Source: Acidithiobacillus ferrooxidans ATCC 23270 (GTDB lineage: Bacteria; Pseudomonadota; Gammaproteobacteria; Acidithiobacillales; Acidithiobacillaceae). Taken from it: 64,000 nt of DNA. This document shows positions 1 to 64,000 of this stretch, in pieces. The notes below the pieces were generated by a model. That model was not told the origin of the DNA. It saw nothing but the letters and a program-made list of their open reading frames with translations, and made no database searches. The stretch is from positions 1,208,001-1,272,000 of the forward strand of contig NC_011761.1 of assembly GCF_000021485.1 (NCBI RefSeq), written 5' to 3'. Position 1 is the stretch's first letter; every line of letters starts with the position of its first letter. The translations under genes were made by a program, and so were the position numbers.

Positions 1-714
1 GCTACCCGGCTGGTAAAGCGTCGTGGGATGAAACTGGATAAATTCCAGATTGGCAATTTCCGCGCCCGCCCGCCAGGCCAGCGCGATGCCGTCTCCGGTG
101 GCCACCAGCGGATTGCTGGTGTGCAGATACAACTGTCCCGCCCCGCCGCTGGCGAGCACTACTGCCCGTGCCGTCCACAACTCGGGATGATCGCCCTTTG
201 GGGGAAGCACCCAGGCGCCCTGGCAACGGTCCTCGGTGAGCCAGAGATCACTGGCATAGTGTCCTTCGGCCATCTGGATGGCGGGTTCCGCCAGCACCCG
301 GCGCAGCAGGGTGCTTTCGATGACGTGGCCCGTGGTATCGGCACTGTGCAGTACCCGACGGGCCTGGTGTCCACCTTCACGGGTGAGATGCCAGCTTCCA
401 TCCGGCTGGCGGTCAAAGGGTACCCCCCAGTCGATTAATTGGCGCACGGCGTCCGGGCCCCGGCCGATGATCTGCCGGACTGCCTGCGGGTGACAAAGTC
501 CCGCTCCGGCTCCCAGGGTGTCTTCGATATGCAGGGCAATGCTGTCGTGATCCATATCCATGACCGCTGCAATGCCGCCCTGCGCTCTGTCACTGGCGGA
601 ATCATCCGCCCGCCCTTTGCTTACGAGGCCGACACGGCCGAGTCGGCTGAGCCCCAGAGCCGTGCTCAGCCCGGCGGTGCCGGAGCCGATAATCAGAAAG
701 TCGAAAGAAGGCAT
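1..714 (-). CDS. nadB: L-aspartate oxidase, 5' part (cut by window edge)
   Basis: FAD enzyme that oxidises L-aspartate to iminoaspartate, the first step of de novo NAD synthesis. Translating leftward from the ATG at 714-712 gives 238 residues with no stop before the window edge. The N-terminus has the FAD dinucleotide fold (FLIIGSGTAGLSTAL, residues 6-20), then SDRAQGGIAA near 42-51, the substrate-site stretch TREGGHQARRVLHSADTTGH near 112-131, and a second flavin motif ending EFIQFHPTTL near 226-235. These are typical of NadB rather than succinate dehydrogenase SdhA. The C-terminal half lies outside the window. It is divergent from rpoE across about 115 bp, the order found in E. coli and relatives, which supports the call. 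Confidence 0.93.
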   Translation of the reverse strand, partial: MPSFDFLIIGSGTAGLSTALGLSRLGRVGLVSKGRADDSASDRAQGGIAAVMDMDHDSIALHIEDTLGAGAGLCHPQAVRQIIGRGPDAVRQLIDWGVPFDRQPDGSWHLTREGGHQARRVLHSADTTGHVIESTLLRRVLAEPAIQMAEGHYASDLWLTEDRCQGAWVLPPKGDHPELWTARAVVLASGGAGQLYLHTSNPLVATGDGIALAWRAGAEIANLEFIQFHPTTLYQPGS

Positions 715-830
715 TTAGGATCCTGAGAAGGGTGTCGGGTGCGGGCGTTGCGAGAATTGGAATAAGTCATGATACGATGGTAAACGAATAAGGTGAATAA
801 CGGCATCCCAAGAAGAAAGGAAACGGCTGA

Positions 831-1457
831 ATGGGTAAAATCATGGGACGCAGCACGGCGGGTGGTCAGGAACATGGCGCCCCCAGTGACCTGCTCCTCG
901 TCCAGCGCGTACAAAAGGGAGAAAAGGGGGCATTTGATCTCCTGGTACGCAAATACCAGCACAAGGTGATTTCCCTGGTCGGGCGTTTTGTGCGCACTCC
1001 GGAGGAGGCCGAAGATGTGGCCCAGGAAGCCTTTGTCAAAGCCTACCGCGCGCTTGCCAATTTTCGCGGCGATAGCGCGTTTTACACCTGGTTGTATCGT
1101 ATCGCCGTCAATACGGCAAAGAATCACCTCGTAGCCCAGGGCCGGCAGGTTTCCATTGTGGATGTGGAAACGGAAGATGCGGAACAATTTGCCAGTGCCG
1201 ATGGACTAAGAGAATACGATACTCCGGAAGGGTTATTACTCAGTAGGGAGTTGGCGGAATATATCAACAAGGCATTGACTGCGTTGCCGGAGGATTTGCG
1301 CATGGCGGTCACCTTGCGGGAGTTTGAAGGCTTGAGTTACGATGAAATTGCCCAGGTCATGGAGTGCCCGGTGGGGACGGTGAGGTCCCGGATTTTTCGG
1401 GCGCGTGAAGCAATTGCCAGGGTTCTGGCCCCTTTGTTGGAGCGGGAAAAGTCATGA
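831..1457 (+). CDS. rpoE: Envelope-stress sigma factor, sigma-E/RpoE family
   Basis: ECF sigma factor that directs RNA polymerase to envelope-stress promoters. The protein has 208 residues. Region 2 spans about residues 25-100 (VQRVQKGEKGAFDLLV, then YQHKVISLV, then EDVAQEAFVKAYRAL), and region 4 spans about 150-205 (LREFEGLSYDEIAQVM then GTVRSRIFRAREAI, the helix-turn-helix). The chosen ATG lies 10 nt after a GAAAGG Shine-Dalgarno; a second ATG 12 nt further in has no such site. It overlaps the anti-sigma gene by 4 nt (ATGA), so the two are probably translationally coupled. Residue-level similarity to E. coli RpoE is strong throughout. Confidence 0.95.
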   Translation: MGKIMGRSTAGGQEHGAPSDLLLVQRVQKGEKGAFDLLVRKYQHKVISLVGRFVRTPEEAEDVAQEAFVKAYRALANFRGDSAFYTWLYRIAVNTAKNHLVAQGRQVSIVDVETEDAEQFASADGLREYDTPEGLLLSRELAEYINKALTALPEDLRMAVTLREFEGLSYDEIAQVMECPVGTVRSRIFRAREAIARVLAPLLEREKS

Positions 1458-2116
1458 ACGATGAAACGCAAAAAGAACTGATGGCGTTCATGGAGGGCGA
1501 GCTCAGTGGGCTGCGCGCCAGCCGTCTTGCCGCACGTATGCAGTGTGAGAGCGGTTTGCGTGAGGCATGGGAGTCTCAGTACCGCGTTTCCTTTCTTCTG
1601 CAAAATGACGGGAAAGGGGTTCGTCTGGCATCGGCTGGTTTCGCCGATCGGGTAGCCTGGGCGATCGTGAACGAACCCAGTCTCCTGGCGCCGCAACGTC
1701 CGCTGCGGCAGGGCAGTTCAAGAAGTTTCTGGGTGAAGACCGGTTCTGTGGCTGCGGTGCTGGTGGTATCAGTGACCTTGGTAGGTCTCCTGCCCCATCA
1801 AGGGGTGGGGCCATCCGTTGCTGGCGGCGGATCTGGTCATTATGCGCAGACCGCCGTGCTGAGGGGGTTTTCAACCCGTGGTGAAGAATTTCATCTCAGC
1901 CCCGTAGCGGATTTTGCGTCGCCGCCTGTCGGCACAAACGTGGTTATCCAGAGAGATATTCAACGGCTGTGGGTGCCCGGTGGTGGTAACTACCTCGTTT
2001 CCTCGCGGATTCCTTCCGCCTATGCTTCGGGGCAGTCTGGTCTGGAAAGTGCGGCCTATACGCCCGCGGAGGGGATCAGTGCGGCTTCCATGGCTTTTCC
2101 TGCAGGTTATCCCTAG
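1454..2116 (+). CDS. rseA: Anti-sigma-E factor, RseA family
   Basis: Inner-membrane anti-sigma factor that holds RpoE until it is cut by regulated proteolysis (DegS, then RseP; an rseP gene is present near 43.9 kb). The protein has 220 residues: an N-terminal cytoplasmic RseA-type domain (about 1-75, starting with the ELMAFMEGELSG element), one membrane helix (about 90-112, SFWVKTGSVAAVLVVSVTLV), and a periplasmic tail with no domain I recognise. It overlaps rpoE by 4 nt. No rseB or rseC follows; the next gene is the DegP-type protease, as in the algU-mucD type of locus. The periplasmic half is weakly conserved, so the call rests on the N-terminus, topology and position. Confidence 0.85.
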   Translation: MNDETQKELMAFMEGELSGLRASRLAARMQCESGLREAWESQYRVSFLLQNDGKGVRLASAGFADRVAWAIVNEPSLLAPQRPLRQGSSRSFWVKTGSVAAVLVVSVTLVGLLPHQGVGPSVAGGGSGHYAQTAVLRGFSTRGEEFHLSPVADFASPPVGTNVVIQRDIQRLWVPGGGNYLVSSRIPSAYASGQSGLESAAYTPAEGISAASMAFPAGYP

Positions 2117-2249
2117 AATCAGCGTTGGTCAGAATGCGTGCCGATACGTATCGGCACGGTGGCGCGATACCTGTTGCCAAGTGCTGCAGATACCGAGATG
2201 ATAGATACGGTCTTGAATTAAGCAGCATATCGGATGGTTGGGAGGGGTC

Positions 2250-3725
2250 TTGAAAAATTGTGTGCTGGGTAGGCAGCGCCTTGTGATGGCGCTTTGTATG
2301 GGTTTGGGACTGAGCATAGGGGCGATGACGCCTGCTTGGGCGGATTCCGGTGCCAGCGGTCAGGCGTTGGTGGGGCTGCCTGATTTTACGCCCATCGTCA
2401 AGCAGTATGGACCTGCAGTAGTGAACATCAGCACGACGGAGACCAGAGTGGCGCGTGGTGTGACTTCCCCCTTCCCGCCGAACTCTCCCCTGAATCAGTT
2501 TTTCGCCCCCTTCTTTGGCGCACCGGGGCAACCTGGAGCACCTGGTGGCGGAGCCGGACAGAAATATCAGGTGCAATCCCTGGGTTCCGGTTTTGTCATC
2601 AGCTCCGACGGCTATATCGTGACTGCGGCGCATGTGGTGAAAGGGGCTCAGAAGATCATTGTCAGTCTCACCAATCATCATCAATATGCAGCTCACCTGG
2701 TGGGCCTGTCGGCGCGTATGGATGTGGCGTTGCTCAAAATTGACGCGAAGAATCTGCCGGTGGTACAGATTGGTGACTCCAGCAAGCTGGAGGTCGGACA
2801 GTGGGTGCTGGCGGTGGGTTCGCCCTTCGGCTTTGAGAACAGCGTCACCCAGGGTGTGATCAGTGCGACCTCGCGGCCTTTGCCGGATGATCCCTACATC
2901 CCGTTCGTTCAAACGGATGTGCCGATCAACCCTGGTAACTCCGGTGGCCCGCTATTCAATATGCGCGGTCAGGTCATCGGCATCAACGACCAGATCTATA
3001 CCAATAGCGGTGGCTACATGGGGTTGTCTTTCTCTATCCCCATCAATGTCGCCATGGATGCGGTCAAACAGTTAAAGCTGCATCAGAAAGTGCATTTTGG
3101 CTGGCTCGGGGTCATGATTCAGGATGTCAGCATGGATCTCGCCAAGTCCTTCCACATGAAAGAGCCGGTGGGTGCCTTGGTGTCACAGGTTGTGCCTGAC
3201 GGTCCGGCTGCCAAGGCGGGGTTACGTCCGGGAGATGTCATTGTCTCCTTTGACGGTCAGGCCATCTATAACTCTGGTCAATTACCGCCGCTGGTGGGAG
3301 TATTGCCCGCCGGTTTCAAGGCGAAGCTGGGGGTTATCCGTGATGGCAAGCCCATGAGCCTCAACATCGTGGTGGAGAGTCTGCCCGGCAACCTGGAGAA
3401 TACGGTGGAATCCGCCGCATCCGGCGGTCCGGCGCAGGAAGGTGAAGTCAAACGACTGAATGTGCAGGTGGGTCCGCTGACTGCGGAGGCACGTAAGCAA
3501 CTGCACGTGAATACTGGTGTCCTGGTCCTCGGGGTTGGTGTGGGGCCGGCGGCAGAAGCCGGTATTCGTCCCGGTGATGTGATCTTGCAGGTGGCACAGC
3601 AGCAGATTACCAATGCCGCCGACTTGCAGAAGCTGGTGGCTGCCTTGCCGGCGGGCCAGCCGATCCCGGTGCTGGTGCGACGTGGTGAGGGGAGTTTCTA
3701 TCTGGTGCTTTCGCTGCCGCATTGA
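2250..3725 (+). CDS. degP: Periplasmic serine protease, DegP/MucD (HtrA) family
   Basis: Periplasmic protease-chaperone that clears misfolded envelope proteins. About 491 residues: a signal peptide ending near PAWA, a trypsin-like domain with the triad His in VTAAHVV, Asp in RMDVALLKID and Ser in NPGNSGGPL, then two PDZ domains (about 275-365 and 400-490). The start is uncertain. TTG at 2250 sits 4 nt after GGAGG; TTG at 2238, GTG at 2262 and ATG at 2286 are in-frame alternatives, all leaving a usable signal peptide. It is the third gene after rpoE-rseA and so is probably under envelope-stress control. A hairpin terminator follows at once. Confidence 0.92.
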   Translation: MKNCVLGRQRLVMALCMGLGLSIGAMTPAWADSGASGQALVGLPDFTPIVKQYGPAVVNISTTETRVARGVTSPFPPNSPLNQFFAPFFGAPGQPGAPGGGAGQKYQVQSLGSGFVISSDGYIVTAAHVVKGAQKIIVSLTNHHQYAAHLVGLSARMDVALLKIDAKNLPVVQIGDSSKLEVGQWVLAVGSPFGFENSVTQGVISATSRPLPDDPYIPFVQTDVPINPGNSGGPLFNMRGQVIGINDQIYTNSGGYMGLSFSIPINVAMDAVKQLKLHQKVHFGWLGVMIQDVSMDLAKSFHMKEPVGALVSQVVPDGPAAKAGLRPGDVIVSFDGQAIYNSGQLPPLVGVLPAGFKAKLGVIRDGKPMSLNIVVESLPGNLENTVESAASGGPAQEGEVKRLNVQVGPLTAEARKQLHVNTGVLVLGVGVGPAAEAGIRPGDVILQVAQQQITNAADLQKLVAALPAGQPIPVLVRRGEGSFYLVLSLPH

Positions 3726-3742
3726 AGCAGGCGATCGCCGCG

Positions 3743-3772
3743 AAGGGCTGGGCGTTTGTACCAGCCCTTTTT
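3743..3772 (+). terminator. Rho-independent terminator after degP
   Basis: A 9-bp perfect stem (AAGGGCTGG at 3743-3751 with CCAGCCCTT at 3761-3769) around a 9-nt loop, running into five T residues (3768-3772). It lies 18 nt after the degP stop and separates the rpoE-rseA-degP unit from lepA. Confidence 0.85.
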
Positions 3773-3830
3773 GTGATTGCATCCGCCGGGGTGGTAGTAC
3801 CCGCCCGGCGCCCATGGATTGACAGGCCAG

Positions 3831-5633
3831 ATGACTGAACAGCAGCATATTCGCAATTTTTCCATTATTGCCCATGTGGATCACGGAAAATCCACTCTGG
3901 CGGACCAGTTCATCCGTCTTTGCGGGGCGTTGACCGAGCGTGAAATGTCCAGTCAGGTGCTGGATACGATGGATATCGAACGCGAACGCGGCATTACCAT
4001 CAAGGCGCAGAGCGTGCGCCTGCAGTTTCGCGCCGCAGATGGACAGGAGTACCAGTTCAACCTCATCGATACACCGGGCCATGTGGATTTTTCTTACGAA
4101 GTGAGCCGTTCCCTGGCTGCCTGTGAAGGCGCGCTGCTGGTCGTGGATGCATCGCAGGGGGTGGAAGCGCAAAGCGTAGCCAACTGTTACACGGCGCTGG
4201 AACACAACCTGGAGATCCTGCCGGTCCTCAACAAAATCGATCTGCCGGCTGCCGATCCGGAGCGGGTGCGCAGGGAGATTGAAGCAATAGTCGGGCTGCC
4301 TGCTGACGATGCCGTAGAGGCCAGTGCCAAAGAAGGTACCGGTATTCGGGAGATTCTGGAGCGGGTGGTGGAACGCATCCCACCTCCCCAGGGTGATCCG
4401 GAAGCTGCGCTGCAAGCCCTCATCATCGACTCCTGGTTCGATAATTATCTGGGGACGGTGGTATTGGTGCGGGTGATGAACGGTTCCATCCGTCCCGGTC
4501 AGCGCATCCTGACGATGGTGGGTCAGAAACCTTATGTGGTAGAAAAGGTTGGCGTTTTTACCCCAAAATCCCTGATGGTCCCCGCCCTGGAAACGGGTGC
4601 GGTGGGCTTTGTCATTGCGGGCGTGCGGACCATTGAAGGCGCCCGGGTGGGAGATACCCTGACCGAGCAGGACCGCCCCGCCAGCGCGCCTCTGCCCGGT
4701 TTTCGCGAGGTGCAGCCACAGGTATTTACCGGGCTCTATCCGGTGGACTCGGCGGATTACGAAAGCTTTCGCGAGGCGCTGCAGAAGTTGCGCCTGAATG
4801 ACGCGGCCCTGCAGTTTGAGCCGGAGACTTCACAAGCCCTGGGTTTTGGTTTCCGGTGCGGATTTTTGGGGCTTTTGCATATGGAAATCGTGCAGGAGCG
4901 TCTCGAACGCGAGTACCAACTGGAACTGATCAGTACGGCACCCACCGTGATCTATGAGGTGCTTACCACCGACGGCCAGGTGCTGAAGATTTCCAATCCC
5001 GCCGAATTGCCTGCGGCACAGAAGATTGCGGATATTCGCGAGCCGGTGATTACCGCGAACATTCTGGTACCGGAAACGTATCTCGGCCCGGTAATCGCTC
5101 TTTGTGAAGAGCGGCGTGGGCGACAGAAGAATATGCAGTTCACCGGCGGGCAGGTAATGCTGCGCTATGAGTTGCCGCACAATGAAGTGGTCCTGGATTT
5201 TTTTGATCGCCTCAAATCGGTGAGCCGGGGTTATGCCTCCATGGACTATGAATTTGCACGTTTTGAGAGTGGGCCGCTGGTGAAAATGGACATTCTCATC
5301 AACGGGGAAAAGCTGGATGCACTGTCCTGGATCGTGCACCGTGATGTGTCCGAACGGCGCGGCAGGGAACTGGTGGTCCGTTTGCGTGATCTGATTCCCC
5401 GACAGATGTTCGAGGTGGCTATCCAGGCAGCGATCGGCGCCAGGGTCATCGCCCGGGAGTCGGTCAAGGCCCTGCGTAAGAATGTGCTGGCCAAGTGTTA
5501 TGGTGGCGATATTTCGCGCAAACGTAAACTGCTGGAGAAGCAGAAAGAGGGCAAAAAGCGCATGAAGCAGGTTGGTCATGTGGAGATTCCCCAGGAAGCC
5601 TTTCTGGCGGTGCTGAAAAGTGACAAGAGGTAA
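3831..5633 (+). CDS. lepA: Elongation factor 4 (LepA), ribosome back-translocase GTPase
   Basis: GTPase that binds ribosomes and helps translation under stress. 600 residues, the usual family length (599 in E. coli). The G1 motif is AHVDHGKST (residues 14-22), G2 lies in [11 protein letters not shown]3 is DTPGHVDF, G4 is NKID and G5 is SAKEGTG. EF-G-like domains follow, ending in the LepA-specific C-terminus rich in Lys ([20 protein letters not shown]). ATG at 3831 is preferred because it starts the protein like other LepA proteins ([12 protein letters not shown]); an in-frame TTG 12 nt upstream exists. It precedes lepB, the standard lepA-lepB order. Confidence 0.97.
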
Positions 5634-5699
5634 AACGCGCACTGCGCAACTTGTGCGGAGGCTGATTTTGGGCGCATTCACAATGAAGGACAGGTACTG

Positions 5700-6491
5700 A
5701 TGGATTTTACCCTGGGATTGTTTCTGGCGGTTGTACTTTCCGGCCTGATCTGGCTGGGCGATCTGCTGTTTTTGCGAAGGAAGCGGCCCGCGGGAGCCAG
5801 GGAATCCGTCGTTGTCGAGTATGCCCGGAGTTTTTTTCCGGTATTGCTCATTGTTTTTTTGATCCGTGCATTTCTGTTTGAACCCTTCCAGATACCGTCC
5901 GGATCCATGATACCGACCCTGCGGGTGGGCGATTTCGTGCTGGTCAATAAATTCCAGTGGGGATTGCGGCTACCGCTGATCCACACACCCATTACCCGGG
6001 GCAGTCCGGTGGAAGCGGGTGATGTCATGGTGTTCCGTTATCCCAAAAATCCGCGTGTGGACTACATCAAGCGGGTCATCGGCCTGCCCGGCGACACGAT
6101 TGAGGTCAGGGGGGATGCACTCTACATCAACAATAAACTAGTGCCACAAAAACTTATCGGTACTTTTAATTATCGGCCGGAAGGGCAGGGCGCGGAGGGT
6201 ATGGTTATCCCTACCAAAGAGTATGAGCAGGAACTCGGTGGCCACAAATTCCATATTATTGAATTTGCCACGCCCGAAGCCCAAATGAATTTCGGTCCCT
6301 ACAAGGTGCCGCCTCACTCTTATTTCATGATGGGGGATGACCGGGACAACAGTAATGACAGCCGTTTCTGGGGCGTCGTACCGGAACGCAATATCGTTGG
6401 GAAGGCAATGTTCGTGTGGTTCTCCTGGGATGCCGAGAATTGGTCCATCCGCTGGAACCAGATCGGCCGCGCACTGGACGGGGCTTCCTGA
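5700..6491 (+). CDS. lepB: Signal peptidase I
   Basis: Inner-membrane Ser/Lys protease that removes Sec and Tat signal peptides. 263 residues with two N-terminal membrane helices (about 4-24 and 44-62). The catalytic Ser is in PSGSMIPTL (Ser69) and the general-base Lys in DYIKRVIGLPGD (Lys124). The box E signature MMGDDRDNSNDSR lies near 220-232. Length and motif order match proteobacterial LepB. It is 66 nt downstream of lepA and 82 nt upstream of the DUF4845 gene, and is probably co-transcribed with them. Confidence 0.96.
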   Translation: MDFTLGLFLAVVLSGLIWLGDLLFLRRKRPAGARESVVVEYARSFFPVLLIVFLIRAFLFEPFQIPSGSMIPTLRVGDFVLVNKFQWGLRLPLIHTPITRGSPVEAGDVMVFRYPKNPRVDYIKRVIGLPGDTIEVRGDALYINNKLVPQKLIGTFNYRPEGQGAEGMVIPTKEYEQELGGHKFHIIEFATPEAQMNFGPYKVPPHSYFMMGDDRDNSNDSRFWGVVPERNIVGKAMFVWFSWDAENWSIRWNQIGRALDGAS

Positions 6492-6573
6492 GTCCGGAGG
6501 TTGCACTTGCAAAATCCCTGTTCAGGACTAAGTAAGGGATAGGGATGAATCCAGAGATCCGGGAGGGCTCGGA

Positions 6574-7008
6574 ATGTGTGACCCCATGTCAGACCAACAA
6601 GTCATAAGGATTTATTCGGGCCAGCAAAGCGGGTACGCGCGGTCCCTGATCACGCGGCGTTCGGGTGAGGCAGGGCTTTCATTTGTCGGTGCGATCTTCT
6701 GGCTGTTGATCCTGGTCTTTGTCGTCGCCTTTGTAGTGAAGGTGATGCCGTCCTACTATGATTACTGGTCTCTGAAAAATATCGTCAGCCAGCAGGAGCG
6801 GCAGTCCGTGCCGGGAGAGTCTGCTGCCCAGATTCGCCGCGACCTCAATGCCCGCCTGGATGTGGCGATGATCCATATCCCGCAGAAAGGCATCCAGATC
6901 GAAAAAGCGGGTGCAGGACCGGTGCTGATCACCGTCAGTTATGACAAGATCGTGCCATTGGTTGGCAATGTCAGTTTGTTACTGCATTTTGACGCCGCAG
7001 GGCATTGA
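6574..7008 (+). CDS. DUF4845-type small membrane protein between lepB and rnc
   Basis: 144 residues of unknown function. There is one membrane helix near 38-63 (LSFVGAIFWLLILVFVVAFV) after a basic N-terminus. Then comes a soluble domain with PSYYDYWSLKNIV and a segment of alternating hydrophobics (VLITVSYDKIVPLVGNVSLL). This matches the DUF4845 proteins commonly encoded between lepB and rnc in Beta/Gammaproteobacteria. The ATG at 6574 follows GGGAGGG by 6 nt; a second ATG at 6586 is possible. The position suggests expression with signal peptidase and RNase III, but no role can be assigned from sequence. Confidence 0.85.
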   Translation: MCDPMSDQQVIRIYSGQQSGYARSLITRRSGEAGLSFVGAIFWLLILVFVVAFVVKVMPSYYDYWSLKNIVSQQERQSVPGESAAQIRRDLNARLDVAMIHIPQKGIQIEKAGAGPVLITVSYDKIVPLVGNVSLLLHFDAAGH

Positions 7009-7070
7009 AAATCTTTTAGGTATATGATGCAGTTCTTCTTCCCATTTTTAATGCCTGAGTCGATGCGTTT

Positions 7071-7751
7071 ATGGATGTTTTAGAATCTCTGCAACAGTCG
7101 GTCGGCTATCAATTCCGTGAGCAGTCCCTGCTGTTGCAGGCGCTGACCCATCGAAGTGCGGGCGCCCGGCACAATGAACGGCTGGAGTTTCTGGGGGACG
7201 CGGCACTGAATTTTGTAGTAGCGGCAAAACTCTTCGCCCGCTTTCCCAAGGTGAGCGAGGGGGATCTGTCGCGGATGCGGGCACGGCTGGTTCGGGAGGA
7301 AACCCTGGCGGAGATCGCCGGAAAAATCGCTTTGGCCGATTCCCTGATCCTGGGCCCCGGAGAAATACGCAGCGGTGGCGCCCGGCGAGACTCCATCCGC
7401 GCCGATGCCTTGGAGGCGGTGATTGGTGCGGCTTTCCTGGATGGCGGCTTTGGTGCGGCGGAGCGTATCGTTGCACAACTGGTCGAGCCCTTGATGACTG
7501 ATGACCTGGGTGGCGAAGAGTTGCGCGATCCCAAAACGCGCCTGCAGGAATTCCTGCAGGGACAGGGACGTCCTGTACCCGTCTATACGACGGTGGCGGA
7601 AAAAGGACAGGCCCATGAGCGGCGTTTCGTGGCGCGTTGCAGTGTGCCTGGCGCCGAAGCTACCGAAGCGGAGGATGGCAGCCGGCGGAAAGCCGAACAG
7701 CAGGCGGCGGCGCTGATGCTGGCACAACTGCAGGTTGCCGTGCATGGATGA
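7071..7751 (+). CDS. rnc: Ribonuclease III
   Basis: Double-strand-specific endoribonuclease for rRNA and mRNA processing. 226 residues, the E. coli length. The N-terminal RNase III domain carries the signature NERLEFLGDAAL (about 38-49), which supplies catalytic acidic residues, and the second acidic cluster RADALEAVIGAAFLDGG near 108-124. The C-terminal double-stranded-RNA-binding domain runs from about 155 to 223 (DPKTRLQEFLQG at its start, then SRRKAEQQAAALML). It overlaps era by 8 nt, the conserved rnc-era coupling. Confidence 0.97.
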   Translation: MDVLESLQQSVGYQFREQSLLLQALTHRSAGARHNERLEFLGDAALNFVVAAKLFARFPKVSEGDLSRMRARLVREETLAEIAGKIALADSLILGPGEIRSGGARRDSIRADALEAVIGAAFLDGGFGAAERIVAQLVEPLMTDDLGGEELRDPKTRLQEFLQGQGRPVPVYTTVAEKGQAHERRFVARCSVPGAEATEAEDGSRRKAEQQAAALMLAQLQVAVHG

Positions 7752-8658
7752 GATCAAGAGCGGCGCTCCTGACGAAGGGTACCGCAGCGGATATGTGGCG
7801 CTGCTCGGGCGTCCTAATGTCGGTAAATCCACCCTGCTGAATCATCTGGTCGGGCAGAAAATCAGCATCACGGCGCCGCGTCCGCAGACTACCAGGGATC
7901 AGATTCTCGGGATACTGACCCGCCCCGACGGACAACTGCTCTTTCTGGATACGCCGGGCGTGCATAGTGGCTATCGCAGCCTGAACCGACACCTGCTGCG
8001 GGCCACCCGGGGGGCGCTGGAATCCGCGGATCTGGGCGTGCTGGTGGTAGAGGCGCTGCTGTGGACCCATGACGACGCGGAGGCCCTGCGCTGGTTGCAG
8101 CGGGCCGGTATTCCGCTGGTGGCCGTGGTAAACAAGGTGGATCGGGTTGCGAGCAAGGCGCGTCTGTTTCCCTATCTGCAGGCATTGGCGGAGCGTGGAG
8201 AATTCGCGGCGATCATACCACTCTCGGCGCGCAGGGCGCCGGACGTGGAGCGTCTGGCTGATGTGCTGGTGCCACTATTGCCACCGGCTCCGGCGGCTTT
8301 CCCGGAGGATCAGGTCACCGATCGCAATCTGCGGTTTATGGCGGCAGAAATCATTCGCGAGCAGATATTCCGGCAACTCGGTGCGGAACTACCCTACGAC
8401 ACGGCCGTTGCCATTGAAAGCTATCAGGTGGAAGGTGGCCAGCAGCGCATAGAGGCGACCATTTATTGTCGGCGGCCGGGGCAGAAAGCCATTATTCTGG
8501 GCGACGGCGGCAACCGTCTGCGGGTGATCGGCAGCCGGGCGCGGGAGGCACTGCAGCAGTTGACCGAAGAGCGGGTCTGGCTGGGATTATGGGTCAAGCA
8601 GAAGGAACAGTGGTCGGAAGACCATCATATCCTGCGCGAGTTGGGGTATGACGACTGA
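7744..8658 (+). CDS. era: GTPase Era, 30S subunit maturation factor
   Basis: GTPase that binds 16S rRNA and chaperones 30S assembly. About 304 residues. P-loop GRPNVGKST near 20-28, switch PQTTRDQI near 46-53, DTPG near 72-75 and NKVD near 132-135, followed by the C-terminal KH domain (near 215-290, with [20 protein letters not shown] and an [11 protein letters not shown] helix). ATG at 7744 overlaps the rnc end by 8 nt; an in-frame TTG at 7735 is the only upstream alternative. It overlaps recO by 11 nt. Confidence 0.96.
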
Positions 8659-9415
8659 ACCCGGTGATCGCGCCTGGGTGCTGCATCACTACCCTTACGG
8701 AGATACCAGCCTGATAGTGGAATTGTTTACCCGGACACAAGGTCGACTGGGGGTGCTGGCCAAAGGTGCCCGACGCGCGCGTTCTGCGCTGGCGCGGATC
8801 GAGGCGGGGCGCCCCCTGTGGGTGCGCTGGCTGGGACGGGGGGAGTTACCGGTACTGGCGCAGGCGGAAGAACTGGGTCCGTTTCTGCCACTCAATCCAC
8901 TACAGAATCTCAGCCTTTTTTATGTCAACGAGCTGCTGTTGCGGCTGACCCAGCGTAGAGACCCCTTCCCCGATCTCTTTCAAGTCTATGAAGAAACCAT
9001 CGATGCGTTGTGCAGTGAACCGGGGGAAGGCTGGTATCTCCGGCGTTTCGAACGGCGCCTGCTGGAAAATCTGGGGTGGGCACCTGATCTGGCGCATTGC
9101 GCGGAGTGTGGCCGGTCTCCCGATGCGGCATCTTCAGAACACTGGTTATACCAGGCCGCACACGGTGTATTCTGCCGGGCCCATGCGCCCGATGCTGCGG
9201 TGGCCATAGAGGCGGCGGCCCTGGTCTGGTTACGGGGGGCGATGCAGACACGCAGTATGCCAGTCTGGAATTCCTCCCTACGGCGTTGTCTGGAACAGGA
9301 GTTGCTGGTCCATCTGGGCGGACGCCCACTGGAGAGTCGCCGCCTCCTTACGGCATACTTGCGCAGAACACAGCCCGCGATGACGATACAGAAAAGGGAG
9401 GAGCACAGCGAATGA
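8648..9415 (+). CDS. recO: DNA repair protein RecO
   Basis: Mediator that helps load RecA on SSB-coated gaps in the RecFOR pathway. 255 residues: an N-terminal OB fold (about 1-80, with [16 protein letters not shown] and a GAR-rich loop) and a helical C-terminal domain with a zinc-like cluster (CAECGR near 153-158, CRAHAP near 177-182). The family is variable, but era-recO-pdxJ-acpS order is a well known arrangement and supports the call. It overlaps era by 11 nt and pdxJ by 4 nt. Confidence 0.92.
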
Positions 9416-10137
9416 TTGCCTTGGGGGTGAATATCGACCACGTTGCGACGTTGCGGCAGGCGCGCGGCACCCGCTATCCGGACCCGGTGGAGGCGGCCTT
9501 CGTCGCCGAACGCGCTGGCGCCGACGCCATTACCGCGCATCTGCGTGAGGATCGACGGCACATCGTGGAGCGGGATGTGGAAATTCTCAGCCAGACCCTG
9601 CGTACCCGCCTCAATCTCGAAATGGCCGTTGAGGAAGGTGTCTTGCGTGTGGCGGAGCGCCTATCCCCTAGCGACTGCTGTCTGGTGCCGGAACGCCGTG
9701 CGGAGCTGACCACCGAAGGCGGACTGGATGTTGCCGGACAATTGTCTCGTATCAAAGAGGCCTGCCAGCGTCTGGCCGCTGCCAAGGTCAGGGTATCGCT
9801 GTTTGTCGACCCCGACCCTTTTCAGTTGGAGGCGGCGATGGAAACCGGAGCGCCCGTGGTCGAGCTGCATACGGGCCGTTATGCCAATACCGCTGATACG
9901 GCGACGCGTGCTGAAGAACTGGGCCAGATCACCAGCGCAGCAAGCTTTGCCGATAGCCTCGGCCTGCAGGTGAATGCCGGGCATGGTCTCGATTACCACA
10001 ACGTGCAGGCGGTGGCAGCGATCCCCTATATCCGGGAGTTGAATATCGGCCATGCCATCGTTGCCCATGCCGTATTTGTCGGTATGGCGACGGCGGTGGC
10101 GGATATGAAAAGACTCATGCTCGAGGCGCGTGGATGA
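9412..10137 (+). CDS. pdxJ: Pyridoxine 5'-phosphate synthase
   Basis: Condenses 1-deoxy-D-xylulose 5-phosphate with 3-amino-2-oxopropyl phosphate to give pyridoxine phosphate (vitamin B6). 241 residues, a TIM barrel. Family signatures are [17 protein letters not shown] at the start, [14 protein letters not shown] near 44-57, NLEMAV, the substrate loop [16 protein letters not shown] and [11 protein letters not shown]. The true start is the ATG at 9412 after GGGAGGAG, although the frame stays open much further upstream inside recO. Its DXP substrate links it to the isoprenoid route, whose dxr gene is near 42.7 kb. Confidence 0.96.
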
Positions 10138-10523
10138 TCGTGGGAATGGGGACGGATATCGTTGCCGTCGAGCGAATGGCCCGTCTCCATGCCCGCTTCG
10201 GGGAACGTCTGACCGAGCGTCTGCTGGGACCTTTGGAGGTGGCGGACATGCCGGTGGAAGCCGCGGCCGGCGCCGCTTTTCTGGCGCGACGTTTCGCGGC
10301 CAAGGAGGCCACATTCAAAGCCTTGGGTAGCGGCATGACTAATGGGATGCGCTGGATGGACGTGCAGGTGGGCCACGATTCGGGCGGGCGTCCGCAATTG
10401 GTGCTGGGCGGTCGCGCGCAACAGCTCCTACGGGGGCTCGGGGATGGCGTGCGCAGTTGGCTGTCCATCAGCGATGAGCGTCGCTATGCCATGGCGGTCG
10501 TGGTGCTGGAACGGGGAGGATAG
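10134..10523 (+). CDS. acpS: Holo-[acyl-carrier-protein] synthase
   Basis: Transfers 4'-phosphopantetheine from CoA to ACP. 129 residues, the family size. The Mg-binding start [14 protein letters not shown] (Asp8 region) and the second motif [14 protein letters not shown] near 58-71 are both present. It overlaps pdxJ by 4 nt (ATGA) and ends 3 nt before ugd, so it belongs to the same transcript as the recO-pdxJ block. Confidence 0.95.
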
Positions 10524-10526
10524 GCG

Positions 10527-11849
10527 ATGAAGGTAACGGTGGTGGGGACCGGATACGTGGGGCTGGTCACTGGCGCCTGTCTGGCGCAGGTGGGTAATCA
10601 GGTGCTGTGCGTGGATGTGGACGCCGACAAGGTGGCGCGGTTGCAGACCGGAGATGTGCCCATTCACGAACCGGATTTGCCCGCCATGGTACAGGAAGGC
10701 ATTGCCGGCGGGCGCTTGCGCTTCACTACGGAGGTTGCCGAGGGTATCACCCATGGGGATTTCCTTTTCATTGCCGTGGGGACGCCGCCCGATGAAGACG
10801 GTTCTGCCGACTTGCGTCATGTGTTGGCGGTGGCCGGGGACATTGGCCGACATTTGCAACGGCCGGTCACGGTGATCAATAAATCCACGGTACCGGTAGG
10901 CACTGCACAAAAAGTCCGTGCCCGAATTGCTGCTGTTTTGCAGGACCGGGCGGCGGACATTGTCTTCGATGTGGTCTCCAATCCCGAGTTCCTGAAGGAA
11001 GGAGCGGCGGTGGCGGATTTCATGAAGCCGGACCGGATTATCATTGGTGTGGATAACGTGGCGGCAGCGGAGCGGATGCGCGTCCTCTACGCCCCATTCA
11101 ACCGCAATCATGACCGCCTGATCATCATGGACCCGCCTTCCGCAGAGCTCACCAAATATGCCGCAAATGTTATGCTCGCCACCAAAATATCGCTGATGAA
11201 TGAACTGGCGGGACTGGCGGAGCGGATGGGAGCGGACATCGAACAAGTGCGGCGCGGAATTGGCGCCGATCCCCGCATCGGTTATGCCTTCATATATCCG
11301 GGTTGCGGCTATGGCGGATCGTGTTTCCCCAAAGACGTGCGGGCATTGGAATACAGTGCGCGGCAGTATGATTTTGATGCGCCTCTCCTGGCTGCGGTGG
11401 AGAAGGTGAACGATCGTCAGAAGGGGCTTCTGGAGCAGAAAGTGGTGCGCGCTTTGGGCGAGGACCTTACGGGTAAAACCATTGCCGTGTGGGGCCTGGC
11501 TTTCAAACCCAACACCGATGACATGCGCGAGGCCCCCAGCCGGGTGCTCATGGAAGCCTTATGGCGGCGCGGTGCGCAGGTGCAGGCCTATGATCCGGTG
11601 GCCATGGAGGAAGCACGACGGATCTACGGAGGAGAACCCGCCTTGCGGCTCTGCTCGGACCCTTACATGGCCTGTGAAGGGGCCGAAGCGCTGGTGATCT
11701 GTACCGAGTGGCAGCAATTCCGCAGCCCCGATTTTGTACGGATGCGCAGCCTGCTTCGTCAGCCCCTCATCGTCGATGGGCGCAATATTTACGATCCGGC
11801 GGTCGTGCGTGCCGAAGGGTTTGCTTATCATGCCATCGGACGCCCCTGA
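10527..11849 (+). CDS. ugd: UDP-glucose 6-dehydrogenase
   Basis: NAD-dependent four-electron oxidation of UDP-glucose to UDP-glucuronate. 440 residues. The N-terminal NAD fold is [16 protein letters not shown] (4-19); VGTPPDEDG and NKSTVPVGT bind cofactor. The substrate and catalytic segment [13 protein letters not shown] near 261-273 carries the nucleophilic Cys, and the C-terminal UDP-binding domain starts near 315 ([19 protein letters not shown]). GDP-mannose dehydrogenase is a related alternative, but the spacing around the Cys loop fits Ugd. The neighbouring heptose kinase suggests a role in lipopolysaccharide core or exopolysaccharide precursors. Confidence 0.93.
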
Positions 11850-12801
11850 TATGGCCGGGGATTTGCACAGTCTGGCGCGGGCGCAGGTGGCTATCGTCGG
11901 TGATGTGATGCTCGATCGTTACTGGTTTGGCAAGGTCGAACGTATCTCCCCGGAAGCGCCGGTGCCGGTGGTGCAGGTGCGGCGAGAGGAAGAACGTCCC
12001 GGCGGCGCCGCCAACGTCGCCCTGAATGTGCTGGCGCTGGGGGCGCAGGCGCGTTTGCTGGCCCCGGTAGGGGATGACGGAGCGGGTGAGCGTTTGGGCA
12101 CGCTGCTGACGGAAGCCGGGGTCAAGACGGTGCTGATTCCTGACAAGGCCTGTCCAACGACCGTGAAGTTGCGCGTCATTGGTCATCAGCAGCAGCTCCT
12201 GCGCATGGATTTTGAGGCGCAGCCCAGCCAGGCCCACAGCGACGCCTTGCGTCAGCAGGCGCCGGCCTTGTTGATCAACGCCAAGGCGCTGCTGCTGTCC
12301 GATTACGGCAAGGGCGCCTTGCGGGAAGTGGAACATCTGGTGGCGTTGGGGCGCAGGCTGGGTATTCCAGTGCTGGTCGATCCCAAGGGTAGGGATTATC
12401 GCCCATACCAGGGGGCGACCATCATCACCCCCAATCTCGGCGAGTTTCAGGCAGTGGCGGGCACCTGGGCGAATGAGGCACAGTTCCGCGCGCTGGGCGA
12501 GCAGTGGCGGGTATCTCTGCAACTGGAAGCGCTGCTGGTGACGCGCGGCGAAGAAGGAATGACCCTTTTTATGGAGAATGCCATCCATCACCATCCGGCT
12601 CAGGCCCGGGAGGTTTTTGATGTAACGGGTGCTGGAGATACGGTCATCGCAACCCTGGCGACGGCCCTCGCGGCGGGCTGGGCGATGGATCGTGCGGTGG
12701 AACTGGCCAACCGCGCAGCAGGAATCGTCGTTGGCAAGCTGGGGGCGGCCGTCGTGACGGTGGAAGAGTTGGCCGCGACGGAATCCATGCGTGAAGGCTG
12801 A
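11830..12801 (+). CDS. hldA: D-glycero-beta-D-manno-heptose-7-phosphate kinase (HldE domain I / HldA type)
   Basis: Phosphorylates heptose 7-phosphate at C1 for ADP-heptose synthesis (LPS inner core). About 323 residues, PfkB/ribokinase fold: [12 protein letters not shown] near 22-33, [11 protein letters not shown], and the C-terminal catalytic signature [11 protein letters not shown] near 266-276, with the catalytic Asp in GAGD. It ends after the kinase domain, so the adenylyltransferase domain found in bifunctional HldE is absent and must be encoded elsewhere. The start is uncertain: ATG at 11830 overlaps ugd by 20 nt behind a GAAGGG; ATG at 11851 gives a more E. coli-like N-terminus. Confidence 0.88.
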
Positions 12802-12802
12802 G

Positions 12803-13573
12803 ATGGTGACGACTCTGCCGCGGCTACCCGTACCGAAGCTTTTACAGCGCAGGATCGGCCGGGCGGTTGCCGATTTTCGCATGATTCAGCCGGGGGATCG
12901 CGTCCTGCTCGGCCTGTCCGGTGGAAAGGACTCTCTGACCCTGCTGCACCTGTTGCGGGCCATGCAACGGCAATCCCCGGTGCCATTTGACTTGGCCGTG
13001 GCCACCGTCGACCCCATGAGTCCGGATTATGACCCACAGCCGCTGGTACCTTACCTGCGGGAGTTGGGCATCCCGTATTTTCTGGAGCGACAGAATATTT
13101 ATGAGCGGGCACAAAAGCACCTTCTACGGCCCTCTTATTGCAGTTTTTGTGCGCGGATGCGGCGGGGGGTGTTGTATCGCTGCGCACGGCGCGAAGGTTA
13201 TCAGGTCCTGGCGCTTGGTCAGCATCTGGATGATTTCGCTGAAAGCTTCTTCATGTCCATGTTTTATAATGGCGAGTTGCGCACCATGAAGGCCCATTAC
13301 CGAGTGCGGGAAGGCGATTTACGAGTGATTCGCCCCCTGGTGTACTGCCGGGAAAGGCAAACGCGCCAGTTTGCCACGGAGCAAGCCCTGCCGGTGATTC
13401 ATGAAAATTGTCCGGCCTGTTTCGGCAAACCGACGGAGCGCCAGCACATGAAAGAACTCCTTGCCACGCAGGAAGCATACGATCCCCGGCTGTTCAAACA
13501 ACTCCAGCGTGCCTTGCTGCCGCTGATGGGGCAGGGACTGGAAGGTTTGGAATTCGAGGAAGCACATGACTGA
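12803..13573 (+). CDS. ttcA: tRNA 2-thiocytidine(32) synthetase TtcA family
   Basis: ATP- and Fe-S-dependent thiolation of cytidine 32 in tRNA. About 256 residues. The PP-loop is LLGLSGGKDSL near 34-44; two CXXC pairs, CSFC near 109-112 and CPAC near 203-206, are the expected cluster ligands; GQHLDDFAESFFMSMFYNG is also typical. ATG at 12803 follows GAAGG by about 5 nt, while a GTG 12 nt upstream would overlap the kinase gene. It is separated from hslO by only an 8-nt overlap. Confidence 0.92.
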   Translation: MVTTLPRLPVPKLLQRRIGRAVADFRMIQPGDRVLLGLSGGKDSLTLLHLLRAMQRQSPVPFDLAVATVDPMSPDYDPQPLVPYLRELGIPYFLERQNIYERAQKHLLRPSYCSFCARMRRGVLYRCARREGYQVLALGQHLDDFAESFFMSMFYNGELRTMKAHYRVREGDLRVIRPLVYCRERQTRQFATEQALPVIHENCPACFGKPTERQHMKELLATQEAYDPRLFKQLQRALLPLMGQGLEGLEFEEAHD

Positions 13574-14408
13574 TTTTTCGCAGAGTTTTTATTGGGAGAC
13601 CTTGCCATTGCGAGGGGCGCGCTGTCGCCTGGATGATATTTACGCGCGGGTGCTACGGGGTTTTTCCGGACCCGAAGGCGTGGCTAAGCTGCTGGGCGAG
13701 GTGCTGGTGGGCCTGGCGCTATTGGCTACCACCCAGAAAAACTATGAACGCTTGATCATGCAGACGCAGAGCAAGGGACCGTTGAAGCTGCTGGTGGCGG
13801 AGATGACGGCGGCGGGTGGCATGCGGGCTTACGGTCGCTGGGAGGAGGGCGCTACGGTGGATTTCTCGAACCTGCCCGATGCCCTGCTCGCCATCACTGT
13901 GGACATGGGAATGGATCGGGATCGCTATCAGGGTTTGGTGGCATTACGGGAAACACTGACGGCATCCCTGAACGCCTATTTTACAGAGTCGGTGCAGTCG
14001 CCCGCCTATTTCCGATTGGCGGTAGACGTGGCGGCGCAGCAGGCCGGAGGTTATTTCTTGCAACGGCTACCGGGTGTACTCCGTGTCGAGGATTGGCGGG
14101 TGGCTACCCAGTTTATCGCCATCGGATCGGATCAGTCTCTGCTGAAGGCGCAGCCTGAGCAGTTTCTTCCGGAGATTTTCCCGGAGGAATCGGTGCGTTT
14201 GCATACGGAGCAGCCCTTGACCTTTTCCTGTTCCTGTTCCCGTAAGCGGGTGGAGCGGATGCTGGTGTCACTGGGGCAAGCGGAAGCGGAAGAGACGTTG
14301 GCCACAGAAGGTGCGGTCATCGTCACCTGTGAATATTGCCATGAGGTCTATCGTTTTGCGGATACGGATATCGCACTGCTGTTTGCCGCGGGCAAACCGC
14401 TGCATTAG
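13566..14408 (+). CDS. hslO: Redox-switched chaperonin Hsp33
   Basis: Holdase activated by oxidation, protecting proteins under oxidative and heat or acid stress. 280 residues. The C-terminal zinc switch is complete: CSCS near 220-223 and CEYC near 257-260, i.e. the CXC...CXXC pattern with the usual linker length. The N-terminal substrate-binding domain has the RGARCRLDDIYA and LLGEVLVG stretches. It overlaps ttcA by 8 nt, so both are likely one transcript. ssrA follows 107 nt downstream with no clear terminator between them. Confidence 0.94.
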   Translation: MTDFSQSFYWETLPLRGARCRLDDIYARVLRGFSGPEGVAKLLGEVLVGLALLATTQKNYERLIMQTQSKGPLKLLVAEMTAAGGMRAYGRWEEGATVDFSNLPDALLAITVDMGMDRDRYQGLVALRETLTASLNAYFTESVQSPAYFRLAVDVAAQQAGGYFLQRLPGVLRVEDWRVATQFIAIGSDQSLLKAQPEQFLPEIFPEESVRLHTEQPLTFSCSCSRKRVERMLVSLGQAEAEETLATEGAVIVTCEYCHEVYRFADTDIALLFAAGKPLH

Positions 14409-14467
14409 CAGTTTGTGGCATAGTCAGGCGGATGGTTCTCCTGTAATATTGGAGAAGGATGAGAGAT

Positions 14468-14497
14468 TTGGCTTGCGCAACTTTTGGGCCGTATTCT
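14468..14497 (+). promoter_or_regulatory. Candidate sigma-70 promoter of ssrA
   Basis: TTGGCT at 14468-14473 and TATTCT at 14492-14497 with an 18-bp spacer, ending 18 nt before the mature 5' end of tmRNA. Both hexamers deviate from consensus, so this is a candidate only. Confidence 0.35.
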
Positions 14498-14515
14498 TGT
14501 CCAACGAAGTGAATA

Positions 14516-14879
14516 GGGGGCGACCGGCTTCGACGCAGGTCGCGAAGCCTTCGGTGCATGCAGAGCTGCGGTTCGCTCTTAAAACTGGTCGCAGATTCAT
14601 AATTGCCAACGACAGCAATTACGCTCTCGCTGCTTAAGCAGTGAGCCCTCTGCCCGGATTTGTCTGTGGATCCGGAGCCGAAAGGCGCGCGGAGGGTCAT
14701 GAAACACGGAATCGTGCGCATTCTAGTCTGTGGGATGCGCGCTAAATTAAAGCAGAATCGCCATGTCGTCATCCTGTCTGTCGGAGGGCGGTGCGGTTAA
14801 AGCCAAAAGACAAACTACGCATGTAGATCCGGTGGTCTAGGTACTGCGGACGCGGGTTCAATTCCCGCCGCCTCCACCA
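14516..14879 (+). ncRNA. ssrA: Transfer-messenger RNA
   Basis: Rescues stalled ribosomes with SmpB and tags the nascent chain for proteolysis. The 5' end GGGGGCGACCGGCTTCGACG pairs with the 3' end CGCCTCC just before ACCA to form the acceptor stem, and the T-arm GGTTCAATTCC is present near the end. The tag reading frame starts at the resume codon GCC and encodes ANDSNYALAA followed by TAA, the hydrophobic-Ala end expected of a proteobacterial tag. About 364 nt, one-piece form. CCA is encoded. Its 3' end is immediately followed by an accessory island. Confidence 0.96.
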
Positions 14880-14903
14880 ATAACCTGTTGATTTGTAAGG
14901 AAA

Positions 14904-14928
14904 GAGCCAGCGCATGCTGGCTTTTTTT
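14904..14928 (+). terminator. Rho-independent terminator of ssrA
   Basis: AGCCAGC (14905-14911), loop GCAT, GCTGGCT (14916-14922), then a run of seven T residues (14922-14928). It lies 25 nt after the tmRNA CCA end. Confidence 0.9.
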
Positions 14929-15125
14929 GGGGTGTTTTTGGGCTGTTTTGGCGCCAGTTCGCCAACATTACGCCAGCATTTTTGCCGGGCTTGGCCGCCC
15001 TTTTTCCTTCCAAGAGGGACACCATCGGAATCTTCCCTGTCCATCAGACCAAACGTAGCCACAGCCTTTTGGCCTGCATCTGGAATTGACCCCATGACAA
15101 CTCTGTTTGCCGCAGAAGCCAGGCC

Positions 15126-15632
15126 TTACGGTGCAATGCCAGCAGCGAATCGCTGTAGTCGCTGCCCCTCGGCGCATGCCTCGGCCAGCAACTGGTTCCA
15201 GTCATCCGGAGGACGGCCGCTTTCCAGCATCTTTCGGAACACCCGATAGGCGTCGTCACTGCTCTCATAGGCGCGCTTGGTGTCCTCGTCATTGACCCAG
15301 GCGAGCACGATCACCTTGCTCGGCGCGTGGTAGCGGAAGAACAGCCGGTATTGCTGGAAAAACTTGGCGCGGAACCAGTGCTTGTGATCTTCACCGAGGG
15401 TGTTGCCTTGACGGTACTCTGGCCGTGTCGGGTCTTGCGGGATGGCGTCGAACGCCAGTTTGATGATCGCCGCCAGTCGCTTATTGGCGTTCTTTTTCAC
15501 GTATCCGACGGGATCCTTTTTCTTGAAGGCCTCGACCTGCTGGGCCAAGGTCTCAATATGCGCGAGGAATAGCGGGTGGGCAAAAACCGTCCAGCCATGA
15601 ATGACCAAGGGCGCGAGCTTGCTCGAGCTCAT
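15126..15632 (-). CDS. yhaV: Type II toxin, YhaV family ribonuclease
   Basis: Ribosome-dependent mRNA endonuclease toxin of the PrlF-YhaV module. 168 residues. Family features are the N-terminal INGW-like segment (VIHGWTVFAHPLFLAHIETL), GNTLGEDHKHWFRAKFFQQY near 76-95, and FFRYHAPSKVIVLAWVNDE near 97-115, with the acidic and aromatic residues of the RelE-like fold. It overlaps the antitoxin by 4 nt (ATGA), the usual coupling. There is a 197-nt gap between its 3' end and the ssrA terminator, in which I see no gene. Confidence 0.9.
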   Translation of the reverse strand: MSSSKLAPLVIHGWTVFAHPLFLAHIETLAQQVEAFKKKDPVGYVKKNANKRLAAIIKLAFDAIPQDPTRPEYRQGNTLGEDHKHWFRAKFFQQYRLFFRYHAPSKVIVLAWVNDEDTKRAYESSDDAYRVFRKMLESGRPPDDWNQLLAEACAEGQRLQRFAAGIAP

Positions 15633-15958
15633 TCATCGTCCGCAGACAAGGGGGCATCGAGATCGACTTCGATGCCGCCGGTCAGCGATTGGAGGCGCTG
15701 CACGAAGCTGACATCGATGGCCTGCAGGCGCTCTGGATGCGTGGCGATGTCGCGGGCCAGGAAGCCCAGGAACTGACCGAGCACCGGATCGTCTTCCTCG
15801 GAGTCCTCGGCGCGCGTCAGCACGACCTCGCCACCGGGGCGGATGGTGTAGTGGATCTTGTCGCGCTTGCCCAGCCGGAGGGCCCGGCGGACGGTCTCCG
15901 GCACCGTGGTTTGGTAGCGGTCAGTCAGCGTGGATTCGACTTCGAGGGTGGCAGCCAT
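15629..15958 (-). CDS. prlF: Antitoxin PrlF (SohA), AbrB-fold
   Basis: Antitoxin that neutralises YhaV and represses its own operon through a swapped-hairpin AbrB DNA-binding domain. 109 residues; the N-terminus (STLTDRYQTTVPETVRRAL, about 9-27) is the AbrB fold, followed by KIHYTIRPGGEVVL. The C-terminal half, rich in acidic residues and with DPVLGQFLGFLARDI, is the toxin-binding part. It is first in the operon. Two TGCAAT-type dyads lie just upstream and are the likely operator. Confidence 0.9.
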   Translation of the reverse strand: MAATLEVESTLTDRYQTTVPETVRRALRLGKRDKIHYTIRPGGEVVLTRAEDSEEDDPVLGQFLGFLARDIATHPERLQAIDVSFVQRLQSLTGGIEVDLDAPLSADDE

Positions 15959-15987
15959 GGCGCTCTCCGGTCAAAGGTGCAGATGTC

Positions 15988-16032
15988 TTGCATGATAATG
16001 CAATCGCCTTGCCATGTCAATGCAATTGCATT
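15988..16032 (-). promoter_or_regulatory. Putative autoregulatory operator of prlF-yhaV
   Basis: Two palindromes sharing a TGCAAT core lie 30-74 nt upstream of the prlF start: TTGCAT-GATA-ATGCAA (15988-16003) and the perfect 14-mer AATGCAATTGCATT (16019-16032). Antitoxins of this fold bind paired dyads over the promoter. The assignment to PrlF is inferred from position. Confidence 0.5.
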
Positions 16033-16310
16033 GTCTGCGATTGTTGCCGTCCGGCCTGGTAACTGGGGTGGCAACCGGCTACCAGTTGCCCGCATTCTTA
16101 CCCCCATTCTCCGGATCTCGTCGGTGTCCTGCATTTTTCCCGCAACCGCTGCTCGGCGATCTCGTCGGCAAACTGGTTGATACTTTTAATGATTCCGTCA
16201 AACAGGTCATTGACTGACTGCTGAAGACCCTCAGGTCCGCGAAAATGCTGAACGTGCCCAGGAAAATCTGTTGCGGCTCGGCCGCATTGATTATCTGGAC
16301 GTTGAATGAG
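16033..16310. other. Island segment with unassigned coding remains
   Basis: About 280 nt with no intact gene. On the plus strand an open stretch of about 30 codons ends at a TGA (16307-16309), 13 nt before the RhuM-like start, with residues ENAERAQENLLRLGRIDYL. This looks like the C-terminus of a lost upstream gene, but I cannot name the family. Confidence 0.3.
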
Positions 16311-16322
16311 GGGAAACATGCC

Positions 16323-16437
16323 ATGACTGACCGCGACAAAAAACTGATTCGCAACTCCACCGCTGAATTCCTGATCTTCACCGGTTAGGCGGGTGAACAA
16401 AGCATTGAGGCCCGTTATGAAGATGAGACCATCTGGA
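16323..16437 (+). pseudogene. RhuM-family virulence protein, 5' remnant
   Basis: The first about 39 codons read MTDRDKKLIRNSTAEFLIFT, then G, an in-frame TAG at 16386, then [17 protein letters not shown] before a second stop. The readable stretch resembles the N-terminus of RhuM-type proteins, where the W is normally followed by LTQ. The first stop replaces a Gln codon by one base (CAG to TAG), and the gene is cut off at about 16437 where hsdM sequence begins on the other strand. RhuM genes are commonly found inside type I restriction loci, which fits the neighbour. Non-functional. Confidence 0.6.
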
Positions 16438-16681
16438 AGTAGCCATCCTTCTTGTACCAACGCTTGTTCTCGGCCGAGGCTTCCGCTTCGGCGGGCGTTT
16501 TGCCCGCATCGATTTCGAGCTGGATTACTTCGGCGCGGCGCTGTTCGAACACGTCGGAGCAGCGCTTGAGGAACAGCATCCCGAAGATGTATTCCTTGAA
16601 CTCGGAGGCATCTATCTTGCCGCGCAGGATGCCGGCGGCTTTGAAGATGTGGCGTTCTAGCTGTGGCAGGGTTAAGGGCAT
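16436..16681 (-). pseudogene. hsdM: Type I restriction-modification methyltransferase HsdM, 5' remnant
   Basis: 82 recognisable residues of the HsdM N-terminal helical domain: [20 protein letters not shown], then [20 protein letters not shown] and RWYKKDGYF. The frame then crosses into unrelated sequence (QMVSSS and stop) at about 16436. HsdM is normally about 500 residues with a catalytic NPPF motif, all of which is missing. The break coincides with the end of the RhuM remnant on the opposite strand, so a deletion with inversion joined the two. No hsdS or hsdR remains in the window. Confidence 0.8.
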
Positions 16682-16689
16682 GTAGGAAA

Positions 16690-17020
16690 TCCAGTCAAAG
16701 TCGGTTGTTCTATATTGCGTGGCGCGTCAGTCGGCCTTGCCCATGATGTTTTGTGAATCTGGCGATCGATAACCCGGGGCCAGCAGCGCGTTCTTTACGC
16801 CGTAGAGCGCCAGGTGATCTTTCTGGAACCCGCAAGAGTTCGAAATAGTCCGCGCGGCCTGACGGTAAGTTGTTGATTTTGCATAAACCGCTTGATGGGT
16901 CCGCGCTTGTGGACTGCGGACTTTCAATTTGGTTCATGGCGGCCGCCGCGAACCCTTTCACGTTGCAACACGTTGGTAGTTGTTGATAACTGGCGACGAA
17001 ACGGAACAGTCCTCGGTCGG
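16690..17020. other. Island segment without recognisable gene
   Basis: About 330 nt between the hsdM remnant and the GNAT toxin gene. Several short open frames run through it on both strands, but none has a good start plus ribosome-binding site or a family signature I can name. It is probably eroded sequence. Confidence 0.4.
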
Positions 17021-17025
17021 AGCAA

Positions 17026-17520
17026 TCAAGCCTTGATGCTATTCAGGCGCAACATCAGCGTCATCGGATGTTGTGGTGACTCCTGAAAGCCGTAGTGCTC
17101 ATAGAACTGTTTGGCGCGTTCGTGGAGCGCATGAACCAGCAGTGCACGAACCCCCGTGTTCTGCGATACGGTGATGGCACGTTTCACCGCGTCCTGCAGC
17201 ATGGCCGCCCCCAGCTTGATGCCTTGCGCTCGACTATCCACCGCCAACCTACCGAGCACCATGACGGGAACCGGATCGGGCATATTGCGACGAACCGAGC
17301 TAGTCGCCACTTGATGTGCGACTGCGCCAGCCGCCATGGCGTAGAAGCCGCGCACCCGATTTTCTTCATCAACGACCACAAAGGTTCGACTGGCCCCGGT
17401 GAGCTGGTTGTTCATCGCCCGGCGTTTTAACCACTCATCCAGTGCAGGCTCACCGCTCTCGAAGTCGCCCAACAGGTGCACGGCCGCAAGTGGCTGCGGC
17501 GCGGATAGCTTCAAACTCAT
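17026..17520 (-). CDS. GNAT-fold acetyltransferase toxin (TacT/AtaT type)
   Basis: Toxin that acetylates the amino group of charged tRNAs, blocking translation. About 164 residues. The start resembles the family (LSAPQPLAAVHLLGDFESGE, then LDEWLKRRAMNNQLTGASRTFVV); acetyl-CoA-binding motif A is VLGRLAVDSRAQGIKLGAAM near 89-108; a Tyr in FYEHYGF near 144-150 is the usual catalytic position. The start at 17520 gives a 4-nt ATGA overlap with the antitoxin; an ATG 18 nt upstream is also in frame. The pair with a DUF1778 gene is diagnostic. Confidence 0.88.
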   Translation of the reverse strand: MSLKLSAPQPLAAVHLLGDFESGEPALDEWLKRRAMNNQLTGASRTFVVVDEENRVRGFYAMAAGAVAHQVATSSVRRNMPDPVPVMVLGRLAVDSRAQGIKLGAAMLQDAVKRAITVSQNTGVRALLVHALHERAKQFYEHYGFQESPQHPMTLMLRLNSIKA

Positions 17521-17789
17521 GCTTGATTGCTTTCCCATGGCGCCTTGACTGCCATCAGACGCTCAAGACCTTCGTTGCCACGAGGCGGTGCGTCGAGCAT
17601 GGCGGTGAACTGCCGGAACTTTTCCGCATCCAGCCCAAAAAACACCTGATCGAGCAGTACCGATTGCGCACGCTCGCAGGCGGCTTCCAGCATGAAGTCC
17701 GAACGGTTTTTGCCTAACAGGTTGGCGGCGTGATCAATGAGATCACGCTGCTCCGGCAAGGCTCGTAAATTGATGGCAGCGGCACGCAT
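17517..17789 (-). CDS. DUF1778 (TacA-type) ribbon-helix-helix antitoxin
   Basis: Antitoxin to the GNAT toxin, expected to bind operator DNA through an N-terminal ribbon-helix-helix and to cover the toxin active site with its C-terminus. 90 residues from ATG at 17789, preceded by GAGAGG. The start has AAINLRALPEQRDLIDHAA, then GKNRSDFMLEAACERAQ and the typical LLDQVFFGLDAEKF. The frame is open 22 codons further upstream, but that part covers the promoter and operator, so the internal start is preferred. Confidence 0.87.
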   Translation of the reverse strand: MRAAAINLRALPEQRDLIDHAANLLGKNRSDFMLEAACERAQSVLLDQVFFGLDAEKFRQFTAMLDAPPRGNEGLERLMAVKAPWESNQA

Positions 17790-17799
17790 AGCAACCTCT

Positions 17800-17852
17800 C
17801 GTGTAAATACAACAGATACACAAATGATAGATGCGCGTGTAGCTGTTGTCAA
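17800..17852 (-). promoter_or_regulatory. Promoter and operator of the DUF1778/GNAT module
   Basis: On the minus strand a perfect -35 TTGACA (17852-17847), a 17-bp spacer and -10 TATCAT (17829-17824) lie 35 nt upstream of the antitoxin start. Just downstream, GTGTA...TACAC half-sites about 11 bp apart form a dyad (about 17802-17822) suited to a ribbon-helix-helix repressor. The promoter is among the best -35/-10 matches in the window. Confidence 0.65.
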
Positions 17853-17869
17853 CACGTGGCATCAACAGG

Positions 17870-18082
17870 TCAGCCAGCACTGGTTTGAGCCTCTGCTGTC
17901 TTGGTCGACGTCGCCAGGCACGACTTCTCGTAGGCTTCGATGTCGACCTGCCGATACAGCACGCGCCCCTTCAGCTTCATGAATTTCGGCCCGATGCCTT
18001 CGCTGCGCCAGCGCTCAAGGCAGGCCTCGCTGAGATGCCAGCGCGCGGCCAGTTGTTGTTGGTTGAGGTGAACGACTTCCAT
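17870..18082 (-). CDS. Helix-turn-helix protein, AlpA/excisionase-like
   Basis: 70 residues from the ATG at 18082, which follows a strong GGAAGGAG by 6 nt. A MerR-like HTH_17 fold is visible: HLNQQQLAARWHLSEACLER (about 5-24), then WRSEGIGPKFMKLKGRVLY and a YEKSCLA tail. Such proteins act as excisionases or as activators of integrase genes in islands and prophages. No integrase is found in the window, so this is probably a leftover of the element's mobility module. The frame is open upstream, but the ribosome-binding site settles the start. Confidence 0.72.
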   Translation of the reverse strand: MEVVHLNQQQLAARWHLSEACLERWRSEGIGPKFMKLKGRVLYRQVDIEAYEKSCLATSTKTAEAQTSAG

Positions 18083-18249
18083 TTTGGCTCCTTCCGAATG
18101 AGTTGGCAGGAGTCCATGAAGGCGCTGTTCCGCCCACGAGCCAAGCGATATGTTGCGCCGAACTATTCGCCGCAGTTCTTGCGGAGATTGATGCCGCAAT
18201 TCTCCGCATGCGACAAAAGTTACTGATCGGGAATATGGTTATAAGAGGA

Positions 18250-18475
18250 CTATGCACCGTCTAGTGGCAAGGGGGCGATTCCCGTTGGATGCTCATCCAA
18301 CACATAGCTTGTGCTGCGCCCGCCCGCATCCATTTTCTGCAGCACGCCCCGCGCCAGCAGGTCGTTGATGTCGCGCAGCGCCGTATCCGGCGAGCGTGTG
18401 TTGCGCTTGATCGACGGCACGATGAAGGGTGTCGAGGAACCAGGCAAGCCACTCGGTGACATCCACCTTATACGA
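18250..18475 (-). pseudogene. Fic-family protein, internally deleted C-terminal remnant
   Basis: Two pieces of a Fic/DUF4172-type AMP-transferase are readable in different frames. Upstream (about 18475-18400) is [20 protein letters not shown], a helix from the Fic core. Then, after a loss that shifts the frame, comes SPDTALRDINDLLARGVL and DAGGRSTSYVL, the winged-helix end. The HPFXXGNGR active site is missing. The fragment therefore has an out-of-frame internal deletion and no N-terminus; it cannot make a working enzyme. Confidence 0.6.
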
Positions 18476-18479
18476 CCAT

Positions 18480-18860
18480 TACGGCAGTTTCGCCCGCCCT
18501 TGGGTCGGTTATGGCGGCAGTCGGCAAGTTTTGTTCGATCTCGCCAATCAGCTTGTTACACATCATCGGGGCGTCAAGCCCTATCGGTCCCGCTATTGGC
18601 GGGATACACCACGTTCCCGGGAAGCGCCGGGGTGTCAGTGACAGGAGGCTGGAAATGCCGAAAGTTGCCTTTGCATCCAACGACCACGTCGGACAAGGTA
18701 ATCGTCACTCAGCACCGAATTTTTCAGATATCACGGGATGGCGGCGTTCGCCTCCAGCCTCGATGAGCTCGACGGCCTCACCGTGAGTTGGCGAAGTACG
18801 TCGTGTCACGTGATTACCTGACTGTGGCCGAGGTGCTCGGGCTGGTTCCGAGACCTATGG
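18480..18860. other. Right edge of the ssrA island, no intact gene
   Basis: About 380 nt between the Fic remnant and the metallophosphatase gene. A short plus-strand frame with a good ribosome-binding site (AGGAGG near 18643) starts MPKVAFASNDHVGQGN and ends after about 45 codons; it may be the broken start of a small protein but I cannot name it. I looked for a repeat of the ssrA 3' end that would mark the element's right attachment site and found none. Confidence 0.4.
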
Positions 18861-18865
18861 GTACC

Positions 18866-19687
18866 TCAATGCAGGGAGACCTGGGATTCCTCATCCCAGT
18901 GCACCAGTTCCAGGCGCCCCGTTGCGTGTTCCACGAGCGCCGTGCAACTCTCCACCCAGTCGCCGTCGTTGTGATACAGGATGCCTTCGATTTCCTTGAT
19001 CTCCGCATGATGAATATGGCCGCAGATGACCCCTTCGTAGCCCTCCCGGCGGCATGCCTGCGCCAAGACCTGTTCATAGTCGCCAATGAACTGCACCGCC
19101 TGTTTGACGCGGCGTTTTATGGTCGCGCTCAGGGACCAGCGACTATGCAGACCGATGCGGCGTATCGCCCATTGATACCGGCGATTGATGAAAAGGAGCA
19201 GCGTATAGCCGTGATCCCCGAGCCGGGTAAGCCAGGGAGCGTACCGCATCGTCACATCGAATTGATCCCCATGGATCACCCATAAGCGGCGGCCGTCGGC
19301 GGTCTCGTGAACGCAGCTGTCCACGATCTGGATATCTCCCAGGAGGATACGTTCCCCCTCTACAGGGACGAGATCGGAAAGCATTTCAAAAACCGGGTCA
19401 TGGTTGCCCCGTACATAGCGTACCTGCACCCCATGCCGGGCGAGACGAAGGATCTTTTGTACCACCGTATTGTGCGCGGGCGGCCAGTACCAGCGGCGCT
19501 TGAGTTGCCAGAGGTCGAGGATGTCTCCCACCAGATACAGGTATTCGCAGTGGTAATGACGCAGAAAGGAGAGCAAAGCCTCCGCCTGGCAGCCTCGAGT
19601 GCCCAGATGAATATCGGAAATAAAAATGGCGCGGCAGAAGACACCGAGCGGCTCCTCAGCATTCTTCGGCGCAGTGTGCGGCGGCAT
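18866..19687 (-). CDS. LpxH-like metallophosphatase (UDP-2,3-diacylglucosamine hydrolase family)
   Basis: Calcineurin-type metallophosphoesterase, 273 residues. All metal-binding motifs are present: FISDIHLG near 22-29, VGDILDLW near 53-60, RGNHDP near 94-99, HGDQFD near 139-144 and CGHIHHAEI near 218-226. The overall layout (GTRG after the first motif, long insert before GHIHH) matches the LpxH-related group often annotated as UDP-2,3-diacylglucosamine diphosphatase. The window has no other lpxH, so this may be the working lipid A enzyme, or it may act on a glycolipid with the nearby glycosyltransferases. It is transcribed away from them. Confidence 0.8.
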   Translation of the reverse strand: MPPHTAPKNAEEPLGVFCRAIFISDIHLGTRGCQAEALLSFLRHYHCEYLYLVGDILDLWQLKRRWYWPPAHNTVVQKILRLARHGVQVRYVRGNHDPVFEMLSDLVPVEGERILLGDIQIVDSCVHETADGRRLWVIHGDQFDVTMRYAPWLTRLGDHGYTLLLFINRRYQWAIRRIGLHSRWSLSATIKRRVKQAVQFIGDYEQVLAQACRREGYEGVICGHIHHAEIKEIEGILYHNDGDWVESCTALVEHATGRLELVHWDEESQVSLH

Positions 19688-19927
19688 GAGACCCCCTGGT
19701 CAGGTCGAGGTTGAGGATTTTTTGCCCCGGTAGTATAGCCGCAAACCTGGGAAGAGATGCACTAGGTCAACATCAAACCAGCGGGAACCCTCCCAGCTTT
19801 TCTGAATAGCTCACGCCTATGCGCAGGTCAGGTATTCCGCAGACGTTCACGAAACTGTCACATTCGATCGGTATGATTCACGATGACACTTCGGTATCGC
19901 CCATCTACGGATATTCAGGAGAATGCC

Positions 19928-20173
19928 ATGACCTCCATGCACGAAACACCGGATAGCCATGAACAAGTCCCGTTCAGTCCCGTCCCGCTCCCCGAAACGC
20001 CGGCTTCCGTAGCCGCACCGATGATGAGCGACCCTGAGCTTCGGCATCACCGGATCGCCGAGGCTGCCTATTTTCTGGCGGAACAGAAAGGATTCCCGGC
20101 CGACCAGGCGGAAGCCTGTTGGCTCGCCGCCGAACAGGACATAGACCGGGAAGGGCTTGCCGCAGAGCGGTAG
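19928..20173 (+). CDS. Small DUF2934-type protein
   Basis: 81 residues, mostly acidic with a proline-rich start. The C-terminal part RIAEAAYFLAEQKGF followed by AEACWLAAEQDI is the DUF2934 signature; the family has no known role. The ATG at 19928 follows AGGAGA by about 5 nt; an upstream in-frame ATG at 19883 lacks a ribosome-binding site. It is about 195 nt before the first glycosyltransferase gene and divergent from the metallophosphatase. Confidence 0.7.
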   Translation: MTSMHETPDSHEQVPFSPVPLPETPASVAAPMMSDPELRHHRIAEAAYFLAEQKGFPADQAEACWLAAEQDIDREGLAAER

Positions 20174-20269
20174 GGTGGTGATGCTCAACAGTACCCGTCC
20201 GTGGGCAAGAAACCTTTCTCACAGTAGCTTGGAGGGCACCCCTTGCGCTGGTATGGGCAGGTACTGAAT

Positions 20270-20371
20270 ATGGCCGTACCGCGTGGAATGGCGGGAGCAG
20301 CTCTGCTGGAGATCCTGGAGTGCATGCGGATCGCGGCTGTCCGGTTCTCGCCCGAGACCAGTGGCGCATGA
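20270..20371 (+). CDS. Possible 33-residue upstream reading frame
   Basis: A short frame (MAVPRGMAGAALLEILECMR, then IAAVRFSPETSGA) whose TGA overlaps the ATG of the glycosyltransferase at 20368 by 4 nt. Only a weak ribosome-binding site is visible. It could couple translation to the next gene or be chance; no homology recognised. Confidence 0.25.
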   Translation: MAVPRGMAGAALLEILECMRIAAVRFSPETSGA

Positions 20372-21504
20372 CGGAAACCGCGATGCGGGTCACCCTGGTT
20401 ACGGAGACCTACCCGCCCGAGATCAATGGGGTGGCCATCACCCTGGGGCGCGCCGTCGAGGCCTTGCAGGCCCGAGGCCATGAGGTCACCCTCATCCGTC
20501 CGCGACAAGCGGGGGAATCCCCGAGTCCGGGCCTCATGCCCGCGCTGCCCCTCTTTTTTTACCGCCAGGTGCGCATCGGGTGTGCCACCCCTATCACCCT
20601 GCAGCGCTGGTTGCGGGATTGGGGCAGCGAGATCGTCCATATCGCTACGGAAGGTCCTTTGGGCCTCGCCGCCCTCATCGCCGCACGGCGTCTGCACATT
20701 CCCGCGGTAACCAGCTTCCATACCAATTTTGATCAGTATGCCGCACATTACGGGTTATCCCTGCTGGGCCACGGGGCGAGAATTTATCTGCGCGCCTTTC
20801 ATAATGCGGGCAAACTCACGCTGGTTCCCAGCCAGAGCACATTGGATCGTCTGCAGGCGCAAGGATTTCAGCAATTACGCCGTTGGGGTAGAGGCGTGGA
20901 TACCGTGCGTTTTCATCCCCAATGGCGGGACGATGCGCTGCGGGAAAGCTTGGGCCTGGGGCCGGAGGGCCGACTCTTGCTGTATGTGGGGCGACTGGCT
21001 CCCGAAAAGAATCTCACACCGCTCATCACTGCCTTTCGCACATTGCGCCGGAACGGTCTCACAGCGGTGCTCGTGCTGGTGGGCGACGGTCCCTTGCGCC
21101 CAGGGTTCAGCCGCCTCTCCCAAGAAGGCATTCTCTGTGTCGGCATGCAGCAGGGCATGGATCTGGCGCGCTGGTATGCCAGCGCCGATCTGTTCTGCTT
21201 CCCCTCCTGCAGTGAAACCTTCGGGAATGTGGTGCTCGAAGCCGAAGCCAGCGGCCTGCCGATCCTCGCTTATGATTGCCCTGGGGTGAACGAACAGGTG
21301 AGTGATGCGGTTCATGGACTGCTCCTGCCTCCGGGCAGTGACTGGGCCCCCATGTTACAACTCCTCAGCAAGGATTCCGGTCTCCGCCAAAAGTTCGGTG
21401 CGGCCGGTCGTCTGCGGGCCGAATCCCAGAGCTGGGTGCACAGTTTCGACGTGCTCGAAGCCGCCTATCGCGAACAACTAGGATCCGAACCTGCTCCGCC
21501 GTAA
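20368..21504 (+). CDS. Glycosyltransferase, GT4 family (GT-B fold)
   Basis: About 378 residues. The N-terminal acceptor domain starts RVTLVTETYPPEINGVA, the MgtA/SqdX-like opening with a glycine-rich loop, and has SFHTNFDQYAAHYG near 117-130. The C-terminal donor domain has YVGRLAPEKNL near 209-219, VLVGDGPLR, and the nucleotide-sugar EX7E motif in SETFGNVVLEAEASGLP near 280-296. These features suggest an alpha-glycosyltransferase acting on a lipid or polyprenol acceptor, but donor and acceptor cannot be read from sequence. An in-frame ATG at 20383 also fits. It is followed 33 nt later by a second GT4 gene. Confidence 0.85.
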   Translation: MTETAMRVTLVTETYPPEINGVAITLGRAVEALQARGHEVTLIRPRQAGESPSPGLMPALPLFFYRQVRIGCATPITLQRWLRDWGSEIVHIATEGPLGLAALIAARRLHIPAVTSFHTNFDQYAAHYGLSLLGHGARIYLRAFHNAGKLTLVPSQSTLDRLQAQGFQQLRRWGRGVDTVRFHPQWRDDALRESLGLGPEGRLLLYVGRLAPEKNLTPLITAFRTLRRNGLTAVLVLVGDGPLRPGFSRLSQEGILCVGMQQGMDLARWYASADLFCFPSCSETFGNVVLEAEASGLPILAYDCPGVNEQVSDAVHGLLLPPGSDWAPMLQLLSKDSGLRQKFGAAGRLRAESQSWVHSFDVLEAAYREQLGSEPAPP

Positions 21505-21537
21505 TGACACTTGAATCACTTTCGCAAGGACACCCCG

Positions 21538-22752
21538 ATGCGCATACTGATGCTCTCCGATACCTATTTCCCCCGCATCAGCGGGGTCGCCACCTCGATT
21601 CGCAGCTTTCGTAGGGGGCTGCAGGGACTTGGACACACGGTGGATCTGCTGGTCCCCGATTATGGGTCTTCCGTGCCGAACGATGATTCCGGCATCATGC
21701 GTGTGCCGGCCTGGAAAACGGGTTTTTATCCCGAAGAGCGATTGATGTGGCCTTGGGCACTCCTGCGCATGTCCCGTGAGCTGGCCGCCCGTCGCTATGA
21801 CCTGCTGCATGTCCAAACCCCCTTTGCCGCCCATTATATGGGCACCCATCTCGCCCGTAGGCTGGAGATACCGGTCCTGAGCTCCTACCACACCTATTTT
21901 GAGGCCTACATCGGTCACTATTATGCGGGCATACCCAAAATCCTGCGCCAAGCCCTGGCCCGGATCCCCTCACGTCAGCAGTGCCAGGCGGTAGATGGTG
22001 TGATCGTGCCCTCCATGGCCATGGCGAACGTGCTCTGGGGCTACGGCGTCAATACCCCGATCCGGGTCATCCCCACCGGCATTGATCTGACTGTGCAGAC
22101 AACGGGGGATCGGTCCGCCTTTCGCGATCGCCACGGCATCGCGGCAGACCGTTTGGTACTGCTTTATGCCGGGCGGATCGCTCCCGAAAAGAACATCGCC
22201 CTGCTGCTGGAAGTGGTCGGGCACCTGCGCGCGATTTTTCCGGATATCCTCTTGCTTCTGGCGGGCGACGGCCCTTTCAGGGAATCCCTGGAACAGCAGG
22301 TCGTGGAGAAGGATCTGACGGAGCAGGTTCGCTTTCTCGGCTATCTGGACCATGACACGGACTTGCGGGATGCCTATGCCGCCGCCGATCTTCTGGTGTT
22401 CGCCTCGGAAACCGAGACGCAGGGCATGGTATTGCTTGAAGCCCTGGCGGCGGGGCTACCTCTCGTCGCCATTGCGGCCATGGGTGCGGCGGACTTTGTG
22501 ACCAGTGGCCGCGGCACACGACCCGCACCGGCCCAAGCGTCCGGTTTTGCCGAGGTCTGTGCCGGCATTTTATCCAATGACATGCTGCGCGCGCGGATGG
22601 CGCAGGAAGCCAGACAACTGGCCACCCAATGGACCGAACCGGCCATGGCTGAACGTCTGCAGGCGTTTTACGCTGTTGCCGTCGCGGGCGGCAAGTCTGC
22701 TTCGAACCCCGCGGGTACATCATCCGCCCCTCATCGCACCAGTTCCAGATGA
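21538..22752 (+). CDS. Glycosyltransferase, GT4 family (second copy type)
   Basis: About 404 residues from ATG at 21538, which follows AAGGA by 7 nt. Start RILMLSDTYFPRISGVATSI, then SSYHTYFEAYIGHYYAG near 120-136, YAGRIAPEKNIALLLEV near 209-225, LLAGDGPFRESL, and EX7E in SETETQGMVLLEALAAGLP. It shares the same architecture as its neighbour, so the two may be successive transferases or diverged duplicates. The last about 40 residues (AGGKSASNPAGTSSAPHRTS) are low-complexity and run into the phosphatase relic on the other strand. Confidence 0.85.
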   Translation: MRILMLSDTYFPRISGVATSIRSFRRGLQGLGHTVDLLVPDYGSSVPNDDSGIMRVPAWKTGFYPEERLMWPWALLRMSRELAARRYDLLHVQTPFAAHYMGTHLARRLEIPVLSSYHTYFEAYIGHYYAGIPKILRQALARIPSRQQCQAVDGVIVPSMAMANVLWGYGVNTPIRVIPTGIDLTVQTTGDRSAFRDRHGIAADRLVLLYAGRIAPEKNIALLLEVVGHLRAIFPDILLLLAGDGPFRESLEQQVVEKDLTEQVRFLGYLDHDTDLRDAYAAADLLVFASETETQGMVLLEALAAGLPLVAIAAMGAADFVTSGRGTRPAPAQASGFAEVCAGILSNDMLRARMAQEARQLATQWTEPAMAERLQAFYAVAVAGGKSASNPAGTSSAPHRTSSR

Positions 22753-22991
22753 ACATCCAGATACGCAACGGGTACCGCGCAGTTCTCCACCCGGTCCTCA
22801 TCATTATTGGCGCATGACACCTCCATCACCTTGATTTCCGTGTGATGGAAATTGTCGCAGATCGCTCCGGCGTAGCCCTGGCTGCGACAGGTCTGCGCCA
22901 GACCTGCTTGTTCGCGATCATCGAGGTACCGTATTGAACGGTTTCCTGAGTTGGCGCCTAAGCACGATCCACAATACCCAATAATGTGCAC
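22731..22991 (-). pseudogene. Decayed C-terminal copy of the LpxH-like metallophosphatase
   Basis: The minus-strand translation aligns by eye with the last third of the phosphatase at 18.9-19.7 kb: REQAGLAQTCRSQGYAGAIC against YEQVLAQACRREGYEGVIC, HHTEIKVMEV against HHAEIKEIEG, and DEDRVENCAV against DGDWVESCTA, ending HLELVR against RLELVH. The metal-binding GHIHH has become DNFHH, and the N-terminal two-thirds are gone. It overlaps the 3' end of the second glycosyltransferase by 22 nt. Confidence 0.65.
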
Positions 22992-23480
22992 ATAGAATAA
23001 TTTTTGGATCGTTTATCTAATTGATTATTATCTTATTTAATGGCATGGCGAATCTGTCGCGGATAAGTCCTGTCGATGGGTTGACATCCGGCTGAAAAAG
23101 AATTAAACCTGCATCATACAAAACGATAAACGCATGTTAACATATTTGTTACATGCATCTGTTCGGCATCGAGTGGTGATGGATGGGTTTTCCATACGCT
23201 CCGGGTCCCAATCAGGCGGAGTGCCTGTGCGGTGGTCGCAGGACTGCGTATTCCGGTCAAAGGCGATCAGCGCGATGGCCGTGGTTCTTTTTTGTGAATC
23301 TGTATCAGTGAATCACCATGTTTATGAATGCTAACAAGGCGAATGGTGGTTCGTAACGTTTGGGATGTTTTCGATGTCGGGGATTTGTCTTTCGGCGCGA
23401 ATCGTTAACGAAGGGGGCAACAAAGGCAGGTGTGGGTTTGCAGCCCGGGAAAGGAAGAAACAAAAAAAGGGAGATCAAAT
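22992..23480. promoter_or_regulatory. Long AT-rich leader before the Cyc2-like gene
   Basis: About 490 nt with no convincing gene. It begins AT-rich (22985-23045). A perfect -35 TTGACA lies at 23081-23086, with a poor -10 TAAACC 17 bp on. An imperfect dyad GCATGT...ACATGC (23132-23156) follows. The ribosome-binding site AAAGGGAGA is at 23466-23474. If transcription starts near 23116, the leader is about 365 nt. Confidence 0.4.
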
Positions 23481-24929
23481 ATGAAAATTGAGTCGCGGAG
23501 CAGCATGCAGTGGAAGCACAAAATTCGTTGGGCTACATGCGCTACATTTATGGTCGGGGTGGCCGCATGTTCGGGCAATGCGTGGGCATTGCCGACATTC
23601 GCTCGTCAGACTGGCTGGTCGTGCGCAACGTGCCATACATCCTATCCTCAACTCACCCCCATGGGTCGTATGTTCAAGCTGCTGGGGTATACCAGTAATA
23701 ATGTTCAGCGGCAGCAGAAACTGGAAGCAAAGTTTGGAAAAAGCACCGCACTTCTGCTGATGCGCGTATCCCAGTTTTCGATTTTTTTTCAGGCGAGCTA
23801 TGCCAATGTGGCCGGGGGCCAGGCGGCCTTTAATGGGGCGGGGGTATCCAACCCGCCGGGTAACCAGAATGACATTCAATTTCCGCAACAGGTGAGTTTG
23901 TTCTATGCGGGGGAAATCACCCCCCATATCGGTGCATTCCTGCATCTGACATACAGCGGCAGAGGCGGTTTCGGTATGGACGACAGCGACATCCGTTGGG
24001 CGCACCCATGGAACCTGGGTCCCGATCAACTGCTGATCACCGGTGTCGAAGTGAATAATACGCCGACCGAGCCGGACATCTACAACACGGTACCAGACTG
24101 GTATGCGCCATTTTCGAGTTCCAAATATAGTGCCATCCGGCAGATACCCACCACCTTTATCGAAGGGGCGCATGGCGCCGGTTATCCTCTTGCGGGTATC
24201 GGCACTTACGAAGCCTATATTTTTGGGCAGGATAAGGCCAACTGGCTCTACTTCGAGGCGGACGGATACACCAACGCGGACGGTATTGGTGTACAGGCGA
24301 ACTCCGGAGGAGCATTCGGATATGCTAATGACGGCAGAATGCAGGGTGTCGCTCCCTATGTTCGTCTGGCCTATCAGCGCGACTGGGGTAACTGGAACTG
24401 GGAAGTCGGTACCTATGGGATGTGGAGTCGCCTGTATGATAGTCCCAATACCAAAGGCGGCCCGGTAGACAGTTTCGATGATTTTGATCTGGATAGCCAA
24501 TTGCAATGGCTGGATACGACGGACAACAGCAATGTCACATTGCACGCGGACTGGATACACGAGGATCAGGGCTTTGGCGCTTTTGGTGGTCCGACCAGTA
24601 ATCTTTCCAGTACGGCAACTGGACATCTCAACTCTCTCAATATAAATGGTTCCTACTGGTATCATGATCATTATGGTGTATCCGGTGGATATCTGGACAC
24701 CTGGGGTTCTGCCAACCCTGATCTCTGGGGAACGAGCTATTCCCATAATGGGTCTCCGGATACCAACGGAGAATGGATCGAGGCGTCTTATTTGCCCTGG
24801 TGGAACACCAGATTCTCGTTGCGGTATACCATGTTTAACCAATTTCGCGGGCTGACGAACAGTACGGCCACGAGTTTCGGCGCCTCGGCATACAATACGC
24901 TGGAGCTGCTGACCTGGATTTCATTTTAA
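23481..24929 (+). CDS. Cyc2-like outer-membrane monohaem cytochrome-porin
   Basis: 482 residues. A signal peptide (about 1-36, ending GNAWA) is followed by one haem site CATCH near 47-51 within ARQTGWSCATCHTSYPQLTP, the hallmark start of Cyc2 proteins. The remaining about 420 residues alternate polar and aromatic residues, with many Gly-Asn-Trp-Tyr turns, and end in a terminal Phe (LLTWISF), as expected of a single-chain beta barrel. Cyc2 of A. ferrooxidans takes electrons from Fe(II) at the cell surface; this protein has the same length and plan. It is paired with a c4-type cytochrome gene 14 nt on, but no oxidase or rusticyanin gene is nearby. Its substrate cannot be told from sequence. Confidence 0.85.
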   Translation: MKIESRSSMQWKHKIRWATCATFMVGVAACSGNAWALPTFARQTGWSCATCHTSYPQLTPMGRMFKLLGYTSNNVQRQQKLEAKFGKSTALLLMRVSQFSIFFQASYANVAGGQAAFNGAGVSNPPGNQNDIQFPQQVSLFYAGEITPHIGAFLHLTYSGRGGFGMDDSDIRWAHPWNLGPDQLLITGVEVNNTPTEPDIYNTVPDWYAPFSSSKYSAIRQIPTTFIEGAHGAGYPLAGIGTYEAYIFGQDKANWLYFEADGYTNADGIGVQANSGGAFGYANDGRMQGVAPYVRLAYQRDWGNWNWEVGTYGMWSRLYDSPNTKGGPVDSFDDFDLDSQLQWLDTTDNSNVTLHADWIHEDQGFGAFGGPTSNLSSTATGHLNSLNINGSYWYHDHYGVSGGYLDTWGSANPDLWGTSYSHNGSPDTNGEWIEASYLPWWNTRFSLRYTMFNQFRGLTNSTATSFGASAYNTLELLTWISF

Positions 24930-24943
24930 GGAGGGGGTGGGCT

Positions 24944-25585
24944 ATGTATCCTGTATTATCATCGAGCCGTTTCGCTCCTTCCCAAAAGAAGGGTGTTATC
25001 TGCACTGCCGCCGTAGCGTTGGCGATATTGAGCGCAGGTCCAGCACTGGCGCAGGTGCCACAATCTGTCCATCAGTCATGCATGATCTGCCACGGGCAGA
25101 CCGGCGAAAATACCATCTATCCGATGGTTCCGCGCCTGAGCGGCCAACAGGTGCAATATCTGGCATGGCAGCTGAAGCAGTTCAAGGCGCATACCCGTGC
25201 GGATCAAAATGCGCAGATTTACATGTGGCCGGTCGCGCAGGCCATGAGTCAGAAGGAAATCCAGTCGGTTGCGAAGTATTATGCGGCGCAATCGCCCATG
25301 CACAGCGCATCCTCGCCACGTCCCGGAGTCTCCGCGGGTAAGCAGATATTCCTGCAGGGGGTCGCTGCACAGGGTGTTCCCGCGTGTATGGCCTGCCACG
25401 CCGTGAACGCGACAGGTCGAGGGATATTCCCGCGACTGGCCGGGCAGCGATATGCATATATCGTTCAGCAGCTAACCTATCTGCATGATGGAAACCGGGT
25501 GAATCCCATCATGCAGCCCGTGGCGGAAAAGCTGACCAACCGGCAAATGCGGGAGGTGGCGGCTTATCTGTCCGGTCTGCATTGA
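24944..25585 (+). CDS. Dihaem c4-type periplasmic cytochrome c
   Basis: 213 residues. A signal peptide ends near AGPALAQ (about 36). Two haem c domains follow, with CMICH near 46-50 and CMACH near 146-150, and likely axial Met ligands in YPMVPRL/WPVAQAMS and in NPIMQPVAEKL. The repeat of PRLSGQQVQYLAWQLKQF and PRLAGQRYAYIVQQL shows the internal duplication of cytochrome c4. In the rus operon of A. ferrooxidans, Cyc1 of this class receives electrons from Cyc2; here the order and 14-nt spacing behind the Cyc2-like gene imply the same partnership. A strong GGAGGGGG site precedes the ATG. Confidence 0.88.
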   Translation: MYPVLSSSRFAPSQKKGVICTAAVALAILSAGPALAQVPQSVHQSCMICHGQTGENTIYPMVPRLSGQQVQYLAWQLKQFKAHTRADQNAQIYMWPVAQAMSQKEIQSVAKYYAAQSPMHSASSPRPGVSAGKQIFLQGVAAQGVPACMACHAVNATGRGIFPRLAGQRYAYIVQQLTYLHDGNRVNPIMQPVAEKLTNRQMREVAAYLSGLH

Positions 25586-25658
25586 GATCAATGAGGTGCG
25601 GTGGAGGCGCAGACTCTGGCACGCCCGGTATGGGCCATGTCCGGGTCTGCCACCAAAC

Positions 25659-26627
25659 TTATACCAGATGCTCCCCGGCCAGCTTGCAGGGATGGCCCGG
25701 ATCGCCTGTTTCCACTTGCAAGGTAGGATGGACGATCTGAAAATGCGCGCGCAATTCTTCACCGATTTCATGGAGCAGCGCATCGCCGGGATAGCCGTCG
25801 GGCATGACCAGATGCGCAGTCAGCGCAGTTTCGGTGGTGCTCATGGCCCAGATATGCAGGTCATGCACGGCCGTGACGTTGGGTATCCCAAGCAAATAAA
25901 CCCGTACCGCGTCGGTGTCGATACCCGGGGGGACGCCGTGCAGCGCCAGATGGGCGGAGTCACGCAATAAACCCCAGGTGGCCATCACAATCAATGCGCT
26001 GATAAGCAGACTGGCCGCAGAGTCCAGCCAGAACCAGTGGGTGAACAGCATCACGATCCCCGCAACAACTACGCCAAAAGAGATGGCTGCATCGCCTGCC
26101 ATGTGCAAAAACGCCGCGCGGATATTCAAGTCGCCTTTTCGTCCCGATAGGAAGAGCAGGGCGGTTCCCGTATTGATCACTACCCCGAAGGCCGCCACAC
26201 CGATTACGACGACACTTGCTACAGAGGCCGGGTGCAGCAGTCGCTCGATGGCTTCCCAGGCGATTCCGCCGGTGACCACCAGCAAAAAGACGGCATTCGC
26301 CAGCGCCGCGAGAATGGAAGAACTGCGTAGTCCATAGGTAAATCGCCCCGAAGGGGGGCGGTTGGCAAGGGCACTCGCTCCCCAGGCCATGAGCAGCCCC
26401 AGAACGTCACTGAGGTTATGGCCGGCGTCTGCCAGCAGCGCGAGGGAATGCCCAAGCACCCCGAACACCGCCTCGGTCAGTACGAAGCTCAGATTGAGTC
26501 CAATGCCGATCGCAAAAGCACGGCCATTCACGGGGGCATGACCATGCGCTCCATGGTGGTGTCCGTGATCATGAGGGGGCGCATGGGTATGCGGGGATTC
26601 TGTATGATCGGTGTGGTCGTGTGCCAT
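25659..26627 (-). CDS. Cation diffusion facilitator metal exporter (ZitB/CzcD type)
   Basis: Proton-driven efflux of Zn and possibly Cd or Co across the inner membrane. 322 residues. A His-rich N-terminus (HDHTDHTE, then HDHGHHHGAHGHA) precedes six membrane helices; the metal site is HNLSD near 71-75 and HMAGD near 176-180, the zinc-type HXXXD arrangement; a cytoplasmic ferredoxin-like domain lies near 235-305 (VHDLHIWAMSTTETALTAH). It diverges from a MerR-family gene across 103 nt holding a MerR-type promoter. Confidence 0.92.
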   Translation of the reverse strand: MAHDHTDHTESPHTHAPPHDHGHHHGAHGHAPVNGRAFAIGIGLNLSFVLTEAVFGVLGHSLALLADAGHNLSDVLGLLMAWGASALANRPPSGRFTYGLRSSSILAALANAVFLLVVTGGIAWEAIERLLHPASVASVVVIGVAAFGVVINTGTALLFLSGRKGDLNIRAAFLHMAGDAAISFGVVVAGIVMLFTHWFWLDSAASLLISALIVMATWGLLRDSAHLALHGVPPGIDTDAVRVYLLGIPNVTAVHDLHIWAMSTTETALTAHLVMPDGYPGDALLHEIGEELRAHFQIVHPTLQVETGDPGHPCKLAGEHLV

Positions 26628-26662
26628 ATGGCATTCCTCAGCATTTTGGTTGAATATGACGT

Positions 26663-26693
26663 ATTAAAAACCCTGGCGCCACTCCAGGGTCAA
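26663..26693 (-). promoter_or_regulatory. MerR/ZntR-type promoter of the CDF exporter gene
   Basis: On the minus strand, -35 TTGACC (26693-26688), a 19-bp spacer and -10 TTTAAT (26668-26663). The spacer carries the dyad ACCCTGG (26690-26684 complement) to CCAGGGT around the centre, 21 bp overall (26670-26690). Long spacers with such a dyad are the mark of metal-responsive MerR promoters, and the bases closely resemble the zntA operator as I remember it. Confidence 0.7.
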
Positions 26694-26730
26694 GGGGGTA
26701 TGATATAGCGGTTTCCCTTGTGGGGGCTTT

Positions 26731-26967
26731 ATGCAAATTGGCGCTTTGGGGCAGACATCAGGGGTGAGTCCGGACACCATCCGTTACGATGAACGGATGG
26801 GTCTTCTGAGCCCCCCAGGCCGACGGGCAAACGGCTATCGCGTTTATGGTCCGGCGCATCTGGAGCGGCCCGCCTTTGTGTGCCACTGCCGGGATCTGGA
26901 TATGCCTCTGGCCGATATTCAGCGCCTTTTGCATCTGCTGGATCATCCTATGGAAGGAGACGTATGA
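26731..26967 (+). CDS. MerR-family regulator, truncated after the DNA-binding domain
   Basis: 78 residues: MerR winged-helix (IGALGQTSGVSPDTIRYDER, then GLLSPPGRRANGYRVYG) and the second helix pair (FVCHCRDLDMPLADIQRLLH). The usual IRYYE is IRYDE. The frame stops at LDHPMEGDV, where ZntR/CadR-like proteins continue for another 55-65 residues through the dimerisation helix and Cys ligands. It overlaps the next gene by 4 nt. It could still bind the operator weakly, or be inactive. Confidence 0.7.
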   Translation: MQIGALGQTSGVSPDTIRYDERMGLLSPPGRRANGYRVYGPAHLERPAFVCHCRDLDMPLADIQRLLHLLDHPMEGDV

Positions 26968-27518
26968 AAAAATCACGTTTCGTGGTCATGGTCGGCTTGC
27001 TTCTCGGGGCGGGTGCGGGTTGCGCCGTATACCCCACCGGCTATGATTATTATGCTTATAGAGGCCAAGGGTATTACAGCGGTTACCCTGCGGTTGGCTA
27101 CTGGTATCCACCCGGTGCTTACGCCCAGTATTACACCCCGCAATTATATTTTCAGACCCAACTGTGGAACTACTATCCACGGTCCTATTATTACCGTTAT
27201 TTTGCGGCGCCGCCGCCGCCCATGCGCCGCGGGATACCGTTGCCACCCAGACCGCCTGTGGGTGTACCTTTGCCGCCGCCACCGCGCGTACCCATGGGTG
27301 CGCCCGGGCGATTCGTTTCACCTCCTCCGCCGCCACCGCGCGTACCCATGGGTATGCCGGGGCGATTCGTTTCACCTCCTCCGCAGGCTTTTCCGGGGTA
27401 CAGGGCGCAGGCTCCGGAAGGGCAGCGGCCACGCTTCGCGCCACCTCCGCAGCGCCCCGGACAGCATCCAGATCGGGGGCCTCCGGACAAGTCGCGGCAG
27501 CCCCAGGGCGGTCCCTGA
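26964..27518 (+). CDS. Proline- and tyrosine-rich lipoprotein of unknown role
   Basis: 184 residues. A lipoprotein signal (VVMVGLLLGAGAGC, lipobox near 13-22) is followed by a Tyr/Gly-rich part (about 24-80, with YDYYAYRGQGYYSGYPAVGY) and then a Pro-rich tail. The tail contains two 18-residue repeats of PPPPRVPMGxPGRFVSPP encoded by a 54-bp direct repeat. I recognise no domain; such tails often span or bind the periplasm. The ATG at 26964 follows GAAGGAGA and overlaps the MerR stop, so it is probably expressed with it. Confidence 0.75.
   Translation: MKKSRFVVMVGLLLGAGAGCAVYPTGYDYYAYRGQGYYSGYPAVGYWYPPGAYAQYYTPQLYFQTQLWNYYPRSYYYRYFAAPPPPMRRGIPLPPRPPVGVPLPPPPRVPMGAPGRFVSPPPPPPRVPMGMPGRFVSPPPQAFPGYRAQAPEGQRPRFAPPPQRPGQHPDRGPPDKSRQPQGGP
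27273..27380 (+). repeat. Tandem 54-bp direct repeat within the lipoprotein gene
   Basis: Two copies, 27273-27326 and 27327-27380, starting CCGCCGCCACCGCGCG and ending TTTCACCTCCT. They differ mainly at the GGTGCGCCC/GGTATGCCG position. The 54-bp period keeps the frame, giving 18 residues per copy. Confidence 0.85.
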
Positions 27519-27719
27519 TGGTCTCCTGGGCAGCCCAGCGCTTTGCCGGATATGGCCGTCACCATTTATCACTCGTAATGGGTAATCTGTTCTGTTAGAG
27601 TGCGCTTGCCGTCATGCCTCAGTCTGTATGACGCGCGTCGCACTGGTCCCCACCTTTATGAAGCGTCTGCCATAGACTGGCGCCCTTGTGGCGAGGCCGG
27701 TGTTTTCGGAGTAAAACTT

Positions 27720-28976
<1,257 letters not shown>

Positions 28977-29095
28977 GAACATGATCCTTCCCATCCTGTA
29001 CTGACGGGGTTATTTTGGTGTGCAACGTCTTGGCATTCCGCCAGGGCTTGCGCCACAATAAGCGGACAGTGGGCGTATCCGGACAAAAGGCAGGT

Positions 29096-29827
29096 ATGGA
29101 CGAAGACAAGGTATCCTCCCGTGTCCTGGTAGTGGAGGATGAGGAAGGCATTCAGGAACTCCTGCGCGTTACCCTGCAGCGTAATGGCTTTGACGTTCGC
29201 TGTGAGGGCAGCGTCGAATCGGCGGAAGCGGTACTCCAGACCTGGGGGCCGCAGTTGCTGGTGCTCGACTGGATGCTTCCCGGCAAAAATGGCCTGGCAT
29301 GGTGCCGTATGCTGCGCCGTCGTGAAGAGACCCGGAAGCTGCCCATCATCCTCCTTACCGCGCGCGGTGAAGAGGGTGACAGGGTGCATGGTCTGGAATC
29401 AGGTGCGGATGATTATCTGGCCAAACCCTTTTCTCCGCGGGAACTGGTGGCGCGGGTCAATGCCCTGCTGCGGCGCAGTTACGGTGGTACGGCGGCGGGC
29501 CGGGTGCGGCTTGGCGGTCTGCAGGTGGATCTGCGCGCGCATCGGGTCTACGCCGATGAGGTACAGGTTCATCTCGGGCCAACCGAGTTTCGTCTTTTGC
29601 GTCTTTTTGTGACCAATCCGGAACGGGTCTTTTCGCGGGATATGCTGCTCGATCAGATCTGGGGGCGGCAGAGTTTTGTCGAAGAGCGCACGGTCGACGT
29701 CCACATTCGCCGCTTGCGTCGGGGGCTGGAGCACCACGGTTACGCCCAGATCATCGAAACTGTCAGGGGCGAAGGCTATCGCTGTAGTGCTTTGGGTTTC
29801 CAGCGGGAAGTGGTGGACGAGCGATGA
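29096..29827 (+). CDS. phoB: Phosphate regulon response regulator PhoB
   Basis: OmpR-family transcription factor activated by PhoR at low phosphate. 243 residues. Receiver domain: VVEDEEG with acidic pocket near 12-18, phosphoacceptor Asp in LVLDWMLPG near 55-63, ILLTARGEE and ADDYLAKPFSPRELVARV. A winged-helix DNA-binding domain spans about 140-235 with GPTEFRLLRLFV and SFVEERTVDVHIRRLR. The DWMLPG stretch and the neighbouring phoR-pst genes identify it as PhoB. An in-frame GTG-type start further upstream is unlikely. Confidence 0.94.
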   Translation: MDEDKVSSRVLVVEDEEGIQELLRVTLQRNGFDVRCEGSVESAEAVLQTWGPQLLVLDWMLPGKNGLAWCRMLRRREETRKLPIILLTARGEEGDRVHGLESGADDYLAKPFSPRELVARVNALLRRSYGGTAAGRVRLGGLQVDLRAHRVYADEVQVHLGPTEFRLLRLFVTNPERVFSRDMLLDQIWGRQSFVEERTVDVHIRRLRRGLEHHGYAQIIETVRGEGYRCSALGFQREVVDER

Positions 29828-29888
29828 CTGGTGTGGCGGTTTTTGCGCATTCAGCAGGCCGCAGCACACCCCGGCATATCTTTCCGGC

Positions 29889-31217
29889 GTGAAGTACCTC
29901 CGTGCCTGGTTTTACCCCTTGGCGCTCTGGGCGTTGATTCCAATTTTTCTGGCCGCCGATGATCTGCACGCCTGGTCCTACCTCCCACTGGTGATCATCG
30001 CTTTCTTGCTGGCGCTCTGGGTCGGATGGCATCGCCAGCAATCCCTGAGTTTCAGCGCTTGGTTCCGTAACCCGTCTACCTCGTTGCCACCGCTAGCGGG
30101 GGGGATGTGGGAGGAGACGTTTGCCGAGGGCTACCACTGGCGACGTGATCAGGAGGCGCAGCACCGCCAGCTCAGCGCCCAGATCGTACAGTTGCGTGAC
30201 GCCTTGCAGGCGATGCCCGATGTTGTGGTATTGATGGACGAGCGTGGCCAATTGCTCTGGGTGAATCCTTCGGGTATCCGCTTGCTGCAACTGCAATGGC
30301 CCGATGACGCGGGCAAGCCGCTGGCTTTCTGGCTGCGGACTCCGCATCTGCGCGCCTTTCTCGCCGGCGAAGGGCCACCCAGCCTGCAGCTCCCGGCCCC
30401 GGCAGATGCACAACAGATTTTGGAGGGCATGCGTTATCCCCTCGCCGATGCGGGTGCTTTGGTCATCTTCCGGGATGTGACCCGTATCCGTCAGCTTGAA
30501 CAGGTCCGTCAGGACTTCGTAGCCAATGTCTCCCATGAGTTGCGCAGCCCGCTGACGGTGGTACGCGGTTTCCTGGAAAACATGCTGGACAGTCCCATCG
30601 CTGCCGACGATGAGGTGAGTAGTCAACTCCGTCTCATGGAACAGCAGACGCTGCGCATGCAGTCTTTGGTCGAAGACTTGCTGTCTCTGGCACGTATGGA
30701 GGCCGCCGAGGCGAATCCGGAACACTGCGAAACGCTCATGATCGCGGCTATGATACACAACACCCTGGACACCCTGGCCCCCGCCATAGTGCAAAAACGG
30801 TTGCAGATCGACACGGCGCTGGATGGCGACTTGGGCATTTTCGCAGAAACCATCGATCTGACCAGTATCATCCGAAACTTGTTGGAAAACGCCATCAAAT
30901 ATACCCCGGCGGACCGCACCGTCAGCGTGCGCTGGGAACGTCGCTCGGGCGATCTGCGTTTGGTGGTGCAGGATACCGGCGACGGTATCGCTGCCGAGCA
31001 CTTGCAGCGTATCACCGAGCGTTTTTATCGGGTGGACAAAGGTCGCTCCCGACGCATGGGGGGTACGGGGCTGGGACTGGCCATTGTCCGTCACGCTGTC
31101 GAGCGTTATCAGGGGTATCTGGAAGTGGCTAGTGAAGTGGGTAAGGGAACCACTTTTACTGCGCATTTTCCGCTCCATCTCGCCCGCAGCTTTCCTTCCG
31201 ACTCCGCAGTGTCATAA
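29889..31217 (+). CDS. phoR: Phosphate regulon sensor kinase PhoR
   Basis: Inner-membrane histidine kinase that phosphorylates PhoB. About 442 residues. Two N-terminal helices (about 5-25 and 30-46) with almost no periplasmic loop, typical of PhoR. Then comes a PAS domain (about 95-190, PDVVVLMDERGQLLWVN), H-box NVSHELRSPLTVVRGFLENM near 214-233 with the phosphorylated His, N-box IIRNLLENAIKYTP, and G-boxes DTGDGI and GGTGLGLAIV. The start is uncertain: GTG at 29889 is chosen because the two helices follow at once. Its stop codon lies inside the Pho box. Confidence 0.92.
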   Translation: MKYLRAWFYPLALWALIPIFLAADDLHAWSYLPLVIIAFLLALWVGWHRQQSLSFSAWFRNPSTSLPPLAGGMWEETFAEGYHWRRDQEAQHRQLSAQIVQLRDALQAMPDVVVLMDERGQLLWVNPSGIRLLQLQWPDDAGKPLAFWLRTPHLRAFLAGEGPPSLQLPAPADAQQILEGMRYPLADAGALVIFRDVTRIRQLEQVRQDFVANVSHELRSPLTVVRGFLENMLDSPIAADDEVSSQLRLMEQQTLRMQSLVEDLLSLARMEAAEANPEHCETLMIAAMIHNTLDTLAPAIVQKRLQIDTALDGDLGIFAETIDLTSIIRNLLENAIKYTPADRTVSVRWERRSGDLRLVVQDTGDGIAAEHLQRITERFYRVDKGRSRRMGGTGLGLAIVRHAVERYQGYLEVASEVGKGTTFTAHFPLHLARSFPSDSAVS

Positions 31218-31242
31218 AACAGTAATAAAACCTTGCTATAGT
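31209..31242 (+). promoter_or_regulatory. Pho box and -10 of the pstS promoter
   Basis: The 18-bp Pho box GTGTCATAAAACAGTAAT (31209-31226) has two 7-bp half-sites (GTGTCAT, CAGTAAT) with a 4-bp A-spacer, against the consensus CTGTCAT-N4-CTGTCAY. A -10 TATAGT (31237-31242) lies 10 bp after it, the spacing of PhoB-activated promoters where the box replaces the -35. The box starts on the last phoR codons. Confidence 0.8.
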
Positions 31243-31286
31243 CTCTGTGCAGCTTTTCATTAAACCTGTATAGGGGGCGTGATATC

Positions 31287-32306
31287 ATGAAGATCAAGGG
31301 TGTGGCTTTTGTGTTGGGGGTGATGAGCCTGGGTGTGGCAGGGCTGGCGCAGGCGGAAACCATTTCCGCCGCAGGCGGCACAGCCATTTATCCCGTCCTG
31401 TCCAAATGGGCGGAAACTTACAAACAGAAAACCGGCATCATGGTGAATTATCAGGCCATCGGTTCCGGTGGCGGGATTGCCCAAATCAAGGCCAAAACCG
31501 TCGCTTTCGCCAACAGCGACATGCCTCTCCAGCCTGAATATCTCAACAAAGACCAGCTCGTCCAGTTTCCGGCTGTGATTATTGGCATTACCCCCGTCGT
31601 GAATGTCCCCGGTATAAAGCCCGGTGAACTGACCTTCAACGGCGCCGTACTCACCGGTATTTATCTGGGCAAGATCAAGAAATGGAACGACGCGGCCATT
31701 GCCGACCTCAATAAGGGCGTTCATCTGCCGGATATGAATATCACGGTGGTCCATCGTTCTGACGGTTCCGGAACCACCTTCAACTTTACCAATTATCTGG
31801 CCAAGGTCAGCCCGGAATGGAAGCAACGGGTGGGCGATAACACGGCTGTTTCCTGGCCCGTCGGTGTGGGTGGCAAGGGCAATGCGGGCGTCGCCGCATA
31901 TGTACAGCGGATTCCTGGAGCCATCGGCTACGTGGAATATGCCTACGCCAAGGAAAATCACATGGCTTACGGCAAAATGATCAATGCTGCGGGCAAGGTG
32001 GTGGCCCCTGATCTGGCTACTTTCCAGGCCGCCGCGGCAAATGCGGATTTTACCAAGGTAGAGGATTTCTACGTGATTCTCACCAACCAGCCGGGTGCCC
32101 AGAGTTGGCCCATTTCCGCTGCGACTTACATCCTGATGCGCCAGGATGCCCATAAGACGGTCAATGCGGGAGTCCTGAAGTTTGCACGCTGGTTCCTGAC
32201 AGCCCCGCAGGCGCAAGCGGAAGCCAGGGGCCTGGATTATGTGCCATTACCAAAAACTACGGTGACGCAGATTGAGGCGTACTGGAAAAGGAATCTGGGC
32301 CAGTGA
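31287..32306 (+). CDS. pstS: Phosphate ABC transporter, periplasmic binding protein
   Basis: High-affinity phosphate binding. 339 residues with a clear signal peptide (1-23, ending GLAQA). Phosphate-contact loops are present: SAAGGTAIYPVLSKW near 27-41, QAIGSGGGIAQIKAKT near 56-71, ANSDMPL and HRSDGSGTTFNF near 153-164. It is the first gene after the Pho box and is preceded by AGGGGG. Downstream pstC, pstA, pstB and phoU complete the operon. Confidence 0.97.
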   Translation: MKIKGVAFVLGVMSLGVAGLAQAETISAAGGTAIYPVLSKWAETYKQKTGIMVNYQAIGSGGGIAQIKAKTVAFANSDMPLQPEYLNKDQLVQFPAVIIGITPVVNVPGIKPGELTFNGAVLTGIYLGKIKKWNDAAIADLNKGVHLPDMNITVVHRSDGSGTTFNFTNYLAKVSPEWKQRVGDNTAVSWPVGVGGKGNAGVAAYVQRIPGAIGYVEYAYAKENHMAYGKMINAAGKVVAPDLATFQAAAANADFTKVEDFYVILTNQPGAQSWPISAATYILMRQDAHKTVNAGVLKFARWFLTAPQAQAEARGLDYVPLPKTTVTQIEAYWKRNLGQ

Positions 32307-32314
32307 GCTAAGAT

Positions 32315-33340
32315 ATGGACGATACCCGCGATGCAGAGTCGGGAATACGGATGGCGGCGACGGTGCCGTCCCCCGCAGTGCCATCTCGCATCAACCCCGC
32401 GCGATCACGACGCCTGCATGCCATGGACCGGAGATTCCGCTGGCTGACGGCCGGGCTCGCCTTTTTGGTCCTGCTCCTGCTGGTCGGGGTGGCGTTGTCC
32501 CTGTTTTTGCGCGGGTGGGAAGCTTTTCATCGGTTTGGCTTCGCTTTTTTCTGGAGCGATAGCTGGGATCCGGTTACCGAGAACTTCGGCGCTCTGGTAC
32601 CGATTTACGGAACTTTGGTCAGCTCCCTGATCGCCCTGCTGATCGCCGTGCCCATCAGTTTCGGCATCGCGTTATTTATCAGCGAACTCGCACCCGAATG
32701 GTTACGCCAACCGGTCGGCAGCGCCATTGAACTGCTGGCGGGTATCCCCAGTATCATCTTCGGCATGTGGGGTCTTTTCGTCTTTGCGCCGGTTTTGGGC
32801 AGCGCAGAGCCTTGGCTCAATGACCATCTGGGTGCTCTGCCGGCTGTCGGGGCACTGTTTCGCGGTCCGCCGATGGGCATTGGTATGCTGACTGCCGGTA
32901 TTATTCTGGCCATCATGGTGATCCCCTTTATTTCCGCGATCATGCGCGATGTTTTTCTGGTCGTGCCAGCGCTGCTCAAAGAGTCGGCCTATGGCCTGGG
33001 TGCCACGACCTGGGAAGTGGCACGCCATGTGGTTCTCCCTTATACCCGTACGGCGGTAGTCGGCGGAGTATTCCTCGGTCTGGGCCGTGCCCTTGGTGAA
33101 ACCATGGCGGTAACCTTTGTGATCGGTAATGCCCACGACCTCCATATCTCTCTGCTCGACGCCGGAAACTCCATCGCCGCCGCGCTGGCGAACGAGTTTG
33201 CGGAGGCCTTTTCACCCATGTACAAGTCGGCGCTCATGGCCTTGGGTTTCATTCTCTTCATCATTACCTTCGTGGTGCTGGTGTTGGCCAAACTGATGCT
33301 CTGGCGTCTCGGTCAGGGACAAGGGAAGGTGGGTTTATGA
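32315..33340 (+). CDS. pstC: Phosphate ABC transporter permease PstC
   Basis: Inner-membrane permease subunit. 341 residues with six predicted helices after a basic N-terminus of about 45 residues. The PstC features are [20 protein letters not shown] near 93-112, [19 protein letters not shown] near 139-157, the EAA loop [20 protein letters not shown] near 219-238, and [17 protein letters not shown] near 260-276. It overlaps pstA by 4 nt. Confidence 0.95.
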
Positions 33341-34191
33341 ATACGGCCAGGAACGCCCGTTACCTGCGCCGCCGCTTCTGGAATATCTTCAATCTGGGTA
33401 TGGCCATGGCAACGACGCTGTTTGGCCTCTTCTGGCTGGTCTGGATTCTTTGGACCACTCTCTCTTATGGTGCTGGCGCCCTCAACCTGGAACTGTTTAC
33501 AGGTGACACGCCGGCGCCTGGCAGTATCGGGGGCTTGCGCAATGCCTTCGTGGGCAGCCTGCTGATGATCGGCGTGGCGGTGATGATTGGTACCCCTGTG
33601 GGAATCCTGGCCGGCACCTATCTCGCGGAGTTTGCGCAAGGCAGCCGACTCGCGGCAGTCATCCGTTTTTTTAATGATATTCTGCTCAGCGCACCCTCCA
33701 TCGTGATCGGTCTGTTTATTTACGCAGTGGTGGTGGTGCCCATGGGGAGCTTCTCGGGTCTTGCCGGGGCTTTGTCACTGGCTATTTTGCTTTTACCGGT
33801 CGTCCTGCGCACTACGGATGAGATGCTGGGCATGGTCCCTGGCACCATGCGCGAGGCGGCTCTGGCCTTGGGAGCGCCTCACTGGAAGATGATCGTTCAG
33901 GTGAGTTACCGGGCCGCACGTTCTGGTATACTCACCGGGGTTCTACTGGCGGTGGCGAGAATCAGTGGCGAGACCGCACCACTGCTGTTCACGGCGCTCA
34001 GTAATCAGTTTTTCAGCACGAATCTGGACAAACCGATCGCCAATGTCCCGGTAGTCATCTTTCAATTTGCCATGAGTCCTTATCCGGAATGGCAGCATCT
34101 GGCCTGGGCGGGCGCGTTGATAGCTGCCATGGCTGTGCTAGTCTTGAGCCTTGTTTCCCGCTTTCTTATCAAAGACAGGAGCCCGCGTTAA
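33337..34191 (+). CDS. pstA: Phosphate ABC transporter permease PstA
   Basis: Second permease subunit, 284 residues and six helices. Signatures: [18 protein letters not shown] near 66-83, [20 protein letters not shown] near 116-135, the EAA loop [19 protein letters not shown] near 171-189, and [21 protein letters not shown] near 205-225. It overlaps pstC by 4 nt and pstB by 1 nt (TAATG). Confidence 0.95.
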
Positions 34192-34958
34192 TGTCGGAAC
34201 CCCAGAAAACCAAAATATCCGTCCGCCACCTGGACTTTTTTTACGGGAGCAACAAGGCCCTCATAGATATCAATCTGGAAATACCTGAGAATCAGGTGAC
34301 CGCGTTCATCGGGCCGTCGGGTTGCGGCAAGTCGACGCTTCTGCGGGTATTTAATCGCATGTATTCCCTATACCCCGGGCAACGGGCGACCGGCGAAGTG
34401 CTGCTGGATGGTGAGAATATTCTCGCTCCCGGCATGGATGTGAATATGCTGCGCGCTAAAATCGGCATGGTGTTTCAGAAGCCAACGCCTTTCCCCATGT
34501 CCATCTATGACAATATTGCTTTTGGCATCAAGCTCTATGAAAAATTGCGCAAAGTGGAGATGGACGAGCGGGTGGAGCAGGCGTTGCGCCATGCTGCCCT
34601 CTGGGAAGAGGTGAAAGACAAACTCAAGACGAGCGGGCTGGGGTTGTCCGGTGGGCAGCAGCAACGCCTGTGTATCGCGCGCGCGGTGGCGGTGAAGCCG
34701 GAGGTGATCCTGCTCGATGAACCGACCTCCGCACTGGACCCCATCGCCACCCTCAAGATTGAAGAGCTGGTGAGCGAACTGCAGAATCAGTTTACCATCC
34801 TGATCGTCACCCATAACATGCAACAGGCGGCGCGAGTATCTGATTATACCGCATTTATGTATATGGGCGAGATGGTGGAATTTGATTCCACCCATCAGTT
34901 ATTCACTAATCCCAGCAAGAAGCAGACTGAAGACTACATCACGGGTCGCTACGGTTAA
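34191..34958 (+). CDS. pstB: Phosphate ABC transporter ATPase PstB
   Basis: ATP-binding subunit, 255 residues. Walker [10 protein letters not shown] near 42-50, the PstB marker [16 protein letters not shown] near 56-71, Q-loop [16 protein letters not shown] near 92-107, ABC signature LSGGQQQRL near 150-158, Walker [14 protein letters not shown] near 170-182 and H-loop TILIVTHNM. It also transmits the phosphate signal to PhoR with PhoU. The start is the ATG overlapping the pstA stop; an upstream open stretch lies inside pstA. Confidence 0.97.
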
Positions 34959-34969
34959 GGAGCGCAGCT

Positions 34970-35683
34970 ATGGACAAAGAACCACATATTTCCCAGCGTT
35001 TTGATGAAGAACTCCATGAGGTCCACGCCCTGGTGCTCGCCATGGGCGGTGTGGTGGAGGAGCAGATCACGAATGCTATCAAGGCACTGCAGGAGCCAGA
35101 TGCCGAACTGGCCCGTGAAGTGATCGGGCGTGACCACGAGGTGAATGGTTACGAGGTGCGTATTGAAGAGGAGTGCATCAACATTCTGGCTACGCGTCAG
35201 CCTGCCGCCAGCGATCTGCGTCTGGTGATGACCCTGATCAAGACTATCGCGGATCTGGAGCGTATGGGCGACAAGGCCAGCAAGATTGCCGATATGGCCT
35301 TGGCTATGGGACATGGCGCGCGCAACGACAATCCGGCCTTTCTCAGAGACGTGGGCGTCATGGCCGACTATGCCCTGAATATGTTGCGCCGCGCCATGGA
35401 TGCCCTGGCCCGTGCGGATGCGGAGGAAGCCATTGCCGTCGCCAAAGGCGATGAGGTGCTCAATCAGGAATACCGCTCTGCCCTGCGCCGTCTGATTACC
35501 TACATGATGGAAGATCCGCGCACCATCACCCCGGCCATTGATGCGCTCTTTATCGCCAAAGCCATCGAGCGTATTGGAGATCATGCCCGGAACATCTGCG
35601 AATACGTCATTTATCTTGCCAAAGGGAAAAGTGTCCGGCATCTTCCATTGGACGAGGTAGAACAAAGCATCCAGGGGAAATAG
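34970..35683 (+). CDS. phoU: Phosphate signalling protein PhoU
   Basis: Negative regulator that couples Pst transport to PhoR. 237 residues, all helical with two PhoU repeats: RFDEELHEVHALVLAMGGVV near 8-27 with EVNGYEVRIEEECINILATRQPA, and the metal-binding DLERMGDKASKIADMA near 90-105 matched by AIERIGDHARNICEYVIYL near 205-223. 11 nt after pstB. The second repeat is intact, so metal binding is expected. Confidence 0.95.
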   Translation: MDKEPHISQRFDEELHEVHALVLAMGGVVEEQITNAIKALQEPDAELAREVIGRDHEVNGYEVRIEEECINILATRQPAASDLRLVMTLIKTIADLERMGDKASKIADMALAMGHGARNDNPAFLRDVGVMADYALNMLRRAMDALARADAEEAIAVAKGDEVLNQEYRSALRRLITYMMEDPRTITPAIDALFIAKAIERIGDHARNICEYVIYLAKGKSVRHLPLDEVEQSIQGK

Positions 35684-35685
35684 CG

Positions 35686-37197
35686 GTGGCAGAATCCGCA
35701 GCCACAGCAGGGCTCGAAAATTTTCTGGCGGCGGTGGACCTGGGTTCCAACTCTTTCCATATGGTGGTAGCAGAAGAAATCGGCTCTGATATCCGTCTGC
35801 ATGATCGTTTGCGCGAAGGCGTTCGCCTGGCGGAGGGCTTGCGCGACGACGGCAGTCTCGATCCGGAAGTCGAAAAACGCGCGCTGGATTGTCTGGCACG
35901 CTTCGGGCAGCGTCTACGAGGCATTCGTCCGGAGCGGGTGCGGGTAATCGGCACCAATACCCTGCGTCAGGCGAGCGCTACGGAAGGTTTTGTCCGTGCT
36001 ATTGAAAACACCCTCGGCTATCCGCTGGAAATCGTGGCCGGCCGTGAAGAAGCCCGTCTGGTCTATCTGGGTGTCGCGCACAGTCTTGCGGTGGACGCCC
36101 GTGAACGACGTCTGGTAGTGGATATCGGAGGGGGCAGCACCGAATTGATCGCGGGCCAAGGGTTTATCCCTGACCTGCGGGAGAGTCTGCATTTCGGCTG
36201 CGTGGCCTCCACCCGTGCCTATTTCCCCGATGAGCAGATTGCAGCACCTGCCTGTGAGCGCCTGGAAAAGCGGGTACGCATGGCGGTGGAACCCATGCTG
36301 GAGGACTTTGCCAGTCACGGCTGGGATCAGGCTGTGGGTTCATCTGGCACGATCAAGTCGATTGGCCGTATCCTTGCCGAGGGCGGTCAGGGCCCGCGCA
36401 TCACCCGCGCAGGCATGCACTGGCTGCGTGAACAGCTGATGCGTCTTGGTTCGGTGCGTGCGTTGACTCGGCTGAAAGGCCTGAAGCCCGATCGTGCCGC
36501 AGTCTTCCCAGGCGGTTTCATCATCCTTTTTGCGCTCTTCGAGTCATTGGGTCTGCAGGAAATGCGCTTTTCCGAGGGAGCATTGCGCGAGGGGGCCATT
36601 TACGATCTGCTTGGCCGCATCCATCAGGAAGATACCCGTGAGATGAGCATCTGCAGCCTGCAGGAACGTTTTCACAGCCAGGTATTGCGTAATCAGAGCG
36701 TGGCGCGGTGGGCGGAACGCTTTTTTACCTCTGCGACCGGGACCTGGCCGCTCCACGAAGGCCATCAGCAATGGCTGCGCTGGGCCGCCTTAACCCACGA
36801 TATCGGTCTGGACATCGCCCATTCCGGATATCACAAGCATGGTGAATATGTCTGGCGGAACGCGGATATCGCGGGTTTTTCGCGCCGTGAGCAGGGTGTC
36901 GTTGCGGCATTGCTCCGTGCCCAGCGTAAACGCTTGCCTGGTCTTGCTCAGTTGCGTTCTTTGGGAGTGGCTGCAGAGGATGTGGTGCCTCTTCAGCAGT
37001 TGGCGATCCTGCTTCGCCTGGCCATCCTTTTCCATCGGGGCGCACTCCCGCTGGTGGCCCCGCCGGATTTGACGGTGACCGGCCGGCATGTCGTCCTGCA
37101 CCTGCCAGCGCGCTGGCTGACGGATATGCCGCTGCTGGCCGCTGATCTCGAACAGGAGCAGGAATGGATCACGCCGGATTTCCACCTGCAGTGGTAA
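35686..37197 (+). CDS. ppx: Exopolyphosphatase / pppGpp phosphohydrolase (Ppx/GppA)
   Basis: Removes phosphate from polyphosphate ends, or converts pppGpp to ppGpp. 503 residues from a GTG start 2 nt after phoU. ASKHA ATPase-like fold: AVDLGSNSFHMVVAEE near 15-30, EGVRLAEGL, GTNTLRQA, GREEARLVYLGV, DIGGGSTELI near 146-155 and SSGTIKSIGR near 218-227; the C-terminal HD-like helical domain has AALTHDIGLDIAHSGYHKHG near 367-386. Ppx and GppA cannot be separated by sequence here. Its location behind phoU links it to stored polyphosphate. Confidence 0.93.
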   Translation: MAESAATAGLENFLAAVDLGSNSFHMVVAEEIGSDIRLHDRLREGVRLAEGLRDDGSLDPEVEKRALDCLARFGQRLRGIRPERVRVIGTNTLRQASATEGFVRAIENTLGYPLEIVAGREEARLVYLGVAHSLAVDARERRLVVDIGGGSTELIAGQGFIPDLRESLHFGCVASTRAYFPDEQIAAPACERLEKRVRMAVEPMLEDFASHGWDQAVGSSGTIKSIGRILAEGGQGPRITRAGMHWLREQLMRLGSVRALTRLKGLKPDRAAVFPGGFIILFALFESLGLQEMRFSEGALREGAIYDLLGRIHQEDTREMSICSLQERFHSQVLRNQSVARWAERFFTSATGTWPLHEGHQQWLRWAALTHDIGLDIAHSGYHKHGEYVWRNADIAGFSRREQGVVAALLRAQRKRLPGLAQLRSLGVAAEDVVPLQQLAILLRLAILFHRGALPLVAPPDLTVTGRHVVLHLPARWLTDMPLLAADLEQEQEWITPDFHLQW

Positions 37198-37438
37198 CCG
37201 CTGGTGGCAAGCCTGACCCAGCGGCATTTGGCGAGTTTTTTGCTGGAGGCCATGGCCAGCGCTTTGCCGGTCGGCCTACGATACCGCTGAAGTCAATGAA
37301 TATTCCTGCGGAATAGCGACGCGGTCTCGATGGCTTGCTAGATCAGCCCCCGAACCGATTTGCGTCTGTCGGCACCTTTGTTATTGTTGCCCATGCCGGA
37401 GACGCTCCCGGCCGATCGGGGAGGATGCAACCATTGAT

Positions 37439-38041
37439 GTGATCAACGAGATGCTGGGCTGGCTGCGTCTTCAACCTATCACCCTGGATATGATCATCGC
37501 CTTTCTGCGCCAGTACGGTTACTGGATTCTCTTCATTGGCACGCTGCTCGAGGGGGAGGCTGTCGTGATTGTTGCCGGTGCCCTGGCCCATGCCGGAGTA
37601 CTGGATCTCCCCTTGGTGATATTCGTCTCCTGGCTGGGTAGCACGCTCAACGATCAGGTGCTTTACCAGCTTGGTTACCGTTATGGCGAACGCCTGCTGA
37701 ATATGCTGCCGCGCTTTCTGCGCCGCCACGTGGGCCAGGCCGAGGGTTTGATCCGCCGGTTTGGTGACTGGGTGACGCTGTTCTTCCGTTTTATCTATGG
37801 TACCCGCACCATTACCCCCATCCTGCTAGGGGTGCATCGCTATCCAGCGCAGCGTTATCTGTGGATGAACCCGGCCGCCGCAGCGGTGTGGGCGGCCGCC
37901 ATCGCCGGGATCGGATACGCCCTTGGCGCCTCGCTGCGGAGTCTGCTGAAAAGCGTTCAACATGTGCAGATTGTGCTCCTGCTGCTGTTGATCGCTGTAG
38001 CGTTGGCGTACTGGTGGTGGCATCGGCGCCATGGTGAATGA
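37439..38041 (+). CDS. DedA-family membrane protein
   Basis: 200 residues, VTT/SNARE-associated fold with about five hydrophobic segments. The family motifs are FIGTLLEGEAVVIVAGALAH near 33-52 (E...G re-entrant loop) and FFRFIYGTRTITPILLGVHR near 118-137, carrying the conserved Arg and Gly-Thr-Arg. DedA proteins are linked to lipid-carrier recycling (undecaprenyl phosphate) and envelope proton homeostasis. GTG start at 37439; ATG at 37451 is the alternative. A 240-nt gap without a gene separates it from ppx. Confidence 0.88.
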   Translation: MINEMLGWLRLQPITLDMIIAFLRQYGYWILFIGTLLEGEAVVIVAGALAHAGVLDLPLVIFVSWLGSTLNDQVLYQLGYRYGERLLNMLPRFLRRHVGQAEGLIRRFGDWVTLFFRFIYGTRTITPILLGVHRYPAQRYLWMNPAAAAVWAAAIAGIGYALGASLRSLLKSVQHVQIVLLLLLIAVALAYWWWHRRHGE

Positions 38042-38100
38042 AGCGCCGCGGTCGCCCCAGCAGGGCAGGGCAGATGCCTGATTCGCATACGTCGGATGAT

Positions 38101-38129
38101 TTGCCAGAGCCCCCGGTTTTGTGCTAAAA
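38101..38129 (+). promoter_or_regulatory. Candidate promoter of the rpsB-tsf operon
   Basis: TTGCCA (38101-38106), 17-bp spacer, CTAAAA (38124-38129), followed by a GC-rich discriminator GCGCTGGGC as expected of a stringently controlled ribosomal promoter. It leaves about 110 nt of leader before rpsB, which could hold an S2-binding element, but I cannot fold it reliably. Confidence 0.5.
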
Positions 38130-38245
38130 AGCGCTGGGCTTAGGCCTAATACTCACACGTGCCAATACAGGGCAGCCGGGTGTCCGTAAGGATGGCTGCA
38201 TGGGGCGCGTGGCGGATCATAACCCTGAATACTGGAGAAAACCCT

Positions 38246-38998
38246 ATGAGCAGCAATGTTACCATGCGCGCCCTGTTGGAAGCCGGCGTCCACTTTGGTC
38301 ACCAATCCCGTTACTGGCACCCGAAAATGGCACCATACCTTTTCGGTGAGCGTAATCGCATTCACATCATCAATCTCGAACACACTTTGCCCATGCTGCG
38401 CACGGCGCTCAGCTTTGTCGAACAGATTTCCCGCAAGCACGGCCGCATCCTTTTTGTCGGTACCAAACGCCAGGCGCGCGAGGCCGTCGAGCAGGAAGCT
38501 CGACGCAGCGGCGCCTTCTTCGTGAATCAGCGCTGGTTGGGTGGTACCCTGACCAATTTCAAGACCATCCGTCAGTCCATTCGTCGTCTCGATGAACTGG
38601 ATCAGATGACGGCGGATGGCACCATGGAAAAACTCACCAAAAAAGAAGGGCTCACCCTGACTCGCGAGCGCGACAAGCTGGAGCGCAGCCTCGGTGGCAT
38701 CAAGGACATGAACGGTCTGCCGGATGCCATCTTTGTCATCGATGTTGGTCATGAAAATATCGCCGTTCTGGAAGCCCGAAAGCTGGGTATCCCGGTGATC
38801 GGTGTGGTGGATAGCAACTGTGATCCGTTGCTCATCGACTTTCCCATCCCCGGTAATGATGATGCAACCCGCGCCATTCGCCTGTATGCCTCGCTGGTAG
38901 CCGATGCCATTCTCGACGGTCGTCAGGGTGGAGAGTCTGGGCTGCTCGACGAGTTTGTCGAGGTGGACGAAGAGACCATCGAAATCGACGCAGACTAA
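38246..38998 (+). CDS. rpsB: 30S ribosomal protein S2
   Basis: Small-subunit protein, 250 residues. Signatures: [20 protein letters not shown] near 6-25, [20 protein letters not shown] near 27-46, [16 protein letters not shown] and [15 protein letters not shown]. The ATG at 38246 is preferred over the longer open frame because of the family N-terminus and an upstream GGAGAAA. First gene of the rpsB-tsf-pyrH-frr block. Confidence 0.98.
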
Positions 38999-39025
38999 CC
39001 CATTCATCATAACCAAGGAGCATTC

Positions 39026-39904
39026 ATGGCTATCAGTGCACAACAAGTCAAGGAACTGCGTGAGCGCAGCGGCGCCGGCATGATGGAATGTAAAACGGTG
39101 CTGACCGAAGCCGAAGGCGATATGGAGGCGGCTATCGACCTTCTGCGCGCGCGCGGTCTGGCCAAGGCCGATAAAAAGGCGAGCCGGGTGGCCGCAGAGG
39201 GCGTCATCGTCACAGCCCTCAGCGAGGATCAAAAGCGGGGCGTCGTTCTCGAGGTCAACTGCGAAACAGATTTTGTCGCCAAAAATGAAGATTTCCTGGC
39301 GCTGGCGAAGGACTGCGCCGGGCAGGCCCTGGCGCAGGGGCTCAAAGATGCCGAAGCCCTGCTGGCGGATGCCGGAGTGGAAGAGCGGCGTAAAGGTCTG
39401 GTCAGCAAACTGGGCGAGAATATCAGCCTGCGTCGCCTGCAGCACCTACAGGTCATGGATGGTGTGATCGGTGCCTATGTTCACGGCAGCCGCATCGGTG
39501 TGCTCGTGGCCCTGGAGGGCCAGGCGGCCACCAGTGAACTTGGCCGCGATGTGGCCATGCATGTGGCTGCGGCGCGCCCCGAAGTGATTCATCCCGGCGA
39601 AGTATCCCCGGAACGTCTGAATCGTGAAAAGGAAATTTTGATCACCCAGGCGGCGGATAGCGGCAAGCCGGCAGACATCATTGAAAAGATGATCTCCGGA
39701 CGTCTGAACAAGCTGCTCAACGAAATCGCCCTTACCGGACAGCCTTTTGTCAAAGACCCTGACCGCAGTGTCGGCCAGTTGATACAGAGCTTTCCTGGCG
39801 TCGAGGTGCTGGAGTTCGTCCGTTTTGAAGTGGGGGAGGGGATAGAAAAGGCCCCCACCGCGGATTTTGCGACCGAGGTCATGGCGCAAGTCCGGGGGTC
39901 CTGA
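39026..39904 (+). CDS. tsf: Translation elongation factor Ts
   Basis: Nucleotide exchange factor for EF-Tu. 292 residues. The N-terminal module AQQVKELRERSGAGMMECKT near 5-24 and the contact loop with EF-Tu around EVNCETDFVAKNEDFLALA near 78-96 (TDFV motif) are clear. Two core subdomains follow with YVHGSRIGVLVAL and DVAMHVAAARPEVI. An AAGGAG site precedes the ATG. Confidence 0.98.
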   Translation: MAISAQQVKELRERSGAGMMECKTVLTEAEGDMEAAIDLLRARGLAKADKKASRVAAEGVIVTALSEDQKRGVVLEVNCETDFVAKNEDFLALAKDCAGQALAQGLKDAEALLADAGVEERRKGLVSKLGENISLRRLQHLQVMDGVIGAYVHGSRIGVLVALEGQAATSELGRDVAMHVAAARPEVIHPGEVSPERLNREKEILITQAADSGKPADIIEKMISGRLNKLLNEIALTGQPFVKDPDRSVGQLIQSFPGVEVLEFVRFEVGEGIEKAPTADFATEVMAQVRGS

Positions 39905-41187
<1,283 letters not shown>

Positions 41188-41190
41188 GCC

Positions 41191-41952
41191 ATGCCTTCCG
41201 CCGACCTGACCCCGCCCGCCATGCCCCGCCACATTGCCGTCATCATGGATGGCAATGGTCGGTGGGCGTACCGTCGGCACTTGCCACGGGTGGCCGGCCA
41301 TCGCCGCGGTGCCGAGGTGGTCCGGGAGATGGTGCAGTCCTGCGCGGATCTCGGTATTCCCTACCTGACGCTTTTCGCTTTCAGCACCGAGAACTGGCGA
41401 CGTCCAGCCATTGAAGTTCGTTTGCTGATGAATCTGTTCCGTCTTTTGCTGCGGCGGGAAGCACGCAAGTTGCATGAGAATGGCGTTCGTCTGCGTATCA
41501 TCGGTGATCGCAGCGCACTGGATCCGGAGATATGCCAGCTCATCGATGAGGCGGAGGCGCTCACCCGCAACAATCAGCGACTCCAGCTCAATCTGGCAGT
41601 GAATTATGGCGGACGTTGGGATATTGCACAGGCAGCACGAGCAGCGATGGCGGCGGTACAGGCGGGGGACCTCGCCCTTGAAGACTTCTCCGCCGCACAT
41701 ATTGCCCGGCATCTCTGTCTGGCAGACATCCCCGAGCCCGATCTGCTGATCCGTACCGGTGGCGAGGAGCGTATCAGTAACTTTCTGCTTTGGCAGTTGG
41801 CTTATACCGAGTTTTACTTCAGCGATACGCTGTGGCCGGATTTCAACCGCGCAGCTCTGGAGCATGCGCTGCATTCTTTCGCGCATCGGCAGCGGCGCTT
41901 CGGACGTACGGGCGATCAGGTGCTGGAGGGCGATTGCTCCGTCAGCGACTGA
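41191..41952 (+). CDS. uppS: Undecaprenyl diphosphate synthase
   Basis: Builds the C55 carrier lipid for peptidoglycan and O-antigen. 253 residues. Catalytic start HIAVIMDGNGRWAYRR near 13-28 (Asp in MDGNGRW), GHRRGAEVVREMV, TLFAFSTENWRRP near 64-76, and the Mg-binding end DLLIRTGGEERISNFLLWQL near 185-204. It ends inside the first codons of cdsA (19-nt overlap). Confidence 0.97.
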   Translation: MPSADLTPPAMPRHIAVIMDGNGRWAYRRHLPRVAGHRRGAEVVREMVQSCADLGIPYLTLFAFSTENWRRPAIEVRLLMNLFRLLLRREARKLHENGVRLRIIGDRSALDPEICQLIDEAEALTRNNQRLQLNLAVNYGGRWDIAQAARAAMAAVQAGDLALEDFSAAHIARHLCLADIPEPDLLIRTGGEERISNFLLWQLAYTEFYFSDTLWPDFNRAALEHALHSFAHRQRRFGRTGDQVLEGDCSVSD

Positions 41953-42749
41953 TCACCGCATTCCTGTTATTCCTGCTGACCCTTGTGCTGATTTTTCGGG
42001 CACCATTCTGGATTTTCGTCGTTTTCCTCACGCTGGTGGCATTTCTGGGAGGGCGGGAATGGGGCCACCTCAGCCTGATAGCATGGCCGGGCGGGTTGGG
42101 CCTGATACTCGCAGCGCTGATTCCTTCGCTACTCATGCTCCCGCAGCATCTTCCCTGGGTGTCCATGGCTCTGGGCAGTGTGGTCTGGTGGATGCTTCTC
42201 GCCACAGGGCTGGTGCTGATGTCCCCCTCCCTGTTACGCGATGCGCCAGCCTGGCAGCGCCCATTGAGCGCCATCACGGCGTTCCCGGTACTATTGCCTG
42301 CCCTGCTCTTCAGCGTGTCTTTGCAGCGATATGCCCCGCAGTTTTTATTGTGGGTAATCCTTGTGATCAGTGCCGGCGACGTAGGCGCGATGGCTTCCGG
42401 TAAAATCTGGGGACGCCACCGGTTGGTACCGCGCATCAGCCCCGGCAAGACCTGGGAGGGACTGGTGGGTGGCTTGCTTGCCAGCGCCATTATGGGCACA
42501 CTGGGCGCATGGATATGGGTAGGTGCGGCCACCCCGATACTCCTTTCCGGCACCTTCTTGGGTCTGATTACGGGTGCTTTCGCGGTCTTGGGAGATCTTT
42601 CCGAGAGTTTTTTGAAACGCCGCGCCGATAGCAAGGATAGTGGCCAGTTGTTGCCGGGGCATGGCGGCCTGCTGGATCGCTTGGACAGCATGAGCGCAGG
42701 CATCCCGGTGTTTGTCGCCGGGCTTTATTTTCTGGATTGGTGGAAATGA
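41934..42749 (+). CDS. cdsA: Phosphatidate cytidylyltransferase
   Basis: Makes CDP-diacylglycerol for all phospholipids. About 271 residues with multiple helices. The family signature near the C-terminus is [33 protein letters not shown] and [19 protein letters not shown] near 232-250, which binds Mg. No ATG is available at the right place; TTG at 41934 behind GGAGGG gives the expected length and overlaps uppS by 19 nt. It overlaps dxr by 4 nt. Confidence 0.93.
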
Positions 42750-43921
42750 CACGAGGCATCTGCATACTCGGGGCTACGGGCTCCATCGGCAAGAGCACCC
42801 TGGATGTGGTGTCGCGCCACCCCGACCAATTCCGGATCGTCGCGCTTACCGGCAATCACCGTGTGGCAGAGATGCAGTTGCTGTGTCAGCAACATCATCC
42901 CGAGTTGGTGGTTATGGCTGCCCCGGAAGCGGCGCAGCAGTTGCGGGTGGGGCTAGGCGATGCCGGCCTCAAGAAGATCCAGGTAGAGAGTGGCCCGGAG
43001 GCGCTTGCCGAAGCGGCACGTATGTCCGGCGTCGATGAGGTGATGGCAGCCATTGTGGGCGCCGCCGGCCTGTTACCGACCCTGGCCGCCGTAGAAGCCG
43101 GGAAAAAGGTCTATTTGGCCAACAAGGAATGTCTGGTGATGGCGGGCAACCTCTTCATGGAGCGTGTGCGACAGCATCAGGTGACGCTGCTTCCCATCGA
43201 TAGCGAGCACAATGCTGTATTCCAGTGCTTTGCAGATGGCAAAGGCGTGCGCCGTATTCTGCTGACGGCTTCCGGAGGACCGTTCCGGACCTGGCCGGCG
43301 GAGCATCTGGCGGTGGTAACGCCGGACCAGGCCTGTGCCCATCCCAACTGGGTCATGGGCCGAAAAATCTCCGTAGACTCTGCAACCATGATGAATAAGG
43401 GGCTGGAGGTCATCGAGGCGCATTGGCTCTTTGACCTCCCCGCCTCCCGGATCGACGTGATGATTCATCCCCAGAGCATCATCCATTCCATGGTGGAATA
43501 TGTGGATGGCTCCGTGCTGGCGCAACTGGGCAACCCCGATATGCGCACCCCCATTGCCCATGCTCTGGCTTTTCCAGAGCGCATGGAAAGCGGGGTTTCG
43601 TCTCTGGATCTGGCGCATGGGCCGGACCTTCAGTTCGAGGCACCAGACTTACAGCGGTTTCCTTGCCTGGCCCTCGCTTTTGATGCCCTGCAGGCAGGGG
43701 GAGCAGCAGCGACGGTGCTGAACGCGGCGAATGAGATTGCCGTACAGGCCTTCCTGGAAGGGCACCTGCCATTTCTACGAATTGCGGCCGTCGTCGAAGA
43801 TACCCTTGGTGAATTACAGCCCGCCGCCCCAGACCATCTGGACGATGTGCTGGCTATCGACCAACTGGCACGGGAAGTGGCTCTCCGCCACCTGGCCCGG
43901 CATGGATCGGGTATGCAGTGA
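42746..43921 (+). CDS. dxr: 1-deoxy-D-xylulose 5-phosphate reductoisomerase
   Basis: First committed step of the MEP isoprenoid pathway (DXP to MEP, NADPH). 391 residues. NADPH site [18 protein letters not shown] near 5-22, [11 protein letters not shown] near 121-131, [12 protein letters not shown] near 148-159, [32 protein letters not shown] near 209-229 and [19 protein letters not shown] at 42746 overlaps the cdsA stop (ATGA). It supplies precursor for the uppS product encoded just upstream. Confidence 0.97.
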
Positions 43922-43936
43922 TTCCTCTGACCGCGC

Positions 43937-45295
43937 ATGCAGATTCTTGAGACCATAGGGGCCTTTATTCTGGCTATCGGCATCCTTGTGCTGATTCACG
44001 AGTCGGGCCATTTCATCGTCGCCAAAACAATGGGTGTCAAGGTGCTCCGGTTTAGCATCGGGTTTGGGCCGGCGCTGATTAGCCGTCGCTGGGGGCGGGA
44101 CCAGACGGAGTATGTGATTGCCGCGCTTCCCCTCGGTGGCTACGTCAAAATGCTCGGTGAGCAGGGTGGTGAACCGGCTTCGGCGGAGGACAGCAAACGG
44201 GCCTTTGTCAACCTTGCTCCCGGCAAACGTTTTCTGATTGCGCTGGCGGGACCGTTGGCCAATCTGCTTTTTGCTGTGGTTGCTTATGCGGGTGTGGCGT
44301 GGCTCGGCATTCCCGGTTTGGCGCCCATTGTCGGTCTGGTACAGGATCATTCTCCGGCGGCTCTCGCGCAATTGCAGCCCGGCGAACGTATCACGATGCT
44401 CAACGGACAGGACGTACATACCTGGGAGGATGTGCGTCTGGGACTGCTGTCTGCGGCCATTGCGCGTACCCCGGTGACCCTGCAGACGATAGGTAGCAAC
44501 GGCGTCCGGCTAAACCATGTGCTTCGGCTGCAGACCCTTGCCGCAGATAGCGTCGGACCGGATTTTGTCAGTAAAGTCATCGGCATGGAGCCATACCTGC
44601 CGGCCGTCATCGGCGCCGTGCAGCCCCATAGCCCGGCGCAGCAGGCCGGGTTGACGGCGGGAGATCGCATCCTTGCGGTTGATGCGCATGAGATTTCCAG
44701 TTGGGAGGGGCTGGCCAGGCAGGTCGAGTCCCACCCTGGCAAGACCATCCAGTTGCGTTATCTGACCGCGCAGGGGCTCGCGAAAACGGTGTATCTCACT
44801 CCGCAGGTGTTTCTCGACAAGTCCGGAACGCCCATTGGCCGTATTGGTATCCTCATGGCGCCGTTGCCCGAAAACCTGATCGTTCTGCGGCAACGCGGCC
44901 CTCTGGAGGGGGTTATCTACGGGGCGCGAACGACCTGGCAAATGTCGCTGATGACTGTCGTGATGATCGTGCGAATGGTGCAGGGTTTTGTTTCTCCGGA
45001 CAATATCAGTGGCCCAATCACCATCGCGGAGTATGCCGGGCAGTCGGCGCATGCCGGTCTCGCGCCGTTTTTATCCTTTCTCGGCTTGGTCAGTATCAGT
45101 CTGGGGGTGCTCAATCTTCTCCCTATTCCGATTCTGGATGGCGGGCATCTGATGTTTTACGCCGTGGAGATGGTGCGCGGCAAAGCACTCCCTGCGGTAG
45201 TGGTGCAAAAAGCGCAGCAGATCGGTATAGTGCTGCTTCTGATGCTCATGTCCTTCGCCTTCTACAATGATATTATGAGATTGCTGACCCCGTGA
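43937..45295 (+). CDS. rseP: Site-2 intramembrane metalloprotease RseP
   Basis: Cuts membrane-bound RseA to release sigma-E, and clears signal peptides. 452 residues. The zinc motif HESGH is in LVLIHESGHFIVAKTMGV near 18-35; there are two periplasmic PDZ domains (about 110-205 and 215-300, with SPAALAQLQPGERITMLNGQ and SPAQQAGLTAGDRILAVDAH); the second motif is NLLPIPILDGGHLMFY near 395-410, whose Asp binds zinc. Its substrate gene rseA is at 1.5 kb in this window. It overlaps bamA by 4 nt. Confidence 0.95.
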   Translation: MQILETIGAFILAIGILVLIHESGHFIVAKTMGVKVLRFSIGFGPALISRRWGRDQTEYVIAALPLGGYVKMLGEQGGEPASAEDSKRAFVNLAPGKRFLIALAGPLANLLFAVVAYAGVAWLGIPGLAPIVGLVQDHSPAALAQLQPGERITMLNGQDVHTWEDVRLGLLSAAIARTPVTLQTIGSNGVRLNHVLRLQTLAADSVGPDFVSKVIGMEPYLPAVIGAVQPHSPAQQAGLTAGDRILAVDAHEISSWEGLARQVESHPGKTIQLRYLTAQGLAKTVYLTPQVFLDKSGTPIGRIGILMAPLPENLIVLRQRGPLEGVIYGARTTWQMSLMTVVMIVRMVQGFVSPDNISGPITIAEYAGQSAHAGLAPFLSFLGLVSISLGVLNLLPIPILDGGHLMFYAVEMVRGKALPAVVVQKAQQIGIVLLLMLMSFAFYNDIMRLLTP

Positions 45296-47637
45296 AAAAA
45301 TTCAGCCTCAGCTCCGCCCCCCTCATCTTCCTTTCCGCCGGAGTGGCTTGTGTCACCGCCGCATGGGCAGCACCGGCCTGGGCATTTACGCCCTTTACGG
45401 TCAGGAATATAGAAATCCGTGGTCTGGAGCATATCGCACCGGGCACGGTCTACAACTACCTGCCCATTCACATCGGCGAGCAGGTGGATGATCAGAAGGC
45501 GCAGCAGGCCATCAAGGATCTCTATTCCACGGGATTCTTCAAGGATGTCACCATCGCCCGTTCTGACAACAATCTGCTGGTCATCGTGCAGGAGCGGCCC
45601 ATCATCTCCAGCATCAAGATGACGGGCATCAAGGCTTTTTCCAAAAGCGAAGTGAACGGCACGCTCAAGGGCGTCGGTCTGGTGGACAGGCACATCTTTA
45701 ACCATTCGATCCTGGATCAGGTGATTCATGGCCTGCAGGAGCAATACGAGGGCATGGGCTATTACAACGCCCGGATTCATGCGCGGGTGGAAAAACTGCC
45801 GCGCAATCGGGTAGCCATCCATATCGATGCCAAGGAAGGCGAGCAGGCGACCATCAAGCAAGTGACCATTGTCGGTAATCACGCCTTCAGTGAAAGCCGC
45901 CTGCGTGGCCTTTTCAGTATCGGTGCGCCGGATGCCTTTTCCTTCTTCACCAAAAATGATCGTTACTCGCGTGAAAAACTCATGAAGGGTCTGGAGAAAC
46001 TGCATAACTTTTATCTGGACCGGGGCTATCTCAACTTCGATGTTGAATCCACCCAGGTGCAGGTGACGCCCGATCGCCGCTTCGTGTACATCACCGTTAA
46101 CGTGCATGAGGGTAATCTCTATCATATCCAGTCGGTGGGCCTGACGGGTAACCTGATCGTGCCGAGGCCGGAACTGGAAAAACTGGTGGAGATCAAACCT
46201 GGCGAAGTGTTTTCCCGGGCCAAAATCAACGACACCAATAGTGCCATTGCAGATAAACTCGGAAACCTGGGTTACGCTTTCGCCAATACCACACCGGTGC
46301 CCAAGGTGAATGAAAAAACGCATGAGGTGGCGCTGAACTTCGAGGTGGATCCCGGCCGCAAGGTCTATATTCGCCGTATCGAGATCACAGGCAATGACAA
46401 AAGCCGGGATTATGTGGTCAGGCGCCAATTCCGGCAGATGGAGGGTGCGCTTTATGATGGCTCGCTGATCCGGCGTTCCAAGATGCGTCTGCAGCAAACG
46501 GGTTTTTACGACAAGATCGAGACAAAAACCGTGCCGGTCCCGGGGCATCCTGACCAGTTGGACCTGGATGTCCATGTACACGAAAGGCCTACAGGCAGTT
46601 TCAGTATCGGTGTCGGCTACTCCAATGCCCAGGGTGTCCTATTCAACGGCTCGATCAGCCAGAACAACTTTATGGGTACGGGTAACGCCCTGTCGTTCTC
46701 GGCTAACGTAGGCGGTCTGGGGACGGCGTATAACCTGTCTTTCACCGACCCATATTTTACGCCGGACGGCATCAGTCTGGGCGTTAATCTGTATCGCAAC
46801 GATACCAACCTCTCTACCCTGATGGTGGCTCCATATCAGGAGATCGATTACGGCGCGACCGTTACCCTGGGTATTCCGGTGATGCAGTATGTCTACGATT
46901 ACATGTCATTGGGGTTCAGCAATACGAACATCAACCTGACTTCTGGAAGCCCGCAAATATATACTGATTATGTAAATAGATTTGGCAATACAGCCACGGC
47001 GGTGACGGTTGGCAACGATCTTACCTATGACAGCCGCAACTCACCGATTTTCCCCACCAAAGGGGTTTATGGGACTTTGTCGCTGAGGGCTGCAGTACCT
47101 CCTGCAAAGCTCCGCTGGTATAAGGCGGAGGTCAAAGGGGAATATTATCATCCCATTACCTCCTGGCTGACGGGCGGATTGAGCGGGCGCTATGGTTTTA
47201 TCAACGGTTATGGCGGGCTAAGCGTGCCATTCTTTAATAACTTCTATCTGGGTGGTCCAACCACCTTGCCGGGTTATCAGACTTACGCTTTGGGCCCACA
47301 GATAGGTGGTTATCCGGTGGGTGGCACGCGCGAGTTACTTTTCAACGCCAATCTGTATTTCCCGCTGCCGGGTCTGGCGGATAATAACAACTTCCGGATG
47401 TCGGTATTTCTCGCAAGTGGTTGGGTCTATGGCGTGAATTCCAACACGAATGGTTCAATATATAATTATAGCAATAACTACTTCCCGAATTTAAGCGAGA
47501 TGCGGACGACGGCGGGCGTCGGCTTCATGTGGATCAGCCCGATGGGGCCGCTGCGCCTGTCTTTGGCCGTCCCGTTAGACAAGAAGCCGGGTGACCTGAC
47601 CCAGCCCTTGCAGTTTACTGTGGGTAACAACTTTTGA
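45292..47637 (+). CDS. bamA: Outer-membrane protein assembly factor BamA
   Basis: Essential outer-membrane insertase. 781 residues from a GTG start. Signal peptide to about 30 (AAPAWA). Five POTRA domains occupy about 31-430 (FTVRNIEIRGLEHIAPGTVY, then GEQATIKQVTIVGNHAFS and KVYIRRIEITGNDKSRD). The C-terminal beta barrel follows, with the lid region PTTLPGYQTYALGP near 655-670 (the usual VRGF/Y element is LPGY here) and ends in a terminal Phe (FTVGNNF), the outer-membrane sorting signal. Length slightly below the E. coli protein. Confidence 0.96.
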   Translation: MKKFSLSSAPLIFLSAGVACVTAAWAAPAWAFTPFTVRNIEIRGLEHIAPGTVYNYLPIHIGEQVDDQKAQQAIKDLYSTGFFKDVTIARSDNNLLVIVQERPIISSIKMTGIKAFSKSEVNGTLKGVGLVDRHIFNHSILDQVIHGLQEQYEGMGYYNARIHARVEKLPRNRVAIHIDAKEGEQATIKQVTIVGNHAFSESRLRGLFSIGAPDAFSFFTKNDRYSREKLMKGLEKLHNFYLDRGYLNFDVESTQVQVTPDRRFVYITVNVHEGNLYHIQSVGLTGNLIVPRPELEKLVEIKPGEVFSRAKINDTNSAIADKLGNLGYAFANTTPVPKVNEKTHEVALNFEVDPGRKVYIRRIEITGNDKSRDYVVRRQFRQMEGALYDGSLIRRSKMRLQQTGFYDKIETKTVPVPGHPDQLDLDVHVHERPTGSFSIGVGYSNAQGVLFNGSISQNNFMGTGNALSFSANVGGLGTAYNLSFTDPYFTPDGISLGVNLYRNDTNLSTLMVAPYQEIDYGATVTLGIPVMQYVYDYMSLGFSNTNINLTSGSPQIYTDYVNRFGNTATAVTVGNDLTYDSRNSPIFPTKGVYGTLSLRAAVPPAKLRWYKAEVKGEYYHPITSWLTGGLSGRYGFINGYGGLSVPFFNNFYLGGPTTLPGYQTYALGPQIGGYPVGGTRELLFNANLYFPLPGLADNNNFRMSVFLASGWVYGVNSNTNGSIYNYSNNYFPNLSEMRTTAGVGFMWISPMGPLRLSLAVPLDKKPGDLTQPLQFTVGNNF

Positions 47638-47654
47638 CGGTGTGGTGTCGGGGT

Positions 47655-48191
47655 ATGGAATGGCGACTGCGTCTCGGGGTTCTTCTCCTGTTGACGCTGA
47701 CGTCTGTCGCAGCGTGGGCAGACCCGCCGAAGATCGGCTTTGTGGATCTCGACCGCGCATTGCGCGAATTGCCTGAGGCACAGGCTGGCGCAGCCAGCCT
47801 CAACAAACAGGTAGAGGCGAAGCAGAAGGAGATGGAGGCTAGGCGCCAGCAGATCGACGCATTTCAAAAGACCCTGGAAAAGGATTTTCCACATCTGACG
47901 AATGCGCAGCGGCAGGAAAGGGAGGCGCAATTGCAGGGCATGATTCTCAATTTGCAGCAGTTCCAGCGCCAAGCCCAGGATACCCTCAACTATCAGCGTA
48001 ATCAGATTCTGAAAAGCATTCAGGACCGGTTGGTCAAAGTAGTGAGCAGGATCGGGCGCGCCGGGCATTACACGGTGATCCTCAATGACAAGTCTGTACT
48101 TTATGTCAATGGCGCCATCGATATCACTCCGCAGGTAGTGGCAGCGATGGAGAACAAACCTGCCACCGGTAAAATGAACGGTGGTAAATAG
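47655..48191 (+). CDS. ompH: Periplasmic chaperone Skp/OmpH family
   Basis: Holds unfolded outer-membrane proteins on the way to BamA. About 178 residues. Signal peptide (about 1-20, ending AAWA), then KIGFVDLDRALRELPEAQAG, a long charged coiled coil (about 45-115, KQVEAKQKEMEARRQQI) that forms the tentacles, and the C-terminal beta strand part HYTVILNDKSVLYVNGAIDI. ATG at 47655 is used; a TTG 21 nt upstream overlapping bamA is possible. It lies between bamA and lpxD, the conserved order. Confidence 0.92.
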   Translation: MEWRLRLGVLLLLTLTSVAAWADPPKIGFVDLDRALRELPEAQAGAASLNKQVEAKQKEMEARRQQIDAFQKTLEKDFPHLTNAQRQEREAQLQGMILNLQQFQRQAQDTLNYQRNQILKSIQDRLVKVVSRIGRAGHYTVILNDKSVLYVNGAIDITPQVVAAMENKPATGKMNGGK

Positions 48192-48192
48192 G

Positions 48193-49254
48193 ATGGCGCG
48201 CGGCGTGTATCTCCTTGGCGATCTTGCGCAGGTGGCAGGCGCTGAATTGCGCGGCGACGCCGGGTATCAGATCAGCGCTGTGGCGCCGCTCGATACAGCC
48301 GGCAGTGGGGATCTCACTTTTTATCACGACATGCATTTGCGAGGTCTGTTAAAAACGAGCAAAGCAGGCGCCATACTGATTGCTCCCCGGGACGCGGAGC
48401 AATTTTCCGGAAACCGCCTTTTGACGGACAATCCCTACGCGGCATTTGCGCGGGTCATGCAGCACATCTATCCGCAGGTTGCCCCTCGGCCCGGATTGCA
48501 TCATACGGCACAACTGGCGCGTGACGCCCAGGTGGATCCGGACGCGCGCATCGATGCGCATGTACAGATTGGAGCCGGAGCGGTGATTGCGAAAGGTGTC
48601 TGGCTGGAGGCCGGTACCTTTGTTGGCGCGGGTGCGGAGGTGGGGCAGGGATCACATCTTTATCCCGGTGTGAAGATTTATGGGGGCTGCAAAGTGGGCG
48701 CCGGCTGCGTCCTCCACGCGGGCGTGGTGATTGGCGCCGATGGCTTTGGTTTTGCAGAGGCAGACGGCCGCTTTTTGAAGATCCCCCAGGTGGGTCGGGT
48801 ACTTATTGGAAATAACGTGGAGGTTGGTGCCAACTCCTGTATCGACCGCGGTGCGCTGGCCGATACGGTGATCGAAGACGGGGTGAAAATAGACAATCTG
48901 GTGCAGATCGGACACAACGTCCAGATCGGCGCTCATACGGTTGTCGCTGGACAGACAGGAATTGCGGGGAGCGCGCGGATTGGCCGGCACTGCCGTATCG
49001 GCGGTCAGGTGGGTATTGCCGGTCACCTGGAAATCGCCGATGGCTGTGTGATCGCCGGGCAGAGCGCGGTGACCCATTCCTTGCGTCGCGCCGGTGTATA
49101 TTCGGGGGTGATCCCTGTACAAGAGGCAAGCCACTGGAGACGTATCGCCGCGCGTCTCGACGGACTGGATACCTTGTTTCGCCGGATGAAGCGCGTCGAG
49201 CGTACACTTGAACAGGATTTATCTACCAACGGAGAGCCCACTGACCGTGAATGA
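48193..49254 (+). CDS. lpxD: UDP-3-O-acylglucosamine N-acyltransferase
   Basis: Third acylation step of lipid A. 353 residues. The N-terminal uridine-binding domain (about 1-105) has the SVAPLDTAGSGDLTFYHD-like stretch. A left-handed beta helix of hexapeptide repeats follows (about 115-320: VDPDARIDAHVQIGAGAVI, GVVIGADGFGFAEADGRFLK near 178-197 and the catalytic His in LVQIGHNVQIGAHTVV). In this organism the partner enzymes are the GnnA/GnnB-modified pathway genes downstream, so its true substrate probably has a 3-amino group. It overlaps fabZ by 8 nt. Confidence 0.94.
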   Translation: MARGVYLLGDLAQVAGAELRGDAGYQISAVAPLDTAGSGDLTFYHDMHLRGLLKTSKAGAILIAPRDAEQFSGNRLLTDNPYAAFARVMQHIYPQVAPRPGLHHTAQLARDAQVDPDARIDAHVQIGAGAVIAKGVWLEAGTFVGAGAEVGQGSHLYPGVKIYGGCKVGAGCVLHAGVVIGADGFGFAEADGRFLKIPQVGRVLIGNNVEVGANSCIDRGALADTVIEDGVKIDNLVQIGHNVQIGAHTVVAGQTGIAGSARIGRHCRIGGQVGIAGHLEIADGCVIAGQSAVTHSLRRAGVYSGVIPVQEASHWRRIAARLDGLDTLFRRMKRVERTLEQDLSTNGEPTDRE

Positions 49255-49693
49255 GCTGAATATTCAGGATATTCTTAAACGCTTGCCACATCGCTACCCA
49301 TTTCTGCTGGTGGATCGTGTCGTTGAAGTAGAGATAGGAAAACGTTTGCGCGCACTGAAAAACGTCACCATGAACGAACCGCATTTTCAGGGGCATTTCC
49401 CGGGATTTCCGGTGATGCCGGGCGTACTCATCATCGAAGCCCTTGCCCAGGCGGCGGCGATCCTCGCCTTTGTTTCCGAGGATAAGTACGGAGAGAATGC
49501 GGCGGTTTATTTTGCCGGGATCGACAAGGCCCGTTTCCGCAGACCGGTGACGCCGGGTGATCAATTGGAGCTCATCGCCAACGTGAGCCGCCGGCGTTCC
49601 GGCATGTGGCAGATGGAAACGGCGGCGCTGGTCGATGGGGTGGAAGTCGCCTCTGCGCTGCTGATGGCCACCTTGCGCGAGCATGTCCAATGA
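49247..49693 (+). CDS. fabZ: (3R)-hydroxyacyl-ACP dehydratase FabZ
   Basis: Dehydrates hydroxyacyl-ACP in fatty acid synthesis and so competes with LpxA/LpxD for substrate. 148 residues from a GTG start inside the lpxD end. Motifs: ILKRLPHRYPFLLVDRVVEV near 8-27 (catalytic His in LPHRYPF), NEPHFQGHFPGFPVMPGVLI near 45-64 and EALAQAAAI with the catalytic Glu. It overlaps lpxA by 4 nt. Confidence 0.96.
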   Translation: MNELNIQDILKRLPHRYPFLLVDRVVEVEIGKRLRALKNVTMNEPHFQGHFPGFPVMPGVLIIEALAQAAAILAFVSEDKYGENAAVYFAGIDKARFRRPVTPGDQLELIANVSRRRSGMWQMETAALVDGVEVASALLMATLREHVQ

Positions 49694-50472
49694 CGGTGCA
49701 GATTCATCCGCTGGCCATCGTCGATTCCTCGGTTCAGATTGGAGAAGGATGCACCATCGGACCTTTTGCCGTCATTGGGGCTGGAGTGGAAATCGGCGAT
49801 CACTGCAGGATCGGCGCGAATACCGTGATCGAAGGCCCTTGCCGCCTCGGTGCCCATAACCAAATTTTTCAGTTTGCGTCCGTCGGCACGGCTCCACAGG
49901 ATCTGGGCTACGCGGGTGAACCTACGACACTCGAAATCGGGTCGCACAATACGATACGCGAGTTTGTGACCATCAATCGCGGCACTGTGAAAGGTGGCGG
50001 GACAACACGGATCGGTCATCACAACCTCCTCATGGCTTACTGCCATGTGGCGCACGACTGTTCTATCGGTGATCAGGTGGTAATGGCCAATGCCGCAACC
50101 CTTGCCGGTCACGTCAGCGTCGAGGATCACGCCATCCTCGGCGGCCTGTCGGCGGTACATCAGTACGCTCGGGTGGGGGCGCACGCGATATTGGGCGGCG
50201 GGACCATGGCACCTTTGGATATCCCACCTTTTATGATGGCAGCAGGCAACCATGCCAGCCTGCATGGGATCAATGTACGCGGTCTCGCACGTCGCGGTAT
50301 CCCCCGGGAGACCATCTTGCAGATCAAACGGGCGTATCGCCTGCTTTTCCGTTCCGGGCTGAGACTGGAGGATGCCATGGATGAGGTGTCGCAACGCGGT
50401 CTGAATGCGCCGGAAGTCGCCTATCTTCTGGACTTTATTCGTAATAGCCGACGCGGGATTACCCGGCCATGA
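49690..50472 (+). CDS. lpxA: LpxA-type UDP-sugar acyltransferase (substrate probably UDP-GlcNAc3N)
   Basis: First acylation of lipid A. 260 residues. Hexapeptide repeats run from about 5 to 190 (VDSSVQIGEGCTIGPFAVIG), with the catalytic His in LLMAYCHVAHDCSIGDQVVM near 113-132, then the C-terminal helices. Work on A. ferrooxidans showed its LpxA prefers the 3-amino analogue made by GnnA and GnnB, which are encoded next here. The start overlaps the fabZ stop (ATGA), and it overlaps gnnA by 4 nt. Confidence 0.95.
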   Translation: MTVQIHPLAIVDSSVQIGEGCTIGPFAVIGAGVEIGDHCRIGANTVIEGPCRLGAHNQIFQFASVGTAPQDLGYAGEPTTLEIGSHNTIREFVTINRGTVKGGGTTRIGHHNLLMAYCHVAHDCSIGDQVVMANAATLAGHVSVEDHAILGGLSAVHQYARVGAHAILGGGTMAPLDIPPFMMAAGNHASLHGINVRGLARRGIPRETILQIKRAYRLLFRSGLRLEDAMDEVSQRGLNAPEVAYLLDFIRNSRRGITRP

Positions 50473-51410
50473 TCCATATGAGAACCGGGGTCATCGGGGT
50501 GGGCCACTTGGGGCGCTTTCACGCGCAGAAATATGCCGCAATCTCACAACTGGCGGGGGTTTTTGACGAGAACGCGGAACGGGCCGCAGAGGTTGCCGCC
50601 GAATTGAGGTGCCGTGCTTTCCCCAGCGTTGATGCGTTACTGGCTGAAGTAGACGCGGTGTCCATTGTCACCCCCACCTCCACCCACTTCGCGGTAGCGG
50701 AAGTGGCGATGCAGGCGGGAGTACATTGTTTGATCGAAAAACCCTTTACCCTGGATACCGAAGAAGCGGATGCCCTGATTGGTATGGCGCAGGAGCGCCA
50801 TCTGGTGCTGGCGATTGGTCATATCAAGCGGGTACACCCGGCCATTCAGTATTTGCGGCAGGCGGGCTTTGGTGCGCCCCGCTACCTGGAGGCGGAGCGT
50901 CTGGCGCCGTTCAAGCCACGCTCGCTGGATATCGACGTGATCATGGATCTGATGATCCATGATCTGGACCTGACCTTGCTGCTGACCGGCGCCGAACCCG
51001 TGGACGTGCGTGCCGTGGGTGTCGCGGCGGTAACGGACAAGGCGGACATGGCCACGGCCTGGATGACCCTGAACAACGGCACCGTGGCCAACCTGGCAGC
51101 CTCCCGGGTAGTGCGGGAACCTGCGCGGCGCATGCGTATCTTTTGGCAGGATCGTTATGCTTCGGTGGATTTCCTCAACAACACCCTGCACATCTACCAT
51201 CGCGGTGCGGGAACGGTGCCGGGAATTCCCGGTGTACGTGATGAGGCTGTGGACCTGGCCAAACGCGATGCCTTGGCGGCGGAGATCGAGGATTTCCTGA
51301 ACGCCATCGCAGCGCACCGGCCGGTGTTTTGCGACGGCGTCGCGGGTCGGCGGGTGCTGGCCGCGGCGCTGCAGGTGCGGGTAGCCGTGGAGGCTTTTCT
51401 GCAGCGTTGA
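50469..51410 (+). CDS. gnnA: UDP-GlcNAc 3-oxidoreductase GnnA (Gfo/Idh/MocA family)
   Basis: Oxidises UDP-GlcNAc at C3 to the 3-keto sugar, the first step to UDP-GlcNAc3N, so that lipid A carries amide-linked rather than ester-linked chains. 313 residues. NAD fold TGVIGVGHLGRFHAQKYAAI near 6-25, catalytic Lys motif CLIEKPFTLD near 86-95, and DLMIHDLDLTLLLTG near 160-174. It sits between lpxA and gnnB-lpxB, the arrangement described from A. ferrooxidans by the Raetz group, which makes the name specific and not just family-level. Confidence 0.88.
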   Translation: MIHMRTGVIGVGHLGRFHAQKYAAISQLAGVFDENAERAAEVAAELRCRAFPSVDALLAEVDAVSIVTPTSTHFAVAEVAMQAGVHCLIEKPFTLDTEEADALIGMAQERHLVLAIGHIKRVHPAIQYLRQAGFGAPRYLEAERLAPFKPRSLDIDVIMDLMIHDLDLTLLLTGAEPVDVRAVGVAAVTDKADMATAWMTLNNGTVANLAASRVVREPARRMRIFWQDRYASVDFLNNTLHIYHRGAGTVPGIPGVRDEAVDLAKRDALAAEIEDFLNAIAAHRPVFCDGVAGRRVLAAALQVRVAVEAFLQR

Positions 51411-51455
51411 GCGTATGCCGGTGCGGGTTTTGACGTTTCTTTCGGACGGTGATGC

Positions 51456-52565
51456 ATGACTCAAAATACAGCAATTCCCATGGTCGATTTGCGCGCGCAT
51501 TTTGCGCCGCTGCGGGATGAAATATTGACGGGGATAGGGAAGATTCTGGACGATGCCAGCTTTATCCTGGGAAATCAGGGGCGTGCGCTGGAGGCGGAGG
51601 TAGCGGGTCTCTCCGGTGTTGCCCACGGTGTGGGCTGCGCCTCCGGTACGGACGCCCTGATGCTGGCCCTGCGTGCCCTGGAGATCGGCCCCGGCGACGA
51701 GGTGATCGTCCCGACCTTCACGTTCATCGCGACTGCGGAAGCGGTTCTTTACGTGGGCGCCACGCCGGTTTTTGTGGATGTGGATGATCGTTTTTACGCC
51801 ATGACCATCGCCGGTATCGAGGCCGCCATTACGCCGCGGACCAAAGCGATCATCCCCGTACATCTCTACGGATTGCCGGCAGATATGCCCGGCATCATGG
51901 CGCTTGCTCAGAAGCATGGCTTGCGGGTGATTGAGGATTGTGCCCAGGCCATTGGTGCCCAAATTAACGGACAAGGAGTGGGCAGTTTTGGCGACATCGG
52001 TTGTTTTTCTTTCTTTCCCAGCAAAAATCTTGGCGCTGCCGGAGACGGCGGCATGGTGGTGACGGCGGATGCGGAGCTGGAACGCAAATTGCGCGGTCTG
52101 CGCAACCATGGTTCCTGGCAGACCTACCATCATGACGTATTGGGCTATAACAGTCGTCTCGACGAAATGCAGGCGGTGATTCTTCGGGCGGAGTTCCCAC
52201 ATCTCGCGGCCTATAACGACGGACGGCGGCGGGCGGCAGGGTGGTACGCCGAGCATCTGGTGGGTCTCGACCTGCAATTGCCGGAAGCTCCAGCAGGTTA
52301 TCACCACGTATTCCATCAGTTCACCATTCAGTTGAATGCGCGGGATGCGGTGAAGACCGCCCTCCATGCCGAAGGCATTGCCAGCGCCATTTACTATCCG
52401 ATTCCAGGACACCAGCAAAAGATGTTTGCACACCAGGCCCAAACCCATTGTCCGGTGGCAGAGCATCTGGCGGAGCGGGTGCTCTCCCTGCCCATGTTCC
52501 CGGAACTGCGTGAGGAGCAGATAGCCAGGATCGCTACCGTGATCCGTCGCACCCTGCACGGCTAG
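51456..52565 (+). CDS. gnnB: UDP-3-keto-GlcNAc transaminase GnnB (DegT/DnrJ/EryC1 family)
   Basis: PLP-dependent transfer of an amino group from glutamate to the 3-keto sugar, giving UDP-GlcNAc3N. 369 residues. Start IPMVDLRAHFAPLRDEI; GCASGTDALMLALRALEIGP near 56-75; EDCAQAIGA near 150-158 (PLP-ring Asp), and SFFPSKNLGAAGDGGMVVT near 175-193 with the Schiff-base Lys in SKNLG. It is followed by lpxB after 4 nt. See gnnA for the pathway; acid-stable amide links would suit an acidophile. Confidence 0.88.
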   Translation: MTQNTAIPMVDLRAHFAPLRDEILTGIGKILDDASFILGNQGRALEAEVAGLSGVAHGVGCASGTDALMLALRALEIGPGDEVIVPTFTFIATAEAVLYVGATPVFVDVDDRFYAMTIAGIEAAITPRTKAIIPVHLYGLPADMPGIMALAQKHGLRVIEDCAQAIGAQINGQGVGSFGDIGCFSFFPSKNLGAAGDGGMVVTADAELERKLRGLRNHGSWQTYHHDVLGYNSRLDEMQAVILRAEFPHLAAYNDGRRRAAGWYAEHLVGLDLQLPEAPAGYHHVFHQFTIQLNARDAVKTALHAEGIASAIYYPIPGHQQKMFAHQAQTHCPVAEHLAERVLSLPMFPELREEQIARIATVIRRTLHG

Positions 52566-52569
52566 GGCC

Positions 52570-53697
52570 TTGGGCAAGGCCTTTATCCTCGCGGTAGAGC
52601 GTTCCGGCGAAAATCTCGGGCTGGAAATTTTGGCGAATGCCGCGCAGGCGGGACTTGATCTGCAATGGTCCGGGGTGGTCGGATCCCGTCTGCAGGCGGC
52701 GGGCGTGCAAAATATTGCCAATGGTGAAGTGCTGGCGATGATCGGGTTGGTCGAAGTCTTGCGGCACTACGGTCGCTTGCGCAGGCTTTATGGGCAAATC
52801 CGGCAGCATCTGCAGGCGGAACGGCCGGCTTGCGTGGTGCTGATTGATCATCCTGCTTTCAATCTGCACGTTGCCAAGATGGCCAAGCAGATGGGCATTC
52901 GAGTGCTCTATGTGGTGGGTCCCCAGATCTGGGCCTGGCGCTCGCAGCGAATCCACCAGATCAAGCGCGTAGTGGACCACATGCTGGTGCTTTTTCCTTT
53001 TGAGGTGCCCATTTATGCACAGGCGGGGGTGCCGGTGCATGTGCTGGCCCATCCCTTGCTGGCGCAGACTGCGACGGCGCAGGACGGAATGGATGCGCGG
53101 GCGGCACTGGGACTGACGGCAGGGGGGCCGGTGCTTGCGCTCCTGCCGGGCAGTCGCCGCGGCGAGCTGGAACGTCTGACTCTACGCTATGCGGAAACGG
53201 CGCGACGTTTGCGCAAACAAATACCGGATCTGCGGATTCTGGTGGCCTTGGCCAGGGAGGAGTTGCGCCCCCTCTGGGAGCGGCTCTGGAAACAGGGTGC
53301 GGGGCCGGAAGATGCGCAGTTGGTGGTCGCTCAGACGCAAACCGTGCTGGCAGCCGCTGACGTGGTGCTGGTCGCCTCCGGTACCGCCACACTGGAAACG
53401 GCACTCATGCGGCGCCCGGCGGTCGTCGTCTATATTTTGAACGCACTCACCTTTGCTTTCGTCCGAAGACTGGTGAAGACCCCCTTCGTGGCCATGCCCA
53501 ATATTTTGCTCCAAGAGGCCGTATACCCGGAATTCCTCCAGGAGGCCTTCGAGCCCGCCCAAGTGGCTGATGCACTGGCGGCGCTTTTGGGTCCGGCGGG
53601 TTCCGAGCAGGTGGCAAAATTGCAGAAACTGCGCAGCCTGCTGGAAGGCAATCCTCCCGAGCAGTTGCAGCAAGTGCTCCGGGAGATGCTGGCATGA
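52570..53697 (+). CDS. lpxB: Lipid-A-disaccharide synthase
   Basis: Joins UDP-diacyl-sugar and lipid X analogues into the lipid A disaccharide. 375 residues, GT19 family. DHPAFNLHVAKMAKQMGIRV near 98-117, YVVGPQIWAWRSQRIHQIKR near 119-138, ALLPGSRRGELERL near 188-201, and VASGTATLETALMRRPAVVVY near 268-288. The N-terminus is unusual: where LpxB proteins usually have AGEASGD, this reads AVERSGENLG. The start is a TTG at 52570, 4 nt after gnnB; no ATG fits. Confidence 0.93.
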   Translation: MGKAFILAVERSGENLGLEILANAAQAGLDLQWSGVVGSRLQAAGVQNIANGEVLAMIGLVEVLRHYGRLRRLYGQIRQHLQAERPACVVLIDHPAFNLHVAKMAKQMGIRVLYVVGPQIWAWRSQRIHQIKRVVDHMLVLFPFEVPIYAQAGVPVHVLAHPLLAQTATAQDGMDARAALGLTAGGPVLALLPGSRRGELERLTLRYAETARRLRKQIPDLRILVALAREELRPLWERLWKQGAGPEDAQLVVAQTQTVLAAADVVLVASGTATLETALMRRPAVVVYILNALTFAFVRRLVKTPFVAMPNILLQEAVYPEFLQEAFEPAQVADALAALLGPAGSEQVAKLQKLRSLLEGNPPEQLQQVLREMLA

Positions 53698-53710
53698 AAA
53701 CGGTAACGCC

Positions 53711-54301
53711 ATGAAAAGCGCCCCAATTCTGGAACATTATGGACCCTGGTGCGCGGGTGTGGATGAAGCGGGGCGAGGGCCCTTGGCGGGTCCAGTGGTG
53801 GCAGCGGCGGTGATTCTGCGCGTACCTCTTCACGGTCTGGACGATTCCAAGAAAATGACGGCCGCCGCACGGACACATTGGGCCGCACGTATCCGCAATG
53901 AGGCCCTGGCCTGGTCGGTAGCCCGGGCTGCGGTCTGGGAGATCGAGCGCTACAATATTCTCCAGGCGTCGTTGCGGGCCATGGCGCGGGCTATCGTCGG
54001 CCTGCCCCGGCAGCCTCGGCGGATTCTCGTCGATGGCAACCAATCGCCTCCCGGTTGGCAAGTAGAGACGCTGGTGGGCGGCGATGGCCGGGTGGACGCC
54101 ATTGCTGCGGCAGGTATTCTGGCTAAAGTGACACGGGATGAGGAGATGCAGTTGCTCGACCGATATTACCCTCAATATGGGCTGGCGCGGCATATGGGTT
54201 ACGGCACGGCGGTGCATCTCCAGGCATTGCGGCGCTGGGGTCCCTGTGCCCTGCATCGGCGCGGCTTCGGACCCGTCGACCAGGCCTGGGAGACGCAATG
54301 A
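53711..54301 (+). CDS. rnhB: Ribonuclease HII
   Basis: Removes ribonucleotides from DNA duplexes. 196 residues. Catalytic acidic residues: CAGVDEAGRGPLAGPVVAAA near 15-34 (Asp-Glu), and a third acidic in RRILVDGN near 103-110; the fourth lies in IAAAGILAKVTRDEEMQLLD near 130-149. Start at ATG 53711, 13 nt after lpxB; the open frame upstream is inside lpxB. It overlaps dnaE by 4 nt. Confidence 0.95.
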   Translation: MKSAPILEHYGPWCAGVDEAGRGPLAGPVVAAAVILRVPLHGLDDSKKMTAAARTHWAARIRNEALAWSVARAAVWEIERYNILQASLRAMARAIVGLPRQPRRILVDGNQSPPGWQVETLVGGDGRVDAIAAAGILAKVTRDEEMQLLDRYYPQYGLARHMGYGTAVHLQALRRWGPCALHRRGFGPVDQAWETQ

Positions 54302-57300
54302 TGCGTACGCCGCAGTTCGTCCATCTGCACGTACACTCCGAATACTCCCTGGAAGACGGAATCATTCCGGTCAAGGCGCTGGCCAGACGCTGCGCGGAGC
54401 GAGGCATGCCGGCCGTGGCGATCACTGATCACGGCAACCTTTTTGCCCTGGTGAAATTTTATAATGCTGCCCGGGGGCAGGGCGTCAAGCCATTGATTGG
54501 CAGTGAAGTCTGGGTGCATGATGTGGCAGAACCGGAACGACCGGTCAGCCTTGTCCTGCTGTGCATGGACAAAACCGGTTACCGTAACCTCAGCCGCCTG
54601 CTCAGCCGGGCTTACCTGGAGGGCAGTCGCCACGGTCGTCCGCAGATCGACGTGGCATGGCTGGAAGGGTCGAGCGACGGTCTCATTGCCCTGTCTGCGG
54701 CAGGGCAGGGGGAGATCGGGCGTGCCCTGCAGCGCCATCCGCAACAGGCGGAAAGCCGGGCGCGATACTACGCAAGGCTTTTCCCGGAGCGTTTTTATCT
54801 GGAGGTGCAGCGCAACGGTGAGGCGGAACAGGAGGCCCTGGTCCAGGCCACGGTGGCGCTGGCGGAAAAACTGGATTTACCGCTGGTGGCCACCAATAAC
54901 GCCCACTTTCTCGATGCGGCGGACTTTGCGGCTTTCGACGCGCGACAGTGTATTTCTGCGGGCTTTACCCTGGACGACCCGCGCCGTCCACGGCGTTTTA
55001 CGCCGGAGCACCGCCTGCCGGACCCCGAAGAAATGCGAGAGCGTTTTGCGGACCTGCCGGAAGCTTGCGACAATACCGTCGAAATTGCGCGACGCTGTAA
55101 TATGGAGCTGGTGCTTGGGCATTATGCGCTACCGGACTACCCCATTCCCGCCAACCAGTCCGTGGATGAATATTTGCACGACGCGGCGCAAAAAGGTCTG
55201 CAGGAACGCTTGCAGGAGCTGCGTATCACCGGCGACGCCACGCTGCCTTATCACGAGCGCCTGTTGCGTGAGGTCGGCGTCATTCAGCAGATGGGCTTCC
55301 CCGGTTATTTTCTCATCGTCGCGGATTTCATCCAGTGGGCAAAAAATAATGGCGTGCCGGTAGGACCTGGTCGTGGTTCCGGCGCCGGATCGCTGGTGGC
55401 CTACGCACTACGGATCACCGATCTCGATCCCATCGGCAATGGCCTGTTGTTCGAGCGCTTTCTCAATCCCGAACGCGTTTCCATGCCTGACTTCGACGTG
55501 GATTTCTGCATGGATCAGCGTGACCGCGTCATTCAGTATGTGGCCGACAAATACGGTCGTGACCGGGTCGGCCAGATCATCACCTTTGGGACGATGAAGG
55601 CGCGGGCGGTGGTGCGTGATGTCGGCCGGGTGCTGGGTCTACCGTATGGCTTTGTCGACCAGTTGGCCAAGCTGGTGCCGGGTGATCTGGGAATGACCCT
55701 GGCGAAGGCCCTGGAGGAATCGGAGGAACTGCGGCGACGCCAGGCTGAGGAAGACGACGTCCGCGACCTGCTGGACATCGCCTTGCGCCTGGAGGGTTTG
55801 CCCCGTCACGCCTCGACCCATGCGGGTGGCGTGGTGATCTCCCCGGAGCCACTGGCCGACCGCCTGCCGCTCTTTAACGACGGCTCTGAAGGGGGGGGTA
55901 ACGTCACCCAGCTCGATAAGGACGATGTAGAAAAGATGGGGTTGGTGAAGTTCGACTTTCTCGGCCTGCGTACCCTGACCATCATCGATATGGCGGTCAA
56001 GCTCATCAATGCCGATGCGGCAGCGGCGGGTCGTGCGCCCGTGGATATTCAGCAATTGCCTTTGGACGATGCGGCGACTTTCGCCCTGCTCAAGTCCACC
56101 GAGACGGCGGCGGTCTTCCAACTGGAATCATCGGGTATGCGCGATCTGGTGCGGCGCCTGCAGCCGGATACTTTTGAAGATATCGTCGCCCTCGTCGCCC
56201 TGTTTCGGCCGGGGCCGCTACAGTCGGGTATGGTGGATGATTTCATCGCCCGCAAACACGGCAAGGCGCAGGTAACCTATCTGCATCCGGATCTGGCACC
56301 GATTCTCCGGGAAACCTATGGGGTGATTGTCTATCAGGAACAGGTCATGCAGTCCGCCCAGGCGCTGGCGGGTTATTCCCTCGGCGGTGCCGATTTACTG
56401 CGGCGCGCCATGGGCAAGAAAAAGCCGGAGGAAATGGCCAAGCAACGCAGCATTTTCCTGGAGGGAGCCCACAAGAACGGTTTGGCCGCGGACCAGGCCG
56501 GGGCCATCTTCGACCTCATGGAAAAGTTTGCGGAATATGGCTTTAACAAATCCCACTCGGCAGCCTATGCCCTGGTGTCCTACCAAACCGCTTATCTGAA
56601 GGCCCACTATCCGCAGTTTTTTATGTCTGCCGTGCTGACCGCAGATATGGACCACACCGACAAAGTTGTGGCGATGATTGCCGAGTGCGCGCGCATGGGC
56701 CTGCGCATTGCTCCACCGAGCGTTCAGCACAGTGTGCTGGAGTTCCGGCCGGAGGGGGATGATCATATCCGCTTTGGTCTGGGTGCCATCAAGGGCTTGG
56801 GACGGGCGGCCATTCAGGCGATTCTCGACGCCCGTAGAGGAGGCGCCTTCCTGAATCTCTTCGATCTGCTCTGCCGGGTGGATACCCAGAAAATCAATCG
56901 TCGTGCCCTGGAGGCATTGATTCGCGCCGGAGCCATGGATGACTGGGGCGTGTCGCGGGCCAGCCTGATCGCTTCCGTGGACGGTTGTATGGAAGCAGCG
57001 GCGCAGTTTCAGAGCAGTCAGGCGAGCCTGCAGGAATCATTGTTTAGCGGACAGGAAGCGTTGCGGGTAGCGCCGCCGCTGGTGTCTGCCGAGGCATGGA
57101 GCCTCACCGAAACCCTGCGTCAGGAACGGGAAACTCTGGGCTTCTATCTCAGTGGTCACCCCATGGACAGTCTGCGGGATGATCTGACGGCGCTGGGAAC
57201 GATACCTCTTGGCGACGTCGCGGTCGGGTCCACGGTATTGGTGGCGGGGTTGGTGGTAGCGCGGCGCAGCACCCGGACCAAGCGCGGTGATCGTATCTAT

Positions 57301-57801
57301 TTCCTGACCCTCGACGATGGTCAGGGGCGGCTGGAGGTCGTCGTCTTTGGCGAAGTCTGGGCGCGGGCCGGCAAGATCCGAGAGGGTGAGGAGCCGGTGC
57401 TGGTTCTGGGTGAGGTGGGCGAGGACAGCTATTCTGGCGGCCTGCGGCTCAGTGCCCTGCGTCTGCTGGATACGGCACAGGCGCGTGAGGAATTGGCTGC
57501 CCAATTGACCTTGGATCTGGGTCTTGCCGAAGATATGGCGCCGCGAGATCTGCTTGCCGTGCTCCGTAAGTATCCTGGCCAAACGGCCTTGCGCCTGCGT
57601 TTGCGGGTCGCAGACGACGTTGTCGCGCAATTGCGGGTGACGGAAAACCTGAGCTTCGCGGCGAGTCCCGCCGCCATTGCCGCCCTGACGGCGTTGGCAC
57701 CCGCGGCGCACTGGCACTGGAGCTATCGGCCGGTGACCCTTCTCGTCAATAATGTCGTCCCCCTGGAGCGTGCACGGCACGCGACGCGACGCCCGGCCTG
57801 A
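54298..57801 (+). CDS. dnaE: DNA polymerase III alpha subunit
   Basis: Replicative polymerase. 1167 residues, close to the 1160 of E. coli. PHP domain at the start (FVHLHVHSEYSLEDGIIPVK near 5-24), palm motifs GPGRGSGAGSLVAYALRITD near 358-377 and PDFDVDFCMDQRDRVIQYV near 399-417 with the two catalytic Asp, third Asp region VKFDFLGLRTLTII near 549-562, and the helix-hairpin and OB-fold parts toward the C-terminus (VVARRSTRTKRGDRIYFLTL near 985-1004). It belongs to the lpxB-rnhB-dnaE-accA order seen in E. coli. Confidence 0.98.
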   Translation: MMRTPQFVHLHVHSEYSLEDGIIPVKALARRCAERGMPAVAITDHGNLFALVKFYNAARGQGVKPLIGSEVWVHDVAEPERPVSLVLLCMDKTGYRNLSRLLSRAYLEGSRHGRPQIDVAWLEGSSDGLIALSAAGQGEIGRALQRHPQQAESRARYYARLFPERFYLEVQRNGEAEQEALVQATVALAEKLDLPLVATNNAHFLDAADFAAFDARQCISAGFTLDDPRRPRRFTPEHRLPDPEEMRERFADLPEACDNTVEIARRCNMELVLGHYALPDYPIPANQSVDEYLHDAAQKGLQERLQELRITGDATLPYHERLLREVGVIQQMGFPGYFLIVADFIQWAKNNGVPVGPGRGSGAGSLVAYALRITDLDPIGNGLLFERFLNPERVSMPDFDVDFCMDQRDRVIQYVADKYGRDRVGQIITFGTMKARAVVRDVGRVLGLPYGFVDQLAKLVPGDLGMTLAKALEESEELRRRQAEEDDVRDLLDIALRLEGLPRHASTHAGGVVISPEPLADRLPLFNDGSEGGGNVTQLDKDDVEKMGLVKFDFLGLRTLTIIDMAVKLINADAAAAGRAPVDIQQLPLDDAATFALLKSTETAAVFQLESSGMRDLVRRLQPDTFEDIVALVALFRPGPLQSGMVDDFIARKHGKAQVTYLHPDLAPILRETYGVIVYQEQVMQSAQALAGYSLGGADLLRRAMGKKKPEEMAKQRSIFLEGAHKNGLAADQAGAIFDLMEKFAEYGFNKSHSAAYALVSYQTAYLKAHYPQFFMSAVLTADMDHTDKVVAMIAECARMGLRIAPPSVQHSVLEFRPEGDDHIRFGLGAIKGLGRAAIQAILDARRGGAFLNLFDLLCRVDTQKINRRALEALIRAGAMDDWGVSRASLIASVDGCMEAAAQFQSSQASLQESLFSGQEALRVAPPLVSAEAWSLTETLRQERETLGFYLSGHPMDSLRDDLTALGTIPLGDVAVGSTVLVAGLVVARRSTRTKRGDRIYFLTLDDGQGRLEVVVFGEVWARAGKIREGEEPVLVLGEVGEDSYSGGLRLSALRLLDTAQAREELAAQLTLDLGLAEDMAPRDLLAVLRKYPGQTALRLRLRVADDVVAQLRVTENLSFAASPAAIAALTALAPAAHWHWSYRPVTLLVNNVVPLERARHATRRPA

Positions 57802-57835
57802 GCGCCGGCCATATTCGGAGTGGTAAGGAGTGAAC

Positions 57836-58786
57836 ATGAAAATCAGTTATCTGGACTTTGAACAATCGGTTGCGGAGCTGGATGCCAAGGTGGAGGAACT
57901 CCATGCCCTGAATCAGCCGGGTATCGCCGATGACATCAGTCGCCTGGAAGTAAAAGCGCGCAAGGAGTTGCAGCGTATTTACAGCAAGCTTGGTGCCTGG
58001 CAGACGGTACAGGTGGCCCGTCACCCACAGCGGCCTTATACCATGGATTATGTGCAGGCCCTTTTCACGGAAGTACAGGTGCTGGCAGGCGACCGTGCTT
58101 TCGCCGATGATCAGGCTATTATCGGCGGTCTGGCGCGCTTCAATGGACAGCCGATCGTCTGGATGGGACATCAGAAGGGCCGCGACACCAAGGAAAAGAT
58201 TCAGCGCAACTTTGGGATGCCGCGTCCGGAAGGTTATCGCAAGGCCTTGCGTCTGCTCCGCCTTGCCGAGCGTTTTGCCTTGCCGGTATTTACGTTCATT
58301 GATACGCCCGGAGCCTATCCGGGTATTGGTGCCGAAGAGCGCGGCCAGAGTGAGGCCATAGCCCGTAATCTCGCAGTGATGTCTGATCTGGCGGTACCCA
58401 TTATCTGCACGGTCATTGGTGAAGGGGGCTCCGGCGGGGCCCTGGCGATTGGCGTGGGTGACCGGATGCTGATGCTGGAGTATGGAGTGTACTCCGTCAT
58501 TTCGCCGGAAGGCTGCGCCTCCATCCTCTGGAAGAATGCGGCCATGGCAGCCGAGGCCGCGGAAACTCTGGGTATCACCGCCCGTCGTTTGCAAGGAATG
58601 GGTCTGGTCGATGAAGTGCTGGCCGAACCCCTCGGTGGCGCGCATCGCGATCCGGAAGCGGTCTTCGCGCTGGCACGTGAGCGTTTCGCCCATCACCTGC
58701 AGGAGCTGCAGGCGATGGATACCAGCAAGTTGCTGACCACCCGTTACGAACGCCTGATGCACTATGGAGTCGTCGGCGCTGCCTGA
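57836..58786 (+). CDS. accA: Acetyl-CoA carboxylase carboxyltransferase alpha subunit
   Basis: Alpha half of the carboxyltransferase making malonyl-CoA. 316 residues. Start [20 protein letters not shown] near 3-22; core LGIT-type folds with [18 protein letters not shown] near 85-102, [20 protein letters not shown] near 155-174, and [20 protein letters not shown] near 196-215. The ATG at 57836 is 5 nt after AAGGAG. It overlaps tilS by 23 nt. Confidence 0.97.
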
Positions 58787-60158
58787 GCTGGAGCGGCGTC
58801 TCCGGACGCGTCTGCAGGGGGATCTGCGCCCACCGCGGGGACGCTCCCTCTATGTGGCTTACAGTGGCGGCGGGGACTCCACGGCGCTGCTCGTGGCACT
58901 GCTTTCTCTAGGGTACGAGATCCATGCCTTGCATGTGGATCACGGCTGGCACCCGGACAGTGCGCAGTGGGCCCGGTTCTGTCAGGAGCAGGCCAAGGCT
59001 CTGGGGGTTCCTTTCACCCTGCTGCATCTGGCTGCAGATACACCGGGCGAGGGGCCGGAGGATCAGGCCCGGCGTGCCCGCTATGCCCTCATGGCGGCGC
59101 AGTTGCGGCAGGGGGACTGGCTGTTCACGGCGCAGCACCGCGAAGATCAGGCGGAAACCGTGCTTTTGCAACTGTTGCGCGGTACCGGCGTGGCGGGACT
59201 GGCGGGCATGCCCCGGCAGCGCCCGCTGGGAGCCGGGCTTCTGGTTCGGCCCCTGCTGGACGTACCGCGGCAGGTGTTGCGGGATTATCTGGAACAGCGG
59301 CAGTTACCCTTTCTGAATGATCCGGCCAATGCCGATATGCGCTACGACAGGGTGCGGATACGTCGCATCCTGCTCCCGCAACTGCAGGAACTGGGTTGGC
59401 CCCACGCGACGATCAGTATCGCCCGCGCTGCGGACAATCTCGCCGACATGGGGGAAATCGCGACGGACTGGTTTGACCTGTGTTGGCAACAGTATCGGGC
59501 AGACCATCCGGGTCTCTCTGTCGAGGTGCTTCCTCTGGAGTATCTGCATACGCTTTCTGTTGCGGCACAGCGGTTTTTTTTGCGGGGCTGGCTTCAGAGT
59601 CTGCGGATATCCGTGCCGGGCCGGGAGCGTCTGGAGGCGCTGCGGGACGCGGTGATGCGGGGACGCGGGGGCGCGAGGATTCAATGGGAAGGGGGACAGG
59701 CTTGGCTGCAGGGTGGACTGCTGCGCGCCTGGCCACAACCGCGCGTTACGGCGGAAAAGGAATGGGAAGCAGGCCCCTGGTGTGCCGCTCCGGGAAAACC
59801 GCTGCCGATCCCCGGCTGGCAGTGCGCCATCCGGGCCACGCCACCGGCCGACCTTCATCACGCATTGGCTGAGCGTTTTGCAGGGACGAGGCTATACTGG
59901 CGCCGTCGCCGCCAGGGGGAACGCACCCTGAGCGGACAGGGACAGCATCGGTCGCTGAAGAAACTGCTGCTGGAGGCGGGGGTCCCACCGGATCTGCGTG
60001 CGGATGTGCCCCTGCTCTGGGACGAAACGGGGCATTTGCTAGTCATTCTGGGCTACTATACCGCACCCTGGGCGAGTGCCCCTCGCGGAGAACCGGCACT
60101 CTGCCTCTGGAATACCGGTACTCAGTCCATCGCCGATAGTGGCGTCGGCTCGATATAG
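58764..60158 (+). CDS. tilS: tRNA(Ile)-lysidine synthetase
   Basis: Modifies C34 of tRNA-Ile(CAU) to lysidine so it reads AUA. 464 residues. The PP-loop is [20 protein letters not shown] near 31-50, followed by [27 protein letters not shown] near 121-140 and the [20 protein letters not shown] motif near 187-206; a C-terminal substrate-binding domain ends near 420. It follows accA as in E. coli. Its last 37 nt run over the 3' end of the oppositely oriented pyrC. Confidence 0.93.
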
Positions 60159-61453
60159 TGCAGCGGCTGCCCGTGCGCGTTGGGGAGAATTTCACCTTTG
60201 TCGAAAACCACCCGGCCGCCGACAACGGTGGTAACGGGCCAACCCGTCAGGACCCAGCCATTGAAGGGACTCCAGCCCACTCTGGTAAACATCTCCTCAT
60301 TGCGGACGGGTTTTTCATGGGTCATATCGACCAGGGTAAGATCGGCATCCCAGCCGATGGCAATACGCCCCTTGTTCACCACGCCATAGAGGCGCGCCGG
60401 GTTGTAGCACATCCAGCGCTGTAATTCGGCGAGACTGCAATGACCGTCGCGCATGGCGGTGAGCATCAGGGGCAGGCTGGTTTCCACGCCGGGCATACCG
60501 GAGGGCGCGCGGGGATACCCCAAGGCCTTGTCCGCCAGCAGATGCGGGGCGTGATCCGTAGCGATACAATCGATTACACCGCTGCGCAGCCCTTCCCAGA
60601 GGGCCAGACGATCCTGCTCACTGCGGATCGGGGGATTCATCTGCGCCAAGGGACCCATTTTGGCATAGGCATCGGTCGTCAGGAAAAGATGGTTGGGAAT
60701 CGCCTCACAACTGATATAAGGCGTCTTCTCCCGCCGTAAGAATTCGGTCTCCACGGCTGTGGAGAGGTGCAGGATGTGTAGACGGCGCTGATATTTTTTG
60801 GACAACCGGACGGCTCGTCGGGTAGCCATCAGTGCCGATTCTTCGTCGCGGATGCGGGAATGATCTGCGGGCTCGCAACTGCCGCTGAACTGGGCGCGCC
60901 GCTCGCGGATGCGGGCCTCGTCTTCCGCATGGACCGCTATCAGTTTGCGGCCATGCGCGAAAATGCGGTCCAGGTCCTCTTCCTTGTCCACCAGCAGATT
61001 GCCGGTACTGGCGCCCATGAAAATCTTGATGCCGCAGGCGGCGTCGGCCGCCAGAAGACTGTCGAGGTTATCGGGGGTGGCCCCGATAAAAAATCCGTAG
61101 TTGACCACGGATTTTTCGGCTCCGCGCGCCAGTTTGTCCGCCAGAGCGGCGGGGCTGGTGGTAGCCGGATTGGTGTTGGGCATTTCCAGAAAACTGGTGA
61201 CGCCGCCCTTGGCCGCTGCCCGCGAGCCACTGGAAATATCTTCCTTTTGTTCATTGCCGGGTTCGCGGAAATGTACCTGCGGGTCCATAACGCCAGGCAT
61301 CAGCATATGCCCTTCGGCGTCGATCACCGTATCGGCAGTGCGGTCTATATCCCGATCGATGGCAACGATACGGCCCTCTTCGGAGAAAAGATCCCCGTGA
61401 TACAGTTCACCGGAGGGCAGTGCGATGCGCGCGTTACGGATCAGCAGGCGCAT
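60122..61453 (-). CDS. pyrC: Dihydroorotase (class I, amidohydrolase family)
   Basis: Cyclises carbamoyl-aspartate to dihydroorotate in pyrimidine synthesis. 443 residues. Metal ligands: PGVMDPQVHFREPGNEQKED near 52-71, the active loop SFLEMPNTNPATTS near 88-101, HILHLSTAVETEFL (His ligand), and CIATDHAPHLLADKALGYPR near 301-320 with the catalytic Asp. The long form fits class I DHOases; allantoinase is a close alternative. The start is ATG at 61453 just after the dksA stop. It converges with tilS. Confidence 0.87.
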   Translation of the reverse strand: MRLLIRNARIALPSGELYHGDLFSEEGRIVAIDRDIDRTADTVIDAEGHMLMPGVMDPQVHFREPGNEQKEDISSGSRAAAKGGVTSFLEMPNTNPATTSPAALADKLARGAEKSVVNYGFFIGATPDNLDSLLAADAACGIKIFMGASTGNLLVDKEEDLDRIFAHGRKLIAVHAEDEARIRERRAQFSGSCEPADHSRIRDEESALMATRRAVRLSKKYQRRLHILHLSTAVETEFLRREKTPYISCEAIPNHLFLTTDAYAKMGPLAQMNPPIRSEQDRLALWEGLRSGVIDCIATDHAPHLLADKALGYPRAPSGMPGVETSLPLMLTAMRDGHCSLAELQRWMCYNPARLYGVVNKGRIAIGWDADLTLVDMTHEKPVRNEEMFTRVGWSPFNGWVLTGWPVTTVVGGRVVFDKGEILPNAHGQPLHYIEPTPLSAMD

Positions 61454-61457
61454 GGCA

Positions 61458-61922
61458 TCAATCTTGCGCCATCTGCTTCTCGCGTTTTTCTTCCAGCGTT
61501 TTGCAATCGATGCACAGGGTGGCGGTAGGGCGGGCTTCGAGGCGGCGCAGACCAATCTCCACACCACAGCTTTCGCAATAGCCATATTCGCCGGTCTTGA
61601 TGCGGTCGAGGGCCTGGGAGATCTTGCGGATCAGCTTGCGCTCCCTGTCGCGGGCGCGCAACTCCAGACCCATATCCGTCTCCAGGCTGGCCCGGTCGTT
61701 GGGGTCGGAATAGTTGACGTTTTCCATCTGCATGTGCTGCACGGTACGGTCGACTTCCGCCATCAGTTCACCGCGCCAGTCTTCCAGAATCTTCCGGAAA
61801 TGGGCGATCTGCGCCGGGCTCATGTACTCTTCGCCGGGAACGGGCTCGTAGGGAGTGAACGCGGTGAACTGCTGGGCGCCGCCGGGCGCTGCTGGCGTTG
61901 GCTGGAGCATGCTTTGGTCCAT
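61458..61922 (-). CDS. dksA: RNA polymerase-binding regulator DksA
   Basis: Binds the RNAP secondary channel and works with ppGpp in the stringent response. 154 residues. Coiled-coil with acidic tip (about 40-105, ASLETDMGLELRARDRERKL) and a four-Cys zinc finger (CESC near 118-121 and CIDC near 139-142) of the DksA/TraR type. It has a proline-rich start (QPTPAAPGG). The pyrC start lies 4 nt after its stop, so they share a transcript. Confidence 0.95.
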   Translation of the reverse strand: MDQSMLQPTPAAPGGAQQFTAFTPYEPVPGEEYMSPAQIAHFRKILEDWRGELMAEVDRTVQHMQMENVNYSDPNDRASLETDMGLELRARDRERKLIRKISQALDRIKTGEYGYCESCGVEIGLRRLEARPTATLCIDCKTLEEKREKQMAQD

Positions 61923-62088
61923 GGAAGCTTCCTGTCTTTGCGATAAATCCGCTTACGTTTAACAGAGAAAAGCCGTTTTGGCAATCCATGGCATGCTGGG
62001 TACAATGGTCCGGCCAGACTGCGGGGGATTTTGCTGATTGCTGGGTGGTTTTGGTAGTTTTCACTATAAACTCAGGGGATAACGATTT

Positions 62089-62853
62089 ATGCCTTTGCGC
62101 GCGCTGATCTTTGATGTGGATGGTACCCTCGCCGATACCGAGAGGGATGCCCATCGGGTCGCCTTCAACCGGGCATTTGCAGAAATGGATCTTCCTTTTC
62201 GCTGGGATGTACCGACCTACGGACACTATCTGAAGGTTACCGGCGGCAAGGAGCGTCTCAGGGCTTTCCTGAAGGATCATCCACAGTTGCCGCAACTGAG
62301 CGATGCTGATATTGCCTCTATCCACCGTCAAAAGACGGGGCATTACGTGGAGATGATCGATGCCGGGCTATTGTCGCTGCGCCCTGGTGTGCTACGTTTG
62401 CTGAACGCCGCCAGGGACCATGACCTGCTTCTCGCCATCGCGACGACCACCACACCCGCCAATGTCGAAGCGCTGCTCAAGAGCACCATGGGGACAGAGG
62501 CCCCGCAGCGCTTTCATACGATCGGCGCCGGAGATGTCGTTCCCGACAAAAAGCCCGCACCGGATATTTATATCTATGTGCTGGACCAGTTGGGCCTGGC
62601 GGCCGCAGACTGCCTGGCGATCGAAGATTCGGCGCATGGGCTGCGCTCCGCCCGCGGAGCTGGGCTCGCCACCATTATTACCCAGACAGAATATACCCAG
62701 GGACAGGACTTCAGCGCAGCGCTGCGGGTGCTGGATCATCTGGGAGAAAAGGCATCCCCAGCGCAGGTGTTGCAGGGTCGTTCCGCTGGGGAACGGGTGG
62801 TCGTGGATATTCCTACCCTGCGAGGGTGGTGGGCAGAGAGCCGCGAACATTGA
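62089..62853 (+). CDS. HAD hydrolase, CbbY/beta-phosphoglucomutase-like
   Basis: 254 residues. HAD motif I LIFDVDGTLADTERDAHRVA near 6-25 with the nucleophilic Asp and second Asp; motif II ATTTTPAN near 122-129; Lys in DKKPAPDIYIYVLDQLG near 155-171; motif IV AIEDSAHGLRSARGAGLATI near 180-199. The layout is that of CbbY, a xylulose-1,5-bisphosphate phosphatase linked to Rubisco. That fits an autotroph, but the specific substrate is inferred. No neighbour shares the function. Confidence 0.85.
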   Translation: MPLRALIFDVDGTLADTERDAHRVAFNRAFAEMDLPFRWDVPTYGHYLKVTGGKERLRAFLKDHPQLPQLSDADIASIHRQKTGHYVEMIDAGLLSLRPGVLRLLNAARDHDLLLAIATTTTPANVEALLKSTMGTEAPQRFHTIGAGDVVPDKKPAPDIYIYVLDQLGLAAADCLAIEDSAHGLRSARGAGLATIITQTEYTQGQDFSAALRVLDHLGEKASPAQVLQGRSAGERVVVDIPTLRGWWAESREH

Positions 62854-62988
62854 GTATGCGGGAACGTTGTCAGCGAGCATCGTGCGGTCAGTATGCGTTC
62901 CATAAACGCTTTACCGTTCAATGAAGACCTCCGACGGGACTTTTGGGTATCATCAGGGAAGGCACACCGGATATCTGCCGGGTACCCG

Positions 62989-63465
62989 TCAGTTTTTGGG
63001 GGGCGGTGCCTTCCCGCAGTGGGCGCAGACCCCGTTGACCACCAGTTCCATTTCAATCATGGAATAGTCGGCTGGCAAGCGGGGTGCCGGTACACTGCTC
63101 TCCGGCAGGCAGAACACCTGACCGCAGGAGACGCAGTGGAAATGCGGATGTTGGGTGGCCATCTCTGCACGGCGGGCGCTGAAACGCCATACCCGGTCAT
63201 CTGCCGTGATCCGGTGGGCCAGCCCGATCTGTACCAGCCATTCCAGATTGCGGTAGAGACTGACGCGATCCACCCCCCCCGTTTCCGAGGCTTCCAGGCG
63301 CTGCTGGAGCTCGGGGTGACTGAGGGGTTGCTCAGCTTCCAGAAGCGTCTTGAACACCACCACCCGTAAACGTGTGACACGTTGTCCGGCAGCGCGGAGA
63401 CGCTGCGCCGCGTCAGTATCGGAAACTGTTGCAGCGAGGGGGTGGGGGAGTGATGAATGCGCCAT
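62989..63465 (-). CDS. Fur-family metalloregulator (Fur or Zur)
   Basis: 158 residues. Winged-helix AAGQRVTRLRVVVFKTLLEA near 26-45 with LSHPELQQRLEA, then the His-rich dimerisation part (QHPHFHCVSCGQVFCLPES) and two CXXC pairs (CVSC near 111-114, CAHC near 150-153). The second pair near the end is typical of zinc-structural sites, and the SLYRNLEWLVQIGLA segment is the DNA-binding wing. Zur is slightly favoured by the short His/Cys end, but Fur is not excluded. It is divergent from the peroxiredoxin gene, 117 nt away. Confidence 0.85.
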   Translation of the reverse strand: MAHSSLPHPLAATVSDTDAAQRLRAAGQRVTRLRVVVFKTLLEAEQPLSHPELQQRLEASETGGVDRVSLYRNLEWLVQIGLAHRITADDRVWRFSARRAEMATQHPHFHCVSCGQVFCLPESSVPAPRLPADYSMIEMELVVNGVCAHCGKAPPPKN

Positions 63466-63582
63466 GGAGCCATGCTAGAGCAGAAGACAGGAAGCGTGCA
63501 AGCAATGGTTCTGCCGGGCTTCCCTGGACAGCGCCCCACCTGCCGCGCTAGATTTTCAGTCAGGCCCACTCAGGAGTTCCCC

Positions 63583-64000
63583 ATGTCTTCAGAAACCATT
63601 ACCGTCGGTCAACCCGCACCCCGGTTTCATGCCGCCGCCTATGGCAAGGCGGCTTCCATCAGCCTCGATGACCTGCGCGGAAAGGTTGTGGTGCTCTATT
63701 TCTACCCCAAGGATGACACGCCGGGTTGTACGACAGAGGGCCAGGAGTTCACGGCGCTCTACCCGGAATTCCAGGCCGCTGGCGCGGAAATTCTGGGGGT
63801 TTCCCGAGACACCCTCGCCAGCCATGAAAAGTTTTCCTGCAAGTTCAATTTCCCGTTCCCGCTCTTGGCTGATACCGATGCAGCACTTTGCAACGCCTTT
63901 GATGTGCTCAAGAAAAAGAACAATTACGGCAAAGTCAGTATCGGTGTCGAACGCAGCACTTTCGTGATCGACCGGGAGGGCAAAATCGCCTACATCGGGC
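63583..64000 (+). CDS. bcp: Bcp-type peroxiredoxin (thioredoxin-dependent), 5' part
   Basis: Reduces hydroperoxides. 139 codons are visible, cut by the window end. Start ETITVGQPAPRF, LRGKVVVLYFYPKDDTPGCT near 29-48 with the peroxidatic Cys in PGCTTEGQEF, and SRDTLASHEKFSCKFNFPFP near 76-95. The position five residues on, which holds the resolving Cys in E. coli Bcp, is Gln here, so this belongs to the one-Cys-like or long-range-Cys subgroup. CAGGAG precedes the ATG. Confidence 0.93.
   Translation, partial: MSSETITVGQPAPRFHAAAYGKAASISLDDLRGKVVVLYFYPKDDTPGCTTEGQEFTALYPEFQAAGAEILGVSRDTLASHEKFSCKFNFPFPLLADTDAALCNAFDVLKKKNNYGKVSIGVERSTFVIDREGKIAYIG

Follow-up and report, generated by a model that had tools for sequence, protein, structure and literature searches.

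A second cyc2-cyc1 pair of Acidithiobacillus ferrooxidans, joined to the petII operon in relatives, as the probable outer-membrane terminus of anaerobic Fe(III) respiration

The genome of Acidithiobacillus ferrooxidans ATCC 23270 contains, outside its rus operon, a pair of genes that encode a Cyc2-type outer-membrane haem-porin and a two-haem cytochrome c4. We take this pair to be the already described Cyc2B-Cyc1B of the species because it is the single extra pair in the genome. Comparison with relatives indicates that Cyc2B-Cyc1B probably serves as the outer-membrane terminus of a chain that respires Fe(III) anaerobically, and that the pair probably stood ancestrally at the front of the petII operon, from which it was later moved or deleted. 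The pair itself is real and already known. For three observations, the linkage of the pair to petII and ubiUVT in relatives, a cyc1B remnant left by a deletion, and an upstream element shared by the pair and petII, no earlier report was found in a search of the open-access literature, and their priority is uncertain.

The window, which is the whole stretch of DNA that was analysed (64,000 nucleotides), covers 1208001-1272000 of a single-contig genome of 2,982,397 bases. The features of interest, in window positions, are as follows.

22737-22943, minus strand: partial lpxH-like phosphoesterase gene, a fragment that marks the left edge of the pair-carrying segment (an intact copy follows the same glycosyltransferase in genomes G012 and G014)
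23288-23336, plus strand: conserved upstream element of ~49 bases, also found upstream of petII in the same genome (from alignment; 19-base core at 23304-23322)
23481-24929, plus strand: cyc2B, Cyc2-type outer-membrane haem-porin of 482 aa (from the ORF, tree, predicted structure and porin-fold matches)
23622-23636, plus strand: single haem-binding motif CATCH, residues 48-52 of Cyc2B (C48, C51 and H52 are invariant in 26 aligned Cyc2)
23775-24923, plus strand: predicted 16-stranded barrel, residues 99-481 of Cyc2B (AlphaFold2 model; porin folds at Z of about 20-21)
24944-25585, plus strand: cyc1B, two-haem cytochrome c4 of 213 aa with its own signal-peptide-like start (from the ORF, family and solved-structure matches, and the Cyc1 tree)
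25079-25093, plus strand: haem 1 motif CMICH of cyc1B (from sequence)
25385-25399, plus strand: haem 2 motif CMACH of cyc1B, which is CMECH in rus-type Cyc1 (from alignment)

A preliminary description of this DNA had recognized a Cyc2-like haem-porin with a single CXXCH motif and a two-haem c4 cytochrome 14 nt later, and both are confirmed. The cyc2B reading frame starts at the ATG at 23481 after a GGGAG ribosome-binding site and stops at 24929, the intergenic gap is 14 nt, and ribosome-binding sites precede both genes. The leftward metal exporter that had been placed next to the pair is the opposed gene at 25659-26627 on the minus strand, which encodes a cation-efflux protein (PF01545). The statement that no oxidase genes are nearby stands as well, as the only CoxA matches of the genome lie outside the window. 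Both genes are under purifying selection (dN/dS of ~0.07 for cyc2 in two comparisons and 0.14-0.25 for cyc1 in three), and a chance pattern is excluded for the pair. Scans of 22900-25800 for sigma-70 promoters and terminators gave no excess over shuffles.

A genome-wide search for a rus-type cyc2 cluster found the rus operon with its own Cyc2-Cyc1 at genome positions 2833977-2836096 on the minus strand, ~1.6 Mb from the pair by coordinate. The genes that follow this copy are cup, coxB, coxA, coxC and rusticyanin; the names cup, coxB, coxA, coxC, cycA, sdrA, petA, petC and res were assigned from the gene order listed in PMC2754497 and PMC10654088. Cyc2B and Cyc1B share 66% and 54% identity with their rus counterparts, and the window pair is the only other Cyc2 and the closest other Cyc1 in the genome. 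The series cup-coxBACD-rus that marks a rus operon does not follow the window pair. The pair is a paralogue of the first two genes of the rus operon and a second copy, stand-alone in this genome, not a displaced sole copy; the possibility that it is the only Cyc2 of the organism with the oxidase genes elsewhere is ruled out by the second Cyc2 in the rus operon.

The haem region of Cyc2B, ALPTFARQTGWSCATCHTSYPQLTP, carries one CXXCH motif (CATCH) immediately after what was judged by eye to be a signal-peptide-like start, and it follows the pattern FARQTG..C..CH..P.LTP found near the mature N-terminus of Cyc2. The residues R42, Q43, C48, C51, H52, P56 and L58 are invariant in the 26-row Cyc2 alignment. 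An AlphaFold2 model built on this alignment has 16 strands, a mean pLDDT of 70.8 and a pTM of 0.74, with residues 21-47, beside the haem motif, at a pLDDT <50; an earlier model from 10 rows (pLDDT of 46) was set aside. The best solved-fold matches to the model are outer-membrane porins (VIA-align Z up to 21.4, rmsd of 4.0 over 322 residues), and Foldseek gave E-values down to 1.4e-8, yet the query TM-scores were low, about 0.25-0.42. Cyc2B is predicted by this model to be a 16-stranded outer-membrane barrel. Searches with Cyc2B against Pfam and PHROGs gave no family, and NCBIfam gave none near its cut-off. The haem attachment motif is present and the protein does not fall among plain porins in the Cyc2 tree; a plain porin without haem is ruled out by the conserved motif and by the place of the protein in the Cyc2 clade.

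Cyc1B has the two CXXCH motifs, and with them the two c-type haem domains, of a cytochrome c4 of the Cyc1 kind, and its top solved relative is 1h1o, labelled 'CYTOCHROME C-552' (E of 3e-63). The second haem motif separates the two kinds of Cyc1 in an alignment of 23 rows: it is CMACH in all eight pair-type Cyc1, Cyc1B included, and CMECH in all seven rus-type Cyc1. The remaining rows are CycA, with CMACH in six of six, and two distant Cyc1 with CMSCH. The Glu of CMECH aligns to residue 121 of 1h1o, and we take this residue to be one that participates in rusticyanin docking; a literature search for this Glu under its residue name found no paper.

Cyc2 is present in 11 of the 31 genomes of the order, and eight of these have a cyc2-cyc1 pair outside the rus operon. 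In five of the eight (G011, G012, G014, G023, and G024) the pair is directly upstream of cycA2-sdrA2-petA2-petB2 on the same strand, and petC2 and hip continue in four of these loci, while the contig of G011 stops inside petB2. The petII-linked pairs occur in two genera (G011, G012 and G014 in Acidithiobacillus, G023 and G024 in a second genus) with different flanks. In the window genome, G003, and G007 (A. ferruginosus) the pair lies instead between a glycosyltransferase gene and the cation exporter, with the lpxH-like fragment at its left edge; the window pair is not adjacent to cycA2 and is 1.2 Mb from petII. No cox or rus genes were found beside the pair in the flanks read in any of the eight pair-holding genomes. 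A. ferrianus (G002), A. ferriphilus (G004), and A. ferrivorans (G005) have a rus-type Cyc2 only and no such pair, and G013 has petII and no Cyc2. Among the 17 genomes of the genus, all seven without petII are also without Cyc2, and every Cyc2 found is accompanied by a rus or petII module.

Rus-type CoxA, rusticyanin, and petI were not found in G012, G014 and G023, which have the pair and petII. Completeness of these assemblies is 85-91%, and because rus and petI are close neighbours in both G007 and the window genome, the absences depend on one another and are provisional. The Cyc2B gene of G003 has a frameshift that consists of a one-base gap in a G run, and the following gene also has one-base G-run gaps; the gap may be a sequencing error and was not counted as a loss. 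A Cyc2-like protein is reported in the proteome of A. ferridurans, which G003 presumably represents.

In Acidithiobacillus the order of the petII locus is nrdD-nrdG-lplA-like-ubiV-ubiU-ubiT-nitronate monooxygenase (NMO)-[pair]-petII. The lplA-like and ubi genes are missing there in A. ferriphilus, and the contig of G013 begins inside the lplA-like gene. Family tests were made on PetB and hip of petII, on NrdD, NrdG, the LplA-like protein and NMO of the window genome, and on UbiU, UbiV and UbiT of A. ferrianus. NrdD and NrdG2 of the window genome and the A. ferrianus copies of UbiU, UbiV and UbiT (NCBIfam, oxygen-independent ubiquinone pathway) scored above the curated cut-offs, as did UbiU of the window genome. 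UbiU is present in 12 of the 31 genomes; within the genus it occurs in 9 of 10 genomes with petII and in none of the seven without. It is missing from G023 and G024 and is present outside the genus in three genomes without petII (G020, G029, and G030), so UbiU is not a specific mark of petII.

In seven genomes the NMO gene is followed by petII with the pair missing between them. One of these junctions retains a trace of what was there. In A. ferrivorans (G005, an assembly of 4.6 Mb in 880 contigs with 7% contamination) 123 bp of the end of cyc1B remain before cycA2, with 86% identity and an E of about 1e-37, and in A. ferriphilus (G004) both flanks of the site of the pair join directly. The remnant and the joined flanks show that the pair was lost from the petII site in at least these two genomes. 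In view of the remnant, it is unlikely that petII of some species acquired the pair by a recent insertion.

The pair and petII are also connected by DNA upstream of them. Positions 23288-23336 of the window have an 82% match ahead of petII in this genome, where little around it is conserved. The 19-base core occurs at exactly two places in 2.98 Mb when up to three mismatches are allowed, and a reversed control has zero matches; the core pattern was built from those two sites, so the informative part is that there is no third site. The pairs of G003, G007, G011, G012, and G014 are likewise preceded by the element. Upstream of petII its alignment score is 62 in the window genome, 62 in G007, 57 in G003, and 50 in G013, and it is weak in G004 (34) and G005 (38), compared with 18-28 at places without the element. 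No copy was detected ahead of petII in G002, ahead of the pair in G023 and G024, or ahead of the rus and petI operons. We infer that the shared element is a common control site that was carried along as the pair moved. From an ancestral state with the pair at the front of petII, a copy of the pair with its upstream element would have moved to the present site in the window genome, G007 and G003, and the original would have been lost, while in other species the pair would have been deleted.

In a Cyc2 tree of 24 rows, the 14 Acidithiobacillaceae rows form one clade (100/100) apart from distant Cyc2, and the window protein, G007, and G011 form a separate B group within it (96/93). This tree was built without the frameshifted G003 Cyc2B and without the second A. 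ferrianus copy, which has the same score as the first; it takes 10 of 28 other Cyc2-bearing genomes, and two outgroups, G269 and G291, are untrimmed to the haem motif. The Cyc1 tree has the 23 rows in which the haem-2 motifs were counted, among them six selected CycA, two distant Cyc1 and a single A. ferrianus copy out of two. Weak support at its deep forks (46-75) leaves the branching order among the second-genus, B and A groups uncertain. In the second genus (G023 and G024) Cyc2 joins the rus side (92/89) and Cyc1 joins the B side with no more than 46/48; the label 'pair-type' for these two genomes comes from position and the CMACH motif, not from the trees. Our confidence is slightly lowered by the fact that the trees do not place the G023 and G024 pair with the B forms.

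For G012 and G014, Cyc1 of the pair groups with the B forms (92/95), but the Cyc2 lies within the rus-type clade, and a tree that forces it together with the B forms is rejected (p of 6e-7). DNA identity along the locus is B-type through the haem region, A-type beyond it, and B-type again at cyc1. This pattern in the sequence looks like gene conversion, in which the haem end, the signal and the partner were kept and the barrel was replaced. The replacement of the barrel, with the haem end and partner retained, suggests that the barrel is not what sets the direction of electron flow.

Published expression data bear on that direction. PMC7735108 describes Cyc1B and Cyc2B as a two-gene cluster of Cyc1A/Cyc2A homologues outside the rus operon, cites Norris et al. 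2018 for their presence in anaerobic S0/Fe3+ growth, and reports that Cyc1B, Cyc2B and the complete petII operon are raised in anaerobic H2/Fe3+ growth. According to the same paper, nearly all rus products are also up anaerobically, Cyc2A and Cyc1A are more abundant than the B forms, and electrons in its model also pass via rusticyanin or Hip. In A. ferridurans, Cyc1- and Cyc2-like proteins rise together with the petII products (PMC12053936). The published Cyc2B-Cyc1B has the locus tags DN052_01245-DN052_01250 (Norris et al. 2018, as cited by PMC7735108), and in PMC10715153 Cyc2B is ACK78881; Cyc2B-Cyc1B is mentioned in PMC8790237 and PMC10715153 too.

The linkage to petII in relatives, together with the published anaerobic Fe(III) expression, makes it more likely that electrons flow outward. 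The electron uptake proposed in the preliminary description is therefore probably the wrong direction. We infer a chain of quinol, bc1 II, CycA2, Cyc1B, Cyc2B and Fe(III) from the bc1 genes beside the undisplaced pairs, accompanied in Acidithiobacillus by anaerobic ubiquinone genes, and from the co-induction with petII. The second bc1 complex would oxidise quinol and its electrons would pass via CycA2 to Cyc1B. From there they would leave through the outer membrane by way of the Cyc2B haem and reach extracellular Fe(III). The potentials quoted in PMC7735108 are +110 mV for UQ and +385 to +560 mV for CycA, Cyc1 and Cyc2, and with these values the chain is downhill towards Fe(III) at low pH. Gene order does not prove the direction of flow, and a bc1-linked conduit could in principle be run backwards. 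Fe(III) respiration is reported for A. ferrianus, A. ferriphilus, and A. ferrivorans (PMC7040056 and PMC8528912); these three species lack the pair, so it is not required for the trait, and Cyc2A is probably capable too.

Alternatively, under particular aerobic conditions the pair could act as a second conduit for Fe(II) oxidation, with electrons passing to the shared rusticyanin and aa3 oxidase encoded by the rus operon. The similarity of Cyc2B to Cyc2A (66% identity), the presence of rus-type CoxA and rusticyanin in the genome and the A-type barrel in the pair of G012 and G014, which makes the barrels seem interchangeable, are all consistent with such a conduit, and Ai et al. 2018 describe a 'novel gene cluster' in Fe2+ oxidation by strain ATCC 23270 that may or may not be the window pair. 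We nevertheless consider it unlikely, as none of the eight pair-holding genomes has cox or rus alongside in the flanks read and five have petII there, the pair-type Cyc1 lack the CMECH motif of all seven rus-type Cyc1 examined, and the reported induction is anaerobic (PMC7735108). A shared aa3 oxidase would moreover be missing in G012, G014 and G023, whose incomplete genomes yielded no rus-type CoxA. The partnership with a shared oxidase suggested in the preliminary description is thus probably mistaken, since the pair adjoins petII bc1 in five relatives and lies beside anaerobic ubiquinone genes in Acidithiobacillus. Its further suggestion of an iron paralogue used in other conditions came close.

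Still less probable is a reversible conduit, which would reduce Fe(III) when oxygen is absent and, when it is present, feed bc1 II from Fe(II) or a cathode and so drive electrons backwards to NADH. The published potentials of Cyc2, Cyc1, and CycA are close together (PMC7735108) and a reverse-running bc1 complex is reported for iron-grown cells; however, the bc1 operon induced by iron is petI and not petII (PMC2754497), and petII is reported up on sulfur relative to Fe(II) (PMC2754497) and during anaerobic growth on H2/Fe3+ (PMC7735108). It is very improbable that the donor or acceptor is something other than iron, such as sulfur compounds, other metals or an electrode: petII is up on sulfur-containing media (PMC2754497) and the expression of 'Cyc2 and Cyc1', of ambiguous copy, is up under Hg stress (PMC10141921), but the seven genus genomes out of 17 that lack petII also lack Cyc2, which was found there only alongside a rus or petII module.

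The pair bears on how acidithiobacilli pass electrons to Fe(III). A 2022 review (PMC8790237) proposes one branch that runs through bc1 complex II to CycA2 and Hip and ends at 'a still unknown reductase'. For the reductase of this petII branch and its periplasmic partner, a candidate emerges from the gene arrangement of relatives, the remnant of the deletion and the common upstream element. The fuller proposal, which we favour by a small margin, is that Cyc2B-Cyc1B is the missing terminal reductase of this branch. An ancestral single cluster, nrdDG-ubiVUT-cyc2B-cyc1B-petII, would have held much of the quinol-to-Fe(III) chain together with oxygen-independent ubiquinone synthesis and would have been broken repeatedly by deletion or relocation in iron-oxidising species, with a common control element still tying both parts and with cyc2 barrels swapped between the rus and petII modules by gene conversion. 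The Cyc2 gene has figured in the literature as a marker for the oxidation of Fe(II) (PMC7029218); the results presented here suggest that a Cyc2 gene can belong to an Fe(III)-reducing module, and that the direction of flow may be read from the adjoining genes, bc1 or oxidase, and not from Cyc2 by itself.

Among known systems, the closest is Cyc2B-Cyc1B of A. ferrooxidans itself, a two-gene cluster of Cyc2A/Cyc1A homologues outside the rus operon as in the window, and we know of no difference between the two. The stand-alone cyc2 and cyc1 genes of Acidithiobacillus in Fig. 2d of PMC10654088, some of which are flanked by transposases, are likewise outside rus operons; the section that describes them treats them as stand-alone and mentions no link to petII. 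The cyc2-cyc1 of the rus operon resembles the window pair in gene order, type of haem region and barrel, and differs in the cup, cox and rus genes that follow it and in the CMECH motif of its Cyc1, both of which the window pair lacks. The petII operon (cycA2-sdrA2-petA2B2C2-hip) is joined to the pair in five relatives; in the window genome, unlike in these relatives, it is 1.2 Mb away, and it has the upstream element in common with the pair.

In two relatives in which the cyc2B-cyc1B pair lies directly upstream of the petII operon, which encodes the second bc1 complex, the cyc2 gene is a mosaic (G012, L066:9984-12183; G014, L067:7685-9884). The signal peptide and haem end are of the B-type, the barrel is of the A-type belonging to the rus operon, and the cyc1 gene that follows is of the B-type. 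The mosaic cyc2 probably resulted from gene conversion.

In some petII loci, those of G012 (L066:17238-17723), G014, A. ferriphilus (G004), and A. ferrivorans (G005), hip is followed by a gene encoding a small SoxA/TsdA-type cytochrome. The petII operon of another relative, G013 (L106), is apparently intact, ubiU has two stop codons, and Cyc2 was not found in this genome, which is 96% complete. The sole Cyc2 found in G024 (second genus of the Acidithiobacillaceae; genome 61% complete; L112 and G024:C8) is the petII-linked one, and this genome also has a rus-type CoxA (72%) and two rusticyanin matches. A. ferrianus has two rus operons, one per contig (L028 and L029), and their match scores are equal for every compared gene.

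In G003, where the pair occupies the same site as in the window, both cyc2B and the adjoining exporter gene contain single-base gaps within G runs (L069:10675-13804), which may be sequencing errors. Beside the pair, a second lpxH-like phosphoesterase gene (window 22737-22943, minus strand) is a fragment accompanying an intact one (18869-19687, minus strand); in G012 and G014 the lpxH-like copy following the glycosyltransferase that flanks the pair in the window is intact.
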